Shown here in pieces: positions 1 to 64,000 of a stretch of 64,000 nt of DNA. The DNA comes from Planctomycetaceae bacterium. Its GTDB lineage: Bacteria; Planctomycetota; UBA1135; GCA-002686595. Every line of letters begins with the position of its first letter. Position 1 is the stretch's first letter. Both the position numbers and the translations under genes were made by a program. The stretch lies in the NCBI GenBank assembly GCA_011525785.1, contig WYBT01000032.1, forward strand, positions 62,001-126,000, written 5' to 3'. The notes under the pieces are model-generated. The model saw only the letters and a program-made list of their open reading frames with translations. It was not told the DNA's origin and did no database searches.

Positions 1-504
1 GGCAGCGCCGCGGATCACGCGCTCGACCGAGTCGCGGCGCACCGTGCGCGGGCTGTCGCTCTCGCCACTGGCTTGACGCGACCGCACGCGCCACGACTCG
101 CCGTCCTCCTCCAACTCGCCGTAGACCCGCTGACCGTCGCGGAGCACGAGCGCATCCTCGCGCACCCACTTCACGCACAGCGAGGGACGCAGTTCGAGCG
201 TCCACGGATCGCGCTCCACCAGCGCGGCGTGGACCTCGCGCTGCAGCCGCCGGCACATGGCCGAGTTGTCGATCAGGAAGTTGAGCGACTGCGGCAGCGC
301 GTCGGCGTGGAGCACGATCGAACCGCCGCGGCGCTCGGGCGGCTTGGCGCGCGCTGCCGCGTCGAGGTCGGGGTGGAAGCGATCGGGAGTCGAGTCGCCG
401 CGCGCCGCGGCCGGCGCGAGCGAGCCCTGCGCCGCTGCGGGTCCGGTCAGGGCGTGCGAGAGGACGCACACCCAGAGCGCGAGCAGGGTCGAGAGTCGTT
501 GCAT
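1..504 (-). CDS. Peptide ABC transporter solute-binding protein (SBP family 5), N-terminal part
   Basis: The frame starts at ATG 504-502 and is open for 168 codons to the window edge, so only the N-terminus is visible. The first ~26 residues form a signal peptide (MQRLSTLLALWVCVLSH...AAAQG). Residues ~60-110 match the start of the oligopeptide-binding family: LHADALPQSLNFLIDNSA, then EVHAALVERDPWTLEL and a conserved L.VKW segment. An insertion follows (residues ~118-168, LVLRDGQRVYGELEEDGESW...) that is not usual in this family; it resembles a segment of the HEAT protein at 23986. The gene is divergent from oppA, with 139 bp between the starts. The family binds peptides or similar ligands outside the inner membrane. 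The substrate is unknown. Confidence 0.75.
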   Translation of the reverse strand, partial: MQRLSTLLALWVCVLSHALTGPAAAQGSLAPAAARGDSTPDRFHPDLDAAARAKPPERRGGSIVLHADALPQSLNFLIDNSAMCRRLQREVHAALVERDPWTLELRPSLCVKWVREDALVLRDGQRVYGELEEDGESWRVRSRQASGESDSPRTVRRDSVERVIRGAA

Positions 505-643
505 GCGGCGGGGAGTGAGCGCGGCGCGCGCGCACTCCCGACGATTACACCATCGCGGGCGAGCGAGCTACAGCCGCCGGCGGCGCTCGGGGCGGCGCGA
601 CCGGACTGCGGGCGCCGCGGGCCGGACACTACGATGCGCGGCG

Positions 644-2440
644 ATGCCTTCCAGCGCCCCCGCGCTCCGCCTGCGCCGCGTCGTCGCCGCACTTGTGGTG
701 GTGTTGCTCGCCGCGACGACCCTGGCCCTGGCCCGGCGCGCGGGCCGCACGCGGGCGGACTTCGTGTTCACCGCCGGCGGCGAGGTCAAGTCGCTCGACC
801 CGCACGCCGCCACCGGGGTTCCCGAGGGCCGCGTGATCCGCGCGCTGTTCGAGGGGCTCGTGGTGCGCGATCCGCTGACGCTCGCGCCGGCCCCGGGCTG
901 CGCCGAGAGCTGGAGCATCAGCCCCGACGTCAAGCGCTACACCTTCACGCTGCGCGAAACGGCGCGCTGGTCGAACGGCGACCCGCTGCGGGCGGAGGAC
1001 TTCGTGTGGAGCTGGACGCGACTGCTCGCGCCGCAGACGGGCGCGGAGTACGCGGCGCAGCTGTGGTGCATCGAGGGCGCGCGCGACTTCGCCGAGGGAC
1101 GCGCGGGCGCCGAGGGGCTAGGACTTCGGGCGCTCGACGAACGCACGCTCGAAGTGCGCCTCTCGGAGCCGCAGCCGCACTTGCTCGACGTGCTGTGCTT
1201 CTACGCCTTCGTGCCGCTGCACCGCGCGAGCTACGAGTCCGTCCAGCAGCGCTACCCCTCGACCTGGGCCACGCAGTGGACGCGGCCCGAGCACCTGGTC
1301 TCGAACGGCCCGTTCGCCCTGCGCGAGCGGCGCATCAACGAGCGACTGCGCCTGGAGCGCTCGCCGCACTACTGGGACGCGGACGGCGTGGCCCTGCGCA
1401 CGGTCGACATGCTCTCGATCGAGAGCTGGTCGAGCGCTCTCAACCTGTACCTCACCGGTGAAGTCGACTGGGTCGACGGCGCGATCCCGCCCAACCTCGT
1501 GCCGCGCTTGCTGGCGCGCGAGGACTTCCGCGCCACGCCGTACCTGGGCATCTACTTCTATCGCATCAACACCACGCGCCCGCCGCTCAACGATCCGCGC
1601 GTGCGGCGAGCGCTCAGCCGCGCCGTGCAGCGCGCGGAGATCACCGCCAAGGTGCTCAAGGCGGGCCAGGGGCCGGCGTTTTCGTTCACGCCCTGGGGCT
1701 CGATCGGCGACTACAAGGCGCCGAGCTTGAGCCAGGCCACGCCCGCTGGCGCGGACTTCGAGTTCCAAGCCGCGAAGTACTCGACGCCGCGGCGCCGAGC
1801 GCGCGAGTTCCCGAGCATCGAGATCCACTTCAACACCTCCGAGACGCACCGCGCGATCGCCGAGGTCGTGGCGCACCACTGGAAGCAGACCCTGGGCGTG
1901 AAGGCGCGCCTGCGCAACCAGGAGTGGAAGGCCTTCCTCGACGCGCAAGCGAGGCTCGAGTACGACGTCTCGCGCTCGTCGTGGATCGCCGACTATCCCG
2001 ACCCGGGCAACTTCCTCGAGATCTGGACCTCCGACAGCCCCAACAACCGCACGGGCTGGAAGAACGCGCGCTACGACGAGCTCATCGCTCGCGCCCGCGC
2101 CGAACGCGCGCCGGCCAGCCGCTGGCCGCTGTACGCACAGGCCGAACAGATCCTGCTCGACGAGTCGCCCTGCATCCCGATCTACTCGTACGTGAGTCAG
2201 AACCTCGTCGATCCCGGCCTGGGCGGATTCGACGACAACGCGCTCAACGAGCCCTCGCTCGCCAAGCTCTACTGGCGCGATTCGCTCGAGCTCGACGCCG
2301 CGCGCAAACAAGGCGCGAAGGGCAAGAAGCGCGTGCCCTCGCACGGCCCGCCCTCGGGGTTGCGCTCGCCGCGAGCGGCAGCGCAACTTCTCGACGCTTC
2401 GGGCGGAGCGCACGGCGCCAACGTCGGAGGGCAACGCTGA
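644..2440 (+). CDS. oppA: Oligopeptide ABC transporter, solute-binding protein (OppA-like)
   Basis: 598 residues, starting at ATG 644 just before a hydrophobic export segment (VVAALVVVLLAATTLALA). No lipobox is evident, so it may be anchored or cleaved by signal peptidase I. Family-5 landmarks are present in order: GEVKSLDPHAATGVPEG, ALFEGLVVRDPLTLAPAPG, CAESWSI, then RWSNGDPLRAEDFVWSWTRL and the late YPDPGNFLEIW segment. It should capture peptides and deliver them to OppBCDF. It is the first gene of a five-gene operon; its TGA overlaps the oppB ATG by one base (TGATG). A lysine- and arginine-rich tail (KQGAKGKKRVPS...) follows the folded domain. Confidence 0.9.
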   Translation: MPSSAPALRLRRVVAALVVVLLAATTLALARRAGRTRADFVFTAGGEVKSLDPHAATGVPEGRVIRALFEGLVVRDPLTLAPAPGCAESWSISPDVKRYTFTLRETARWSNGDPLRAEDFVWSWTRLLAPQTGAEYAAQLWCIEGARDFAEGRAGAEGLGLRALDERTLEVRLSEPQPHLLDVLCFYAFVPLHRASYESVQQRYPSTWATQWTRPEHLVSNGPFALRERRINERLRLERSPHYWDADGVALRTVDMLSIESWSSALNLYLTGEVDWVDGAIPPNLVPRLLAREDFRATPYLGIYFYRINTTRPPLNDPRVRRALSRAVQRAEITAKVLKAGQGPAFSFTPWGSIGDYKAPSLSQATPAGADFEFQAAKYSTPRRRAREFPSIEIHFNTSETHRAIAEVVAHHWKQTLGVKARLRNQEWKAFLDAQARLEYDVSRSSWIADYPDPGNFLEIWTSDSPNNRTGWKNARYDELIARARAERAPASRWPLYAQAEQILLDESPCIPIYSYVSQNLVDPGLGGFDDNALNEPSLAKLYWRDSLELDAARKQGAKGKKRVPSHGPPSGLRSPRAAAQLLDASGGAHGANVGGQR

Positions 2441-3420
2441 TGTCGCGCTTCCTGCTGCGCCGCGCGCTGTGGTTCGTGGTCACGACCTGGGCCGTGATCA
2501 CGATCGCCTTCTTCGTGCTGCGTGCGGCGCCCGGCGGCCCGTTCTCGGGCGAGCGCAAGCTGCACCCCAGCGTCGAAGCGGCGCTGCGCGCGCAGTACCA
2601 CCTCGATTGGCCGCTGTGGAAGCAGTACCTGCACACGCTGGGGCCGCTCAACCTCGACGAGCGCGGGCTGTTCGGCGACGCGAGCGACGTCTTCGGCGGC
2701 CTGCTCGCGCTCGACTTCGGGCCCTCGATGCAGCACCGCGACGTGTCGGTCAACGACGCACTTGCGCAGTCGCTGCCGATCTCGATCACGCTCGGCTCGC
2801 TGGCGCTGGGCATCGCGCTCGTGCTGGGCCTGGGCGCAGCGCTGCTCTCGGCGCAGTTCCCTGGATCGCGCTTCGACCGCCTGGTGCGACTGGCCGCCGC
2901 TGCGGGACTGGTGCTGCCCAACTTCGTGATCGCGAGCTTGCTCGTGCTCGTGTTCGCTTTCTGGATCCCGATCGCGCCGGTGGCGGGCTGGGGCGCGCCG
3001 CGGCACGTGCTGCTCCCCGCGCTCGCGCTCGCGCTGCCGTTCGCGGCCTACATCGCCCGCCTGGCGCGCGCCGGGCTGCTCGAGACGCTCTCGAAGGACT
3101 ACATCCGCACGGCGCGCGCCAAGGGCGCATCGGAGTCGGCGATCCTGTGGCGCCACGCGCTGCGCGGAGCGCTGACGCCGGTGGTCTCGTACTTGGGGCC
3201 CGCAGCGGCCGGCGTGCTCACCGGCAGCCTGGTGATCGAGCGCATCTTCGCGATTCCAGGCGCGGGCACGCACTTCGTCGCGAGCGCACTCAACCGCGAC
3301 TACACCATGGCCATGGGCGTCACCGTGGTCTACGCGGTGATGGTGTTCGGCTTCAACACGGCGGTCGACGTGGCCTACACGCTGCTCGATCCGCGCCTGG
3401 ACTTGGAGCGCGAAGCGTGA
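2440..3420 (+). CDS. oppB: Oligopeptide ABC transporter permease (OppB-like)
   Basis: 326 residues, start ATG overlapping the oppA stop. It begins MSRFLLRRALWFVVTTWAVI, the usual OppB/DppB first membrane helix, followed by FFVLRAAPGGPF. About six membrane helices are visible. The cytoplasmic coupling loop is intact: EAA-type segment ETLSKDYIRTARAKGASESAILWRHALRGAL near residues 210-245, then the conserved end VIERIFAIPGAGTHFV. It forms half of the inner-membrane channel with OppC. The stop overlaps the oppC GTG by four bases (GTGA), which implies translational coupling. Confidence 0.93.
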   Translation: MSRFLLRRALWFVVTTWAVITIAFFVLRAAPGGPFSGERKLHPSVEAALRAQYHLDWPLWKQYLHTLGPLNLDERGLFGDASDVFGGLLALDFGPSMQHRDVSVNDALAQSLPISITLGSLALGIALVLGLGAALLSAQFPGSRFDRLVRLAAAAGLVLPNFVIASLLVLVFAFWIPIAPVAGWGAPRHVLLPALALALPFAAYIARLARAGLLETLSKDYIRTARAKGASESAILWRHALRGALTPVVSYLGPAAAGVLTGSLVIERIFAIPGAGTHFVASALNRDYTMAMGVTVVYAVMVFGFNTAVDVAYTLLDPRLDLEREA

Positions 3421-4496
3421 GCGCCGTGCCCGAGCAGCGTCGCAGTTGGTTCGCCGACGCGGACTTCGAGCTGGCCCTCGTGCAGCTCGAGCGCGAGCGC
3501 CCGCAGAGCCTGTGGCGCGCCGCGCGCGAACGCCTGCGCCGGCGCGCCTCGGTGCGCTGGAGCCTGCGCTTCCTGATCGGGCTGTGCCTGTTGAGCTTCC
3601 TGGCGCCGCTGCTGCCGCTGCCCTCGCCCGCGGCGATCAACCTGGCCAACGCCACGCTGCCGCCGCAGCTGCCCTGGCCCGCGCCAGGCGCGCTCGATTT
3701 CGAGCCGCAGTACTGGGAGCTGGGCCCGCTCGACGCCCAGATGGTCTCGCTGCGCACGAGCCTGTTCGGCAAGTGGCGCACGGGGCATTGGCTCGGCACG
3801 GACGCGCTCGGCCGCGACGTGCTCGCGCGCGTCGTGTGGGGCAGCCGCACGTCGCTGCTCGTCGCGCTGTGCGCCGCGCTGACGAGCCTGGTGATCGGTG
3901 CGAGCTGGGGCGCGCTCGCGGGCCTCTCGGGCGGCCGCGTCGACAACGTCTTGATGCGCATCGTCGACGTGCTGTTCGCCGTGCCGACGATTTTCCTGGT
4001 GATCTTCCTGTTGAGCGTGCTCGACGCACCCGGGGCCGGCGAAGCGCGGCTCTCGCGCGAGCAGATCTTCTTCCTGGTGGTCGGCGCGGTCTCGTGGCTC
4101 TCGATGGCGCGCGTGGTGCGCGGTCAGGTGCTCGAGCTCGAGCGCTCGGCCTTCGTCGAGGCCGCGCGCGCCGCCGGCGCTTCGACGCCCTGGATCCTCA
4201 CGCGCCACATCCTGCCCAACGTGCTCGGACTGGTGGTGGTGAACCTCACGCTCACGCTGCCCTCCGTGATCCTGTACGAAGCGTTCCTGTCGTTCCTCGG
4301 TCTGGGCGTCGAGCCGCCGCGCGTGAGCTGGGGCCTGCTCGCCGCCGAAGGCGCCGAAGCGCTCAACCCGCTCGAGAGCTACGCCTGGCTCGTGCTCGCG
4401 CCGGGCTGCGCCATGGCGGCGACGCTGCTCGCACTCTCGACGCTCGGAGACGGCCTGCGCGATGCGCTCAGCGTGACGGAGCGCCACGAGCGATGA
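3417..4496 (+). CDS. oppC: Oligopeptide ABC transporter permease (OppC-like)
   Basis: 359 residues from GTG 3417, chosen because it overlaps the oppB stop in the GTGA pattern used throughout this operon. A charged ~45-residue N-terminal extension (ELALVQLERERPQSLWRAAR) precedes the first membrane helix. The OppC landmark GHWLGTDALGRDVLARVVWGSRTSL is present near residue 120-145, and the EAA coupling loop reads LERSAFVEAARAAGASTPWILTRHILPNV. The end has SFLGLGVEPPRVSWGLL, typical of the family. A periplasmic loop of ~75 residues (PAAINLANATLPP...) lies after helix one. The ATG of oppD overlaps its stop. Confidence 0.93.
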   Translation: MSAVPEQRRSWFADADFELALVQLERERPQSLWRAARERLRRRASVRWSLRFLIGLCLLSFLAPLLPLPSPAAINLANATLPPQLPWPAPGALDFEPQYWELGPLDAQMVSLRTSLFGKWRTGHWLGTDALGRDVLARVVWGSRTSLLVALCAALTSLVIGASWGALAGLSGGRVDNVLMRIVDVLFAVPTIFLVIFLLSVLDAPGAGEARLSREQIFFLVVGAVSWLSMARVVRGQVLELERSAFVEAARAAGASTPWILTRHILPNVLGLVVVNLTLTLPSVILYEAFLSFLGLGVEPPRVSWGLLAAEGAEALNPLESYAWLVLAPGCAMAATLLALSTLGDGLRDALSVTERHER

Positions 4497-5529
4497 GCCT
4501 GATCGACGTCCGCCACCTGCGCGTGCGCTTCGACACCGAGCGCGGCCCGCTGCAAGCGCTCGAGCACGTCTCCTTCCGCATCGAGCGCGGTGAGATGCTC
4601 GCGCTGGTCGGCGAGTCGGGCTCGGGCAAGTCGGTTTGCGCGCAGGCGTTGCTCTCACTCCTGCCGCGCGGCCGCGCGGTCGTGGAGACCGGCGAGGTGT
4701 GGTTCGAAGGCCGCAATCTGCTCACGTTGAGCGAGCGCGAGCTGCGCGCAGTGCGCGGCGCACGCATCGCACTCGTGCCGCAGGACCCCGGCGCGGCGCT
4801 GCACCCGTTGTTCACGATCGGCGAGCAGATCGTCGAGGCGCTGCGCTTGCATCAGGAGCTCTCGCGCGAAGAGGCACGTGAGCTCGCGGCGGCAGCGCTG
4901 GTCGAAGTGGGCGTGCCCGCGGCGCGCGAGCGGCTCGACGCGTACCCGCACGAACTCTCGGGCGGCCTGCGCCAGCGCGCGCTGATCGCAATGGCGATCG
5001 CGCCGCGTCCGCAGCTGCTCCTCGCCGACGAGCCGACCACCGCGCTCGACGTGACGGTGCAGGCGCAGATCATGGAGCTGCTCGCGGAGCTGCGGCGCAC
5101 GCGCGAGCTGGGCGTGCTGTTCATCACGCACGATCTGGGCCTGGTCGCGAACTACGCCGACCGCGTGGCGGTGATGTACGCCGGCGCGCTCGTCGAGAGC
5201 GGTCCGACGCGCGAGGTGTTCCGCGCGCCGGCCCATCCATACACGCTGGGATTGCTCGCTAGCGCCGCGAGCCTCGGGCAGCGCGCCGACGCGCGCCTCG
5301 AGTCGATCGCTGGAATGCCGCCCGATCCGCTGAACTTGCCGCCGGGCTGCGCCTTCGCCGCGCGCTGCGCGTTCGCGCAGGAGGCCTGTGCTCGCGCGCG
5401 GCCGCCCTTCCTGCCGCCCATGGGGCTGCGTCAAGCGCTCGAGCGCGGCGTCGAGCTCAACCTCGCCGCCGAGCGCCGCGTGGCCTGCTTCGAGAGCGAG
5501 CGCGTCGTGTCTCGCGCAGGAGCCGACTC

Positions 5530-5533
<4 letters not shown>
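4493..5533 (+). CDS. oppD: Oligopeptide ABC transporter ATP-binding protein (OppD-like)
   Basis: 346 residues; ATG 4493 overlaps the oppC TGA (ATGA). All ABC ATPase motifs are intact: Walker A GESGSGKS (40-47), Q-loop glutamine at ~97 (VPQDPGAAL), signature LSGGLRQRA (~155-163), Walker B LLLADE (~175-180) and switch histidine in FITHDLG. The C-terminal peptide-transporter extension with cysteines (GCAFAARCAFAQEAC, from ~residue 283) marks it as OppD/DppD rather than a general ABC ATPase. It energises uptake through OppBC together with OppF. Confidence 0.95.
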
Positions 5534-6516
<983 letters not shown>

Positions 6517-6553
6517 GCGCTGCGCGCCGTGTCGGGCGGAGACGGCTCTGGCC

Positions 6554-6601
6554 GCCGGACAACTGCGGGAAGCTCCGAATTCCTGTCCGGCGCGGCCGCC
6601 C
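6554..6601 (+). terminator. Hairpin downstream of oppF, possible terminator
   Basis: GCCGGACA (6554-6561) is exactly complementary to TGTCCGGC (6594-6601), with further GGCC/GGCC pairing outside the stem and a 32-nt loop. There is no T run, so this is not a classical intrinsic terminator. The position just after the operon is the main argument. Confidence 0.3.
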
Positions 6602-6629
6602 CGACTCGAGCAGTCCCAGCGAGTCCGCC

Positions 6630-6884
6630 GCGACGCGCACGCGGTGTGCGCCGGGCTCGACGAGTTGGCTGTGCGCGCGCGGCCCGCTGCGGCGCTCGAG
6701 TCCGATGAACTCGGGCGGACAGATCGGTCCGTGCAACGGCGTGTACCTGCTCGACATCGCAGGCACGCTGTCGGCCGACGGTGTCCCCAGCGGGACGACC
6801 GTGCACCTGCAGGGCTGGTACCGCGATCCGCCCGCGCCGAAGCAGACCAGCTTGACGAACGCGCAGGTGATCACTGCGCCGTAG
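6630..6884 (+). pseudogene. Remnant of a secreted-protein C-terminal module
   Basis: The plus-strand frame ending at TAG 6882-6884 encodes a clear copy of the last ~80 residues of the module shared by the secreted proteins in this window. Recognisable pieces are SWLCARGPLRRSSPMNSGG, GPCNGVYLLDI, then VHLQGWYRDPPAPKQTSLTN. The upstream half of the module (CTAG...GVDN) and any passenger domain or signal peptide are missing. The frame runs back into unrelated sequence and oppF shadow without a plausible start. It lies convergent to the intact paralogue at 6906-8207, with 21 bp between their ends. I read it as a decayed or truncated gene. An expressed small protein cannot be excluded, but no start is visible. 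Confidence 0.65.
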
Positions 6885-6905
6885 CAAGGGAAGCCGCCCG
6901 CACGT

Positions 6906-8207
6906 CTACGGCGCCAGCGTCAGCTCCAACGCGTTGCTGAGGCTCGTCGACTTGGGCGCGGGCGGATCGCGGAACCAGGCCTGCGCGTAGGCCTTGGCGC
7001 CGGCGCTCCACGGATTGCCGAGCGCGAGCGGGTTCGCGGCCTGGAACGCGTTCCAGTCGAACGCGAACGAGCCGTCGCAGGCGCCGGCCGTGCCGCCCGA
7101 GCTCTGGCTGAGCATGCGTTGCGTCGGCGGCTTCACGCACAAGAGGCTCGTGCTGTTCGTCGTCCAGGGCAGCGGCGTGAAGCCCGAGTTGTCGACGCCG
7201 TAGAACAAGAGCCCCGTCCGCAATCCGTCGACGTTCGAGACCGCGATCAGACACGGCGAAGCGAGCGCGGCGCTGGGGTTGGCGGTGGCCGAGATGCTCG
7301 CGCTGCAGCCGTTGGTCGACGTGCCCGCGGTGCAGTACGCGACCGGCGTCGGCGCGTAGTCGCCGCCCGACGCGAACTGCAGGACCACGCCTGGGGTTAG
7401 TGACTGGATCGACGCGTCCACCCGCAGATCGAGCGAGTACGACGCGTTGACCACCGGCGGCGCGAGGTTGAGCAGGCTGTCGATGTCGATGGAGCCGGAC
7501 AGCTCTCCACGGATGCTGTACTGCGCCCCCACGTAGGCCGTGACCGTCGTCGCGACCGTCCCCGGGCTGTCATGCTGCGCGATGAATCCGCCGCGCCCGT
7601 TCGAGAGCGAGGCGACGTAGTTGACGAGGTAGGGCGCCGGCTGCGCGGTGCAGTGACCGCTGAGCGTGAGGGAGTAGCTCAACTGCACGGGCGTGCCGTG
7701 CGGCAGAGTGCTCGACGTCACCGTCAACGTGTCGAAGAACTGCGCCCACGGCGCGCCAGCGCCCGTGTCCAGGTTCAGGAACACGCCGTTGGTGTTGCAG
7801 TTGTTCGCTGTGCCGGCGCCGACGCAACGCAGGAACCCGTAGTCCGACGTAGAAGTCGCGTGCGCCTGCGAGGCGCAGCCGGAGGTCGTGCTCGACGAGC
7901 TGTTTCCCGGCGTCACGAGCGGCGCGCTGGTCTGCCAACCGCTGTCGACGAGCAGTTCACTCGCGGTCCCGGTCGTGGTGACGATGCGAAACGAGTTGCG
8001 CAGGCCGTTGGAGGTCTGCGCGTTCCCCGGCGCCGCCAGCAGCGCCAGGCAGCCCGTGGCGAGGAGCGCGCTCCCCAGCGCCGTCCCACACGCGCGGCGC
8101 CCGAGCGAGCGCCAGCGCTCGACGCGCGGGAGTTCAGGGCCGCCGGCGAGCGCCGGGTTCGAGAGCGGAGCAACGTGGAGCGGGGCGGAGCTTCGGGAGG
8201 ACTTCAT
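6906..8207 (-). CDS. Secreted protein with shared C-terminal CTAG/SNAL module
   Basis: 433 residues. ATG 8207 was chosen because it begins a long but plausible signal peptide: a charged ~35-residue n-region, then ALGSALLATGCLALLAA and cleavage after GNA. The middle (~65-285) is a beta-rich, Ser/Thr/Asn-rich domain with no family I recognise. Residues ~290-433 form the repeated module: YCTAGTSTNGC, GLLFYGVDNSGFTPLPW, LCVKPPTQR, SSGG, DWNAFQAANPLALGNPW and AQAWFRDPPAPKSTSLSNAL. Four cysteines in the module recur in the paralogues. The gene is divergent from the ECF sigma gene 231 bp away. It is presumably exported to the envelope or cell surface; the function of neither part is known. Confidence 0.85.
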   Translation of the reverse strand: MKSSRSSAPLHVAPLSNPALAGGPELPRVERWRSLGRRACGTALGSALLATGCLALLAAPGNAQTSNGLRNSFRIVTTTGTASELLVDSGWQTSAPLVTPGNSSSSTTSGCASQAHATSTSDYGFLRCVGAGTANNCNTNGVFLNLDTGAGAPWAQFFDTLTVTSSTLPHGTPVQLSYSLTLSGHCTAQPAPYLVNYVASLSNGRGGFIAQHDSPGTVATTVTAYVGAQYSIRGELSGSIDIDSLLNLAPPVVNASYSLDLRVDASIQSLTPGVVLQFASGGDYAPTPVAYCTAGTSTNGCSASISATANPSAALASPCLIAVSNVDGLRTGLLFYGVDNSGFTPLPWTTNSTSLLCVKPPTQRMLSQSSGGTAGACDGSFAFDWNAFQAANPLALGNPWSAGAKAYAQAWFRDPPAPKSTSLSNALELTLAP

Positions 8208-8438
8208 GGTTGGGCGGCGGTTGGGTTGGGACCTCGCGTCGGCCAAACTCCACGCACGCGCGCCGCTGCGGAGATCACGAATTCGGCGCAAACGCAGTGG
8301 TTCGGAGCTGAGCGCTGCGCGCGTCCCGGGACTCGCCGCTTCTCCCGCCTGCGCTCGCGAGCGAGTTAGCCGCAAGCGCGACGCGACTCCGAGCGGATCG
8401 ATCGGGCGCGGGCGCCGCGGTTAGCTTGGGATGCGCCG

Positions 8439-9179
8439 ATGGACGAACAGCCCGCGACCGAGCCGCGCCAGGAGGGCGAGAGGTTCCTCACGACTCGCTG
8501 GAGTCAGGTGCTGGCCGTCCGCAGCGCAGATCGCGAGCTCGCGTCCGCGGCGCTGCGTCATCTATGCGAGACGTATTGGCCCGCGCTGTATGCCTACGCG
8601 CGCCGGAAGGGCGCGGCGCACGCCGACGCCGAGGACCTCGTGCAGGGCTTCTTCGCACGACTGATCGAGAAGCGCGATCTGCACGCCGAGCGCGGCGCAG
8701 AGCGCTTCCGCTCCTATCTGCTGGGCGCCTTCCGGAACTTCGCCGCCAACCAGGACGCCAGCCAGCGCTCGGTGCGCCGCGGCGGCCGCGAGCGCGTCGT
8801 GTCGATCGACGAGCTGACGGCCTCGCGCGTCGTCGAAGGCCTCGCCGCGCACGACAGCCCGGAGCAAGCCTACGAGCGCCAGTTCGCGCTGGGCGTGCTC
8901 GACTCGGCGCTGCGGCGGCTGCGCGACGAGCAGTGCGCCGGCGGCCGCCAGATTCAGTTCGACACCCTTCGCCCGCTCCTGGGCCTGGACGAGCACGCCA
9001 CGAGCTACGCCGAAGCGGCCGAGCGCCTGGCCACGACGCAAGCCGCGCTGCGCGTGGCGGTTCACCGGCTCAAGCGCCGACTCGCGCATCACATCCGCGC
9101 CGAACTGGCCGGCGCCCTGGCGCGCCCCGAGGACCTCGAGGCCGAACTGCTGCAGTTGCTGGCGGCGCTGCGGCGCTGA
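8439..9179 (+). CDS. ECF-type RNA polymerase sigma factor
   Basis: 246 residues from ATG 8439. The N-terminus has the planctomycete-type ECF entry RFLTTRWSQVLAV (~15-27). Sigma region 2 reads LRHLCETYWPALYAYARRKG and DAEDLVQGFFARLIEK (~42-80), with the DAEDLVQ core-binding motif. Region 4 is the helix-turn-helix near residues 185-220 (SYAEAAERLATTQAALRVAVHRLKRRL). The ~80-residue spacer between regions 2 and 4 is longer than in most ECF factors. In planctomycetes such factors are often paired with a Ser/Thr kinase, as here 147 bp downstream. No anti-sigma factor is adjacent, so phosphorylation by the kinase is a reasonable but untested mode of control. Confidence 0.92.
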   Translation: MDEQPATEPRQEGERFLTTRWSQVLAVRSADRELASAALRHLCETYWPALYAYARRKGAAHADAEDLVQGFFARLIEKRDLHAERGAERFRSYLLGAFRNFAANQDASQRSVRRGGRERVVSIDELTASRVVEGLAAHDSPEQAYERQFALGVLDSALRRLRDEQCAGGRQIQFDTLRPLLGLDEHATSYAEAAERLATTQAALRVAVHRLKRRLAHHIRAELAGALARPEDLEAELLQLLAALRR

Positions 9180-9325
9180 GCTGCTGCATCGTGGATCCAT
9201 CGCGCGGCGCGCAGGATCCGCCGACCGACATCTCAGCGCGGACGAAGGTAGCACTGAGATTTTCGGGACCGGGGGCGTAACACTCGAGCGAAAGCTCGTC
9301 GCCTGGGCCTGGAGCCCGCCCCGCC

Positions 9326-10909
<1,584 letters not shown>

Positions 10910-10919
10910 GCGAGCGCAT

Positions 10920-11981
10920 CTACGCCGACGCAGAACTCGCGAGCACGCGGCAAGCGCGCGTCTTGACGACCACGAACACCTTGCCGCCGACGGCGAGCTC
11001 GAGCTCGTCGATGGCCGCCTCGGTGAGCTCCACCCACAGGGGCTGCGCGCCGAGCGAAACGCGCAAACGCGCCGCGGGGCCGCGAACGAGCTCGTCGATG
11101 CGCGCGGGGAGCACGTTGCGCGCCGACAGGCCGCTCGGCGCAGCGCGCGCGATCAGCACGTCGTCCGCGCGCACGGCGATCACGGCGCGTTCACCAACGT
11201 TCAGCGCCGTGCGCGGGACCTCGAGGACGACGCCGCCGAGGTCCACACTCGCGCTCGAGGCGCCCACGGCGCTCACGCGGCCGCGCAGCACGTTCTCGAA
11301 GCCGTCGTCGAGTTCGCCGGCGGGCGTGAGGACGCTCGATGGCGCGCCGCGCGCAACGATCCGGCCCTCGCGCAACACGAGCACCTCGTCGCACACCGCG
11401 GCGATCTCGGTCGCGTCGTGACTGACCAGCACGAGCGGCGAGTCGAACTCGCGTTGCGCGCGCACCAGGTAGGGCAAGATGCGGCGGCGCAGCGGCCGAT
11501 CGAGGGCGCCGAAGGGCTCGTCGAGGAGCAACAGGCGCGGGCGTGCGCACAGCGCGCGTCCGAGCGCGACGCGTTGGCGCTCGCCGCCCGAGAGCGTGGC
11601 CACGTCGCGCGCGCGCAACGGCTCGATCTCGAGCACGCGCAATACGCGCTCGACCAGGCCCTCGTCGCGGGTGCATCCAAAGCGCAGGTTCGACTCGACG
11701 TTCAGGTGCGGGAACAGCAGTTGGTCCTGCGGCACGTAGCCCACGCCGCGGCGCGCGGCTTCGAGCTCGATCCCGCGCTCGCTGTCGAGCCAGGTCGCGC
11801 CGTCGAACTGGATGCGTCCGCGCGCGCCGCGCCGCCAGCCGGCCAGCGCCTCGACCAGCGACGACTTGCCCGAGCCGCTGGGTCCGAACACGCCCAGCGC
11901 GCGCGAACGCGTCGAGTGCTCGAGCGCGAGCGTGAAGCCCGAGAGCGGCAGCGTGAACTGGAGCTCGAGCACGCCGCTCAT
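10920..11981 (-). CDS. modC: Molybdate ABC transporter ATP-binding protein ModC
   Basis: 353 residues; ATG 11981 overlaps the modB stop (ATGA). The ABC domain has Walker A GPSGSGKSS (33-41), Q-loop YVPQDQLLFPHL, signature LSGGERQRV (130-138), Walker B LLLLDEP and switch LVSHDATE. The C-terminal part (~225-353) contains a TOBE/Mop-like molybdate-binding region (SARNVLPARIDELVRGP...). That domain plus the gene order separates it from sulfate or iron ATPases. It drives uptake through ModB; tungstate is also possible. Confidence 0.92.
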   Translation of the reverse strand: MSGVLELQFTLPLSGFTLALEHSTRSRALGVFGPSGSGKSSLVEALAGWRRGARGRIQFDGATWLDSERGIELEAARRGVGYVPQDQLLFPHLNVESNLRFGCTRDEGLVERVLRVLEIEPLRARDVATLSGGERQRVALGRALCARPRLLLLDEPFGALDRPLRRRILPYLVRAQREFDSPLVLVSHDATEIAAVCDEVLVLREGRIVARGAPSSVLTPAGELDDGFENVLRGRVSAVGASSASVDLGGVVLEVPRTALNVGERAVIAVRADDVLIARAAPSGLSARNVLPARIDELVRGPAARLRVSLGAQPLWVELTEAAIDELELAVGGKVFVVVKTRACRVLASSASA

Positions 11982-12655
11982 GCTCGGGCGCTCCGCGAGC
12001 GACGCAGGAACCACTCCGAAGTCCACACCGCGGCGAAACCGAGCAGCGCGCTCCAGCCCGCCAGTTGCACCGCGCGCGCGTCGTCGCCGACCTGCAGCGC
12101 GTCGAAGATCCCGGTGGCGAGCGTCTGAGTGCGACCGGGGATGTTGCCGGCGACGATCACTGTCGCGCCGAACTCGCCCAGCGCGCGGCTGAAGCCGATC
12201 AGCAGCGCTGCGATCAGTCCGTTGCGCGCCAGCGGCAGCGTGACGCGCCACAGCACCTGCGCGCGCGAGGCGCCGAGCGAAGCGGCCATCTGCTCGAGCC
12301 GCGCGGGGACGTTCTCGAACGCGACGCGCGCAGTGCGCATCACGAGCGGGAAGCTCATCACTGCGGAGGCGAGCACGGCGCCGCGCCACGTGAGCAGCAG
12401 ATCGAGGTCGAAGCCGAGCGCCTGCGGCCCCAGCGGACCGTCGCGGCGGAACGCGCGCAGCAGCAGGAATCCGAACGCGGTCGGCGGGCAGTACAGCGGC
12501 AGCGCGGCGAGCGCTTCGACGAGCGAACGACCGGGGAAGTCGCGGCGCGCGAGAAAGCGGCCGAGCGCGACGGCTGGCAGGGCGACCAGGGCCGTCGAGA
12601 GCGCCGCCACTTGGAGCGACAGGCGCAGCGCGTCGACGAGCGCGGAGTCGAGCAT
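11978..12655 (-). CDS. modB: Molybdate ABC transporter permease ModB
   Basis: 225 residues, the normal ModB length, from ATG 12655. Five to six membrane helices are visible. The typical ModB start (LVDALRLSLQVAALSTALVA) and the coupling loop (EQMAASLGASRAQVLWRVTLPLARNGL, ~145-171) are followed by the diagnostic SRALGEFGATVIVAGNIPGR. It sits 6 bp after modA and overlaps modC, so the three genes form one transcript. Confidence 0.95.
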   Translation of the reverse strand: MLDSALVDALRLSLQVAALSTALVALPAVALGRFLARRDFPGRSLVEALAALPLYCPPTAFGFLLLRAFRRDGPLGPQALGFDLDLLLTWRGAVLASAVMSFPLVMRTARVAFENVPARLEQMAASLGASRAQVLWRVTLPLARNGLIAALLIGFSRALGEFGATVIVAGNIPGRTQTLATGIFDALQVGDDARAVQLAGWSALLGFAAVWTSEWFLRRSRSARA

Positions 12656-12661
12656 GGCGGG

Positions 12662-13510
12662 TCAGTCGCGCTCGCGCACGAGGAAGCCGCGGCGGGCGAA
12701 GCAGGCCTCCGCCGCGGGTGAGAGGAAGTGTTCGAGCACCTCGCGCGCGAGCTCAACAGGCGCCTCGCCCGACGTGGCCGCGATGGCGTACTCGATGCGC
12801 GGGCCCGCTTCGAGCGGCACGCGGTAGACCACGCGCACGCGCTCGGAGATGGCGGCGTCCGTGGCGTAGACCACGCCGACTTCGCAGGCCGCGCTCTCGA
12901 CCGCTGCGAGCGCCGCGCGCACGTCGATGGCAGGCACGACGCGCGGCTCGAGCGCGCTCCACGAGCCCTGCGCCTCGAGCCAGGCCTTGGCGTACTTGCC
13001 GGCAGGCACGGAGGCGGGATTGGCGAGCGACAGGCGCGGAAAGCGCTCGTGCACGAGTTCGCTCGCTGCACTCCACTCGCCTTCGTTCGAGCTTGCGGGA
13101 ACGACGACCACGAGTTGGTTCGAGAGCCAGCGCGCCGGCCCTTCGAGCGCGATCGCGCCGCTCTTGCGCACGAGTTCCATCTGCGCCGTGTCGGCCGACA
13201 GGAACAGGTCCGCCGCGCGCGTCGCTTCGATTTGCTGGGCCAGGAACTCCGACGAGCCGAAGTTGAACACCAGCTCGACCTCGGGCCGGCGCTCGCGCCA
13301 CAGCTGCGCCACGTCGCCGCACGCGTCGCGCAGGCTCGCCGCGGCGAACACTTGGACCTGGGAGCGCGAGTCGGGAGCGCACGCGAGCGCGCAGAGCAGG
13401 CACAGCAGCGCCGCGAGCCGCGCGAACGTGCGTTGCGCGCCCCACCAGTGCGTGCTCGCCGCGCTGGCGCGGTGGCCCGCCGCTCGAAGGCGCCCGCAGA
13501 GCCGCTTCAC
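12662..13510 (-). CDS. modA: Molybdate-binding lipoprotein ModA
   Basis: 282 residues from GTG 13510, chosen because it overlaps the stop of the upstream thioredoxin gene (GTGA). An ATG at 13567 would run 58 bp into that gene. The export signal ends in a lipobox (LLCLLCALAC-APDS), so the protein is probably lipid-anchored. The mature start QVQVFAAASLRDA and FNFGSSEFLAQQIEATRAADLFLSAD match ModA: AASL is the usual first anion-binding stretch and GSS the second. Later LANPASVPAGKYA and VGVVYATDAA are also family-typical. It binds molybdate or tungstate outside the membrane. Confidence 0.9.
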   Translation of the reverse strand: MKRLCGRLRAAGHRASAASTHWWGAQRTFARLAALLCLLCALACAPDSRSQVQVFAAASLRDACGDVAQLWRERRPEVELVFNFGSSEFLAQQIEATRAADLFLSADTAQMELVRKSGAIALEGPARWLSNQLVVVVPASSNEGEWSAASELVHERFPRLSLANPASVPAGKYAKAWLEAQGSWSALEPRVVPAIDVRAALAAVESAACEVGVVYATDAAISERVRVVYRVPLEAGPRIEYAIAATSGEAPVELAREVLEHFLSPAAEACFARRGFLVRERD

Positions 13511-14364
13511 ACGCAGAGCAGCATCGACAGGCGGCGCTGGTAGTCGAGCACGAGCGGATCGGCCCAACCGAGCAGGTTGAAGACCTCGATCATCGCTTTG
13601 CGCGGCGCGCCGCCTTCGAAGGCGAGGTCGAGCTTGGCCGCTTCGAGCATCTGCTCGAGGCCTTCGGCGTGCTTGGAGGCGGCGACGAGCGCCTTGCCGT
13701 ACTCCAGACGCGCGGCCACGTCGGAGGGGTTGGCCTTGACGGCCTGTTCGAGCGCTCCGAGCGCGCCGGCGCTCGCTTCAGCGGCCGAGAGCTGGGCGGC
13801 GAGCGCCTTCGCTTCCTCGCCCTCGCGCACGTCGCCCGTGACCTGCGCGAAGTGCTCGCGCGCTTCCTGCAAGCGACCTTCGGCCGCGCACAGGCGCGCC
13901 GCCATCAGCCGCGCTTTGGAATCGCTCGGCGCCGTGCGCAGGTGCGAGCTGAGCAACGCCAACGCCTCCGCGCGCTTGCCCTCCGCCTCGAGCTTGGCCG
14001 CTGCGGCGAGCGGATCGGCCTTCTTCAGGCCCAGGTGCTGCTCGAGGAAGCGGCGGATCTGCACCTCGGGCAGCGCGCCTGCGAAGCCGTCCACCAAGCG
14101 TCCTTCCTTGAGCAGCAGCACGGTCGGCACGCTCTGGATCTGGAACACCTCGGCCAGTTCCTGGCTGCGGTCGATGTCGACCTTCGCGAGCGTGAACTGT
14201 CCGGCGAATTCGCGCGCGAGCTTCTCGAGCGTCGGCCCGAGCGTCTTGCACGGCCCGCACCAGGTGGCCCAGAAGTCGATCAGCACCGGGCTCGTGCGCG
14301 AGCGCTCGACGACGTCCTTCTGGAACGTCTCGACGGTCACATCCAGGATCGAAGCGGTTTGCAT
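13507..14364 (-). CDS. cnoX: Thioredoxin-TPR protein (CnoX/YbbN-like co-chaperone)
   Basis: 285 residues from ATG 14364. The thioredoxin fold covers residues ~5-110, with the active site WATWCGPCK near residue 33 and the cis-proline in QSVPTVLLLKEG. TPR-like helices make up the rest (PLAAAAKLEAEGKRAEALALL, AARLCAAEGRLQEAREHF, VAARLEYGKALVAASKHAEG). This is the YbbN/CnoX architecture, in which the protein protects folding intermediates and passes them to chaperonins. E. coli CnoX lacks a full CxxC while this copy has CGPC, as in several other phyla, so it may also be redox-active. Its stop overlaps modA, an unexpected partner. Confidence 0.88.
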   Translation of the reverse strand: MQTASILDVTVETFQKDVVERSRTSPVLIDFWATWCGPCKTLGPTLEKLAREFAGQFTLAKVDIDRSQELAEVFQIQSVPTVLLLKEGRLVDGFAGALPEVQIRRFLEQHLGLKKADPLAAAAKLEAEGKRAEALALLSSHLRTAPSDSKARLMAARLCAAEGRLQEAREHFAQVTGDVREGEEAKALAAQLSAAEASAGALGALEQAVKANPSDVAARLEYGKALVAASKHAEGLEQMLEAAKLDLAFEGGAPRKAMIEVFNLLGWADPLVLDYQRRLSMLLCV

Positions 14365-14447
14365 GGGGCGGATTTCCTGGGACAAGCGAGGTGGTTTTGG
14401 AACCGGGCCGCGGGCGCCCGACGAGCGACGCAACTTGCCGAGCAGCC

Positions 14448-15542
<1,095 letters not shown>

Positions 15543-15625
15543 GGAGTGCGCGGGGGAACTGGGGTGGAGGGCCGCGCGAGCCCCGAAAAAAGGGCCGCGA
15601 TCAGCGCGAAATCAGGGCGAAGAGT

Positions 15626-17218
15626 CTACTCGGGCACGGCGCGCACTTCGAGGTCGCGCAGGACGTACTCTCCGGCCGCCAGCCCGGGATGCAGCCGCAG
15701 CCGTCCGCTGAGCTGCGGCACGCGCAGCTTGACGAACACCACGTTGCGGCCGGCCCGGATCGGGCGCTGCACTCCGCGGGCGATGCGCGCGTACTCGCGG
15801 TGGCGTTCGGTCTTGAACTCGACCAGCGCGTGGCCATCGGCCGGTGCATCGAACTCCAGGCGCAGCACGGGCCAGGCCCCCGCCGGCGCTTCGAAGTGCG
15901 GCGCGAGCACGCCTCCCCCGCCGTAGCGCACCGTGACGCTGCCGTCGCCGCCGCGCACCAGCTCCACGGGCCGTCCCGCCTGGCTGCGGTCGGCCTCCAG
16001 TTCCGCGAGCCCGCGCGCGAGCACGCTCGTCGACGCCTCGAACTCCGCCTGGCAACGCTCCGGCGTGTCGAGCGGTGAAGTCGAGAGCGAGAAGGCCGAC
16101 AGCGCGCGCTCGACGAACAGCTGGATCACGATGTCGGGCTTCTCGCGCTCGATCAGGTCGGTGTCGAAGTCGGACACCCAGCGAAAGCTGGCGCGCGAGA
16201 AGTGCTCGGCCAGGAGCGGCCGCAGCTTCTCGCCCATCGAATCGTGGAACACGACCGCGCGCGGCAAGTCGTCGCGCGCGTGCGCGGTGTCGATCGACAC
16301 CAGCCGCTTCTCGCGCGCCTCGCGCCAGAACGAGTCAGGCACGCCGCGTTCGAACGCGAGCTGCACCTCGACGTTGGGCTGCGTGAGCACGTCCTCGAGG
16401 TACAGCCGGCCGGCCCAACTGTCGTCCTGGAAGTCGGTGGGCGCGAACGAGAAGTCGCCCAGCGGCCGCGGCGCGAACTGCGGGGACTCGCGCGCCGCGT
16501 GCTCGAGCAGCGCGCGGTAGGCGTACAGCGCTCCACGGTCGTTCCAGTGCGTGCCCAGGCGAAAGTACACCTCGCCCTCGCGCGCAAAGTCGGCGCGCGC
16601 CTGCTCGAGCGCCGGCGTGAGGTCGACGAGCGGCACGTCGGCGCGCTCGCGCACGTGCTCGACCAGCTGCTCGCGCCGCGTCGGCCCGACGATGTCGAGG
16701 CGCGCAGGCCAGCGATCGGGATAGATGGTCTCCTTGTTGGGCGCGATGGCGAACACGTAGCGCACGCCGCGCTCCTCGCACCAGCGGCGTCGATCGGCGA
16801 GCACGTCGGCCCACAACTCGAGTTCGCGCGCGCTGAACGGATCGGCGCCGCGGCGCACCTGCACGGCGCGGTCGCGCGTGGTGAACATCCACTGCTCGGG
16901 GCCGACCACGATCTCCGACGTGGGCGAGTCCTCGAGCGCGAACAGCGTGAGCGCGTTGTTCCAGCGGATCAGCGTCGAGCGCAGCCCGAAGTGGTCGGCG
17001 TACCAGGCGTCGAACATGCGCGGCCACACGGCCAGCGTCTGCGCCGACACCGGGCGCGCGGGAAAGGGCGCGGGGCGGCGGAACTCGCGCTCGATCTCGC
17101 TCGCTGCGGGCCGACTCGCGAGCGTGAGCAGCGCCGGCGCGGCCAGCGCCGCGCAAAAACAGGCCGCCAGCGCGAACGCCGACGCGGCGCGGGTCGAGTG
17201 CGGCGCGGGCGCGGCCAT
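15626..17218 (-). CDS. AlgJ/AlgX-like SGNH-fold polysaccharide O-acetyltransferase component
   Basis: 530 residues from ATG 17218, 2 bp after the stop of the MBOAT gene. The N-terminus is a signal anchor (AFALAACFCAALAAPALLTL). The catalytic-domain landmarks of the AlgJ/AlgX group are visible: WMFTTRD, YVFAIAPNKETIYPDRWP, the THWND segment (LGTHWNDRGALYAYRALL, ~residues 220-240) and the nucleophile region VFHDSMGEKLRPLLAEHF. The last ~130 residues look like a beta-sandwich, possibly carbohydrate-binding. With the MBOAT protein it should transfer acetyl groups to an exported polysaccharide. The polymer itself is unknown, since no polysaccharide synthase is nearby. Confidence 0.82.
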   Translation of the reverse strand: MAAPAPHSTRAASAFALAACFCAALAAPALLTLASRPAASEIEREFRRPAPFPARPVSAQTLAVWPRMFDAWYADHFGLRSTLIRWNNALTLFALEDSPTSEIVVGPEQWMFTTRDRAVQVRRGADPFSARELELWADVLADRRRWCEERGVRYVFAIAPNKETIYPDRWPARLDIVGPTRREQLVEHVRERADVPLVDLTPALEQARADFAREGEVYFRLGTHWNDRGALYAYRALLEHAARESPQFAPRPLGDFSFAPTDFQDDSWAGRLYLEDVLTQPNVEVQLAFERGVPDSFWREAREKRLVSIDTAHARDDLPRAVVFHDSMGEKLRPLLAEHFSRASFRWVSDFDTDLIEREKPDIVIQLFVERALSAFSLSTSPLDTPERCQAEFEASTSVLARGLAELEADRSQAGRPVELVRGGDGSVTVRYGGGGVLAPHFEAPAGAWPVLRLEFDAPADGHALVEFKTERHREYARIARGVQRPIRAGRNVVFVKLRVPQLSGRLRLHPGLAAGEYVLRDLEVRAVPE

Positions 17219-17220
17219 GC

Positions 17221-18648
17221 TCAGAAGCGGAAGTAGATGAATGGGTTGTACGTGCCGGCCGAGAGCGCCATCGCCGAGAGCACCAGCACGGCCAGCACGC
17301 CCGCGACCGAGCTCCACTCGAGCCCCAACTCGAGCGCGTCGCTGCCGCGCTCAGCGCGCCGGCGCGCGCGCCACTGGCCCAGCGCGCGCAACCAGGGCGT
17401 GGACCCCACGACCGCCGCCGCGAGCGCGAGCTTGGTCGCGTTGTCGAGGTACAGCGCCGCGTGCACCGCGCGACCATCGCCCGCGCCCGCGCCCGCCATC
17501 GCGCGCAGGAACTCGAGCGCGTGGCCGAGCGAGGGCGCGTTGAAGAACACCCAACCGACGACCGCCACGAGGAACGCGTAGGGCAGGCCCAGCCACGAGC
17601 GGCTGGCTCGCCGCTCACCGCGCACGACGCGCTCGAGCACCAGGAACAGCCCGTGGTAGAGCCCCCACACGACGAAGTTCCACGCTGCGCCGTGCCACAG
17701 CCCGCACAGGAAGAACACCGCGAGCAGGTTGAAGTACGTGCGCGCGGGACCGGCGCGGTTGCCGCCCAGCGGGATGTAGAGGTAGTCGCGGAACCAGCTC
17801 GACAGCGAGATGTGCCAGCGGCGCCAGAACTCGGTCACGCTGCGCGCGATGTAGGGGTAGTCGAAGTTCTCGAGGAAGCGGAAGCCGAACATCAGGCCCA
17901 GCCCGATGGCCATGTCGCTGTAGCCCGAGAAGTCGAAGTAGATCTGGCCCGTGTAGCACAGCGCGCCCAGCCAGGCCGTCGAGGCGTCGAGCGCGCGCGT
18001 GTCGAGCGCGAAGATCGGGTCCGAGACCTCGGCCAGCACATTCGCGATCAACATCTTCTTGCCCAGCCCGAGCACGAAGCGCCGCACGCCTTGCGCAAAC
18101 AGCTCGAGCGAGTGCGTGCGGCTGCCGATCTGCTCGGCGACGTCGCGGTAGCGCACGATCGGGCCGGCGATGAGCTGCGGGAAGAGCGCGATGTACAGCC
18201 CGAAGTCGAGCGGATTGCGCTGTGCGCGGCCCTCGCCGCGGCTGACGTCGATCACGTAGCTCAGCGCCTGGAAGGTGAAGAACGAGATGCCGATCGGCAG
18301 CACGACCGGATCCGCGGGGAAGCGCTCGAGCCCCAGGCCGAGCGCCTCGAGGTTGTCCCACAGGAAGTTCCAGTACTTGAAGAAGCCCAGCAGCCCGAGG
18401 TTGGCGACGACGGCCAGCGCGACGATCCGGCCGGAGTGCTCGCGCGCGCGCTCGACCCACAGACCCAGGCCCCAGTTCAGCGCGATCGAGCCGAGCATGA
18501 CCAGCGCGAACTCGGGCCGGTCGAAGGCGTAGAACACAAGGCTCGCGACGAGCAGCCAGCCGTTCTTGAGCGCGCGCGGCGCCAGCGCATAGAGCGCCAG
18601 CACCGCCGGCAGGAACAAGAACAGGAAGGTCGGATGGCTGAAGACCAT
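17221..18648 (-). CDS. MBOAT family O-acyltransferase (AlgI-like)
   Basis: 475 residues from ATG 18648. It begins MVFSHPTFLFLFLPAVL, the standard AlgI/PatA-like start, and has about ten membrane segments. The family signature FWRRWHISLSSWFRDYLYIPLGGNR (about residues 275-300) and the catalytic histidine segment LCGLWHGAAWNFVVWGLYHG (~320-340) are intact. It is expected to carry acyl groups across the inner membrane for its AlgJ-like partner encoded next. The two genes form a pair, as in alginate, cellulose and other exopolysaccharide acetylation loci. The upstream frame stays open for a further 750 codons through ridA and coaD, which is only high-GC read-through. Confidence 0.94.
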   Translation of the reverse strand: MVFSHPTFLFLFLPAVLALYALAPRALKNGWLLVASLVFYAFDRPEFALVMLGSIALNWGLGLWVERAREHSGRIVALAVVANLGLLGFFKYWNFLWDNLEALGLGLERFPADPVVLPIGISFFTFQALSYVIDVSRGEGRAQRNPLDFGLYIALFPQLIAGPIVRYRDVAEQIGSRTHSLELFAQGVRRFVLGLGKKMLIANVLAEVSDPIFALDTRALDASTAWLGALCYTGQIYFDFSGYSDMAIGLGLMFGFRFLENFDYPYIARSVTEFWRRWHISLSSWFRDYLYIPLGGNRAGPARTYFNLLAVFFLCGLWHGAAWNFVVWGLYHGLFLVLERVVRGERRASRSWLGLPYAFLVAVVGWVFFNAPSLGHALEFLRAMAGAGAGDGRAVHAALYLDNATKLALAAAVVGSTPWLRALGQWRARRRAERGSDALELGLEWSSVAGVLAVLVLSAMALSAGTYNPFIYFRF

Positions 18649-18710
18649 GGGACGGCCTGCGCGACACGCCGAGTGCGCAGCGCCTGCGCTCTCGCGCTCG
18701 CGAGAACGCT

Positions 18711-19097
18711 CTAGGCGAGCGCGATGCAGTCGATCTCGACCAGCGCGTTGCGCGGCAGTTGCGCCACCGCGACCGTCGCGCGCGCCGGCGCGGAGCCGGC
18801 CGGGAAGTAGCGTCCGTAGACCTCGTTCATCGGGCCGAAGTGCTCCATCGTGGTCAGGTACACGTTGCACTTGAGCGCGCGCGAGAAGTCGCTGCCCGCC
18901 GCCGCCAGCACGGCCGCGAGATTGGTCATCACACGCTCGGTCTGCGCGGCGACATCGCCGCCGAGGAACTCGCCCGTGCGCGGGTCGAGCGCGATCTGGC
19001 CGGAGCAGTGCACCAGTCCCTGGGCGACGACGGCTTGGCTGTAGGGACCGATGGCCTTGGGGGCGTCGGGCGAGGAAACGATGCGGCGGTCGGACAT
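18711..19097 (-). CDS. ridA: RidA family reactive intermediate/imine deaminase
   Basis: 128 residues from ATG 19097, the usual length. The family start (SSPDAPKAIGPYSQAVVAQG) and QIALDPRTGEFLGGDVAAQT are clear, and the arginine site lies in PARATVAVAQLPRNALVEID. RidA proteins hydrolyse reactive enamines and imines such as 2-aminoacrylate released by PLP enzymes. No PLP enzyme is adjacent. It stands alone between coaD and the MBOAT pair on the same strand. A start 11 codons upstream is possible but less usual. Confidence 0.95.
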   Translation of the reverse strand: MSDRRIVSSPDAPKAIGPYSQAVVAQGLVHCSGQIALDPRTGEFLGGDVAAQTERVMTNLAAVLAAAGSDFSRALKCNVYLTTMEHFGPMNEVYGRYFPAGSAPARATVAVAQLPRNALVEIDCIALA

Positions 19098-19193
19098 GTC
19101 GGGGGCTCGCGGAGTGCGGGGAGGAACCACGGTTCAGCGTAGCGGGCGGCGCTCCAGCGCGCGCGCCGGCGGATGAGTGAGGGCGCGCCGAGC

Positions 19194-19724
19194 TCAGGCG
19201 CGCTGCGAGCAGACTTCGCGCAGCGCGGCCGCGACCGCGGGCGGGACGAACAACTCGAGCGGGCCGCCCAGCTCCGCGACCTGGCGCACCAGCGTGCTCG
19301 AGATGTGCACGTGGTCGGCATCGGAGGCGATGAAGACCGAGTCGACGTCCGGCGCCATGGCCTGGTTGGAGCGCGCCATCTGGGCTTCGTACTCGAAGTC
19401 GGTCGCGTTGCGGATGCCGCGCACGATGATGCGCGCGCCGAGCTGGCGACAACCCTCGACCACCAGACCGCCCACGACCGCCACGGAGACGTTGGGCAGG
19501 TGCGCCGTGACGCTGCGCAGGAGGTCGACGCGGCGCTCGAGCGGCAGGAGCTCGCGCTTGGTGGGGTGTTGCGCGATGCCGACCGTCAGGCGCTCGAACA
19601 GGCGCGCCGAGCGTTCGATCACGTCGAGATGGCCGAGCGTGACCGGGTCGAAGGTGCCGGGGAACAGCGCGTGGCGCGGACCGCTCACGGCCGCAGCGCG
19701 CGCGGCATTCGGCTCTAGCGTCAT
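19194..19724 (-). CDS. coaD: Phosphopantetheine adenylyltransferase
   Basis: 176 residues from ATG 19724. The nucleotidyltransferase start FPGTFDPVTLGHLDVIERS holds the T/HxGH motif (TLGH), and the second motif ISSTLVRQVAELGG is intact. Also present are GIAQHPTKRELLPLERRVDLL and IVRGIRNATDFEYEAQMARSN, both diagnostic. It converts 4'-phosphopantetheine and ATP to dephospho-CoA in the cytoplasm. The last ~10 residues extend slightly beyond the common end. It is divergent from comEC, with a 15-bp tandem repeat in the shared upstream region. Confidence 0.96.
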   Translation of the reverse strand: MTLEPNAARAAAVSGPRHALFPGTFDPVTLGHLDVIERSARLFERLTVGIAQHPTKRELLPLERRVDLLRSVTAHLPNVSVAVVGGLVVEGCRQLGARIIVRGIRNATDFEYEAQMARSNQAMAPDVDSVFIASDADHVHISSTLVRQVAELGGPLELFVPPAVAAALREVCSQRA

Positions 19725-19835
19725 GGGCGCGGGATTGTAGTGCGGCCAGCGCGCTCCCGAGCGCTTCGCTCCAGGCGCGCGCGGCGCTCGGAATTTTCCC
19801 ACTTGGCGGCAACCACGGGCGCGCAGCTCCAGTCT

Positions 19836-19910
19836 CTGCCGGCGTGGACGGTGCCGGCGTGGACTGTGCTGGAGTGGGCTGTGCTGGAGTGGGCTGTGCT
19901 GGCGTCGAGG
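19836..19910. repeat. Five imperfect copies of a 15-bp tandem repeat
   Basis: Units begin at 19836, 19851, 19866, 19881 and 19896. The third and fourth are identical (gtgctggagtgggct); the others differ by a few bases. The array sits between coaD and comEC. In the comEC frame it would read as GVDCAGVGCAGV-type residues if translation began at ATG 19844. A repeat in this place argues for the later GTG start. Confidence 0.7.
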
Positions 19911-19966
19911 CCGGCGGAGGCGGGCGCGAGCGTCGGGGAGTTGCAGGCGCTCGCGGCTGGAGGGAG

Positions 19967-22900
19967 GTGAACGACCCACCGGACAGCGGAAGCGAAAACG
20001 ACGGGCCGAGCGAGCAGTACGCCAGGGACGCGAGCGAAGCCGCCCGCGCCGGCAGCACGCGAGAGGCGCCGAGCTCGCCGAATGCAGGCGACGATGCGCC
20101 GCCGCACGACGACGACGGGCCGGAAGACGCTGGGGACGTCACCTGCGCGCGCCCGCTGGTGTGGTTCGCATTGGCCCTGGGAGTCGGGCTCGCGACGGGT
20201 CGCGCTTGGTCACAGGCGCAGGCCTGGGCGCCGTACGTCATCGCCGCGCTCGCCGGGGCGTGGCTCGCGTTCGCCCGATCTGCGGCCCCGCGCTGCATGC
20301 ACGCGAGCACCAGACCTGGCGGATTGGCGCTGGCGCTGGTCGTCAGCTTGGGAGTCCTCCGCGCGCCCCACCCTCCGCGAGCGGACAAGTCCGCGAGCCT
20401 CGCGACGGCAACCGACGCGACTTGGCCGCGCGCGTCGAGCTCCCGCGTCGCGGCTCGCGACGCAACAGCGCGCGACGTGAGAGCGAGTGATGTGGCGGCG
20501 AGCGGCGGGAAGGCGCCTGACGTGATCGCGCCGGGCCGAGCAGCGCGGGCCGCTGCAGCGAGCAGCGGCGCAAGCGATGACGACCGGCCTGCGGGACACG
20601 CGGCGGACAGCGATTCGGACAGGGGCCCCACGACCACTCGCAGCGCAGCGCGCCGCGCGCCGACGAGCGCCAACTCGAGCGCCAACCCGGACGCCGATGC
20701 GAGCGACGAGATGCGCGACGCCTCGAGCGACGCCTCGAGCCACGATGCGAGCGGAGACTCGAACGACGACTCGGCCGCCGATGCGGGCGACGAGATGCGC
20801 GACACCTCGAGCGCCCACGCGAGCGGCAATGCGACCGACGATGCGAGCGACGGCTTGCTGCCGCGCGCGGACTCGCCCGGCCTCGCAGCCTTCGGCAGGC
20901 GCGCCACGACGAACGGGGCCTTCCCGGCCAGCGTCGAGTCTCCGCTCTCGCTCTCGAGAACGGACTCGAGCGCGAATCCGACTCCGCCGTCGCACGCGCC
21001 GTCTCACGCGGCGTCGCACACGTTCGCGCGCTCCACTGCGCCGTTGCGGGGCGAGTGGCAACCCAGCAACGCCAGCGAGCGCGGTGCGTTCGGAAGGCTG
21101 GTCGGCGCCGACGGCGTCGGCCGCCGCGTGCTGCTGCCGAACGGCGCCGCACGCGCGGGCGAGCACTTGGAGCTGCTGCCATCGACGCGCCCGATCCTCC
21201 CGGCCCGCGGCCTGGCGCCAGCCCCGAGCTCGGTCGGCTCGCTGGACTCCGAGGAGCTGTGGCGCGTACACCCCGACGAGGTGCGACGACTGGCGCCGTC
21301 CGGTCCGTTGCACGCGCTGCTCGCGCCGCTCGACGAATGGCGCGACCGCTCGCTCGAGCGCTGCGAGCGTTTCGGCGCCCAGGCCGGTCCACTGGCGCGC
21401 GCGCTGCTGTTCGGGGACGAGTCGCGCCTGCCGTTCGAGACGGGCGAGCTGTTCACGCGCACCGGAGTGCGGCACGTGCTGTCGGTGAGCGGCATGCACG
21501 TCGCCCTCCTGGCCGGCGCGTTGGGCGCGTGCTCGAGTTGGGCGAGCGGCCGACGCGCGCGCCGCACCCTGGCGCTGCTCACGCTCGCAGCGGTGGCCCT
21601 GTACAGCTTGCTGAGCGGCGCGCAGGCGCCGGTCCGACGCGCCGCGCTGACGCTGTGCCTGGGCCTGATCGCCAGCGCCTGGTCGCAGCCGCGCAACGCC
21701 GCCAGTTGGCGCCGGCCAGACTCGCTCAACCTGCTGGCGGCGGCGTTCACGGTCGAACTGCTCGCCGACCCGCGCACGCTGTTCACGCTCTCGCTGCAAC
21801 TGAGCTACAGCGCGACGCTGGGGCTGGTGCTGGCGGCCGGGCCGCTGTCGCGCTGGGTAGGTGCGCGCCGCCGCGCGCTGGGCGCCGAGATCGCGGCGCA
21901 GGCCTGGGAGATCGCCGCATTCCGGCCGCTCGTGCGCATGCTCGGAAGCCTGGGCGGCGAGAGCGCGCGCCTGAGCGGCCTGCGCGGGCCCGGTGCGCTG
22001 CTGGGGCGCGCCGCGCGCTCGCTCGACACGGCCATCGGCGCGTCGCTCGCCGCCACCCTGGCGACAGCGCCGCTGACCTGGATCGGCATCGGCGAACTGA
22101 GCCCCGTCGGCCCGCTCGCCACGGTCGTCGTCGGGCCCTTGGTGGCATGGCTGCTCACCTACGGACTGGCGGCGGTGTACCTCCCGCTGCCGGCCGCTGG
22201 CTTCAGCGCACCCGCGCACTGGCTGTTCGAGGCGCTCGCGTGGTTCGACGAGTTCCCCTGCACGCCGTGGCCGTGCCCGCCGCGACCGCTGTGGGTGGGC
22301 GCGCTGGCGTCGCTGGGACTGGCGCTGTGGGCAGCGCGGTTGACTCCCAGCGTTCGCGAACTCGGCCGGCGGCTGAGCCTCGCCAGCGCCGGCGCGGCGC
22401 TCTTGCCGTGGGCGAGCGCGCCCCGCGGGCTGGAGGTCGTCGCACTCGACGTCGGACATGGAAGCGCGATCGCGGTGCGCACGGCGCGCAACCAGGTCTG
22501 GCTGATCGACGCGGGCAGCTCCGACCGCCACGGTCTGGAGCGCCGCGCGCTCGGGCCGCAGCTCGCGGCGTGGGAGCCCGCTCGGCTCAACCTCGTGATC
22601 ACGCACCGCGACAGCGATCACGCCGGCGCCGCGCCCTGGCTGGCCAGCCGCTGGCCCCTGGCGACCTGGGTCGCACCGCCCGCGGGCGCCGCGTTGGAGC
22701 GCACGCTCGTGCGCGAGGCCCAGTGGAGCTCGACGGGACGCGGCGTCGCGCTCAGGGCCGGCGGCCTCACGCTTCGCGTCGCAGCGGGCGCCGAAGCGCT
22801 CGACGACGCCAACGAGAGCTCCTCGGCGGTGGGACTCGAGTTCGCCGGACGCAGCGTGGTCGTGACGGGCGACGCGGTCGCCGCGGGGATCGACGCCTGG

Positions 22901-23131
22901 CTCGCGAGCGGGCAACTCCCCCGCCGGCCCGACCTGCTGGTCTGGCCGCACCACGGCGACCCGACCGAGCGCGCCAGCGAGCTGCTCGCCGAGCTCGCGC
23001 CCCGCTCGGTGTGGATCAGCGCCGCGCGTGAGGGGGGCATCGAGCCCGAGCTGGAGCGGCGCGCGATCGCCTGGGAAGCGACCTACCGCTCCGGCCCGCT
23101 GCGCGCGCTCCTCGAGCCGGCTCCGCCGTGA
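19967..23131 (+). CDS. comEC: ComEC/Rec2-type DNA uptake channel with long disordered insert
   Basis: 1054 residues from GTG 19967, directly behind a GGAGGGAG stretch; ATG 19844 in the same frame would add 41 residues read from a tandem repeat. An acidic tail precedes the first membrane segments (PLVWFALALGVGLATGRA; ALALVVSLGVL). Where the usual N-terminal OB-like domain should be there is a ~220-residue Asp/Ser/Ala/Arg-rich low-complexity stretch. Then follows the competence domain: ARALLFGDESRLPFETGELF, TGVRHVLSVSGMHVALLAG, many membrane helices. The C-terminal metallo-beta-lactamase-like domain has VVALDVGHGSAIAV, LIDAGSSDRHG and THRDSDHAGAAPWL (HxDxDH intact). It should move single-stranded DNA across the inner membrane. 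No other channel gene is adjacent; a comM-like gene lies 24 kb away. Confidence 0.88.
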   Translation: MNDPPDSGSENDGPSEQYARDASEAARAGSTREAPSSPNAGDDAPPHDDDGPEDAGDVTCARPLVWFALALGVGLATGRAWSQAQAWAPYVIAALAGAWLAFARSAAPRCMHASTRPGGLALALVVSLGVLRAPHPPRADKSASLATATDATWPRASSSRVAARDATARDVRASDVAASGGKAPDVIAPGRAARAAAASSGASDDDRPAGHAADSDSDRGPTTTRSAARRAPTSANSSANPDADASDEMRDASSDASSHDASGDSNDDSAADAGDEMRDTSSAHASGNATDDASDGLLPRADSPGLAAFGRRATTNGAFPASVESPLSLSRTDSSANPTPPSHAPSHAASHTFARSTAPLRGEWQPSNASERGAFGRLVGADGVGRRVLLPNGAARAGEHLELLPSTRPILPARGLAPAPSSVGSLDSEELWRVHPDEVRRLAPSGPLHALLAPLDEWRDRSLERCERFGAQAGPLARALLFGDESRLPFETGELFTRTGVRHVLSVSGMHVALLAGALGACSSWASGRRARRTLALLTLAAVALYSLLSGAQAPVRRAALTLCLGLIASAWSQPRNAASWRRPDSLNLLAAAFTVELLADPRTLFTLSLQLSYSATLGLVLAAGPLSRWVGARRRALGAEIAAQAWEIAAFRPLVRMLGSLGGESARLSGLRGPGALLGRAARSLDTAIGASLAATLATAPLTWIGIGELSPVGPLATVVVGPLVAWLLTYGLAAVYLPLPAAGFSAPAHWLFEALAWFDEFPCTPWPCPPRPLWVGALASLGLALWAARLTPSVRELGRRLSLASAGAALLPWASAPRGLEVVALDVGHGSAIAVRTARNQVWLIDAGSSDRHGLERRALGPQLAAWEPARLNLVITHRDSDHAGAAPWLASRWPLATWVAPPAGAALERTLVREAQWSSTGRGVALRAGGLTLRVAAGAEALDDANESSSAVGLEFAGRSVVVTGDAVAAGIDAWLASGQLPRRPDLLVWPHHGDPTERASELLAELAPRSVWISAAREGGIEPELERRAIAWEATYRSGPLRALLEPAPP
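20693..20814. repeat. In-frame direct repeat inside the comEC low-complexity region
   Basis: A ~37-bp unit starting gccgatgcgagcgacgag at 20693 recurs at 20777 with two or three differences. The 84-bp spacing keeps the frame (28 codons). It encodes DADASDEMRDASS and AADAGDEMRDTSS. Confidence 0.75.
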
Positions 23132-23985
23132 CCGAGGCTGAGCCTGCGGGGGTCCGAGCGCGCGGCACGGATCTCGCTAAACGGGCGCTGGCGAGCGTTG
23201 GCCTGACGACGGACGCGGGACCCTTCGACACCGTCGCCCAGGCGCGCGCAGCCGTCCATCTCCCGCTTCGGCGGACGGTGAACGGAGCAGCGCACAGCGA
23301 CGCTCGCCAGGCAGGGTGTGCGCCTCGAGCACGAGAGAGTTGCCGCGCGGCCAGCTGGCTCGCCCACGCGAGCCAGGGCCCGAGGCGAGCGCCGCGTCGG
23401 CAGTACGCGAGCGCTCGCGCGGCAGGGCGGAACAGGCCGTTGGCAGACGCGCCTCCCGCACTGCGGCGGCGTCGGACCGACCTCGTGATCCCGCTCGCGC
23501 GGGATCACGAGCCGGTTTCGCGCGCCGCGGCCTTTTGCGGCGCAGCGCGGCCCGAATCGACTCAGCCAGAGTCGCCGCGAGTCGCCCAGAGCTGGCCCCA
23601 GTCGCCCAGACACGCCCAGATCGACAACATTCGGGCGACTCGCCCCGCGGAAAGCTCCCCACACCATGGTTCGGGCGCCCTTCGATCGCGCGCGGGCCGC
23701 CGACGCGCCAACGCTCCTTAGAATCACGAACCCGACCGGTCTGAGCCGCGCCGCTCGGGCACTCTCCCACTGGCCCGGGGAAGCGCCGAGCTGCTCGAAG
23801 TAGCTCAGTTCGACGTGCGACTCCGAACACGCGCGGCGCTGCGGCAGCGCCGCGCAGCGTTCGAGCAAAAGTTCCGCGAGGTGCGGCAGCGCACGAGTTG
23901 TCCAAGCCCTCTGGCGGGGTACCACGCCCGCCGGAGCGCGCGGACGCCCTCCCGTTCGCCTCGACTCGCCCCACTGGAGAAGACC
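23132..23985. other. Gene-poor 854-bp region
   Basis: Long open frames exist on both strands, but their products are Arg/Ala-rich with no recognisable domain, no good start context and no export signal, so I annotate no gene. The stretch holds a perfect 13-bp hairpin (23482-23511) and a cluster of agtcgccc-type short repeats (about 23566-23625). The final bases contain the ribosome site of the following gene. A small RNA or a long 5' leader is possible but unproven. Confidence 0.5.
23482..23511. repeat. Perfect 13-bp inverted repeat with 4-nt loop
   Basis: Arms ctcgtgatcccgc (23482-23494) and gcgggatcacgag (23499-23511) are fully complementary around a TCGC loop. No T run follows on either strand, so it may be an RNA structure or a protein-binding site rather than an intrinsic terminator. 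It lies ~350 bp after the comEC stop. Confidence 0.8.
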
Positions 23986-25299
23986 ATGAACGCGATGCTG
24001 ATCGTGCTGGCGCTGTCCCTCAACGCGCTCCCCGGCGAGGCGTCGGAGGCTGGAACGACCGGCGCCGGTTGCGCCGTCGTTCCCGGGCCGGCGACCCAGG
24101 CCGCGGGCGAGCCCCTCGAGGAGGCCGCGCGCATCCTGCACCTGCGCGACGGCGGCATCGTGCGCGGCCGCGCGCGCTTCGACGGCTCGCACTGGGAGCT
24201 GCGCGCCGACCAGGGCTGGCGCTCGATCCCGGCCGAGGCCGTGGTCAAGCACTCGCGCGAGCGGGACGTACTCGAACGCTCGCGAGCGCTGCTGGCCACG
24301 GCGCGTCGCGGCGAGCCGGCCCAGCGCCTGATGGCGGCCGACTGGATGTTGCGCGAGGGCCTGGCCGACGAGGCGCTGCGCGAACTCGAGGCGCTGCTGG
24401 AGCTCGACCCCGACCACGCCGGAGTGCTGCGAATGCTCCAGGCGCCGCCCGTGCCGCTCGCCGCCCCCGGATCGTCGAGTCAGGCGCCGCTGGACGCACT
24501 GCGCAGCCTCGCGCGCAGGCCGCGCGTGGTGCAGGAGCTGGGCATCGTGGCGCTCGGCCGGCGCGGGGACCGCGAGGCGCTCGACGAAGCGTTGAACCGC
24601 GCGCTGCACTCGCCGGCGAGCAGCGTGCGCGCTGTCGCGGGCCTGGCGCTGCGGCGCCTTCGCACCGGAGAGCGCTCGCGCGAGCTGCTGGCGCGCGCCG
24701 TGCTCGACAGCTCGGAGGACGTTCGCACTCAGGCGGCGCTCGCACTGCGCGACGCGCGCGAGGAAGCCCTCCTGCTCCCGCTCGTGCGAGCGCTGGGCAG
24801 CGAGCACGCCAGCGTGCGCAGCAACGCCGCCGAGGCCATGGGCGTGATGGGTTACGCGGCCGCCGTCGAGCCGCTCATCAGCCGGCTGTCCACGCTCTCC
24901 GCGCCGCAGTCGGGCGGGGGCGGCTGGCGCGCTCCCGCGGCCAACATCTTCGTCGGGCGGCAGGTGGCGTACGTCCAGGACTACGACGTCGAGGTGGCGC
25001 AGTTCGCTTCGATCGCCGATCCGCAGATCAACGTGGCGCTCGAGGGCAGCGTGCTCGACGTGCGCGTGATCGGCGTGAGCGAGTACACCGTCGCAGTCGA
25101 GAGCCGGCGGATTCGAACCGCGCTGGGCAAGCTCACCGGGGCGCAGCCCGGCTCGTCGAACCGCTCGTGGCTCGAGTGGTGGGAGCAGAACAAGGCGCGC
25201 TGGGGAGTGCCGACGCCCCCGCGCAACGGGCCCGTCAGTCCGGGCGGAGCCGCCGGCGCCTCCAGCAGCTCCCCCAGCGACGCCGCGGGCCGCGGCTGA
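23986..25299 (+). CDS. Exported HEAT-repeat protein of unknown function
   Basis: 437 residues from ATG 23986, preceded by GGAGAAG (23976-23982). A short signal sequence (MLIVLALSLNALPGEA) leads into a small module, ILHLRDGGIVRGRARFDGSHW...IPAEAVV (~48-85), of a kind often seen in planctomycete exported proteins. A helical repeat region follows (~95-300): ALRELEALLELDPDHAGVL is TPR-like, and VRAVAGLALRRL, VRTQAALALRDAREEALLL and VRSNAAEAMGVMGYAAAVEPL are HEAT-like. The last ~130 residues are beta-rich (FVGRQVAYVQDYDVEVAQFA). A Trp-rich end (WLEWWEQNKARWG) and a Ser/Gly tail follow. Likely a scaffold in the periplasm; the partner is unknown. Confidence 0.83.
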   Translation: MNAMLIVLALSLNALPGEASEAGTTGAGCAVVPGPATQAAGEPLEEAARILHLRDGGIVRGRARFDGSHWELRADQGWRSIPAEAVVKHSRERDVLERSRALLATARRGEPAQRLMAADWMLREGLADEALRELEALLELDPDHAGVLRMLQAPPVPLAAPGSSSQAPLDALRSLARRPRVVQELGIVALGRRGDREALDEALNRALHSPASSVRAVAGLALRRLRTGERSRELLARAVLDSSEDVRTQAALALRDAREEALLLPLVRALGSEHASVRSNAAEAMGVMGYAAAVEPLISRLSTLSAPQSGGGGWRAPAANIFVGRQVAYVQDYDVEVAQFASIADPQINVALEGSVLDVRVIGVSEYTVAVESRRIRTALGKLTGAQPGSSNRSWLEWWEQNKARWGVPTPPRNGPVSPGGAAGASSSSPSDAAGRG

Positions 25300-25314
25300 G
25301 CGTTGCACAACGCT
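25299..25314 (+). terminator. Short hairpin at the stop of the HEAT gene
   Basis: AGCGTTG and CAACGCT pair around a CA centre, starting at the last base of the TGA. There is no T run. It could help end transcription before the convergent dehydrogenase gene, but the stem is only 7 bp. Confidence 0.25.
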
Positions 25315-25683
25315 GCGCGAGCTTCGACGCGCCCGGCGTGCCGCACCAAGTGGTCACAACGCGGCTCGGCCCCGCGCTGCTGCGCTCGGCATCGAGCGAG
25401 CCGTGAGCGAGCCGTGGGCGAGACTGGGCGAGTCCGCGAACTCGCACGCGCGTGGAACACGATCGCCGGCCAGAGACCCGTCGAGTCTCTGCCAGCTTCC
25501 GCGCGCCGCAAGCGCGCCGCGCACATCGCGTTCGCGCGGCCGCAGCGGGCCGCATGACGCGCGGGTGACGCAGGCGGACGAGGGCCGGTGCTCGCGCTGC
25601 GCAGCGTCGCGCGCGGAATCAGCGCTGGGCCCGCGGGCGGCTCGCTGACGACTTCACCGAACGCCTCGCGCGCCGCGCCGTCC
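25300..25683. other. Convergent intergenic region, 384 bp
   Basis: It lies between the 3' ends of the HEAT-repeat gene and the aldehyde dehydrogenase gene. Apart from the short hairpin at its left end and a doubled gcgagccgtg motif near 25397-25420, I see no gene, RNA or terminator with a T run. Confidence 0.5.
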
Positions 25684-27240
<1,557 letters not shown>

Positions 27241-27366
27241 GGGATCGTGGAGAGGGCGTCGAAGACCGCAGACTGTACTCGTTGAACGCGCCGGCCGTGC
27301 GAGCGGGCAAGTAACTCGAAGGGCGCGCGCGCTTCACAGCCCGCGCTCCCCGTTCCGAGGTTCGCC

Positions 27367-28119
27367 ATGACGCTCCTGATCCTGCTCGCCTTCGCGTTCC
27401 TGCTGCTCCTGGGCGCGCTCGCTGTCGCAGCGGTACGTTTCGCCAGCCCGCGCGACGCCGAGGGGCGCCGCTCGGCGCCGGGCTGCCTCGCTGGCTGCGC
27501 GGTGGCGCTCGTGCTCTCGCTGCTCGGCCTGGCCGGCCTGGCGGTGTTCACCGGGGCGGCCGCGCTGGTCGCCGCGCCGACCGAGGAGTTCCGCGACGAC
27601 CTGCGCGAGGCCGCGCACGACGTCGGCGATGGTCTGCGCGAGCTGGGCCAGGAGCTGCGCGAGAACTCGGAAGATCTGCGCCGCGAGTTGCGCGAGGAGT
27701 TGGACAACGCGCGCCGGGCGCGGCGCGAGCGCGAGCGTGAACGCGAGCGGGACAACGAATCGGAAACGACGCCCGACGAGCCGGGCTCGAGCGCCGACTC
27801 GAGCGCCGGCTCGAGTTCGCCGTCGAGCGCGCCGTGGCGCGCGCGCGTGGTCGTGAGCTGGCCGGGCGAGAGCGATCCGAGCCCCGAACTGCTCGCGGCG
27901 CTCACCAGCGCGGCCCTCGCGCCGCCGGTCGAACTCAGCGTGCAAACCGTGGTCGACGAGACCGACGGCGAGCGCACGATCGCCACGCTGAGCGCCCAGG
28001 CGCGGGCGGCGAGCGTGAAGGCGCTCGATGCCTTGCTGCGCGCCGACCTGGCGCGCGAGAGCGAGCGCAGCGGCGTGGAGTACGCCCTGGAGTCGGTCGT
28101 CGACGACGAGTTGCGCTGA
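27367..28119 (+). CDS. Membrane protein of unknown function with coiled-coil linker
   Basis: 250 residues from ATG 27367. Two membrane segments lie at the N-terminus (LLILLAFAFLLLLGALAVAAV and CLAGCAVALVLSLLGLAGLAVF). A highly charged helix follows (~72-130: EEFRDDLREAAHDVGDGLRE, then ELREELDNARRARRERERER), probably a coiled coil, then a Ser-rich linker. The C-terminal ~100 residues are a compact alpha/beta segment (ARVVVSWPGESDPSPELLAAL, VQTVVDETDGERTIATLSAQ). I do not recognise a family. The gene is divergent from the aldehyde dehydrogenase and 69 bp upstream of the SDR gene on the same strand. Confidence 0.75.
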   Translation: MTLLILLAFAFLLLLGALAVAAVRFASPRDAEGRRSAPGCLAGCAVALVLSLLGLAGLAVFTGAAALVAAPTEEFRDDLREAAHDVGDGLRELGQELRENSEDLRRELREELDNARRARRERERERERDNESETTPDEPGSSADSSAGSSSPSSAPWRARVVVSWPGESDPSPELLAALTSAALAPPVELSVQTVVDETDGERTIATLSAQARAASVKALDALLRADLARESERSGVEYALESVVDDELR

Positions 28120-28188
28120 GGCTGGCAACCGCGCGCAGGGGCCTTCGCCGGCCTTGAACGGCGCGCGCAGCGCTCGCACGCTACGCGC

Positions 28189-29028
28189 GTGAAGCCCCAG
28201 CGCCCCACCGCGTCCGATCACCTGCCCGCAGGCTGCTTCGCGGGAGTGCGAGCGCTGGTGACCGGCGGCGGCACGGGCCTGGGCCTGGAGATCAGCCGCG
28301 GCCTGTGCAGCGCCGGCGCGCGCGTGATCTGCGCCTCGCGCAGCGTCGAGCACCACGGCGAGTTGCTCACCGAGGCGGCCGAACGATCTTGGCAGGTCGA
28401 GTCGCGCGCGCTCGACGTGCGCGAGCCCACCGCGGTCGAGCGCCTGGCGCGCGAGCTCGAGGAGTCGGGCGGGATCGAGATCCTGGTCAACAACGCCGCG
28501 GGCAACTTCGTCTGCCCCGCCGAGCGGCTGAGCTCGCGCGCTTGGCGCGCCGTGCTCGGCATCGTGCTCGACGGCACGTTCTACTGCTCGCGCTACTTCG
28601 GCCTGGGGATGCTCGCGCGCGGCCGCGGCCAGATCCTGAACGTCGTCGCGACCTACGCGTGGACGGGCATGCCTGGCGTCGTGCATTCGGCCAGCGCGAA
28701 GGCCGGAGTGCTCGCCATGACGCGCACCCTGGCAGTCGAGTGGGCGCGCCGCGGCGTGCGCGTCAACGCGATCGCGCCCGGGCCGTTCCACTCCGACGGC
28801 GCGGCGAACAACCTGTGGCCCGACGACCCCACGCGCGAGCGCATCGAGGAGCAGATCCCGCTGGGCCGCTTCGGAACGGCCTTCGAGATGGCGCAGCACG
28901 CGCTCTACCTGCTCTCGCCCGCCGCCAGCTACATCAACGGCGAGTGCCTGACGATCGACGGCGGCCTGTCGCTGGGGCGCAACATGTGGCGCGAGGGCCA
29001 GCGCCGCGGCGAAGGCGGCGGAGCGTGA
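28189..29028 (+). CDS. Short-chain dehydrogenase, 2,4-dienoyl-CoA reductase-like
   Basis: 279 residues from GTG 28189. The Rossmann site TGGGTGLGLEIS (~25-36), VICASRS and the NNAAGNF motif are clear. The catalytic segment reads SASAKAGVLAMTRTLAVEWA: the usual YxxxK tyrosine is replaced, as in the DECR group, which keeps the lysine but uses a different tyrosine. The end PGPFHSDGAANNLWPDD and GECLTIDGGLSLG fit the same group. It would reduce 2,4-dienoyl-CoA with NADPH in unsaturated fatty-acid breakdown. The stop overlaps the murQ GTG (GTGA), which links two functionally distant genes. Confidence 0.85.
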   Translation: MKPQRPTASDHLPAGCFAGVRALVTGGGTGLGLEISRGLCSAGARVICASRSVEHHGELLTEAAERSWQVESRALDVREPTAVERLARELEESGGIEILVNNAAGNFVCPAERLSSRAWRAVLGIVLDGTFYCSRYFGLGMLARGRGQILNVVATYAWTGMPGVVHSASAKAGVLAMTRTLAVEWARRGVRVNAIAPGPFHSDGAANNLWPDDPTRERIEEQIPLGRFGTAFEMAQHALYLLSPAASYINGECLTIDGGLSLGRNMWREGQRRGEGGGA

Positions 29029-29939
29029 GGCCGCCGAGCGAATCGCGCGCGCAGCTCTCGACCGAGCAGCGCCACCCCGCCAGCGCGGGCTTCGACGCGC
29101 TCGCGATCGAAGACGCCGTGTCGCTGATGCAGCGCGTGGACCGCGAGATCCATGCAGCGCTCGAAGCGGCGCGCGCCTCGATCGCAGCTGCCATCGAACT
29201 CGTCGTCGCGCGCTTGGAGCGCGGCGGACGCCTGGTGTACGTCGGCGCCGGAACGAGCGGGCGCCTGGGCGTGCTCGACGCCGTCGAGTGCCCGCCGACG
29301 TTCCTCAGCGACCCCGCGCAAGTGGTCGGCGTGATCGCGGGCGGCCCGCGCGCGCTGACGGCGGCGGTCGAGGGCGCCGAGGACGATCGCGATGCCGCTC
29401 GCGCGGACCTCGCGCAACTGAACCTGAGCGAGCGCGACGTCGTGTTCGGCATCACCGCCGGCGGCACGGCGCCCTACGTGCACGCAGCGATCGAGTTCGC
29501 GCGCGAGCGCGGCGCCGGAACCGTGTTCTTCGCCTGCGTCCCGCGCGAGCAGGCCGCCGACCGCGCCGAGGTGTCGATCCGCGTCGTCACCGGGCCCGAG
29601 GTGCTCACCGGCAGCACGCGGCTCAAGGCCGGCACTGCGACCAAGCTCGTGCTCAACACGGTCAGCACGGTCGCGATGGCGCGCCTGGGCAAGGTCTACG
29701 ACAACCTGATGGTCGACGTCGACACGCGCACCAACGCCAAGCTGGTCGACCGCGGCGCGCGCATCGTCTCGGCGGCGAGCGGCGCCTCGCGCGAGCGCGC
29801 GCTCGAGCTGCTCGCGGCCTGCGGCGGTCGTGCGAAGACCGCGATCGTGATGCAGCGCCTCAACTGCGACGCGGCGCAGGCTGAGCGTGCGCTCGCCGCA
29901 GCTGGCGGGAACTTGCGCCGCGCGCTCGCCCAGGGCTGA
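29025..29939 (+). CDS. murQ: N-acetylmuramic acid 6-phosphate etherase
   Basis: 304 residues from GTG 29025, overlapping the SDR stop. The SIS domain carries VYVGAGTSGRLGVLDAVECPPTF (about 72-94) with the catalytic glutamate in ECPPTF. The long family motif GSTRLKAGTATKLVLNTVS is followed by RLGKVYDNLMVDV and TNAKLVDR. The usual SGRTPY stretch reads AGGTAPYV here, a variant at the substrate loop. It cleaves the lactyl ether of MurNAc-6-phosphate to GlcNAc-6-phosphate during cell-wall recycling. A serine hydrolase and a zinc amidase are encoded convergently next door. No MurNAc kinase or transporter is visible. Confidence 0.95.
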   Translation: MRPPSESRAQLSTEQRHPASAGFDALAIEDAVSLMQRVDREIHAALEAARASIAAAIELVVARLERGGRLVYVGAGTSGRLGVLDAVECPPTFLSDPAQVVGVIAGGPRALTAAVEGAEDDRDAARADLAQLNLSERDVVFGITAGGTAPYVHAAIEFARERGAGTVFFACVPREQAADRAEVSIRVVTGPEVLTGSTRLKAGTATKLVLNTVSTVAMARLGKVYDNLMVDVDTRTNAKLVDRGARIVSAASGASRERALELLAACGGRAKTAIVMQRLNCDAAQAERALAAAGGNLRRALAQG

Positions 29940-29969
29940 GCGCGCGACTTCGATCGCACTCGATCGAGC

Positions 29970-31082
29970 TCAGTCGAGCGCGGCCAAGAGTTCGCGCGCC
30001 AACGCTGGCGCGCCGCCGCCGAGCGTGTTGCTCATCAGCGCCACCACGCGCCGGCGCTGTGGATCGATCAGCAGCGCGCAGTGGCAGCCCTGCTGCGAGC
30101 CGTTGTGCGAGACCAGCCCGCTCTCGGGGTCGAGCGACCAGCCCAGGCCGTAGTTGCTCTTCGATCCGTCGTTCAGGCGCGTCGGCGCCCACATCGCGTC
30201 GCGCTGCGCGCGCTCGACGAGCTGGTCGTCGAGCATGAGCTGTCCGAAGCGCGCGAGGTCGAGCGCAGTCGCCTCCATGCCGCCGCCGGCGTACTTCCAC
30301 GAGTTGTCCTCGGGGATCAGCTGCAGCAGCGGTTCAGCGCCCTCGACCTTGTTGTAGAGCTTGGAGCGCGCGGGCTTTTGCTGCGCGAGGCGCTCGCAAT
30401 CGAGGCTCGGCGCGCCGCGCGCGGCCACGCGCTCGCGCACCAGGCGCTCGAAGGGCTGGCGCGTCACGCACTCGAGCACGTGCGCCGCCAGCGTGTAGGC
30501 GTGCGTGCTGTAGGAGTACTTCTCGCCCGGCGTGAAAAGCAGCGGGTCGTCGACGAACAGCTCGAGCGCCTCGCGCGTCGTGCGCAGCTTGGTGGAGTTG
30601 TCGATGCGCCCCGGCGCGTAGTGGCGCACGCCGCTGGTGTGCGAGAGCACTTGGCGCAGCGTGATCGGCGCGAGCTTGCCGCTCAGTTCGGGGCTGTAGC
30701 GCCGCAGGTCCGCGTCGAGCTCGAGCCGCCCGGCCGCGACCTCCTGCATCACGAGCGCCGCGGTGACCGGCTTGGAGATCGAGCCGAGCCGGAAGAGCGT
30801 GTCAGGGGCGGTGAGCAACCCGCGTTCGCGGTCCGCGAAGCCCGCGCCGCCGTGGAACACGAGCTGGCCGTCGTCGATGACCGCCGCGCGCAGACCGACG
30901 ATGCCGAGCTCGACCCTGCGCCTCGCGCACAGGCCATTGAGTTCCTCGCTGAGCGGCGAAGCGGCGGGCGCGCGCGCGCCGACCAGCGGACGGGCCCCGA
31001 GCGGGGCGCGGGTGCTGCAGGCCGGCGCGAGCGCGGCGAGCAAGACGAAAACGACGCGGACAAACGCGGGGGTGGAGCGCAT
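29970..31082 (-). CDS. Beta-lactamase-family serine hydrolase (penicillin-binding-protein-like), exported
   Basis: 370 residues from ATG 31082. The N-terminus is an export signal ending LLAALAPAC-STRA, possibly a lipoprotein. The serine beta-lactamase fold has the SxxK motif SISK in RLGSISKPVTAALVMQ (~residue 100), HTSGVRHYAPG, a YST in place of YxN (KYSYSTHAYTLAAHV) and a C-terminal HNGSQQG where the KTG-like motif is expected. Class C-like relatives include D-aminopeptidases, esterases and DD-peptidases; true beta-lactamase activity is not implied. It lies 23 bp after the amidase gene on the same strand, so cell-wall peptide processing is a fair guess. Confidence 0.85.
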   Translation of the reverse strand: MRSTPAFVRVVFVLLAALAPACSTRAPLGARPLVGARAPAASPLSEELNGLCARRRVELGIVGLRAAVIDDGQLVFHGGAGFADRERGLLTAPDTLFRLGSISKPVTAALVMQEVAAGRLELDADLRRYSPELSGKLAPITLRQVLSHTSGVRHYAPGRIDNSTKLRTTREALELFVDDPLLFTPGEKYSYSTHAYTLAAHVLECVTRQPFERLVRERVAARGAPSLDCERLAQQKPARSKLYNKVEGAEPLLQLIPEDNSWKYAGGGMEATALDLARFGQLMLDDQLVERAQRDAMWAPTRLNDGSKSNYGLGWSLDPESGLVSHNGSQQGCHCALLIDPQRRRVVALMSNTLGGGAPALARELLAALD

Positions 31083-31105
31083 GAGAAGGTGCGGATCGCA
31101 GTCGA

Positions 31106-32128
31106 TCAGGGCGCGGGCGCGGACTTGCGGCGCGCGCGCACGTCGGCGAGCAGGCGCTCCCAGTCGAAGGCCGGGCCGGGATCCTGCTTGTTGACGGTGA
31201 TGTGGTGGTGGCCGACGAGGCCGGAAAAGGCCGCGAATTCCTCGGGGGAAAGCGCGTCGGTGCGCACCTTGCCCTGCGCGTCGCGCGGCGCGTCGGGGCG
31301 GATGCGCGGCAGTTCCTCGCACAACTTCGCAACGAGCTTGCCGAGCGTCTCGTACTGCTGCGGCGTGAGGTCGTGCATCGCATAGTCGACGCCGTGGATC
31401 GGGCCGACGATGCGCTCGGGCCGCGCCGGGCGACCGACGAAGCCCGGAGTGCGCACGCCGCCGTCCTTCATCCACGCCGGCAGCGCGATGCGCGGGCCGA
31501 ACTCATCGCGCGGATACCACTCGTCGAGCGTGGTGGCCGCGTCCGGCTTGTAGGCGCCGATGTTCGCGATCTCGATGCCGATCGAACGTCCGTTGGCCTG
31601 ACTGGCGTGCCAGGCGGTGTCGGACACATCCATCGTCTGGTAGAGCACGCCGTCGATGTCGAGCATGAAGTGCACCGACAGCTTGCGCCGGTCGTGCAGC
31701 ACCTTGAAGCACTGCGCGCTCGTGCCGCACACGTCGTAGTGCACGACGAACTGATCGACCAGCGCGCGCACCTCGTCGCGGCAGCGCGGATCGCCGGCCA
31801 AGGCCGCCAGTCGACCCGGCTTGTCCGCGCTCTCCGCCGGCGCGCGCCGGCCGGGTTGGTAGCGCAGTCCGACGATCGGCTCCTTGGGCGGCGTCTGGGG
31901 GAAACGCAGCTCGGTCGAGTACGCGTCGTAGCCGTCTTTGTCGGTCCACAGCACCACCGGCGCCTCGATGTCGTGGCGCTCGCCGCAGATCACGATGCTG
32001 CGGCCGATCGGCGCGGGCTGCGGCCGGACGAGCGGCGCGGCCACGGGCTTGGGAGCGGGCGTCGCGCGGCAGCCGCCCACGACGAGCGCTGCGAGCAGGG
32101 TTCCGAAGCGGAGTGCAGACGCGTTCAT
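31106..32128 (-). CDS. N-acetylmuramoyl-L-alanine amidase (Amidase_2/AmpD fold), lipoprotein
   Basis: 340 residues from ATG 32128. The signal ends in a good lipobox (LVVGGC-RATP), so it should be lipid-anchored. The zinc amidase fold shows the first ligand in VDQFVVHYDVCG, HFMLDIDGVLYQTMD, AWHASQANGRSIGIEIAN (~residues 175-192), and the C-terminal ligands in GHHHITVNKQDPGPAFDW. It would cut the MurNAc-L-Ala bond in peptidoglycan or in muropeptides. It has a ~90-residue N-terminal extension and an internal insert (PRDEFGPRIALPAWMKDGG). It precedes the serine hydrolase gene and fits with murQ. Confidence 0.9.
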   Translation of the reverse strand: MNASALRFGTLLAALVVGGCRATPAPKPVAAPLVRPQPAPIGRSIVICGERHDIEAPVVLWTDKDGYDAYSTELRFPQTPPKEPIVGLRYQPGRRAPAESADKPGRLAALAGDPRCRDEVRALVDQFVVHYDVCGTSAQCFKVLHDRRKLSVHFMLDIDGVLYQTMDVSDTAWHASQANGRSIGIEIANIGAYKPDAATTLDEWYPRDEFGPRIALPAWMKDGGVRTPGFVGRPARPERIVGPIHGVDYAMHDLTPQQYETLGKLVAKLCEELPRIRPDAPRDAQGKVRTDALSPEEFAAFSGLVGHHHITVNKQDPGPAFDWERLLADVRARRKSAPAP

Positions 32129-32185
32129 GCGCCCTGGTCTACACCACCGCCGCCGCGATCCCAAACGCTCGCGCGCGCCGCCCGC

Positions 32186-32524
32186 TCAGGAATCGCGCTG
32201 CGCGTTGCGCAGCCGGGCCGGGGCCACGGAACGCCAGGCCTGCTCGAGCAGCGGCCGCACCAGCGCGACACTCGCGCGCTCGAGCGCGACCTTGGTGTAG
32301 CCGCGCGCGCCCCAGGCGCCCGCGCAAGGTTCGAACAGGCCCGGATGCGCTCGCAGCGCGGCCTGCTGCTCCTGCGGCGAGAGCTTGAGCACGCCGAAGC
32401 TGCCGGTCGCGTCGAGCGTGGCGAAGATCTTCGCGCCGACGCGGAAGTCGGGGTGCTGCATGTGCTCGCTCTCGACCGCCTCCGGCAGCGCGAGGGCGAG
32501 CCGGCGGAAATCTCTGGCGCGCAT
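32186..32524 (-). CDS. MmcQ/YjbR-family protein
   Basis: 112 residues from ATG 32524, a normal length. The small alpha-beta fold is recognisable: DFRRLALALPEAVESEHMQHPDFRVGAKIFATL, SFGVLKLSPQEQQAAL, WGARGYTKVALERAS. Proteins of this family have a CyaY-like fold; their biochemical role is not established. It follows the phosphohydrolase-TPR gene by 8 bp. Confidence 0.9.
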   Translation of the reverse strand: MRARDFRRLALALPEAVESEHMQHPDFRVGAKIFATLDATGSFGVLKLSPQEQQAALRAHPGLFEPCAGAWGARGYTKVALERASVALVRPLLEQAWRSVAPARLRNAQRDS

Positions 32525-32532
32525 GGCGCGCG

Positions 32533-34980
32533 TCAGTCTGCCAGCTGCGCCAGCGCGGGGAAGCCGGCAGCGAACGCGCGCGCTTCTTCGCCGCCCAGGC
32601 GCAGGGCCTCGGCGCGCAGCGCACGCGCTTCCTCGCGCGCGCCGGCCGACAGCCGCAGCGCCGCGAGCCCGATCAGCGCCGCCCAGTTCTGCGGGTAGAG
32701 CCGGCGCACGAGCGTCAGGCTGCGCGCCGCGTCCTCGGGACGTCCGCCGCGCAAGTACGCGAGCCCGAGCTGCACGCCGATCAGCTCGTGGTTGGGCTGC
32801 AACGCCGCCGCCTGCTCGAGCAGCGCGATGGCCTCGGCCACCTGCTCGCGCTCGAGCCGGATCATGGCCGCGTTAAAGCGCGACTCGAAGTGCGCGGGCG
32901 AGGCCTCCGCGGCGCGCTCGTAGCAGGCGAGCGCCTCGTCGACGCGGCCGGCGTCGCGGTGCAGCGCGCCGAGGTTGTTGAGCGCCAGCGCGGCGAGCGG
33001 ATGGCGCGCGTCGAGCGCCAGCGCCCGTTCGTAGCGCGCGATGGCGTCGTCGGCGCGGCCCAGCTGCGTCGCGGTCACGCCCAGGTTGTAGTGCGCCTGG
33101 AACGAGTCGGGGTCGAGCTGGAGCACGCGCTCGAAGGCCGCGCTCGCCTCCGCGCTGCGGCCCGCGCGCTGCAGCACGTCCCCCAGCGCGAGGAACAGCC
33201 CCGGCTGCGAGTCGTCGAGCGACAACGCAGCCTCGAGCAGCCGCAGCGCCTCGTCGAACTGCCCCTGGTCGCGCCGCACCTCGGCGATCTGCGCCAGCGC
33301 GCCGGGCGAGTTGGGGTCGAGCTGCAGCGCGCGCTGGGCGAAGTGCAGCGCCGCGTCGGAGCGCCCCAGGCTCTGGTGGACCAGCCCGATGTTGAGCAGC
33401 GTCTCGGCGCTGCGCTCGTCGAGCGCCAGCGCGCGCTCGAACTCCGCCAGCGCTTCGTCGAAGCGTCCCGCGGCGAGGTGCACGCGGCCGAGGTTGTTGT
33501 GCATTTCCGGAGAGGACGCACCCGCAGGCGCCGCGGTGCTCGTCGACGCGCTCGAGTTCGAGTTCTGCGCGCCCGCGCCCGACTCGTCGCCGATGTAGCC
33601 CAGCGTGCGCAGCGCCGCTGCGAGCTGTTCGCCGTCGGCTGCGCGCGCAACGTCTTCGGCCACGCGGCGACGCGCGCCGGTCTCGTGCGTCGCTACGTAG
33701 CGGATCGGCCGGCGCGCGAGCTCGTCGGGCTCGAACACGTCCGTGAGCACCTTGCCGTCCATGTCCTTGCCCACCGGCAAGCCCAGGTAGTGCAGCACCG
33801 TCGGCGTCAGATCGAGCACGCTGGCGCCGCTGACGCTCGCGCCGCGTTGGATGCCGGGCCCCGCGGCGATGAACACGCCCAGCGGATCGTGGTCGAGGTG
33901 CGCCTTGCGAACGTCGACGACCTGTTCGCTGCGGATGCGCCGCTCGCCGCTCTTGAAGCCGTGGTCGGAGAGCAGGAACACGGCCGTGCGCTCGAGGTCG
34001 ATGCGCGCGAGCAAGCGGCCGAGCAGCTCGTCCTGATAGCGGTACCACTCGCGCACCACGCGGCTGTAGCGCGCGAACCCGCGCTCGTCGATCCACTCGA
34101 GCTTGGGCGGGTCGTACTTCATGAACAGGTGCGAGAAGCTGTCGACCTGCTCGAAGTAGACCAGCGCGAGGCGAAACGACTCGTCGGACAGGAGCTGCTC
34201 GGCGATCGCGGCGTAGCCCTGCGCGGTGAGCGCGTACTGCTGGAACAGGTGCAGCGGATTGAAGGGCTGACGCTGGCCGCCGCTCGCCGGGTCGAAGCTC
34301 TCGCGGCGCCAGTCGGACTCGTCGAGGTCGAGGAAGCGCTGCGCGAACGAGTACGTGATCTGCTGCTCGACGGGCATCAGCGCATCGAGCCGCGCGAAGT
34401 GCTGCGGCGGCGAGACCTTGCCGCGCGCCTCGCCGTCGCGCGCGGTGGCGCCGAAGCCGTGGTAGCCCAGCGCATCGGAGGCGATCAACCCGTGGTCGAG
34501 CTGTTCGGCTGGATAGGTCGCCCACCAGCCCAGCACCGCCGTGCCGACTCCTGCGCGATCGGCGATGTTCCACAGCGCCTCGCAGCTGCGGTTGGTGCTG
34601 CGCACCGGCGCGCGCGTGCCGTCGGGCTGGTCCACCAGGAACCAGGTCACGCCGTGCTTTGCAGCCGACTTGCCGGTGGCGACGCTGGTCCAGATCACCG
34701 GCGAGAGCGGGATGTCGCTGAGCGTGCGGATCTCGCCGCGCACGCCGCGTTGGATGAGCGCCGCGAAGTTCGGCGCTTCCCCGGCGGCGATCAGTGCATC
34801 CAGCACCTTCCAATCGGCGCCGTCCACGCCGATCACCACCGCGCGCGGTTCGCGCTCGCGGCCCCCATCGCAAGCGGCGGCCCCAGCGCAGAGCAACACC
34901 GCGAGGGTGAAGCTCCACGGCGAGCCGCCGCTGTGCATTCGGTCTGTCGACTGGCGACGCATGGCGTCGCCCATCCTCAC
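32533..34980 (-). CDS. Alkaline-phosphatase-superfamily hydrolase fused to TPR repeats, lipoprotein-like
   Basis: 815 residues from GTG 34980, chosen for its GTGA overlap with the upstream gene; ATG 34974 is an alternative. The signal ends LLCAGAAAC-DGG, a likely lipidation site. Residues ~45-450 are a type I phosphodiesterase/phosphatase domain: VVIGVDGADWKVLD (first metal Asp), WTSVATGKSAAKHGVTWF (nucleophile region), FEQVDSFSHLFM, FLLSDHGF and HLDHDPLGVFIAAGPG as metal ligands. After a Ser/Ala linker, about eight TPRs run from ~500 to 800 (MHNNLGRVHLAAGRFDEALA, AHYNLGVTATQLGRADDAIA). It probably cleaves a phosphoester or nucleotide outside the cytoplasm while the TPRs bind a protein. The substrate is unknown. 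Confidence 0.88.
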   Translation of the reverse strand: MRMGDAMRRQSTDRMHSGGSPWSFTLAVLLCAGAAACDGGREREPRAVVIGVDGADWKVLDALIAAGEAPNFAALIQRGVRGEIRTLSDIPLSPVIWTSVATGKSAAKHGVTWFLVDQPDGTRAPVRSTNRSCEALWNIADRAGVGTAVLGWWATYPAEQLDHGLIASDALGYHGFGATARDGEARGKVSPPQHFARLDALMPVEQQITYSFAQRFLDLDESDWRRESFDPASGGQRQPFNPLHLFQQYALTAQGYAAIAEQLLSDESFRLALVYFEQVDSFSHLFMKYDPPKLEWIDERGFARYSRVVREWYRYQDELLGRLLARIDLERTAVFLLSDHGFKSGERRIRSEQVVDVRKAHLDHDPLGVFIAAGPGIQRGASVSGASVLDLTPTVLHYLGLPVGKDMDGKVLTDVFEPDELARRPIRYVATHETGARRRVAEDVARAADGEQLAAALRTLGYIGDESGAGAQNSNSSASTSTAAPAGASSPEMHNNLGRVHLAAGRFDEALAEFERALALDERSAETLLNIGLVHQSLGRSDAALHFAQRALQLDPNSPGALAQIAEVRRDQGQFDEALRLLEAALSLDDSQPGLFLALGDVLQRAGRSAEASAAFERVLQLDPDSFQAHYNLGVTATQLGRADDAIARYERALALDARHPLAALALNNLGALHRDAGRVDEALACYERAAEASPAHFESRFNAAMIRLEREQVAEAIALLEQAAALQPNHELIGVQLGLAYLRGGRPEDAARSLTLVRRLYPQNWAALIGLAALRLSAGAREEARALRAEALRLGGEEARAFAAGFPALAQLAD

Positions 34981-36746
34981 GGCGTGACGACGAAGATCAA
35001 GCCGTTCGAGAGCATCGTGGCCTTGGGGCTGGGCGGATCGCGGAACCAGGCCTGCGCGTAGACCACGTCACCGCTCGCGAACGGAGCGCCGAGCGCGCCG
35101 GGGTTGGCATTGCGGAAGGCGTTCCAGTCGAGCGCGTAGGCGCCGGTGCAGGTCGCGTTGACGCCGCCCGAGTTCTGGATGGGCGTGCGCTGCGTCGGCG
35201 GCTTCACGCACAGGAAGCTCGAGCTCAAGCCCCACGGCAGCGGAGCGAAGCTCGAGTTGTCGACGCCGTAGAACACCAGGCCCAGGCGCTGCCCCTCGAC
35301 GTTGGCGACGCCGATGGTGAAGCCGCTCGGCGCGGTGGCGCTGGGCGTTCCGGTCCCGCTCATGTTCGCGAGGCAGCCGTTGGTGGTCGTGCCCGCGGTG
35401 CAGAACACGCTGGTCGACTGGAGTTCGAAGGCGCCGATGTCGCTCGCGCCCGCCGGACGCGGAACACCGCGCTGGTCCAGCGCTTCGAACACCGCCGGGT
35501 CGCCCGCGTCGACCGCCGGGCTGGTCGGGAGCAGCGCGTGCGTCTGCGTCGGGCCGCCGTTGTTCGCCAGCGGCTGGAGCTGCGGGTTGATCGTCCCGAG
35601 CGACGATCCGACCTGGTCGCCCGCCTGCCCGTTCACGAAGCCGCTGCCGCCGGTGATGTCGCCGATGAGGTTGTGACCCAGTGAGCTGAACGTCCCGTCG
35701 AGGTCGGGAGTGGCGTACGTGCCGCTGGTGTTGCCCGCGATGATCGTGTTGCGCACCTGCGCAGGCGTCGACAGATCGTGCGAGAAGCCGCCGGCGCGGA
35801 AGTTCGAGCTGTTGTTGACGATCGTGCAGTTGAGCACGCTCGTCGGGTACGGCTGGCCGCCGTACGTGAGCAGACCCGTTCCGGTGTTGCCGCTGATCGT
35901 GCTGTTGCGGATCACCGTAGGGTTGGACTTGTAGGCGAAGATGCCGCCGCCCAAGTACGACGTGGAGTTGCCCGAGATCGTCGACGAGTTCACGAACAGC
36001 GGCGTCTTGTAGGTGAACATCCCAGCGCCGTAGTTGCCGCCCGGCGAGGGATTGGCGATCGAGTTGCCGCTCACGGTGCAGTTGGTGAGCGTGAGCGAGG
36101 TCGCATAGATCGCGCACACGCCGGCGCCCGACGCTCCGAACCCGTAGCTCGTGTTGTTCCCCAGGATGCGGCTGTCCGTGAGCGTCACCGCTCCGCCCGT
36201 CGCGAAGATGCCGCCTCCGCCGCGGTAGCTCTGCGCCGAGTTGTTGCTCACCGTGGTGTTGACCAGCGTGAGCGAGCCGGTGCTGGCGATGCCGCCGCCC
36301 GCGCCGTAGTAGCCTCCCGTGCAGACGTTGCCGCTCACGGTCGAGTTGCGCAGCGTCAGCGCCCCGCGGCTGTTGATGCCGCCGCCCTGCGTCGCGCTGC
36401 CGTTGCGCAACGTCAAGCCCTCGATCACGGCCGTCGTGCTCGGCGGAACGATGGCCACGCTGCCGTTCGCGCCGCCGTCCACGATCGTGACGGCCGCTCC
36501 CGCCGTGCCGATGATCGACACGTCGATGTTGGCCCAGAAGAGGTTCTCGTTGTACGTGCCGGGCGCGACGCGAATCGTGTCGCCGCTGGCGGCGATGGCG
36601 AGCGCCTGGTTGATCGTGCAGAACGGCGCGGCTTGGGTGCCGTTCGCTGCGGCGCAGTTGGGGTTGGACTTGTCGACGAAGATGTCGGTGAGGAGCAGCA
36701 GGCCGGGCAGACTCGCGGCTGCGAGTGAGAGTGCTGTAGCGCTCAT
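34977..36746 (-). CDS. Right-handed beta-helix surface protein with shared C-terminal module (paralogue 1)
   Basis: 589 residues from ATG 36746. A short hydrophobic start (LSLAAASLPGLLLLTDIFVD) is the signal. Residues ~20-420 form a parallel beta-helix: DTIRVAPGTYNENLFWANID, then many turns like LTLRNSTVSGN, LTLVNTTVSNNS, VIRNSTISGNTGTGL. An anchor-type block follows (LANNGGPTQTHALLPTSPAVDAGDP, DQRGVPRPAG, DIGAFE) that matches the choice-of-anchor Q group. The last ~140 residues are the module shared in this window: FCTAGTTTNGC, VFYGVDNSSFAPLPWG, SSFLCVKPPTQR, DWNAFRNANPGALGAPF, AQAWFRDPPSPKATMLSNGL. Very similar to the next upstream gene. Probably exported to the cell surface. Confidence 0.88.
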   Translation of the reverse strand: MSATALSLAAASLPGLLLLTDIFVDKSNPNCAAANGTQAAPFCTINQALAIAASGDTIRVAPGTYNENLFWANIDVSIIGTAGAAVTIVDGGANGSVAIVPPSTTAVIEGLTLRNGSATQGGGINSRGALTLRNSTVSGNVCTGGYYGAGGGIASTGSLTLVNTTVSNNSAQSYRGGGGIFATGGAVTLTDSRILGNNTSYGFGASGAGVCAIYATSLTLTNCTVSGNSIANPSPGGNYGAGMFTYKTPLFVNSSTISGNSTSYLGGGIFAYKSNPTVIRNSTISGNTGTGLLTYGGQPYPTSVLNCTIVNNSSNFRAGGFSHDLSTPAQVRNTIIAGNTSGTYATPDLDGTFSSLGHNLIGDITGGSGFVNGQAGDQVGSSLGTINPQLQPLANNGGPTQTHALLPTSPAVDAGDPAVFEALDQRGVPRPAGASDIGAFELQSTSVFCTAGTTTNGCLANMSGTGTPSATAPSGFTIGVANVEGQRLGLVFYGVDNSSFAPLPWGLSSSFLCVKPPTQRTPIQNSGGVNATCTGAYALDWNAFRNANPGALGAPFASGDVVYAQAWFRDPPSPKATMLSNGLIFVVTP

Positions 36747-36862
36747 GGTGGAAGCTTGGGGGGTGGTGCGCAGAACGTCGGTGCGCGGAATGCGCCGACC
36801 GGCACAACGCTAACCGCAGCTCGCACGCTTGCGCGACACCTCGCAGCGAACTTGCACGAGAG

Positions 36863-36900
36863 AAAAATCGCCCATGTCGACCCGAACGAAACGGGCGATC
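36863..36900 (-). terminator. Intrinsic terminator on the minus strand
   Basis: Read on the minus strand, ATCGCCC (36899-36893) pairs with GGGCGAT (36873-36867), with an inner CCCG/CGGG stem in the loop, followed by a run of five T (36868-36864). It lies ~125 bp after the stop of paralogue 2 and 118 bp before paralogue 1, so it should separate their transcripts. Confidence 0.6.
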
Positions 36901-36947
36901 GCGCGCGAGCGCACAGCTTTCGACGAGTTGCGCGCGCATGACGCTCG

Positions 36948-36973
36948 CCCCGTCGCAACTCAACGCGACGGGG
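36948..36973. repeat. 9-bp inverted repeat after beta-helix paralogue 2
   Basis: CCCCGTCGC (36948-36956) and GCGACGGGG (36965-36973) pair exactly around an 8-nt loop. No T run follows. It lies 52 bp downstream of the minus-strand stop at 37025 and may stabilise that mRNA's 3' end. Confidence 0.6.
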
Positions 36974-37024
36974 CCGCTCGCGCGCGTACGACGGCAGGCA
37001 AGAGGACTGCGCCTCTCCTCCAGC

Positions 37025-38785
37025 TCACGGATCGACGACGAACTGCAGGGCGTTGGAGAGCCCAGTGCCCTTCGACGTCGGCGGATCGCGGTACCACCCC
37101 TGCGCGTAGACGATGTCGCCCGCGGCGAACGGCGCCCCGAGCGCAGCCGGGTTCGCGGCGCGGAAAGCGTTCCAGTCGAGGCTGAAGGCGCCGTCGCACA
37201 GATTGCTAGTGCCGCCCGACGACTGCAGCGCTGTGCGCTGAACCGGCGGCTTGATGCACAGGAAGCTCGAACCGTTCCCCCACGGCGCGGGCGTGAATCC
37301 GGTGTTGTCGACGCCGTACAGGATCAGGCCTTGGCGCAGACCGGGAACGCCGGCCACCGCGAGCGTGAAGCCGCTCGCCGCGCTCGCACTGGCTGTGCCT
37401 GTGCTCGAGATGAGCGGCACGCAGAAGTTCGAGGACAGACCCGCGGTGCAGTAGCTCACGGGGAGCGCGCCTTCGAAGGCGCCGATGTCCGCCACACCCG
37501 CGACGCGCGGCACGCCGCGTTGGTCGAACGGCTCGAACACCGCCGGGTCGCCCGCGTTGACCGCCGGGCTGCCGGAGAGCAAGGCGTGCGTCTGAGTGAG
37601 CCCGCCGTTGTTCGCCAGCGGCGCGATACCAGGGTTCACAACACCGACCTGGTCGCCGAGCACTCCGTTGGTGAAGCCCGTTGCGCTGCCGCTCCCGCCG
37701 ATCAGATTGTGCCCCAGCGAGTGGAACGTACCGCCGAGGTCTTCGGGCGCGTTGGCGAGGTTGAGGTTGCCCGCGATCAGCGTGTTGCGCACTTGCGCCG
37801 CACCGTTCGCGAAGTTCACGAACCCGGCGGCGCCGAAGATGCTCGTGTTGTTGACGATCGTGCAGTTGAGCACGGTCGCAGGCGACGGTGGACCGATTAG
37901 CGCCTGCACCATCAGCCCGGCGCCGGTGTTGCCGCTGAACGTGCTGTTGCGAAGCGTCACAGGGTTGCAATCCGATGCGAAGAGCCCACCGCCGAAGATG
38001 TTGCTGTTGTAATTGCCCGAGAAGGTCGACCCATTGACCACGAGCGGCGTGGCCCAGACCCACGCTCCGGCCCCGTCGCCCCCTTGCAGGCAGCAACTGA
38101 ATCGATTCCCGCTGACTGTGCAGTTGGTGATGGTCAGCGAGGACGCTTGACGCACCGACAAGCCTGCTCCGCGGGGCTGAGGACCGAAGATCCTGTTGTT
38201 CTCAATGCGCGAGCCAGTCAGCGTGACATCGCCGCCGGTGGCGAACAGCCCGCAGCCGTAACCGTAGCCGGCGAACATGGTGTTTCCACTGATCGTGGAA
38301 TTGATCAGCGTGAGATCGCCTTGAGAGCGGACTCCAGCGCCGGCAGCGTAGTACGCAGCTTGGCTCAGGTTGCCGCTGACCGTCGAGTTGCGCAGCGTCA
38401 AAGTGCCTTGGCTGAAGACGCCGGCGCCGACCGTCGCCGTTCCGTTGCTCAGCGTCACGCCGTCGATCGTCGCTGTCGCACCCACGGGGATCACGACCAC
38501 GCTGCCGGCGCCGTTGCCATCGACGATCGTCACGGCCGCGCCCGCGGTCCCGACGAGCTCCACGTTGCGAACCGGCCAGGTCAAGTTCTCCACGTACGTG
38601 CCGGGCGCGACACGGATCGTGTCTCCGTTCGCGGCGACGCCCAGCGCCTGCTGGATCGTGCAGAACGGCGCCGCCTGGCTGCCGGTGGCGGCGACACAGT
38701 TGGGATTGGCCTTGTCGACGTAGATGTCCGTCAGAACCGCAATGCCGGGCAGGACCAGCACGGCGGAGAGCATCGAACTCATCAC
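37025..38785 (-). CDS. Right-handed beta-helix surface protein with shared C-terminal module (paralogue 2)
   Basis: 586 residues. GTG 38785 and ATG 38782 are adjacent; AGGAG at 38798-38794 suits both. It is built like the downstream paralogue: signal segment (MLSAVLVLPGIAVLTDIYVD), DTIRVAPGTYVENLTWPVRN, beta-helix turns (LTLRNSTVSGNLSQAAYYAA, VTLTGSRIENNRIFG, LTITNCTVSGNRFSC), the anchor-Q block (LANNGGLTQTHALLSGSPAVNAGDP) and the shared module (YCTAGLSSNFC, LYGVDNTGFTPAPWG, SFLCIKPPVQR, DWNAFRAANPAALGAPF, AQGWYRDPPTSKGTGLSNAL). The two genes clearly arose by tandem duplication and have since diverged mostly in the helix turns. The ligand is unknown. Confidence 0.88.
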   Translation of the reverse strand: MMSSMLSAVLVLPGIAVLTDIYVDKANPNCVAATGSQAAPFCTIQQALGVAANGDTIRVAPGTYVENLTWPVRNVELVGTAGAAVTIVDGNGAGSVVVIPVGATATIDGVTLSNGTATVGAGVFSQGTLTLRNSTVSGNLSQAAYYAAGAGVRSQGDLTLINSTISGNTMFAGYGYGCGLFATGGDVTLTGSRIENNRIFGPQPRGAGLSVRQASSLTITNCTVSGNRFSCCLQGGDGAGAWVWATPLVVNGSTFSGNYNSNIFGGGLFASDCNPVTLRNSTFSGNTGAGLMVQALIGPPSPATVLNCTIVNNTSIFGAAGFVNFANGAAQVRNTLIAGNLNLANAPEDLGGTFHSLGHNLIGGSGSATGFTNGVLGDQVGVVNPGIAPLANNGGLTQTHALLSGSPAVNAGDPAVFEPFDQRGVPRVAGVADIGAFEGALPVSYCTAGLSSNFCVPLISSTGTASASAASGFTLAVAGVPGLRQGLILYGVDNTGFTPAPWGNGSSFLCIKPPVQRTALQSSGGTSNLCDGAFSLDWNAFRAANPAALGAPFAAGDIVYAQGWYRDPPTSKGTGLSNALQFVVDP

Positions 38786-38885
38786 GAAAGGTACTCCTGG
38801 CGAAAGACGAGCACCGCCCGAGTCGGAGGCTAACCCTCAACGCCGAAGTGCGCCATGCAGGCCTCGGCGCGAATCGTGCGCAGGC

Positions 38886-41264
38886 TCAGGGCGCCCAGGC
38901 CGCGACGAGCGCGTTGGAGTAGTTGGTGGTGTCGCTCGTGCAGTAGTTCGCGGGGTTGCGGTACCACACCTGATAGACGACGGTCGCGCCCGCCGGCGGG
39001 ATCGCACCCGCGATCGAAAGCGGCGCGTCGCCGACGCCAGGGAACAGCGCTCCGCCCGCCGCGCTCGTGCTCTTGGTCCCAAGTCGGCGCACCGGCGATG
39101 CCGCGCAGCGCACGCCGTCGCCGAACGGCGCGCCCGCGGCGCCGTTGATCGAACCGGCGCCCTGGAAGAACAGGCAGCTCACTCCGGCGGGCATGCCTGA
39201 GCAGAAGAGCTGCAGCGTGTCGGCGCCCGTCGCCGCGACTCCGCCGAACGAGAGGTGCGCGCCGCTCGGCGAGCTCGAGTTCGGACAACCGCCGACCGTC
39301 GAAGCTCCGTTGCCGCACGGACACACGACGCTCGCGCCGTCGCAGAACGATGCCACGGCCCCGCCCGCGCCTGCGTCGTAGCGCGCGCCGAGGATGTCGA
39401 ACGAGAAGTACGCCGCGCCGTCGGGCTCGCGCGCGAGCGAGATGGCGAACGTGCGCGAGTCAGCAGCCGGTTGGCTCGACTCCTGCGCCGCGATGCGCGC
39501 ATCGCGCTCGATGCCGTAATCAGCAGCGATCGGCTGGTGCGCCACGACGGCGGCCAGCGAGGCGCCGTTGAAGAGCACTTCGCTCGCGTACACGTCGTAG
39601 TCGACCGCGCTCGAGCCGTAGAGCTCGGAGTAGACGCACACGAAGCGACTGCCGTCGGTGTCGACGCACGGCCAGCGCTGGTCCTGGTACCAGAACGGAC
39701 CGTCGTACGAGCTGAGGTTGACGCTGGAGACCACGCTCGCGCCGTCGAGGCCGCTGACGATGATGTCGCGATCGCTGCCGAAGTCCTCTTCGTAGGCCAC
39801 GATCCAGCGCTCGCTCGCACCCTGGCTCGGCGACACGGCAGGCGAGGTGTGATCGACGCCGGTGACGGCGATCGGGAAGCTCGCACTGCTCACCGCGCCG
39901 TTCCACTGGACGCGCGCGCCGAAGATGTCGTTGCCGCCAGCGGGACTCGCACGCTGCCAGGCGAGGTTCCAGCGCGAGCCGCTGTTGGAGCGCGAGACCG
40001 ACACGAGCGAATCGAACGTGCCGATCGACAAGTCGATGTTGACAGTTCCCGTAAGCACCGCGCCGCCGTCGGTGACGAGCTTGCCGTGCAGGTCGTGGTC
40101 GGCGCCGAACGAGTAGATGCGCTCGTAGGCGACCAGGAAGTAGCTCGGCCCGCTCGGGTACGGATCGCCGCCGACGTCGGGGTTGAGCAGGTCGAAGCTC
40201 GCTCCGCCGGCGATCTTGAACTGCGGCGAGAGCAGCGCCGTGTTGACGTCGCGCGTGCGGCCCCACACCTCGATGCGGCCGGTGCTCGCGTTCAGGACGT
40301 GCGCAACGACGAGGAAGCGATTGGTCGCGCCGTTGTTCGCACAGCGCGGGCGCGCCCAGAAGTTCGCGGTCATGTCGATCCAGCCGCCGCGGTACAGCGG
40401 CGCACCGCCCGGCGCGTACATGTCCGCCCAGACGTCGTGGTCGTTGGCGCTGAACTCGCTCTGCCAGACGTGCAGCACGGCCTGGCCGCTCGCGTCGAAG
40501 CACAGATCGGGCGAGAACGACTCCGCGGGCGTGGCCTCGACGCCGAAGGCCGCGATCAACGGATCGACGAGCAGCGGATAGCTCGCTTCGCGCGCGAACT
40601 GCGCGGGAACGAGCAGCGAAAGTTCGCCGCACTCCCATTCGCTCTCCAGTTCGAGTTCGCAGCCGCGCGCGTCGATCGCCTTGGCCGCGCCGTAGCCGGC
40701 CGAGCCGAACTCGTTCGAGAAGCGCCAGCCCGCGCCGTCGCGCTCGGCGACCAGCTCGGTCTCGACGCGCAGCGTCAGCCGCAGCTCGCCGTCGCCCAGC
40801 GGCCGGGGCACGACGAACGACTGCTCCATGCCGCGCGGCGCGAGTTCGTAGCGCTCGACCAGCGCGCCGCGCTCGTAGCGCACTTGGGTCCCATCGCGCT
40901 GCGGCCGTGCGTCGAAGTCGAATTCCACGCTGCGTTCGCCGCACTCGAGCCCAGCGAGCCGCAGCTCGAGCGGATAGTTGCGCGGCGCCTTCGACGCGAG
41001 GAACGGCGTGAACTGCACGCGCTCGTCGAAGCGCGCCTTGTAGTTCGCGCCGCGCGCCCACAGCGCCTCGCCGACGACGTCGAAGTCGACGCGCTCGCGC
41101 GAGACGGAGGCCTCGAGGTCAGGTCGAGCGCCGCGCGTGCGCGCAGGAGCGCTCGCGGGCGGCGCCAGCAGGTCGAGGGGCGCATGGGCGCGCTCTTGAG
41201 CCGAGCGCGCCGACAGATCGAGCGACGCAGCGACGAGCGCGAAGACGAGGAGGCGAACGTTCAT
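38886..41264 (-). CDS. Large secreted protein with a second type of C-terminal cysteine module
   Basis: 792 residues from ATG 41264 with a signal peptide (MNVRLLVFALVAASLDLSARS). The N-terminal ~210 residues are beta-rich (VDFDVVGEALWARGANYKARFDE, then a VDPLIAAFGVEATPAES boundary). Residues ~235-630 look like a repeat or propeller-like region (VLHVWQSEFSANDHDVWAD, FLVVAHVLNASTGRIEVWG, WNLAWQRASPAGGNDIFGARVQW, WIVAYEEDFGSDRDIIVSGL). The C-terminal ~150 residues are a different cysteine module (VCPCGNGASTVGGCPNSS, LFCSGMPAG, PFGDGVRC, VYQVWYRNPANYC, NYSNALVAAW). It ends in the same Q.W.R.P...SNAL pattern as the other secreted proteins here. The function is unknown; the context suggests the cell surface. 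Confidence 0.82.
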   Translation of the reverse strand: MNVRLLVFALVAASLDLSARSAQERAHAPLDLLAPPASAPARTRGARPDLEASVSRERVDFDVVGEALWARGANYKARFDERVQFTPFLASKAPRNYPLELRLAGLECGERSVEFDFDARPQRDGTQVRYERGALVERYELAPRGMEQSFVVPRPLGDGELRLTLRVETELVAERDGAGWRFSNEFGSAGYGAAKAIDARGCELELESEWECGELSLLVPAQFAREASYPLLVDPLIAAFGVEATPAESFSPDLCFDASGQAVLHVWQSEFSANDHDVWADMYAPGGAPLYRGGWIDMTANFWARPRCANNGATNRFLVVAHVLNASTGRIEVWGRTRDVNTALLSPQFKIAGGASFDLLNPDVGGDPYPSGPSYFLVAYERIYSFGADHDLHGKLVTDGGAVLTGTVNIDLSIGTFDSLVSVSRSNSGSRWNLAWQRASPAGGNDIFGARVQWNGAVSSASFPIAVTGVDHTSPAVSPSQGASERWIVAYEEDFGSDRDIIVSGLDGASVVSSVNLSSYDGPFWYQDQRWPCVDTDGSRFVCVYSELYGSSAVDYDVYASEVLFNGASLAAVVAHQPIAADYGIERDARIAAQESSQPAADSRTFAISLAREPDGAAYFSFDILGARYDAGAGGAVASFCDGASVVCPCGNGASTVGGCPNSSSPSGAHLSFGGVAATGADTLQLFCSGMPAGVSCLFFQGAGSINGAAGAPFGDGVRCAASPVRRLGTKSTSAAGGALFPGVGDAPLSIAGAIPPAGATVVYQVWYRNPANYCTSDTTNYSNALVAAWAP

Positions 41265-41522
41265 CGGGGCGCTTTCGCTCGGTGCGGATGGGTCCAGCGA
41301 AACCTACCCCGACCCGCGGCCGTGGGCGGCGCGCGAGCACAACCGCAGGCGAGCGCACACCACGCGTGAGTCGCGAACCGCGAAGTCCTTTCGCAGCCGG
41401 GCGCCGCGCTCCGCCGATCCGGTTGAACTCTGCGCGCCGTGCTACCATCGCACTGGCGCGGAAGAGGTGTCGGGCCCGGGCGAGTCGGCCGACGACCTTT
41501 CGATCGACTCGCCCTCAGGACC

Positions 41523-41528
41523 AAGGAG
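41523..41528 (+). promoter_or_regulatory. Ribosome-binding site that fixes the start at 41537
   Basis: AAGGAG lies 8 bp upstream of ATG 41537. It favours this start over the longer frame beginning at 41282, whose first 85 residues are Arg-rich and lack a signal peptide. Confidence 0.7.
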
Positions 41529-41536
41529 TCCCCGTC

Positions 41537-42931
41537 ATGTTGCAGAGCGCCCGCTGGCTCTCCGTTCTTCCGCTGCTGTCTGTGGTCGCCGCCACTTCGT
41601 CGCGCGCCCAGTCCACGCAGCTCGATTTCCACCCCGTTCCCGGCGCAATTGCGCGCGTCGGCGTCTTCGACTACGACAACCAGCGCTGGCTCAGCCCGCG
41701 CGCGGAGCTGGCGGCGCGCGCGTCGTCGATTCCGGTGTACGACAACAGCTGCATCTCGTTCGGCTTCTACACGGCTGTCAGCGCCTGCACGGATGCGATC
41801 GCCGACGGCCGGATCCCCGGCGGTCTGGGCGGCAACAACCCGCAGGGCGCAACGGTCGACAACCAGATCAACTACTTCGAGTTCGCGTACTGCACTGCGA
41901 CCCTCACCGGAGCGGTCGACATCAAGGTGGGCTTCTACGATTCGCTCGGCGGACCCTGCGCCGGCTCGCTCCCACCCACGCCGCCTTCGCTCGCTTCACA
42001 GGCCGCGCGCTACTTCGACTTCGGCGCGAACTCGGGCTTTCCGCTTCCGGGTGCGACGAGCGTCGGCGCACTCGCCTGCTACTTCATCGGCATCACTTCG
42101 AACAGCGGCTTCTGCCTCCAGTCCGACGGCGACGGCGTCTTCAACAACGACGCGCTGCTCGACAACTTCAACTGGTCGTTCCAGCTCGAAAGTCCGCCCA
42201 GCCCGGGCGGTCCGGTCGGCGGCGTCGTGCTGGCGGGCGAGCCGTCGCTCTCGCCGCCGGGCGGCTGCACCTACAACATCCCCTGCGGCGGCGGCCCGAG
42301 CGGCCCCGCGTGCGGGACCGGGCTGGGTGCGCTCGACGGCTTCTGGGTCAACGTCGACCCGGCCGCGCCGAACTGCACCACCGCGCCCGGCGGCGGCACA
42401 GGCTGCTACTGGTTCGGCGGCTACCCCGGCAACCCGTTCGCCTCGTTCTACTTGAAGCTCGGCTCCGCGGGCTCGTGCGGCGCGTGCGACGGCGCTCCGA
42501 CCTCGTACTGCACCGCGGGCACTAGCACGAGCGGCTGCGCTGCGAGCATGTCGCTCAGCGGCGTGCCCTCGGTCGCCAATCCGCAGCCGGTGATCCTCAG
42601 CGCGAACAACGTCGAGGGGCAGCGCGCGGGCCTGGTGTTCGTCGGGCTCTCGCAGCAGAGCGTTCCGTGGGGCGCGGGCAGCTCGAGCTTCTTGTGCGTG
42701 AAGCCGCCGATCGCGCGCCTGCCGGTGCAGAACTCGGGCGGGACCGCGGGCCAGTGCAACGGCGCGATCTCAGGCGACCTCAACGCCTACCTCGTCGCCA
42801 ACGGCAACGTGCTGCTGGGCGTGGCGCCGTACTCGGGGCTGCTGGTGCACGCACAGACCTGGTGCCGGCACCCGGCCACACCCAAGTCGACCAGCCTCAG
42901 CGACGCGCTGACCGTGACGTTCTGTCCTTGA
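41537..42931 (+). CDS. Secreted protein with shared C-terminal CTAG/SNAL module
   Basis: 464 residues from ATG 41537. The signal peptide is typical (MLQSARWLSVLPLLSVVAATSSRAQS). The passenger (~27-320) is Gly/Asn/Cys-rich and beta-type (DFHPVPGAIARVGVFDYDNQ, FGFYTAVSACTDAIADGRI, LDNFNWSFQLESPPSPGGP, CYWFGGYPGNPFASFYLKLG) without a family I know. Residues ~320-464 are a divergent copy of the shared module: YCTAGTSTSGC, NNVEGQRAGLVFVGL, SFLCVKPPIARLPVQNSGG, GQCNGAISGDLNAY, HAQTWCRHPATPKSTSLSDAL. An extra cysteine replaces the aromatic residue in QxWxR. It is divergent from the large secreted protein (272 bp between starts) and convergent with arsS (22 bp). Confidence 0.87.
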   Translation: MLQSARWLSVLPLLSVVAATSSRAQSTQLDFHPVPGAIARVGVFDYDNQRWLSPRAELAARASSIPVYDNSCISFGFYTAVSACTDAIADGRIPGGLGGNNPQGATVDNQINYFEFAYCTATLTGAVDIKVGFYDSLGGPCAGSLPPTPPSLASQAARYFDFGANSGFPLPGATSVGALACYFIGITSNSGFCLQSDGDGVFNNDALLDNFNWSFQLESPPSPGGPVGGVVLAGEPSLSPPGGCTYNIPCGGGPSGPACGTGLGALDGFWVNVDPAAPNCTTAPGGGTGCYWFGGYPGNPFASFYLKLGSAGSCGACDGAPTSYCTAGTSTSGCAASMSLSGVPSVANPQPVILSANNVEGQRAGLVFVGLSQQSVPWGAGSSSFLCVKPPIARLPVQNSGGTAGQCNGAISGDLNAYLVANGNVLLGVAPYSGLLVHAQTWCRHPATPKSTSLSDALTVTFCP

Positions 42932-42953
42932 TGCGCGCGCGGCGCGGCGAGCT

Positions 42954-44063
42954 TCAAGTCGTCGCGCCGCCGCACGAAGAACCCGCGCCGGCCGTGCACC
43001 CAAAGCAGTGCCGGCCGGTGCGGATGCGGCGCGAGGCGAGCGCTCGGAGATCGAAGTCGCGCAGGTGGCGCGGCGTCGCTTGCTCGAACTCGCCTTCGCG
43101 CGCGCCCAGCTCGAGTTCGAGCATCTGGTTGAAGTCGCAGTCGTACAGCCGCCCGTCCCAGCCGACCGAGAGCGTCGTGCGGCACATCACGCCGCGCGCC
43201 GCCGCGGGGTTGAACGAGTCGACCAAGAGCTGCAGGTAGCGCTCGAGGTGCCCGGAGTTCTCCAGCCACTCGAGGTAGCGGCTGATCGGCATGTTCGCGA
43301 TGGCGTACAGCTCGTTGAACACGATCCCGTGGAGCCGCGCGAGCTCGCGCTGCCATTCGAGCTTGGCTGAAGCTTGCGCTGCGGGCAGGAACGCGCCGAC
43401 GGGGTTGGTGACGAGCACCAGGCGCAGCCCCGAGCTCTCGACGCCGTAACCCAGTGCGTTGAGCGCCTTGAGCGCCGCGATCGAGCCCTCGTACACGCCC
43501 TCGCCGCGCTGGCGATCGGTGTTGAGCGCGCGGTAGTGCGGCAGCGAGCACACCAGCTCCACTCGCTGCTCGGCGAAGAACGCCGGCAGGTGCGCAAAGG
43601 GCCGCGAGGCGATCACCGTCAGGTTGCAGCGGTGCATCACGTGGCGTCCCAGGCGCCGCGCCTCGCGCACGATCCACTCGAAGTTCTCGTTCAGCTCCGG
43701 CGCGCCGCCGGTGATGTCCAGCGTCGGGATGTCGCTCTGCGCGAGCACGTGCAGCGCCAGCTCGGCTGTCTCGCGCGTCATCGACTCGGTGCGTTCGGGC
43801 CCGGCGTCGACGTGGCAGTGCGCGCAGGTCTGGTTGCAGACCTTGCCCAGGTTGAGCTGCAGCACTTCGATGCCGCTGGCGCGCAGCGGCGCGAGGCCGG
43901 CGCGTTCGAGGTGCGCGTCGAACGAGCCGCCGAGCGCGTCATCGAGCTCGAGCGCGTCCAGGCGCGCGATCTGCGCCGCTCCGCTGGCGAGCGGCGAGCC
44001 GCGGCGCGCGAGCGTGGGCGCGAGCGTCAGTCCGCGCGAGGCGCTGGAGAGCTTGTCGTCCAC
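42954..44063 (-). CDS. arsS: Radical SAM protein of the ArsS (arsenosugar biosynthesis) family
   Basis: 369 residues from GTG 44063, 1 bp after the stop of its partner gene. The radical SAM cluster motif is CNQTCAHCHVDAGPERTE (about residues 77-94, CxxxCxxC), followed by the SAM-binding TLDITGGAPELN. The C-terminal cysteines MCRTTLSVGWDGRLYDCDFNQML and HCFGCTAGAGSSCGG match the DUF3641-type end of ArsS. In arsenosugar-producing organisms ArsS acts after arsenic methylation to attach the 5'-deoxyadenosyl group. No arsM methyltransferase or arsenic resistance gene is visible in this window, so the role here rests on family membership alone. Confidence 0.92.
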   Translation of the reverse strand: MDDKLSSASRGLTLAPTLARRGSPLASGAAQIARLDALELDDALGGSFDAHLERAGLAPLRASGIEVLQLNLGKVCNQTCAHCHVDAGPERTESMTRETAELALHVLAQSDIPTLDITGGAPELNENFEWIVREARRLGRHVMHRCNLTVIASRPFAHLPAFFAEQRVELVCSLPHYRALNTDRQRGEGVYEGSIAALKALNALGYGVESSGLRLVLVTNPVGAFLPAAQASAKLEWQRELARLHGIVFNELYAIANMPISRYLEWLENSGHLERYLQLLVDSFNPAAARGVMCRTTLSVGWDGRLYDCDFNQMLELELGAREGEFEQATPRHLRDFDLRALASRRIRTGRHCFGCTAGAGSSCGGATT

Positions 44064-44064
44064 G

Positions 44065-44397
44065 TCACAGGCCGAGTCTGGCGGCCGCGTTCTTCATCTG
44101 CGCTGCGTGGGCGAGCGCCGCTCCGCCGCGGATGGCCGCGGCCACGTGCGCGACCTCGGTGAGCTGCTCGAGATCGGCGCCGTGCTTGAGCGTCTCCTGC
44201 GTGTAGGCGTCGATGCAGTAGGGACACTGCACGGCGTACGCGGCGCCCAAGGCGATCAGCGCCTTGTCGCGCGCCGACAGCGCGCCGTCCGCGAAGACCG
44301 CGCCGTAGTAGTCGAAGAACTTCTTGGCGAGCGCGGGCGCGTGCTCGCCCAGTTGCGCGAAGCGCGCCAGGTCGGCGGGGTCGTAGTAGGTGTCCAT
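44065..44397 (-). CDS. ArsS-associated AhpD-like peroxidase-family protein
   Basis: 110 residues from ATG 44397. The carboxymuconolactone-decarboxylase/AhpD core has ARDKALIALGAAYAVQCPYCID with the CPYC redox pair (about residues 58-61), then THGAD-like LKHGADLEQLTEVAHVAAAIRGGAALAHAAQM. This version of the family is normally encoded next to arsS, as here, and is described as a peroxidase-like partner. Both active cysteines are encoded by ordinary codons (TGT and TGC), so this is not a selenoprotein. It forms a two-gene operon with arsS. Confidence 0.9.
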   Translation of the reverse strand: MDTYYDPADLARFAQLGEHAPALAKKFFDYYGAVFADGALSARDKALIALGAAYAVQCPYCIDAYTQETLKHGADLEQLTEVAHVAAAIRGGAALAHAAQMKNAAARLGL

Positions 44398-44451
44398 GGG
44401 GCAGGAGAATCGACGCGCGGACGCGCGCGTTCAAGGAGCGGCTCCGCTTCG

Positions 44452-46044
44452 ATGCCGCGGCGACGCTTGGAATTCGCGGCGAACTGCAACCTCAGCGCGC
44501 CTGGATCAGTCCACGTGGGCGTGAAGACCGTGAGGGTGCTCGGCGCCTGCCTCGCCGGCTCGCAGGCCGAACTCGTGACCGTCGAAGCGCGCTTCGACGC
44601 CGCGCCGAAGGAGCGCACGGAAGTCGTCCTGACCGGCCTGCCCGACCCCGTGATCCGCGAGAGCAAGGGGCGATTGGTGTGCGCGCTGGAAGCCAATGGC
44701 CTGCACTTGCCGCACGGTCGGCTGTACTTGAACCTCGTGCCCGCCGCGCGCCGCAAGTCGGGCGAGAGCCTCGATCTGCCGCTCTTGCTCGGCGCCGCGG
44801 CCGCCTGCGGGCATTTCGAGGCGCGCGCGCTGCGCGGGCGACTGTTCCTGGGCGAACTGGGCATCGACGGGGCGCTCCACGCGTCGCCCGGCGGGCTCGC
44901 TGCGGCTCTGGCGGCGTCGCGGGCCGGCATACAGGAGGTCATCGCGCCCTCGATCACGGCGCACGAAGCCGCCTGGGCGCCGGGCGTGAGCGCGCACGCC
45001 GCCGCGCACGTCGACGAGGTGCTCGCGCACCTGACCTCGCCCACGCGCCGCCTCGCAGCGCTCACGCCCACCGATGCGCAGCGCGAACCGCACGACCCGC
45101 ACTCGCTCGACGACGTGCGCGGCCAGGCGGCCGCCAAGTTCGCGCTCGCGGTGGCCGCCGCGGGCGGGCACGGCGTGCTGTTCATCGGCGCCCCGGGCGC
45201 GGGCAAGAGCATGCTGGCGCGGCGCTTCGCCACGCTGCTCGCGCCCCCCGAGCTCGACGAGCGCCTCGAGATCACGCGCGTGCTCTCGGCGGCGGGGCGC
45301 TGGCCCGGAGGCCTCGCACGCGCGCGGCCCTTTCGCGCGCCGCACCACACCGTGAGCTACGCCGGCATGGTCGGCGGCGGCTCGCCGCCGATGCCGGGCG
45401 AGATCACGCTCGCTCACTGCGGCGTGCTGTTCCTCGACGAGCTGCCCGAATTCCGCCGCGAGGTGCTCGAGGCGCTGCGCCAACCTCTCGAGTCCGGCTC
45501 GATCCTGATCAGCCGCGCCGGGCGCCAACTCGAGCTCGAAGCGCGCTTCCAGCTGGTGGCAGCGATGAATCCCTGTCCCTGCGGCTACCTCGGCCATCCA
45601 CGCACGCCGTGCACGTGCCCGCCGACGGCGGTGCAGCGCTACCGCCAGCGCATCTCAGGACCGCTGCTCGACCGCATCGACCTGCGGCTGGAGCTCAGCG
45701 CGCCGACGCTCGACGAGCTGACCGGCCCCTCGAGCCGGCCGACGCATGGCGTGAGCGCCGCGGAGTTGAGCTCCGCCGTCGCACGCGCACGCGAGCTGTC
45801 GAAAGCGCGTCAAGCTGCGCGCCGCAACGTCGACCTCGGCGCGGACGAACTCGATCGGCACGCCCCGCTCGACGCGGCTCTGCGCTCGCTGCTCGCGCGG
45901 GCCCAGCGCCAGCGCGGGCTCTCGGCGCGCGCGGTGCAGTCGCTGCGGCGCGTCGCGCGCACGTTGGCGGACCTCGACGGCGCCGAACGCGTCGCCGCGG
46001 CGCACTTGGCGCAGGCGCTCGCATTGCGCTCACCGCTCTTGTGA
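44452..46044 (+). CDS. comM: ComM/YifB-like Mg-chelatase-family AAA+ ATPase
   Basis: 530 residues from ATG 44452, which has AAGGAG 13 bp upstream. By family alignment GTG 44521 (VKTVRVLGACLAGSQAELVTVEA) could be the true start. The N-terminal ChlI-type domain (TEVVLTGLPDPVIRESKGR, PHGRLYLNLVPA) is followed by the AAA+ core: Walker A IGAPGAGKSMLARR, VLFLDELPEFRREVLEALRQPLE (Walker B), AAMNPCPCGYLGHP and RISGPLLDRIDLRLEL. A CxCG/CTC cysteine set is intact. ComM helicases promote branch migration during natural transformation. It is divergent from the ArsS-associated gene. With comEC in the same window it hints at transformability. Confidence 0.93.
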   Translation: MPRRRLEFAANCNLSAPGSVHVGVKTVRVLGACLAGSQAELVTVEARFDAAPKERTEVVLTGLPDPVIRESKGRLVCALEANGLHLPHGRLYLNLVPAARRKSGESLDLPLLLGAAAACGHFEARALRGRLFLGELGIDGALHASPGGLAAALAASRAGIQEVIAPSITAHEAAWAPGVSAHAAAHVDEVLAHLTSPTRRLAALTPTDAQREPHDPHSLDDVRGQAAAKFALAVAAAGGHGVLFIGAPGAGKSMLARRFATLLAPPELDERLEITRVLSAAGRWPGGLARARPFRAPHHTVSYAGMVGGGSPPMPGEITLAHCGVLFLDELPEFRREVLEALRQPLESGSILISRAGRQLELEARFQLVAAMNPCPCGYLGHPRTPCTCPPTAVQRYRQRISGPLLDRIDLRLELSAPTLDELTGPSSRPTHGVSAAELSSAVARARELSKARQAARRNVDLGADELDRHAPLDAALRSLLARAQRQRGLSARAVQSLRRVARTLADLDGAERVAAAHLAQALALRSPLL

Positions 46045-46148
46045 TCGATCGACCGATGTTCGCACACCACGCCTGTCGGTCGTTCGAACTCGCGCGAGCG
46101 CGGTCTCGTGCGCCCGCAGGCGTCGTCGAAGCGAGCCGGGTGGACGCA

Positions 46149-47867
46149 TCAGCGCGTGAGCGTGGCGCGGATCACCGACTCCTCATCCGGACGCACGTCG
46201 ACCACCAGCGCGCCACCACCCGAAGTTGGACGGAACGACGGAAGGGTCAGCGTCGCCGTGTAGCGACCCGGCTCGAGACCTTCGACGATGTACGGCGGTC
46301 GAATACCCCGACCGGCCGCGAGCTTGGCGCCGGGCTTCCATTCACCCTGCGTCCCCCGTTCGCCGCGGGTCAGCATCAACTGCACGTGCCCGGCGTACGG
46401 CGCGCCTGCACGATCGCTGAGTTCGAAGCGGATCCAACCCGTGCCCGTGAGCGGCACATCGAACCGGCTGCCGCTAGCGAACACATCGAGCGTCACAAGC
46501 GCCTCAGCCCGTGGCGGGTGAGCGAAAAGTCCAGACGCGAAGCGGGCCCCGTAGCGTCCGCAGGGTACATCCTCGACGAGCGCCTTGCCGTCCGCGTCTG
46601 GCTCAACGGGGAACTGCCAGACCGCGCCGCTGTCCGAACTCAGCTCGAGGCGACCGCCGTGGGTTGCGCGCGCGCGCAGCGACTCATCCGACCCGGCTCT
46701 CGTGATGAACACAACCTCGAGCGTTCCGCGTTCGGCGAATCGGTCATCGAGCGCGACGACATGGATCGGTATATCGCTGGAGACGATTCCAGCGGGGAAT
46801 CGCTCGACTCCCGCCGCATAGCCTGCGAGCTCATGATCGAGTCTCACCGGGCCAATGCTGACCGCTTCCGAGTCGGACTCGAAGAACCACAGCAGCATGC
46901 CGGGAGGAACGAAGCTCCACTTCGGATCCAGGCCGGACAGGTAGACATCAACGGCTGCAACGCCGCCTCGAAAGCTGGAACCCTGTTCCTCGCACCAGCC
47001 CTCGAGTGTGCGATGGGCCAGACTCCTGATCTCGCGCTGCCCAGCCCGGTCAACGAACTGAACAGCGGCTCCGAACAAGCGAGTAACCTCGATCGAGACG
47101 TTCTCCTCGCCGGCTCGAACCGTTCCGACTCCGCCACGTCTCACGTACCCCGCGCCGCCGCAGGCCAGCGCGTAGAGCTCCCCCGCGTTCACTCCATCGA
47201 TGCAGAAGGCCCCATCGGCATCCGTGACGGTGAGCAGCAGCGAGGGGTCGCTGTCCGTGAGCCGCTCCACGCGGCCGACGAGTTCTTCGAGAGTCGTCTG
47301 TCGTGAGAACACCATCACGCGGACCGGCGCACTCGGGGGAGCGCCGCCACTCGTCCGCACGACGCCGCAGATCCGGTCCGCAGGCCTGAAGACGAGCGTG
47401 AGACGCTCTGGATGCGGCGGCGCGCAGTTGGCTCGAACTGGAGTGAAGCCGCTCGCGCGACCCACGAGTTCGATCGCACCTGTCCCAGTCAGTTCGAGAT
47501 CCAGCGCGCCGGTGCGATCCGTGCGGCCGCGTTCGATCCAGGCGCCGCCGCTGCGTGTGAAGATCCTCGCGCCATCGACAATCGCTCCGCGTTCGTCTAC
47601 GGCGAGAATCACGGTGGAAGTCGGCGCTGCGACGGACGCCATCACTTGTCGCCGGTCAGCTTCGGCGCCGCTCGGCGCAACCAGCGGCGCCGCTTCATCG
47701 CGCGGCTTCGAATCTCGCAGCGGCTCGGCGCCCCGTGAGGGCGAATCGCCGAAGCGCAGCCACAAGACCGCGATGACTAGAAGACCCAGGACGAGGCCGG
47801 CTGCACACGCCACTTGGGCTCGCGATCGCCTTCGGTCTGACCGCACGGTTCGCGCCGGTTGGAACAC
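46149..47867 (-). CDS. Single-pass membrane protein with carboxypeptidase-regulatory-like domains
   Basis: 572 residues from GTG 47867. A membrane anchor lies at ~19-38 (ACAAGLVLGLLVIAVLWLRF) after a basic start. The outer part is beta-rich. It contains at least two regulatory-like Ig folds: ILAVDERGAIVDGARIFTRS with RTDRTGALDLEL (~85-150), and GVVRTSGGAPPSAPVRVMVFS with VTDADGAFCIDGVNAGELYAL (~168-235). A third fold near the end (RFELSDRAGAPYAGHVQLML, IVEGLEPGRYTATLTLPSF) is of the same type. The function is unknown; such proteins often sit at the envelope and bind proteins or glycans. Its DNA is clearly lower in GC (about 60% in lines I counted) than the flanking genes, which suggests a different origin. 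Confidence 0.8.
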   Translation of the reverse strand: MFQPARTVRSDRRRSRAQVACAAGLVLGLLVIAVLWLRFGDSPSRGAEPLRDSKPRDEAAPLVAPSGAEADRRQVMASVAAPTSTVILAVDERGAIVDGARIFTRSGGAWIERGRTDRTGALDLELTGTGAIELVGRASGFTPVRANCAPPHPERLTLVFRPADRICGVVRTSGGAPPSAPVRVMVFSRQTTLEELVGRVERLTDSDPSLLLTVTDADGAFCIDGVNAGELYALACGGAGYVRRGGVGTVRAGEENVSIEVTRLFGAAVQFVDRAGQREIRSLAHRTLEGWCEEQGSSFRGGVAAVDVYLSGLDPKWSFVPPGMLLWFFESDSEAVSIGPVRLDHELAGYAAGVERFPAGIVSSDIPIHVVALDDRFAERGTLEVVFITRAGSDESLRARATHGGRLELSSDSGAVWQFPVEPDADGKALVEDVPCGRYGARFASGLFAHPPRAEALVTLDVFASGSRFDVPLTGTGWIRFELSDRAGAPYAGHVQLMLTRGERGTQGEWKPGAKLAAGRGIRPPYIVEGLEPGRYTATLTLPSFRPTSGGGALVVDVRPDEESVIRATLTR

Positions 47868-47914
47868 GTTGTGAGCGCAGCCTATTCGTGTTCAGTCCGT
47901 CGGCGGGGGCCAAC

Positions 47915-48379
47915 TCAGATCGAACAGGCCGCGGTGACTTCTTCGTACTGCCCTTCGATGCCCAACGGCAAGGGGTAGCATGTCGTCCCGCCAGCACAAC
48001 CTTGAATCGCAGAGCAACTTCCAACTGCTTCCACGTAGAAACTGCCGTTTCCGTCAGGCATGTAGATGAGATGGCAACAACGCGGCTCCACTTGTCCGCC
48101 GCACTTGCAGGTCTGCCACCCACCGCCCTCGCCCGACGCTCCATGCGAGCACCCAGCGGAACAGCCGTGGTTCAAACACGGCGGCGGCTGCTGATGACCG
48201 CCGTTCTGGGCATCCCACACCATGACGGTCTCGCAACTCACCGATGCGCAGATCGTCGGCCCCGCCGTTGGCGACGCAGCACGGAACAGGACCGCGACCG
48301 CAAAGAACGCGAGCGCTGCGAGCATCGGCGCGAGCGCGAACCCAGACACACCACCGGGCCGAACAACTGTGGATGTCAC
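47915..48379 (-). CDS. Small cysteine-rich exported or anchored protein
   Basis: 154 residues from GTG 48379, chosen for a strong ribosome site (GGAGGA, 7 bp spacing). One hydrophobic segment near the N-terminus (GFALAPMLAALAFFAVAVLF) acts as signal or anchor. The mature part has 13 cysteines: CASVSC, CLNHGCSAGC, CKCGGQ, CCHLIYM, SCSAIQGCAGGTTC, and AACSI at the end. The pattern suggests a disulfide-stabilised extracellular domain. I know no matching family. It lies 47 bp upstream of the GTG of the regulatory-like membrane protein on the same strand, so the two probably share a transcript and a function. Confidence 0.7.
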   Translation of the reverse strand: MTSTVVRPGGVSGFALAPMLAALAFFAVAVLFRAASPTAGPTICASVSCETVMVWDAQNGGHQQPPPCLNHGCSAGCSHGASGEGGGWQTCKCGGQVEPRCCHLIYMPDGNGSFYVEAVGSCSAIQGCAGGTTCYPLPLGIEGQYEEVTAACSI

Positions 48380-48386
48380 GAATGCG

Positions 48387-48392
48387 TCCTCC
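48387..48392 (-). promoter_or_regulatory. Ribosome-binding site for the cysteine-rich gene
   Basis: On the minus strand GGAGGA ends 7 bp before GTG 48379. It argues against the longer in-frame start at 48451, which lies next to a palindrome and poly-C tract. Confidence 0.7.
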
Positions 48393-48441
48393 GAGGAAGC
48401 TCTAGCGACCTGAAGATGGGTCGGCGACTTGGACAGCGCCA

Positions 48442-48453
48442 AGTTGCGCAACT
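48442..48453. promoter_or_regulatory. 12-bp perfect palindrome upstream of the cysteine-rich gene
   Basis: AGTTGCGCAACT is fully self-complementary and lies 63-74 bp before the GTG at 48379, close to a poly-C tract. This is the right place for an operator. No regulator is known. Confidence 0.45.
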
Positions 48454-48466
48454 GGGGATAAAGCTA

Positions 48467-48481
48467 CCCCCCCCCCCCCCC
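48467..48481. repeat. Homopolymer tract of 15 C (15 G on the minus strand)
   Basis: A run of 15 cytosines starts at 48467, about 88 bp upstream of the cysteine-rich gene and 102 bp downstream of the efflux permease stop. It is the only homopolymer of this length I noticed in the window. Such tracts change length by slippage and can alter promoter spacing; they are also a common place for sequencing error. Confidence 0.85.
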
Positions 48482-48582
48482 GAACACTGCAAGCTCAACG
48501 AGCGCTTCTCGCGCAGTAGTTCAAGCGCGTGCGGATGAGGACTGCCCGTGCGATGGACAGACCATCCCTCGCCGCAACGCGC

Positions 48583-49857
48583 TCACTCGTGGCGCAGCGC
48601 TTCCACCGGATCCATGGTCGCCGCGCGCCAGGCCGGGTAGAGGCCGAAGACCACGCCGATGCCCGCGGAGATCGCGAAGGCCACGATCGGCGCGGTGGGC
48701 GTGATGATCGTGCGCATGTCGGCGAAGTACTCGACCGCCCAGGGCGCGAGCAGTCCGAGCGCGACGCCGAACAGGCCGCCGCCGACGGACAGCACGACCG
48801 TCTCGACCAGGAACTGCGTCACGATGTGACGCCGCTTGGCGCCCAGCGCGCGGCGGATGCCGATCTCGCGCGTGCGCTCGGTCACGGTGGCGAGCATCAC
48901 GTTCATGATGCCGATGCCGCCCACGAGCAAGCTGATCGAGGCGATCGAGCCGAGCACGATGTTGAAGATGCGCTTGGTCTCTTCGGCGCGCAGCAGGAGT
49001 TCGAGCGGGACCACGTCCTCGTAGTCGGGCTGCTTGTGGTTGCGGCGCAGCATCTCGCGGCAGGCCTCGGCGACGAAGGGCACGTTCTTGGGGTCGGCGA
49101 CCTCGACCACGATCTCGTGCAGCTCGACCTCTTCCATCTCGCGGCTGCCGGCGCGCATCTTCACTTGCATCGTGCCGTACCACTTGCGGCCGGTCTCCAG
49201 CGGGATGAAGACCTCAGCGGTGGACTTGCCCGCGGGCGCCGAGTCCGACTGCTGGCGCACGCGCGACATGAGCACGCCGACCACGGTGTAGTAGTCCGCG
49301 CCGATCTTGATCTCCTGGCCGATGGGCGACTCGACCGGGAACAGGTACGCGGCCACCGTGTCGGCGATCACGCACACGTTGGCGACGCGCTCGAGGTCCT
49401 GATCGGTGAGGAAGCGCCCCTCGTACACCACGCGGTTGGTGACCTCGCGGTAGACCGGCAAGGTGGCCATCACGCGCGGGTTCATGGCGCGATCGCCGAA
49501 GCGCACTTCCTCGTAGATCTCGCGCACGGGCACGACGCGCGCGACGCCCGGGAAGGTCTTCTCGATGCGCTCGAGGTCGTCCTCGGTCAGGCCGTACGAC
49601 ACCACGCGCGTGGTCTGCGCGGAGCCCGTCGCGAAGTCCTCGCGCGGCTTGATCGAGCGCAGGATGATGTTGTTGCTGCCCAGGAGTCGGATCTGCTCCT
49701 GCGCCTCGGCGCTGGCGCCCTCGCCGATCGCGAGCATGGCGATCACAGAGCTCACGCCGAACAGCACGCCCATGGTCGTGAGCGCGCTGCGCAGCTTGTG
49801 CAGCAGCAGACTCGAGACCCCCAGGCGCACGGTGCGCCACAGCGTTCCGCCCTTCAC
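48583..49857 (-). CDS. MacB-like ABC transporter permease
   Basis: 424 residues from ATG 49857. Architecture is that of the MacB/FtsX permease without the fused ATPase: first helix in LRSALTTMGVLFGVSSVIAMLAIGEGA, a ~220-residue periplasmic domain (NNIILRSIKPRED ... AEVFIPLETGRKW), then three helices with SISLLVGGIGIMNVMLATVTERTREIGIRRALGA and the final YPAWRAATMDPVEALRHE. It is the mechanotransmission partner of the ATPase encoded just upstream and of the MacA-like adaptor. It exports a peptide, lipoprotein, toxin or drug that cannot be named from sequence. It is the last gene of the four-gene efflux operon. Confidence 0.93.
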   Translation of the reverse strand: MKGGTLWRTVRLGVSSLLLHKLRSALTTMGVLFGVSSVIAMLAIGEGASAEAQEQIRLLGSNNIILRSIKPREDFATGSAQTTRVVSYGLTEDDLERIEKTFPGVARVVPVREIYEEVRFGDRAMNPRVMATLPVYREVTNRVVYEGRFLTDQDLERVANVCVIADTVAAYLFPVESPIGQEIKIGADYYTVVGVLMSRVRQQSDSAPAGKSTAEVFIPLETGRKWYGTMQVKMRAGSREMEEVELHEIVVEVADPKNVPFVAEACREMLRRNHKQPDYEDVVPLELLLRAEETKRIFNIVLGSIASISLLVGGIGIMNVMLATVTERTREIGIRRALGAKRRHIVTQFLVETVVLSVGGGLFGVALGLLAPWAVEYFADMRTIITPTAPIVAFAISAGIGVVFGLYPAWRAATMDPVEALRHE

Positions 49858-49906
49858 TGCGAAACTCCGCGCGAGCGCTGCGCAACTCGTCGCACTGCCG
49901 GCGAAC

Positions 49907-50662
49907 TCATGACGCCACGCCCCCGCTGGCCTGCGCGCGCAACGCTGTCGGCGCGCCGCGCTGGCCGCGCACGATGTTCTCGATGCGTCCGTCCTTGAGG
50001 CGCATGACGTGTTGCGCGCGCTCGCCCACGTCGGGCTCGTGCGTGACCATGATGATCGTCGCGCCTTCGGCGTGCAGCTCGTCGAACAGGGCCAGGATCT
50101 CGAGCGCCGTCGCGCTGTCGAGGTTGCCCGTCGCCTCGTCGGCCAGGATCAACGCCGGCTGGTTCACGAGCGCGCGCGCGATCGCCACGCGCTGCTGCTG
50201 ACCGCCCGAGAGCTGCATCGGCCGGTGATCGAGGCGCTTGGCGAGCCCCACGCGCTCGGCCAGCCTGCGCGCGCGCTGCTCGCCGTCGGCGGGCGGATCG
50301 TCCTGGTAGAACAGCGGCGTCATGATGTTCTCGAGGACGTCGAGCTGCGGGATCAGGTTGTAGGCCTGGAAGATGAAGCCCAGCTTGCGGCTGCGCAGTT
50401 CGCTGAGCGCGTCGTCGTCCAGGGTGCCGGTGTCGATGCCGTCGACCTTGTAGATCCCGCTGCTGGGTCGGTCGATGCAGGCGAGCACGTTCAGCAGCGT
50501 CGACTTGCCGGAGCCCGAGCTGCCCATGATGGCCCAGTACTCGCCGCGACCGAAGGAGTGCGAGAAGCCGTCGAGCGCGCGCACCTCGTTGCCGCCCATG
50601 CGGTAGGTGCGCGTCACGTCGATCAACTCGGCGACGGGCTTGTTCAGATCGAGCGCGCTCAT
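49907..50662 (-). CDS. ABC transporter ATP-binding protein of the MacB/LolD type
   Basis: 251 residues from ATG 50662, overlapping the adaptor stop (ATGA). Motifs are YRMGGNEVRALDGFSHSF, Walker A GSSGSGKST, FIFQAYNLIPQLDVLENI (Q-loop), signature LSGGQQQRVAIARAL, Walker B LILADEATGNLDS and switch MVTHEPDVG. The LDS after Walker B and the QAYNLIP segment are typical of the LolD/MacB/FtsE group. A ~25-residue tail follows the fold. It powers the permease encoded 49 bp downstream. Confidence 0.95.
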   Translation of the reverse strand: MSALDLNKPVAELIDVTRTYRMGGNEVRALDGFSHSFGRGEYWAIMGSSGSGKSTLLNVLACIDRPSSGIYKVDGIDTGTLDDDALSELRSRKLGFIFQAYNLIPQLDVLENIMTPLFYQDDPPADGEQRARRLAERVGLAKRLDHRPMQLSGGQQQRVAIARALVNQPALILADEATGNLDSATALEILALFDELHAEGATIIMVTHEPDVGERAQHVMRLKDGRIENIVRGQRGAPTALRAQASGGVAS

Positions 50663-52536
50663 CCGTCGGACTTCTGTCCCCCGCCACCGCCACCGCCGCC
50701 GCCGCCATCGCGGCCAGCGCCGCCGCCGCGCTGGCGGAACTGTTCCATCAGCTTGGCGCGCTCTTCTTCGCTCATGTTGGCCATGCGCTCGCGGAACTGC
50801 GCGCGCATGCGCTCGCGTTCGTCGTCGCCGCCGCCAGCAGCACCGCCCGGAGCACCGCCGGCCGAAGCAGGCGCAGCGCCCGCATCGGGCCCGCCGCTCG
50901 ACGACGGCCCGCCCTCGCGCGAACCGCGAGACGACCGCTCGCCGCCTCGCTCGCCACTGCGTTCACCGCCCGCGGCCCCGACGTCGGCCGGCGCTCCGCC
51001 AGCGCGCTGCGCCCCCTCGACACCGCTCGCCGGAGTCGGATTCGAGGACTGCGGCGCGGGCGCGGGCGTGAAGCCCGCCGGCGTGCTCAGCGCCACCGAC
51101 TCACCCACGCTGAGCCCCTCTTTCACTTCGACCCAGCTGGCGTTGTAGCGCCCGACCACGACCTTGCGCTCCTCGAACTTGCCGCCGGGCTTGACCACGA
51201 AGGCGATGTTGTCGCCGCCGGAGCGGAACACCGACTGCACGGGCACGTAGGTGGCGTCGGGGATGTCCTCGACCAGGATCTCGATCGAGCAGCTCATCCC
51301 CGGCCGCATGTCGGGATGCCCGTCGAGGATCTGCACCTCCGTGCGGTACAGGCGCGTGTTGGGGTTGGCCCACCACGAGTTCTGATCGGGGAGCACGGCC
51401 ACGAAGCTGACGCGCCCGCTGAACTCGCGCGTGCCGAGCGCGTCGACCTTGACGACGCAGTTCTGGCCCACGCCGACCTGCTTGAGCACCGATTCGTGCA
51501 GGCTGACCTGCGCCACCATGCCGGTCGCGCTGGGGATGGTGACGATGTCCTGACGCTCGCGGACGCTGGTGCCTTCCTGGATCGGCTGGCTGCCGCCCAT
51601 GCGACCCGACTCCTGCTGCGCGTAGACCACCATGCCCGCGCGCGGCGCGCGCATCTTGGCCTTGGCGATCTGCTGCTCGAGCTTGGCGTGCTTCTCGCGC
51701 TCGAGGTTGAACTGCGCTTCGCGCGTGCGCATGTCGGCGTCGAAGTCCACCAGCTTGGCCGCCGCCTGGAGCTTCACGCGGTCGAGTTCGCGCCGCGCCT
51801 CTTCGAGTTTGGCGACCAGCTCCGACTCGTCGCGCGGCAACTGGAAGCGCACCAAGAGGTCGCGATCGCGCTTGGCCTGCTCGAGCTGGATCTGCGCGCG
51901 CGAGCGCGACAGGCGGTCGGCCTCGAGTTCGGTCGTGGTGAGGAAGCCCTTGTCGTACAGCCGCTGCGACCAGTCGAACTTGTCGCGCGCGCGGGTGTCC
52001 TCCTCCTCGGCGAGCTTGATCTTCTCGTTCGCCTGCGCCTCCTTGGCGGCGCGGTCGCCCTCGCGGAACTTGTTGAGGTCGAGCTCCGCGAAGGCCAGCT
52101 GCTGCTCGGCGCGCTTGATGTCGCTGTCGTTCTGGCTCTTCTGGATCTCGTAGTTCTGCTTGGCTTTGACGAAGGCGGCGTCCGCGTTGCGCAGCGTGAT
52201 CTCTTGCGCGACGCGGCGATCGATCTGCTGCGTAGCGTCGAGCTCGCACACCAGGTCGCCTTCCTTGACCACCGTGCCCTCGGGGATCAAGTACAGGATC
52301 GTCGTGTTGCCCTCGATCTCGCTCTTGAGCACGACGGCGTCGGCGGCCTTGAGGTTGCCGCGCTCGATCACGCTGATGCGCAGCGTCCCGCGCTGCACCG
52401 GCGCGCCGGCCACCTCATTCGATTCCTCGGGCCGCAGCCACCCGCTGCGCGCGATCGCGAACCAGGTGAGCCCGCCGACCACGGCGAGGGTGAGGACGAG
52501 CGTGAGGAGCTTGAATCCGGCTCGTTGCTTGTTCAT
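50659..52536 (-). CDS. MacA-like periplasmic adaptor (HlyD family) with Gly-rich tail
   Basis: 625 residues from ATG 52536. A membrane anchor (LLTLVLTLAVVGGLTWFAIA) is followed by lipoyl/barrel-sandwich halves, VQRGTLRISVIERGNL and PEGTVVKEGDLVCELDATQQ (~45-115). Between them lies an unusually long coiled-coil hairpin (~120-290: AEQQLAFAELDLNKFREGD, DRLSRSRAQIQLEQAKRDRD). The second half continues with KMRAPRAGMVVYAQQE, beta-barrel and membrane-proximal domains (VLKQVGVGQNCVVKVDALG, GMSCSIEILVED, YVPVQSVFRSGG). The last ~110 residues are low-complexity Pro/Gly/Ser, then a helix with MSEEERAKLMEQFRQR and a poly-Gly end. It bridges the ATPase-permease pair and the outer-membrane factor. Start and stop overlap both neighbours. 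Confidence 0.92.
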   Translation of the reverse strand: MNKQRAGFKLLTLVLTLAVVGGLTWFAIARSGWLRPEESNEVAGAPVQRGTLRISVIERGNLKAADAVVLKSEIEGNTTILYLIPEGTVVKEGDLVCELDATQQIDRRVAQEITLRNADAAFVKAKQNYEIQKSQNDSDIKRAEQQLAFAELDLNKFREGDRAAKEAQANEKIKLAEEEDTRARDKFDWSQRLYDKGFLTTTELEADRLSRSRAQIQLEQAKRDRDLLVRFQLPRDESELVAKLEEARRELDRVKLQAAAKLVDFDADMRTREAQFNLEREKHAKLEQQIAKAKMRAPRAGMVVYAQQESGRMGGSQPIQEGTSVRERQDIVTIPSATGMVAQVSLHESVLKQVGVGQNCVVKVDALGTREFSGRVSFVAVLPDQNSWWANPNTRLYRTEVQILDGHPDMRPGMSCSIEILVEDIPDATYVPVQSVFRSGGDNIAFVVKPGGKFEERKVVVGRYNASWVEVKEGLSVGESVALSTPAGFTPAPAPQSSNPTPASGVEGAQRAGGAPADVGAAGGERSGERGGERSSRGSREGGPSSSGGPDAGAAPASAGGAPGGAAGGGDDERERMRAQFRERMANMSEEERAKLMEQFRQRGGGAGRDGGGGGGGGGGQKSDG

Positions 52537-54239
52537 CGCTGGGGCTCCACGGGCGTGGGGATCGGCTGGGAATCGTCGGCGCCGTCGTCGGTCGGAGCGG
52601 CGGGCGCGAGCAGGGTCTCGTCGGGCTTCACACCCGACTCGTCGACGCGCAAAAGCTCCATGTCGCGCCACAAATTGAGCCGCGCGAGATGGTAGTCGAT
52701 GCGCGCGGTGATCAGGGCGTTGCGCGCCTGGCGCAGCGCTTCCTGCGCTTCGAGGTAGTCACGCGTCTCGGCGCGGCCGGCCTGCTGGTTGAGCTGCGTG
52801 CTCTCGATGCGCCGCTCGGCGAGCTCGACCGCGTTCTCCTGGATGCGCAGCGTCTCCAGTTGCGTGCGCGCCTGGCGCAGCTCGTCGCGCAGCGCCACGC
52901 GGATCGAGTCGGCGAGTTCGATCTCGGCGCGTTTGGCGCGCTCGAGCGTGATCAGCGTCTCGCGGTAGGCGTTGCGCTGCGCGATGAAGTCGATCGGCAG
53001 GTCGATGTCGAGCCCGATGTCCCATTTGAGTAGGTCCTTGTCGAACTCCAGCGGCTTGCGCGGATCGCTCGAAGCGCGGATCGACGAGTTGAGGTCGACG
53101 GCCGCCATGAGGCGGTTGGCGGCGATCGGGATCTTGCGCTCGGCGTCGGCCACGGCGTCGAGCGCCGTCAAGTAGTCCAGGCGCTGCTCGAGCGCGAAGC
53201 TCACCGCGCGCTGCTCGTCGACCTCCAGTCCGCCGCCGGAATCGAGCGCGTCGACCTCGGCGGTGTTGAGCGCGATCGTGCTCTGGATCGGCAGGCCCAG
53301 GAACAGCTTGAAGTTGTCGAGCGCAAGTTGGAGGCGCTGCTGCTGGTCGATCACGCGGATGCGCGAACGCAACTCGTCCTGTTGAGCCTGCGCGACCTGC
53401 ACTTCCGAGAGGCGCCCGGCCTGCGAGAGCGCTTCGTTGCGCGCGCGCACGGTCTCGAGGTTGGCGACGTTCTCCTCTTCGTTGCGCAGCTGCAGCTCCT
53501 GCTGGAGGATCCGCAGGTAGCGCGAGGTGACATCGACCGCGAAGGTGCGGCGGAAGCGCTCGAAGCTGCGCGCCTGATAGACCACGTCGCGCTCCGCCTG
53601 GGTCAGCGGCTCCATCACGATGCGCCGACCGAAGCCGCGCAACAGCGGCTGCGTCACCGAGAGCCCCAGGTCGGTCTGGAGCCCGAACGAGTCGCGGCTC
53701 GACAGGCTGCGCGCGAGCGACAGGCCGATGTCGCCGATCCACAGCGCGCCCGAGCCGAGCAGGCGCCGCAGTCCAGCGCCCGCGCCTACGGCAGCGTCGG
53801 TGGCCTCTGCACCCGTGCCGTTCACCAGCGCGTCGAGTTGCCCGTTGCGCTGCGACTGGAACGCGAAGCGCTCCAGAGTCAGGTCCAGCGCGGCGAGGTA
53901 CAGGTCTTCCTTGCGGCGCTGGAAATCGCGGCTGTTCTCGGCCGCCACGGCCAGGGTCTGCACCAGCCCGAGCGCGCCGGGCGTCTCCCCCGCGAGCATG
54001 CGCTGGCGCAGGCTGTCGGCGGGCGGCTCGATGGTGAACTCACCGCTCTCCCCCAGTTCCGCGCGGCGCTTGAGCAGGATCTCGTACGCGGCCTTGTCGG
54101 CGTTGCGCAACTGCTCCGAGGGCGTGTAGCAGGCCCCTGCCACGCACAGGGCGGCGCCGAGCGCGGCGGCGCGCAGCACTGGGCGCGCGATCGAACCGGC
54201 GCGGGCCGGGGGCGGAACCGGACGTGACGAAGGGGGCAT
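52533..54239 (-). CDS. TolC-family outer-membrane efflux protein
   Basis: 568 residues from ATG 54239. The export signal ends LRAAALGAALCVAGAC-YTPS, a possible lipidation site. Two OEP repeats are visible: the first has LGLSVTQPLLRGFGRRIVMEPLTQAERD and the coiled coil that follows (QQELQLRNEEENVANLETVRARNEALSQAGRLSEVQVAQAQQDEL); the second has SIRASSDPRKPLEFDK and YRETLITLERAKRAEIELADSIR, then NQQAGRAETRDYLEAQEALRQARNALITARIDYHLARLNLW. This is the trimeric exit duct of the tripartite system. It is the first gene of the operon; its stop overlaps the adaptor ATG. A 470-bp region of long hairpins precedes it. Confidence 0.92.
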   Translation of the reverse strand: MPPSSRPVPPPARAGSIARPVLRAAALGAALCVAGACYTPSEQLRNADKAAYEILLKRRAELGESGEFTIEPPADSLRQRMLAGETPGALGLVQTLAVAAENSRDFQRRKEDLYLAALDLTLERFAFQSQRNGQLDALVNGTGAEATDAAVGAGAGLRRLLGSGALWIGDIGLSLARSLSSRDSFGLQTDLGLSVTQPLLRGFGRRIVMEPLTQAERDVVYQARSFERFRRTFAVDVTSRYLRILQQELQLRNEEENVANLETVRARNEALSQAGRLSEVQVAQAQQDELRSRIRVIDQQQRLQLALDNFKLFLGLPIQSTIALNTAEVDALDSGGGLEVDEQRAVSFALEQRLDYLTALDAVADAERKIPIAANRLMAAVDLNSSIRASSDPRKPLEFDKDLLKWDIGLDIDLPIDFIAQRNAYRETLITLERAKRAEIELADSIRVALRDELRQARTQLETLRIQENAVELAERRIESTQLNQQAGRAETRDYLEAQEALRQARNALITARIDYHLARLNLWRDMELLRVDESGVKPDETLLAPAAPTDDGADDSQPIPTPVEPQR

Positions 54240-54420
54240 CGAGGGGACGGCGGGGCGCGCGCTCGAACGGCGCACGGCGCTGGGGTTGCGGGCCGCGCAT
54301 GATCGACTATCGCAGCGCGAGCGCCAAGCGTCAGCAGTCCGTACGCAGCGCAGCACGCGCAAGATGCGCGTTCAGTTCGGCCGATTCGCGGCCGGAATCT
54401 TGCGGCTGCATTAAGGCGTT

Positions 54421-54496
54421 CAGCGCGGCCGAATGCCGCTATGGATGGGCGTGTCGGCCAAAGCGCCGACACGCCCCGCGGCATTCGGCCGCGCTG
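54421..54496. repeat. Long hairpin element A1
   Basis: Outer arms cagcgcggccgaatgccgc (54421-54439) and its exact complement (54478-54496) give 19 perfect base pairs. After a small asymmetric bulge, GGGCGTGTCGGC and GCCGACACGCCC form 12 more pairs around a CAAAGC loop. A near-identical copy (A2) lies 148 bp to the right. Confidence 0.9.
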
Positions 54497-54512
54497 AAGT
54501 GTTGGTTGGGTC

Positions 54513-54564
54513 GCTGCTCCTACTGGCGCCTTCGCGAAGACGCGAAGACGCCAGAAGTAGCAGC
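54513..54564. repeat. Hairpin element B between the two A elements
   Basis: Arms at 54513-54528 and 54549-54564 pair at 14 of 16 positions. An inner CTTCGCG/CGCGAAG stem (54530-54536 with 54541-54547) closes on an AAGA loop. It differs in sequence from A1 and A2. Confidence 0.85.
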
Positions 54565-54568
54565 TCCG

Positions 54569-54640
54569 GCGCGGCCGAAGGCCGCTATGGATGGGCGTGT
54601 CGGCCAGAGCGCCGACACGCCCCGCGGCATTCGGCTGCAC
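54569..54640. repeat. Long hairpin element A2
   Basis: The inner part, TATGGATGGGCGTGTCGGC and its pairing partner, is the same as in A1 apart from one loop base. The outer arms (54569-54585 and 54624-54640) have three mismatches, and comparison with A1 suggests decay from a common unit. Confidence 0.9.
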
Positions 54641-54711
54641 TGAGATCTCGGTGCGGTCGGCGCGAGATCCTGAGACGTTTGCGAAGCGCGGAGGCGCCAG
54701 GACGTCGCAGC

Positions 54712-55452
54712 TCAGCGGTTCTCGCGCGCCGCCGCCGCGTCGCGCTCGAGTCGTTCGTACTCGTCGCGCTCGATCGCTCGGGCGCGCAGCTCGCCGGCCT
54801 GCCAGCGGAACTCGCTCAGCGCTTCGCCCTCGAGCTGGTATTCGCCGGCGCAGGCCCCGGAGGCATCGTTCAAGCGCAGCAGTTGAAGCGTGGGAGTCAG
54901 GGAGTTGGCGCGCACCTCGAGCCGCTCGACGCGGCGGCCGAGTGGATCGAAGCACTCGAGCGAGCGGGGCAGATCGCCGACGCGCGCCGCTTCGACGAGA
55001 TGCAGCGCAAACCACACGGGCGCCGGCGCCGACAGCCGCTCGCGCACGACGTCGCGGCGGCCCCACTCCACCAGTTCGAGCACGCCGTCTTCCGCGCGCG
55101 CTCGCAGTGTGCGCCCTTGTCCGGCGCGCCACTCGCGCCACACCAGCTCCGCGGCGCACGCGTCGACGGTCTCGACCTGCTGCACGCGCAGGTCTCGCTC
55201 GAACAGCCGCGCTTCGAATTCGACCTGCGAACGCTCGCCGCCGCGCGCGCGCCAGCGGGCGAGCCCGACGGGCACGGGCACGCTCGCTCGCTGCGCGCTC
55301 GAGGCCGGTGAGTCGAGCAACAGCACGAAATGCTCTTCGCGCTGCACCCCGGCCGGCAGCGGCTCGCACCGCGGGGCTCGTGGACGCACAGCGCCCCACG
55401 CCAGACCGGCGACCAACAAGCCGTGCACCAGGAGTTCGAGACGACGCCGCAC
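54712..55452 (-). CDS. Exported protein of unknown function
   Basis: 246 residues from GTG 55452, the first start in the frame that precedes the hydrophobic segment (LELLVHGLLVAGLAWGAV). The rest is a mixed alpha/beta or beta-sandwich region (FVLLLDSPASSAQRASVPVP, VEFEARLFERDLRVQQVETV, LECFDPLGRRVERLEVRAN, LQLLRLNDASGACAGEYQLEG). The end is a charged helix (ERDEYERLERDAAAARENR). I recognise no family. It follows the DASS transporter gene on the same strand by 59 bp. Confidence 0.65.
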   Translation of the reverse strand: MRRRLELLVHGLLVAGLAWGAVRPRAPRCEPLPAGVQREEHFVLLLDSPASSAQRASVPVPVGLARWRARGGERSQVEFEARLFERDLRVQQVETVDACAAELVWREWRAGQGRTLRARAEDGVLELVEWGRRDVVRERLSAPAPVWFALHLVEAARVGDLPRSLECFDPLGRRVERLEVRANSLTPTLQLLRLNDASGACAGEYQLEGEALSEFRWQAGELRARAIERDEYERLERDAAAARENR

Positions 55453-55511
55453 GTCTGTGGAGTCGACGCCGCGTCCGCGCCGCTTGAGCGCCCGCGGCCG
55501 CGCCGACCCGG

Positions 55512-57095
55512 CTACGGGAGCGCCCAGGCCGGCACGCCGTCTCCGACGCCGAGCACCCAGCGCCCCCACAGCGTGAACACCGCCGTGATGAGCAGCACGC
55601 CCACGATGTCCACCACCAGTCCGACGCGCGCCATGGTGCGGATCGGAACCAGGCCGCTGGAGAACACGACTGCGTTGGGAGGCGTCCCGACCGGCAACAT
55701 GAAGCCGCAGGAGGCCGCGACCGTCGCCGGGAGCATCACCAGCCGCGGGTCGTAGCCGCCCTCGACCGCCGCGGCGGCCAGCACCGGCAGCGCGATCGCC
55801 GTGAGCGCCGTGTTCGAGGCGATCTCCGAGAGGAAGGTCATGAAGGCCGCGACCAGCGCGACCACGAGCCACGCCGGTCGATCGGCGAGCAGCGGGGCGA
55901 GCGCCTGGCCGAGCACGCGGTCGAGCCCCGAGCTCTGGAACCCGCGGGCGATGGCGAAGCCGCCGCCGAAGAGCAGCAGCACGTCCCAGGGCAGCTTGCC
56001 CGCGCTCTCCCAGTCGAGCAGCCGCACGCCGCGCGCGCGGTCGACCGGCAGTGCGAAGCACAAGAGACTCATGCTGATCGCCACCGTCGCGTCGGTGACG
56101 AAGGGCTTGAAGCGCTCGGCGCTGGCGAGGCCCAGCGTGCGCGCCTGGAATTCCGCCAGCGCCGGTCCCCAGCCGGGCACGGAGAAGCTGCCCAGGTCCA
56201 GCCCGCCGCGCGTGACCCACAGAAAGGCCGTGAGCGCGAACACCGCGGCCATCCAGCGCTCGCCGCGCGACATGGGCCCGAGCTTGGCGCGCTCGGCGGC
56301 GATCACATCGCGCGAGAGCACGCCGCGATCGTCGACGCGCAAGGTCACGCGCGTGAGCAGCAACCACAGCAGCACCAGGTACACGGCCGCGAACGGCAGC
56401 CAGACGCCGACCCAGCTCGCGAACGAGATCGTCGGCGCGTCGGGGAAGCTCGTGCGCAGCGCGCCGAGCAGCAGTTGGTTGGGCGCAGTCCCGACCGGCG
56501 TCGCCACGCCGCCGATCGAGGCCGCGTAGCCGATCCCCAGCAACATCGCCAACGCGAAGGGCGACGAGCGCTCGCCGCCGACGGTGGTGATCACCGCCAG
56601 CGCGATGGGATACATCATCAGCACCGCCGCGGTGTTGTTGATCCACAGCGAGACGAAGCCCGTCGCCACCACGAAGCCCAGCACCAGCCGGCGCGGCTGC
56701 ACGCCGAAAGCCGCCACGAGCGCGAGCGCCATGCGCCGGTGCACGCCCCAGCGCTCCAGTCCGCGCGCGACCATGATGGCGCCGAGGAACAGCAGCACCA
56801 GGTCGTCCATGTAGGCGCTCGAAACCTCGCGCGCCGGCAGCACGCCGAGCAGCGGGAACAGCGCGGCCGGGATCAGCGAAGCAGCGCCGAGCGGAATCGC
56901 CTGCGTGAGCCACAGCGTCGCGACCAGCGCCGTCACCGCGGCCGCGCGGCGCTGGAGCGGATCCAGTCCGGGAACGGGCAACAGCATGAGCCCTGAGAAG
57001 AACAGCCCGCCGAGCCACAACCCGATGCGCTGGAGACGCGGATCGGCGCCGTCTGCGCGCGCCGCGCTGTGCGCCAGCTCGAGTTCGTGGCTCAA
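55512..57095 (-). CDS. DASS/SLC13-family sodium-coupled carboxylate transporter
   Basis: 527 residues from TTG 57095; no ATG or GTG lies before the first membrane helix, and GGGGAC sits 5 bp upstream. About eleven membrane segments are visible. Both substrate/sodium motifs are present: LWINNTAAVLMMYPIA in the first half (NNT in place of SNT) and SEIASNTALTAIALPVLAA in the second. The helical-hairpin ends GGVATPVGTAPNQLLLG and LPVGTPPNAVVFSSGLV also match. It would import di- or tricarboxylates such as succinate or citrate with Na+. It is encoded 15 bp after cutA. Confidence 0.92.
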   Translation of the reverse strand: MSHELELAHSAARADGADPRLQRIGLWLGGLFFSGLMLLPVPGLDPLQRRAAAVTALVATLWLTQAIPLGAASLIPAALFPLLGVLPAREVSSAYMDDLVLLFLGAIMVARGLERWGVHRRMALALVAAFGVQPRRLVLGFVVATGFVSLWINNTAAVLMMYPIALAVITTVGGERSSPFALAMLLGIGYAASIGGVATPVGTAPNQLLLGALRTSFPDAPTISFASWVGVWLPFAAVYLVLLWLLLTRVTLRVDDRGVLSRDVIAAERAKLGPMSRGERWMAAVFALTAFLWVTRGGLDLGSFSVPGWGPALAEFQARTLGLASAERFKPFVTDATVAISMSLLCFALPVDRARGVRLLDWESAGKLPWDVLLLFGGGFAIARGFQSSGLDRVLGQALAPLLADRPAWLVVALVAAFMTFLSEIASNTALTAIALPVLAAAAVEGGYDPRLVMLPATVAASCGFMLPVGTPPNAVVFSSGLVPIRTMARVGLVVDIVGVLLITAVFTLWGRWVLGVGDGVPAWALP

Positions 57096-57110
57096 GGCGC
57101 GTCCCCGAGT

Positions 57111-57452
57111 TCAGCTCGTCTGCTCGCGCAGCCACTCCAGGTAGCGCGGCGCCACCTGCTCGGGCGAGAGCACGACCCACTCGGGCGTGTCGTACGGATG
57201 CAGCTGCGCGAACGCGCGCGCCAGCTCGTCGAGGCGCGCCGAGGTGGTCTTGATCACCAGCAGCACCTCGCGCGCCTCCTCCACGGCGCCCTTCCAGCGG
57301 TAGACACTGAGCGCCCCCTCGACGATGTTCACGCAGGCCACGAGCCGGCGCTCCACCAGTTCGCGCGCCAGCGCGCGCGCCGCCTGGAGATCGGAGTGCG
57401 TCGAGAGCACCACGGCCGCCTGCGCGGCTTGATCGCTTCGGTCGGCGTTCAC
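57111..57452 (-). CDS. cutA: Divalent-cation tolerance-like protein CutA
   Basis: 113 residues from GTG 57452. The CutA1 fold is clear: VVLSTHSDLQAARALARELVERRLVACVNIVEG (10-42), SVYRWKGAVEEAREVLLVIKTT and LHPYDTPEWVVLSPEQ. The family forms stable trimers; a role in copper tolerance was proposed but remains unsettled. It is divergent from proline dehydrogenase (94 bp between starts). Confidence 0.95.
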   Translation of the reverse strand: MNADRSDQAAQAAVVLSTHSDLQAARALARELVERRLVACVNIVEGALSVYRWKGAVEEAREVLLVIKTTSARLDELARAFAQLHPYDTPEWVVLSPEQVAPRYLEWLREQTS

Positions 57453-57546
57453 GGGGCGGCGATCCTAGCGCGCGCTCGCTGGCGACTGTGCTCCGCGGAG
57501 CGCGGAAGGAAATGGCGCACGGCGACCCCTACAATCTCCGGCCCCC

Positions 57547-58455
57547 ATGGCGCTTTTCGACGACTTGGTCCTGCGCACCCTGCCCTATGTCCCGCGCCCG
57601 ATCATGTGGCGCGTCGCCAAGCGCTACGTCGCCGGAGAGCGGCTCGAGGACGCCATCGCGGCGCTCGTGTCGCTGCGCGAACGCCAGCACCCCGGCATCA
57701 TCGACGTGCTCGGCGAGGACGTGAGCGGCGAAGCCCAGTCGCGCGCCGTGGTCGAGGAGTACAAGCAGGCCGCCGAAGCCGTGGTCGCCGCGCGCGTCGA
57801 CGCGTACGTCTCGGTCAAGCCCACGCACCTGGGGCTGCGCACATCGGAGAGCCTGTGCCTCGCGCTCTACCGCGAGCTCGCCGCCTTCTGCGCGGCGCGC
57901 AAGCTCTTCCTGCGCGTCGAGATGGAAGACCACACCACCACCGACGCCACGCTGCGCGTGTTCGAGGCCCTGCGCCCGGACTTCGCCAACGTCGGGATCG
58001 TGCTGCAGTCGCGGCTCAAGCGCACGCCCGAGGACATCCAACGCCTCGCGCCCGGCCCGCTCGACGTGCGCATGGTCAAGGGCATCTACCTCGAGCCGGC
58101 GCAGATCGCCCACACCGAGCCCGAGCCGATCCGCGCCGCCTACGTCGAGTGCGTGCGCGCCCTGTGGCAGCGCGGGGCCTCGGTCTCACTGGCGACGCAC
58201 GACGAGCGCATGGCCGCGCAGTGCTTCGCGCTCCTGCCCGAATTCGGCGCGCGCAAGCCGCGCTACGAGTTGCAGGTGCTGATGGGCGTGATGGAGCACC
58301 TCTGGGCGCGCTGGAAGAACGCCGGGCACACGGTGCGCGTGTACGTGCCCTTCGGTCCGCAGTGGCAGCCCTACAGCCTGCGCCGCCTGCGCAAGAACCC
58401 ACAGATGCTGCGCCACGTGATGCGCGCGGCGCTGGGGCTTTCGCGCCTGGGCTGA
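57547..58455 (+). CDS. Proline dehydrogenase
   Basis: 302 residues from ATG 57547, the length of monofunctional bacterial PRODH. The FAD-binding barrel shows VSVKPTHLGL (~95-104), FLRVEMEDHTTTDATL, VGIVLQSRLKRTPEDI, VRMVKGIYLEP, SLATHDERMAAQC, YELQVLMGV and VRVYVPFGPQWQPYSLRRLRKNP (C-terminal substrate helix). It oxidises proline to pyrroline-5-carboxylate and passes electrons to the membrane quinone pool. No P5C dehydrogenase is adjacent. Confidence 0.94.
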   Translation: MALFDDLVLRTLPYVPRPIMWRVAKRYVAGERLEDAIAALVSLRERQHPGIIDVLGEDVSGEAQSRAVVEEYKQAAEAVVAARVDAYVSVKPTHLGLRTSESLCLALYRELAAFCAARKLFLRVEMEDHTTTDATLRVFEALRPDFANVGIVLQSRLKRTPEDIQRLAPGPLDVRMVKGIYLEPAQIAHTEPEPIRAAYVECVRALWQRGASVSLATHDERMAAQCFALLPEFGARKPRYELQVLMGVMEHLWARWKNAGHTVRVYVPFGPQWQPYSLRRLRKNPQMLRHVMRAALGLSRLG

Positions 58456-58489
58456 GCCCGCGCGGCGCGCGAGGCCCTATGCGCGCGCG

Positions 58490-59251
58490 CTACTTGCCCA
58501 TCGCGAGGCGCCGCGCGAGCACTTCGCTCAGCGCGCCCGTGCGCACGATCTTCTCGGCCGTGATCTGGAAGTCGTAGGGCACGCGCCGCCAGGTCACGCG
58601 CTCGTCCTCGAGGATCGCGTAGCAGGCGCGATTGTCGCTGTCGCGCGGCTGGCCGACCGAACCCACGTTGACGAAGAAGCGCTTGCCCGGCGGAAGCTCG
58701 AGGGTGAGGTCCTCCGCGCCGTTGAGCCCGTGGAAGCGCAGGTTCTGATCGTGCAGACCGGGGTGGTGCGTGTGGCCGCCGAGCGCGACGCCCTCGAAGC
58801 TCTCGAAGATCGCGCGCAGCTTGTCGGGGTTGAGGTAGCCGTCGGTCGAGAGCACGTACTCGCGCACCGGATCGCGCGGGCTGCCGTGCACGAACAGGAA
58901 ACGGCCCTGCGCGTGCGACAGCGGCAAGCCGCGCAAGTACTTCCAGCGCGCCTTCTTGTCTGCAGAGGAGTACCAGGCCGGCTGCATGCGGCTGCGCGTG
59001 AACTCGATCGCGCCGCGCGCGTGCGGATTGAAGTCGGAGGCGTCGCGGAACAGCGCGTCGTCGTGGTTGCCCATCAGGCACAACTGACAGCGCTTGCGCA
59101 CCACGTCGACGCAGTACTCGGGCTCGGGCCCGTAGCCCACCACGTCGCCCAGGCAGTAGACCGCTTCGACGGACTGGCCGTCGATGTCCTTGAAGACCGC
59201 GTCCAGCGCTTCACGGTTGGAGTGCAGGTCGCTGATCAGCGCGATCCTCAT
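58490..59251 (-). CDS. YfcE/PrpE-like metallophosphoesterase
   Basis: 253 residues from ATG 59251, overlapping the stop of the DHH gene (ATGA). The calcineurin-type metal site is complete: ISDLHSNREAL (DxH), YCLGDVVGYGPEPEYC (GDxxGYGP), LMGNHDDAL (GNHD), FVHGSPRDP, and GGHTHHPGL (GHTH). The VVGYGPEP variant is typical of a group that acts on phosphodiesters or phosphoproteins in the cytoplasm. The substrate is unknown. Coupling to an NrnA-like gene suggests nucleotide or oligonucleotide turnover. Confidence 0.92.
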   Translation of the reverse strand: MRIALISDLHSNREALDAVFKDIDGQSVEAVYCLGDVVGYGPEPEYCVDVVRKRCQLCLMGNHDDALFRDASDFNPHARGAIEFTRSRMQPAWYSSADKKARWKYLRGLPLSHAQGRFLFVHGSPRDPVREYVLSTDGYLNPDKLRAIFESFEGVALGGHTHHPGLHDQNLRFHGLNGAEDLTLELPPGKRFFVNVGSVGQPRDSDNRACYAILEDERVTWRRVPYDFQITAEKIVRTGALSEVLARRLAMGK

Positions 59252-60255
59252 CGCGGCGCGGCCTCCACCTGCTCGAGTTGCGCCAGCGCTGCGGCGACGA
59301 TGCGCGCGCGCACGTCCTCCAGCGCTCCCGTCAGCGTGGCGCCCGAGGCCTTGGCGTGTCCACCGCCGCCGAAGCCCTTGGCGAGCCGGTGCACGTCGAA
59401 CTCCGTCTTGCTGCGCGCGGAGAGCTTGACCTGGCCGCCCTCGAGCTCGCGCAGGAACAGCACGACCTCGACGCGCCCGACGGCGCGCAGGATGTCGAGC
59501 ACGTCGTCGCCGTCGGGCAACTCCGCCTCGCCCGGCTTGGGCAGGGGCAGCGCCACCACGGCGATGCGTCCGTCGCCGGAGTACTCGAGCGCCGCCAGAG
59601 CGCGCGCGACGCCCAGCGGCTGGGCGCGCGAGTTGCGCTGGTAGATGGCCGAGTAGATCGGCGCGGGCGCCACGCCGCTGGCCACGATCTCGCTGGCGAT
59701 CGCAAAGGTCTCGGCGTCGGTGTTGGAGTACTTGAACCAGCCCGTGTCGGTGACCAGCGCCGTGAAGACCCCGCGCGCGATGCGAGCGTCGAGCGCGACG
59801 CCCAGCTCGCGTGCGATGCGGCGCACGAGCACGCCGGTCGCGCTGGCGCGCATGTCGACGTAGCACGCGTCCCACCAGGGCTCGCCGTGGAACAGATGAT
59901 GGTCGACGACCAGCTTGCGCGAGCGCGCGGCGCGCAACGCGGCCTCCATCGCACCGGTGCGCGAGAGCTCGCAGAAGTCGAGCGTCACAGCCAGGTCATG
60001 GGCCGGGAGGTCGCCGCCCTTGAACACGCCGAAGCGCACGTCGCGCTCGAGGTAGTCGAGCTGCGGCTGGACCGGATCGGGATTGACGATCCAGACCGAC
60101 TTGCCGAGGCGCTCGAGCACGGCCGCCAGCGCCGCCTGGGAGCCCAGGCAGTCGCCGTCGGGGCGCATGTGCCCGCACAGGAGCACGCGCGAGCAACTCC
60201 GGAGCAACTCGAGCGCCCGAGCACGCTCCGCGGCATCTTGACTGGATTGGGGCAT
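59248..60255 (-). CDS. NrnA-like DHH/DHHA1 phosphoesterase
   Basis: 335 residues from ATG 60255. The DHH domain has LLCGHMRPDGDCLGSQAAL (usual GHxNPDGDxxGS), VTLDFCELSRTGAME, LVVDHHLFH (DHH) and ALVTDTGWFKYSNTDAET. The DHHA1 domain has KLSARSKTEFDVHRLAKGFGGGGHAKASGATL. These proteins degrade nano-RNA or cleave cyclic dinucleotide products and pAp. Which applies here cannot be told. It is upstream of and overlaps the metallophosphoesterase gene. Confidence 0.94.
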   Translation of the reverse strand: MPQSSQDAAERARALELLRSCSRVLLCGHMRPDGDCLGSQAALAAVLERLGKSVWIVNPDPVQPQLDYLERDVRFGVFKGGDLPAHDLAVTLDFCELSRTGAMEAALRAARSRKLVVDHHLFHGEPWWDACYVDMRASATGVLVRRIARELGVALDARIARGVFTALVTDTGWFKYSNTDAETFAIASEIVASGVAPAPIYSAIYQRNSRAQPLGVARALAALEYSGDGRIAVVALPLPKPGEAELPDGDDVLDILRAVGRVEVVLFLRELEGGQVKLSARSKTEFDVHRLAKGFGGGGHAKASGATLTGALEDVRARIVAAALAQLEQVEAAPR

Positions 60256-60420
60256 GGACGGTGGTGGTGGCGTTGCTCCGAGCGCCGTGCCGCTGAGCGC
60301 TCGCGCGGGAGGCAACTTAGCCGACAGGGTAGCGCTCGCACAGCGCGCACGGTCGCACGCGCTGACGACGCGCCTCGACGCGCGAAGCCCCGTCAGCGGC
60401 GACGGGGGCGCGCGCGGAAC

Positions 60421-61638
60421 TCAGCGCGCTCGCGGATGGGCCCGCCGGCCGCCGACCCAAACGGATTCGATACCGACCGCACGGTCGAGCAAGGCCTCGA
60501 GCGCCTCGCCGCGCGAGCGCACTCGGCAGCCGTAGGCCGCGAAGTCCGCCAGCGCGCCGGGCGAGAGCTCGCCCAGTTGGCCGCGCTGTCCGAGCGCCTG
60601 CGCGCCGCCGACGGTCGCGGCGTCGATCAGCTGCTCGAGCTCCAACCCGGGCGCGGCCGCGCGCGCGAGCCGCAGTTCGCGGCGCAGGTCGAGCGACTCG
60701 TTGCTCGCGAGCGAGTCGGTGCCGAGCGCCAGCGTGCAGCCCGCGCGCAAGTAGCGACGCCAATCGAACGGCGCCCGGCCGAACCATTGGTGGGAACCCG
60801 GGCAGTGAACGACCACGGCGCCGGCGCGCGCGATGCGCTCGGGCTCTCCACGCAGCGGATGGTTGCCGTGCACGAGCGCGAGCGGCGCGCGGAGAAGTCC
60901 CGCGTCGGCCAGCCAGTCGAGCCCCGAGCGACGTGGAGAGGGACCGAGCAGCGCCGCGAGCGGTCCGCCGCCCGAGCGCAGCCACTCGACCTCTTCCTGG
61001 GTCTCGGACCAGTGCACGGCTACCGGCGCCGCACGCCGCTGCGCCAGTTCTGCGACCCGGCGCGCCAACGCGGGACTCACGGTGAAGGGCGCGTGGGGAC
61101 TGAAGCCCTCGCGCAAGTGCACGCCGCTGCGCAGACGCCGTCGCACCCGCGCCAGCGCCGCCTCCGTCCGCGTCGAATCGTGGGCGTCGAGCAACTCGCG
61201 CATGGCCCACAGACGCAGGGGAACGCGCGCGCCGATCCGCGCCGCTGCGCCGGTCGAGTCGATGTCGGCCAGCGCGGTGACGCCCGACAGCAGGCTCGCG
61301 CGCGCTCCGTCGAGCACGGCAGCTTCGAACTGTGCGGTCGTGCAGCGGGCCTTCGCGGCCAGCACGGATCGCACCCAGGCGCCGAAGTGCTCTCCGCGCG
61401 CAGTGCGTCCTGCGAGCGCGCCCAGCTCCAAGTGGGCGTGGGCATTGACCCAGCCCGGTGCGAGCAGCACGTCCCCCAGGTCCACGCGGCGCGAGGCGCG
61501 CCCTGCGGCTCGGGCCACCGCGCCGCGCCCGCGGGCCACAGCCACCACTCGCCCGGCGCTGATGCTCAGTCCACCCTCGCCGCACCAGCGGTCGGAGCGC
61601 AGCAAGAGCGCGCGCGCCGTCAGCAGGAGTTCGCTCAT
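60421..61638 (-). CDS. Amidohydrolase-family deaminase (aminofutalosine deaminase/chlorohydrolase-like)
   Basis: 405 residues from ATG 61638. The metal-dependent amidohydrolase barrel has NAHAHLEL (HxH, ~residue 65), FSPHAPFTVSP, HWSETQEEVEWL, LVHGNHPLRGEPERIAR and LALGTDSLASNESLDLRRELRLA (catalytic Asp). GTDSLASNESLD is typical of the aminofutalosine deaminase and related ATZ/TRZ group, so futalosine-route menaquinone synthesis is a candidate role. No other mqn gene is present in the window, so guanine or other purine deamination remains possible. It lies 165 bp upstream of the DHH gene on the same strand. Confidence 0.85.
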   Translation of the reverse strand: MSELLLTARALLLRSDRWCGEGGLSISAGRVVAVARGRGAVARAAGRASRRVDLGDVLLAPGWVNAHAHLELGALAGRTARGEHFGAWVRSVLAAKARCTTAQFEAAVLDGARASLLSGVTALADIDSTGAAARIGARVPLRLWAMRELLDAHDSTRTEAALARVRRRLRSGVHLREGFSPHAPFTVSPALARRVAELAQRRAAPVAVHWSETQEEVEWLRSGGGPLAALLGPSPRRSGLDWLADAGLLRAPLALVHGNHPLRGEPERIARAGAVVVHCPGSHQWFGRAPFDWRRYLRAGCTLALGTDSLASNESLDLRRELRLARAAAPGLELEQLIDAATVGGAQALGQRGQLGELSPGALADFAAYGCRVRSRGEALEALLDRAVGIESVWVGGRRAHPRAR

Positions 61639-61703
61639 GAAATGGGAAGCGGGCGCCCGCGAGCGCCCGCTTGGAGTCCTTCAGCTGCCGTGTGCGCCGG
61701 GCG

Positions 61704-64000
<2,297 letters not shown>

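What the first reader, a model, noticed from the sequence alone, without database searches (positions are those of the whole stretch)
54421..54640. Alternating long-hairpin array (A-B-A') before the efflux operon
Three large hairpins, two of them copies of the same ~74-bp unit with up to 31 paired bases, sit in the untranslated region before the TolC gene. A2 has drifted in the outer arms while the inner stem and the TATGGAT bulge are kept, so the inner part may be selected. The layout recalls REP/BIME elements or a non-autonomous palindromic mobile element, and could also act as attenuator or mRNA stabiliser for the efflux operon.
Basis: partly seen in the sequence, partly recalled or inferred. 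Interest (0 to 1): 0.66.

Follow-up and report, generated by a model that had tools for sequence, protein, structure and literature searches.

The report
Stop-codon-seated palindromic mobile element family
The hairpins are two tandem copies of a roughly 149-base jumping DNA element that occurs almost 90 times in this Planctomycetota genome, mostly placed right at the stop codon of a gene; it is a new REP-like repeat family rather than a switch for the efflux genes.

Summary
The hairpins are real, but the finding cuts the unit in the wrong place. The region holds two head-to-tail copies of a ~149-bp element: CTGA foot, hairpin B (~25-bp stem), linker (consensus CGACNNNACCAACA), hairpin A (80 nt), ending CTGAG. 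The finding's A-B-A' is A2-B1-A1; it missed a decayed B2 at 54660-54711. About 88 places in this genome carry the element. A same-genus relative has 2-3 copies and lacks it here: the intergenic space is 298 nt (2 x 149) shorter. Four other orthologous sites are empty in the relative, with CTGAG or TTGAG where the element's left foot sits. Most copies start exactly at an in-frame TGA stop (42/57; other CTGAGC sites 30/205). Two more genera carry the same two ends: one has a different, longer interior; the other, in another family, has CTGA followed by T with the stem compensated. Both hairpins covary.

Best reading: a non-autonomous, REP/MITE-like mobile palindrome that inserts 3' of CTGA(G), so at stop codons. 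Single-strand HuH transposition is the likeliest mechanism (inferred); no mobilising enzyme was found. Efflux-specific regulation is not supported. It is not a canonical GTAG/CGTC REP. The CTGA foot fits the published CnGA foot of class-3 TnpA-Y1 repeats, but no class-3 gene was identified.

The parts
54712..54715 (-). CTGA foot of copy 2; TGA 54714-54712 is the stop codon of the upstream gene
   Evidence: Sequence; the upstream open frame ends here; same arrangement in 42 of 57 copies
54660..54711 (-). Hairpin B2 of copy 2, decayed
   Evidence: Homologous position to B; folds only partly
54644..54659 (-). Linker of copy 2 (CGACCGCACCGAGATC)
   Evidence: Matches the family linker
54565..54643 (-). 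Hairpin A2 of copy 2, right end (CCGGAG) shared with the foot of copy 1
54513..54564 (-). Hairpin B1 of copy 1, about 24 bp stem
54498..54512 (-). Linker of copy 1 (GACCCAACCAACACT)
   Evidence: Pattern match C26:116487-116517
54419..54498 (-). Hairpin A1 of copy 1, ending CGCTGAA (family: CGCTGAG)
54419..54711 (-). Whole tandem dimer of the element
   Evidence: Two units of about 149; the intergenic space is 298 nt longer than in G001

Best explanation
A tandem dimer of a non-autonomous mobile palindromic element of about 149-151 bp: CTGA | hairpin B - linker - hairpin A ...CTGAG. The family spread by inserting 3' of a CTGA(G) target. In a compact, GC-rich genome the harmless sites with that target are mostly TGA stop codons, so copies sit exactly on gene 3' ends. 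The right end carries the same CTGAG, so a new copy can insert into, or recombine with, the end of an old one, giving head-to-tail arrays that share a CTGAG junction, as here. Shown: copy number, constant ends, empty sites, target motif, arrays, covarying stems. Inferred: that movement uses single-stranded DNA and an HuH (Y1) nuclease reading the terminal hairpins and the CTGA foot, as in IS200/IS605 and REP systems. Any effect on efflux expression would be incidental. The confidence given is for the mobile-element reading; I put the HuH step alone at about 0.5.
For: About 88 places in the genome. The same-genus genome has 2-3 copies and lacks the dimer here; the intergenic length difference is 298 nt = 2 x 149. 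Empty orthologous sites at L062, L075, L009 and L037 with CTGAG or TTGAG at the insertion point. Left end on an in-frame stop in 42/57 copies against 30/205 other CTGAGC sites, 14/16 in G034, 10/17 in G142. Same left and right ends around a different interior in G034; in G142 the CTGA foot stays while the base after it changes. Head-to-tail arrays with shared CTGAG. Covariation in both hairpins above all shuffles and slid controls.
Against: No transposase with these ends was found and no Y1-like gene tracks the element. Nearest copies are mostly only 80-92% identical, so no recent jump was seen. B begins directly at the foot, unlike the spaced hairpins of IS200/IS605 ends. A good share of copies are cut off at the right end, which a precise two-ended mechanism does not itself explain.
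Confidence: 0.8

Rival explanations
1. A host 3'-end element: the hairpins are kept because they end or protect transcripts of the gene upstream (and of the convergent gene), and spread is secondary.
For: Position exactly behind stop codons; at least 19 of 43 copies have a convergent gene on the far side, 11 within 30 nt; hairpins covary; one terminator-like hit with a T-rich tail on the strand that reads A then the linker.
Against: The relative does without it at the same gene ends; no T-run behind B on the gene's own strand; many copies are decayed or truncated; absent from most relatives.
Confidence: 0.25
2. A repeat family of class-3 TnpA-Y1 proteins (HuH proteins known mainly from Planctomycetes and Acidobacteria). 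This is a narrower version of the best explanation, not an exclusive rival.
For: PMC6006769 reports CnGA feet and up to about 600 copies for class 3; here the foot is CTGA in all lineages, also where the next base changes.
Against: No gene identified as class 3 lies beside the copies or is shared by the carrier genomes. I had no class-3 profile, and the assembly is about 91% complete. The paper calls class-3 structures weak; B is strong.
Confidence: 0.3
3. A canonical GTAG or CGTC REP / BIME (REPIN) family moved by a RAYT.
For: High copy number, palindromic, intergenic, near gene 3' ends, in clusters; RAYT-like genes exist in the genome.
Against: No GTAG or CGTC tag at the hairpin foot; hairpins much larger than 20-40 bp; the two RAYT-like genes inspected in G000 are below the family cut-off and have no element beside them.
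Confidence: 0.1
4. A local attenuator or mRNA stabiliser of the efflux operon.
For: The hairpins lie upstream of tolC and would be transcribed if there is read-through from the upstream gene.
Against: Same gene order without the element in G001; about 88 copies at other loci; no leader peptide or Rfam match.
Confidence: 0.03

Closest known systems
GTAG/CGTC-tagged REPs, BIMEs and REPINs (PMC3733652, PMC3116915)
   Same: High-copy intergenic palindromes near gene 3' ends, clusters, termini that can supply a stop codon (TAG for GTAG REPs)
   Different: CTGA foot instead of GTAG/CGTC; 149-bp unit with two unlike hairpins head to tail; no linked RAYT
Class-3 TnpA-Y1 associated structures (PMC6006769)
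   Same: 5' CnGA foot, high copy number, occurrence in Planctomycetes
   Different: Strong rather than weak hairpins; no class-3 gene found beside any copy inspected
IS200/IS605-derived non-autonomous elements (IS608/ISDra2 logic; details partly from own knowledge)
   Same: End hairpins, short target kept at the left flank and repeated at the right end, replaceable interior
   Different: B starts at the foot with no spacer; no IS200/IS605 parent with these ends found
Ordinary MITEs with terminal inverted repeats
   Same: Small, non-autonomous, palindromic, many copies
   Different: The two ends of the whole unit differ (B at the left, A at the right); the flanking repeat CTGAG is the target motif itself

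Membership tests
Canonical REP/REPIN | GTAG (GT[AG]G) or CGTC tag at the foot of the hairpin | tested here: not met
   Foot is CTGA in nearly all copies
Canonical REP/REPIN | Full RAYT gene flanked by copies of the repeat | tested here: not met
   Two of three RAYT-like genes of G000 inspected; no element beside them; genome about 91% complete
Canonical REP/REPIN | Many dispersed intergenic copies near gene 3' ends | tested here: met
Class-3 TnpA-Y1 repeats | 5' CnGA foot | tested here: met
   CTGA in G000, G001, G034 and in 17 of 19 G142 copies
Class-3 TnpA-Y1 repeats | Adjacent class-3 gene | tested here: inconclusive
   Y1 genes found by Pfam or RAYT profile are not linked; no class-3 profile was available
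IS200/IS605-type non-autonomous element | Insertion 3' of a fixed short target with the same motif at the right end | tested here: met
   Empty sites and right ends
IS200/IS605-type non-autonomous element | Autonomous copy with TnpA and the same ends | tested here: not met
   None seen next to the Y1 genes inspected
IS200/IS605-type non-autonomous element | Single-strand excision and integration | not testable with these tools
   Needs biochemistry
Integron attC sites | Cassette array at one locus with an integrase | tested here: not met
   Copies are dispersed over most contigs as singles or gene-free repeats; an integrase was not searched for

The most novel reading that the evidence does not exclude
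A distinct class of single-strand-DNA mobile palindromes whose target is the tetranucleotide CTGA, so that stop codons serve as landing sites: the element spreads with little harm, installs a hairpin immediately behind the reading frame and may take over 3'-end formation of its host genes, moved by an uncharacterised HuH nuclease.
Probability: 0.35. Interest if true: 0.65.

Novelty: new variant of a known kind. Interest (0 to 1): 0.45.

Why it matters
It gives a comparative case, with many copies, empty sites and constant ends around replaceable interiors, for how REP-like palindromes move outside Proteobacteria. It suggests a way to colonise a gene-dense genome with little harm, by landing on stop codons. 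If the CTGA foot is read by a class-3 HuH protein, an undescribed nuclease-substrate pair becomes directly testable. For annotation, it warns that hairpins before an operon can be a mobile element behind the gene upstream.

Tried and rejected
Rfam: only microRNA models far below their cut-offs, chance hairpin matches. Viral contigs, phages, plasmids: no match. Mobilising gene: Pfam Y1_Tnp, the NCBIfam RAYT profile, and inspection of the fetched flanks of Y1-like genes in carrier genomes: nothing linked. The lead that G034's GGKRRGAGRKP-type Y1 proteins are the mobiliser was dropped because G000 and G142 lack close relatives of them. Selection on the TATGGAT bulge was dropped because the bulge varies between copies. 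A cross-copy pairing test (5' arm of a copy with the 3' arm of its nearest copy) gave no fewer pairs than within copies (3.1 against 3.2 unpaired), so the covariation reflects sublineages of the element, not copy-by-copy repair. A first scan of G034 and of G142 with a regular expression failed or was offset and was redone.

Full report
Observation. The three hairpins are present as described. The region folds 12.2 and 10.6 SD better than shuffled sequence on the minus and plus strand. The repeated unit is larger than the 74-bp 'A'. On the minus strand it reads: CTGA foot, hairpin B, a 15-16 nt linker (consensus CGACNNNACCAACANC), hairpin A, ending CGCTGAG. The window holds two units head to tail. 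Copy 2 (54565-54711) starts right after the stop codon of the upstream gene (TGA 54714-54712) with a decayed B2. Copy 1 (54419-54564) has an intact B1 and A1.

Copies. The window lies in contig C26 (62001-126000) of a 6.8-Mb assembly. Searching that genome with A gave about 48 places. The linker plus A-foot pattern gave 57 places against 0 for the reversed control. The full-element model R1 and the B model R2 raised the non-redundant count to 88 places. Several contigs end inside or beside the element, so this is probably a lower bound. Arrays of two or three copies at ~149-nt spacing occur at C18, C4, C19 (twice), C54 and C57. Full-length copies are 59-92% identical (median 74%), nearest neighbours mostly 80-92%.

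Organism. Among 60 relatives searched with the full-element model, only G001 (same genus, 2-3 copies) matches strongly and G034 weakly; a few others give marginal hits. The linker pattern is found only in the own genome and G001. One G001 contig matches JAEUHY010000060.1, titled Planctomycetota bacterium, by length (254,561 bases) and by the position of the match. The window's organism is therefore a Planctomycetota member.

Empty sites. In G001 the gene order upstream gene - tolC is kept, but the space between stop and start is 174 nt instead of 472 nt. The difference, 298 nt, equals two units of 149. Fetching 1.05 Mb of G001 gave further orthologous sites. L062 (own: two copies) reads CGCTGAG|GCC in G001, L075 CGCTGAG|CGA, L009 CGCTGAG|CCG and L037 GCTTGAG|TCC, all without the element. 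In L075 the own right flank resumes directly after the element's end (own CAGAG|CGACGAG, G001 CTGAG|CGAGCGC). This fits insertion 3' of CTGAG by an element that carries the same motif at its right end. L013 is occupied in both species, so some copies are older than the split. At L025 and L063 the stop codon itself differs between the species, so in some cases the element may have supplied the stop.

Stop codons. With exact TGAGC at the left end, 42 of 57 copies use that TGA as the in-frame stop of a coding-like frame. Other CTGAGC sites in the same stretches do so in 30 of 205 cases. The criterion (an open frame of at least 50 codons with high GC3) is crude, and selection against insertion inside genes contributes to the contrast. 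G034 gives 14 of 16 and G142 10 of 17. At least 19 of 43 G000 copies have a convergent gene on the far side, 11 of them within 30 nt.

Ends against interior. G034, another genus of the family, has about 30 copies of a longer relative: the same CTGAGC-B left end, a different middle of about 100 nt, then CCAACAAGANCTCAGCGCGG...CCGCGCTGAG. G142, in another family of the order, has at least 19 copies. There the foot is CTGA followed by T, and the first stem pair changes with it (GC...GC becomes TC...GA). The A module is recognisably the same and ends CCGCGCTGAG. Conserved termini around changeable interiors are the mark of an element moved by its ends.

Structure. In B, 87.5% of cells pair, 17 pairs show double changes, no shuffle reaches the covariation score, and slid structures fall to 38-53% paired. 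For the whole element the picture is the same; the inner stem of A changes C-G to U-A and A-U to G-C together. Five of 41 B stems have no unpaired position and others up to seven: a mixture of intact and decaying copies. Covariation shows that the hairpins matter but not whether for movement or for RNA function.

Mechanism. Inferred: single-stranded DNA transposition by an HuH (Y1) nuclease, because the element consists of end hairpins, has an unpaired tetranucleotide foot equal to the target, and shows identity of target and right end. Class-3 TnpA-Y1 proteins, found mainly in Planctomycetes and Acidobacteria, are associated with high-copy hairpins with a CnGA foot (PMC6006769), which CTGA fits. 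I did not find the enzyme. The Y1/RAYT-like genes inspected in G000 and G142 are not flanked by the element (the third G000 gene counted was not inspected). G034's own set has no close relative in the other carriers. The mechanism step therefore stays open.

Function near tolC. Nothing ties the element to efflux. The strand that reads A and then the linker has a T-rich tail scored as terminator-like at 54484-54498, so an incidental terminator role is possible but unproven.

Comparison. In the broad sense it is REP-like. GTAG REPs are also known to sit near 3' ends and to supply stop codons (PMC3733652). It fails the tag and RAYT-linkage criteria of canonical REPs. I found no paper in the open library describing stop-codon-seated CTGA palindromes, which is weak evidence since many papers are not held. 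I rate it a new variant of a known kind.

Noticed in passing
G000 copies such as L035, L036, L037, L063, L064, L070, L231, L237: Roughly a third of the copies inspected keep B and the linker exactly but break off at varying points inside A: constant left end, truncated right end. Unexplained; could be deletion of an unstable long palindrome or incomplete transfer.
   Followed up: partly
G000 contigs C53, C22, C58, C45, C5, C59, C56: Contigs end in or just beside element copies, so the repeat seems to break the assembly and the copy number is underestimated.
   Followed up: no
L244 (G034:C7 about 40170) and L247 (G034:C79 about 79700): A second palindromic repeat (GTGATTCACGCA...GGGGCCTTTATCCC...) is nested in the foot of hairpin B in two copies: one mobile palindrome inside another.
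   Followed up: no
L031/L084 (G000:C11:214000-217930): A RAYT-like gene of 389 aa (NCBIfam REP_Tyr_transpos 4e-13, below cut-off) lies next to frames that look like an IS91-type transposase (from own knowledge, not searched).
   Followed up: partly
L271 (G142:C7:6603): A RAYT-like gene of 358 aa is bounded by inverted GGTGCCAGGCAC-type repeats, resembling the 'TIRYT' arrangement mentioned in PMC6006769.
   Followed up: no
G034:C21, C25, C7, C43, C52, C83: Six related HuH (Y1-like) genes of a GGKRRGAGRKP type in one genome, with more distant relatives in G026; their substrate is unknown.
   Followed up: partly
L025 and its G001 counterpart (C59:265708-265807): The own protein ends six codons earlier, exactly at the element's TGA, so the insertion may have shortened the reading frame.
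   Followed up: no
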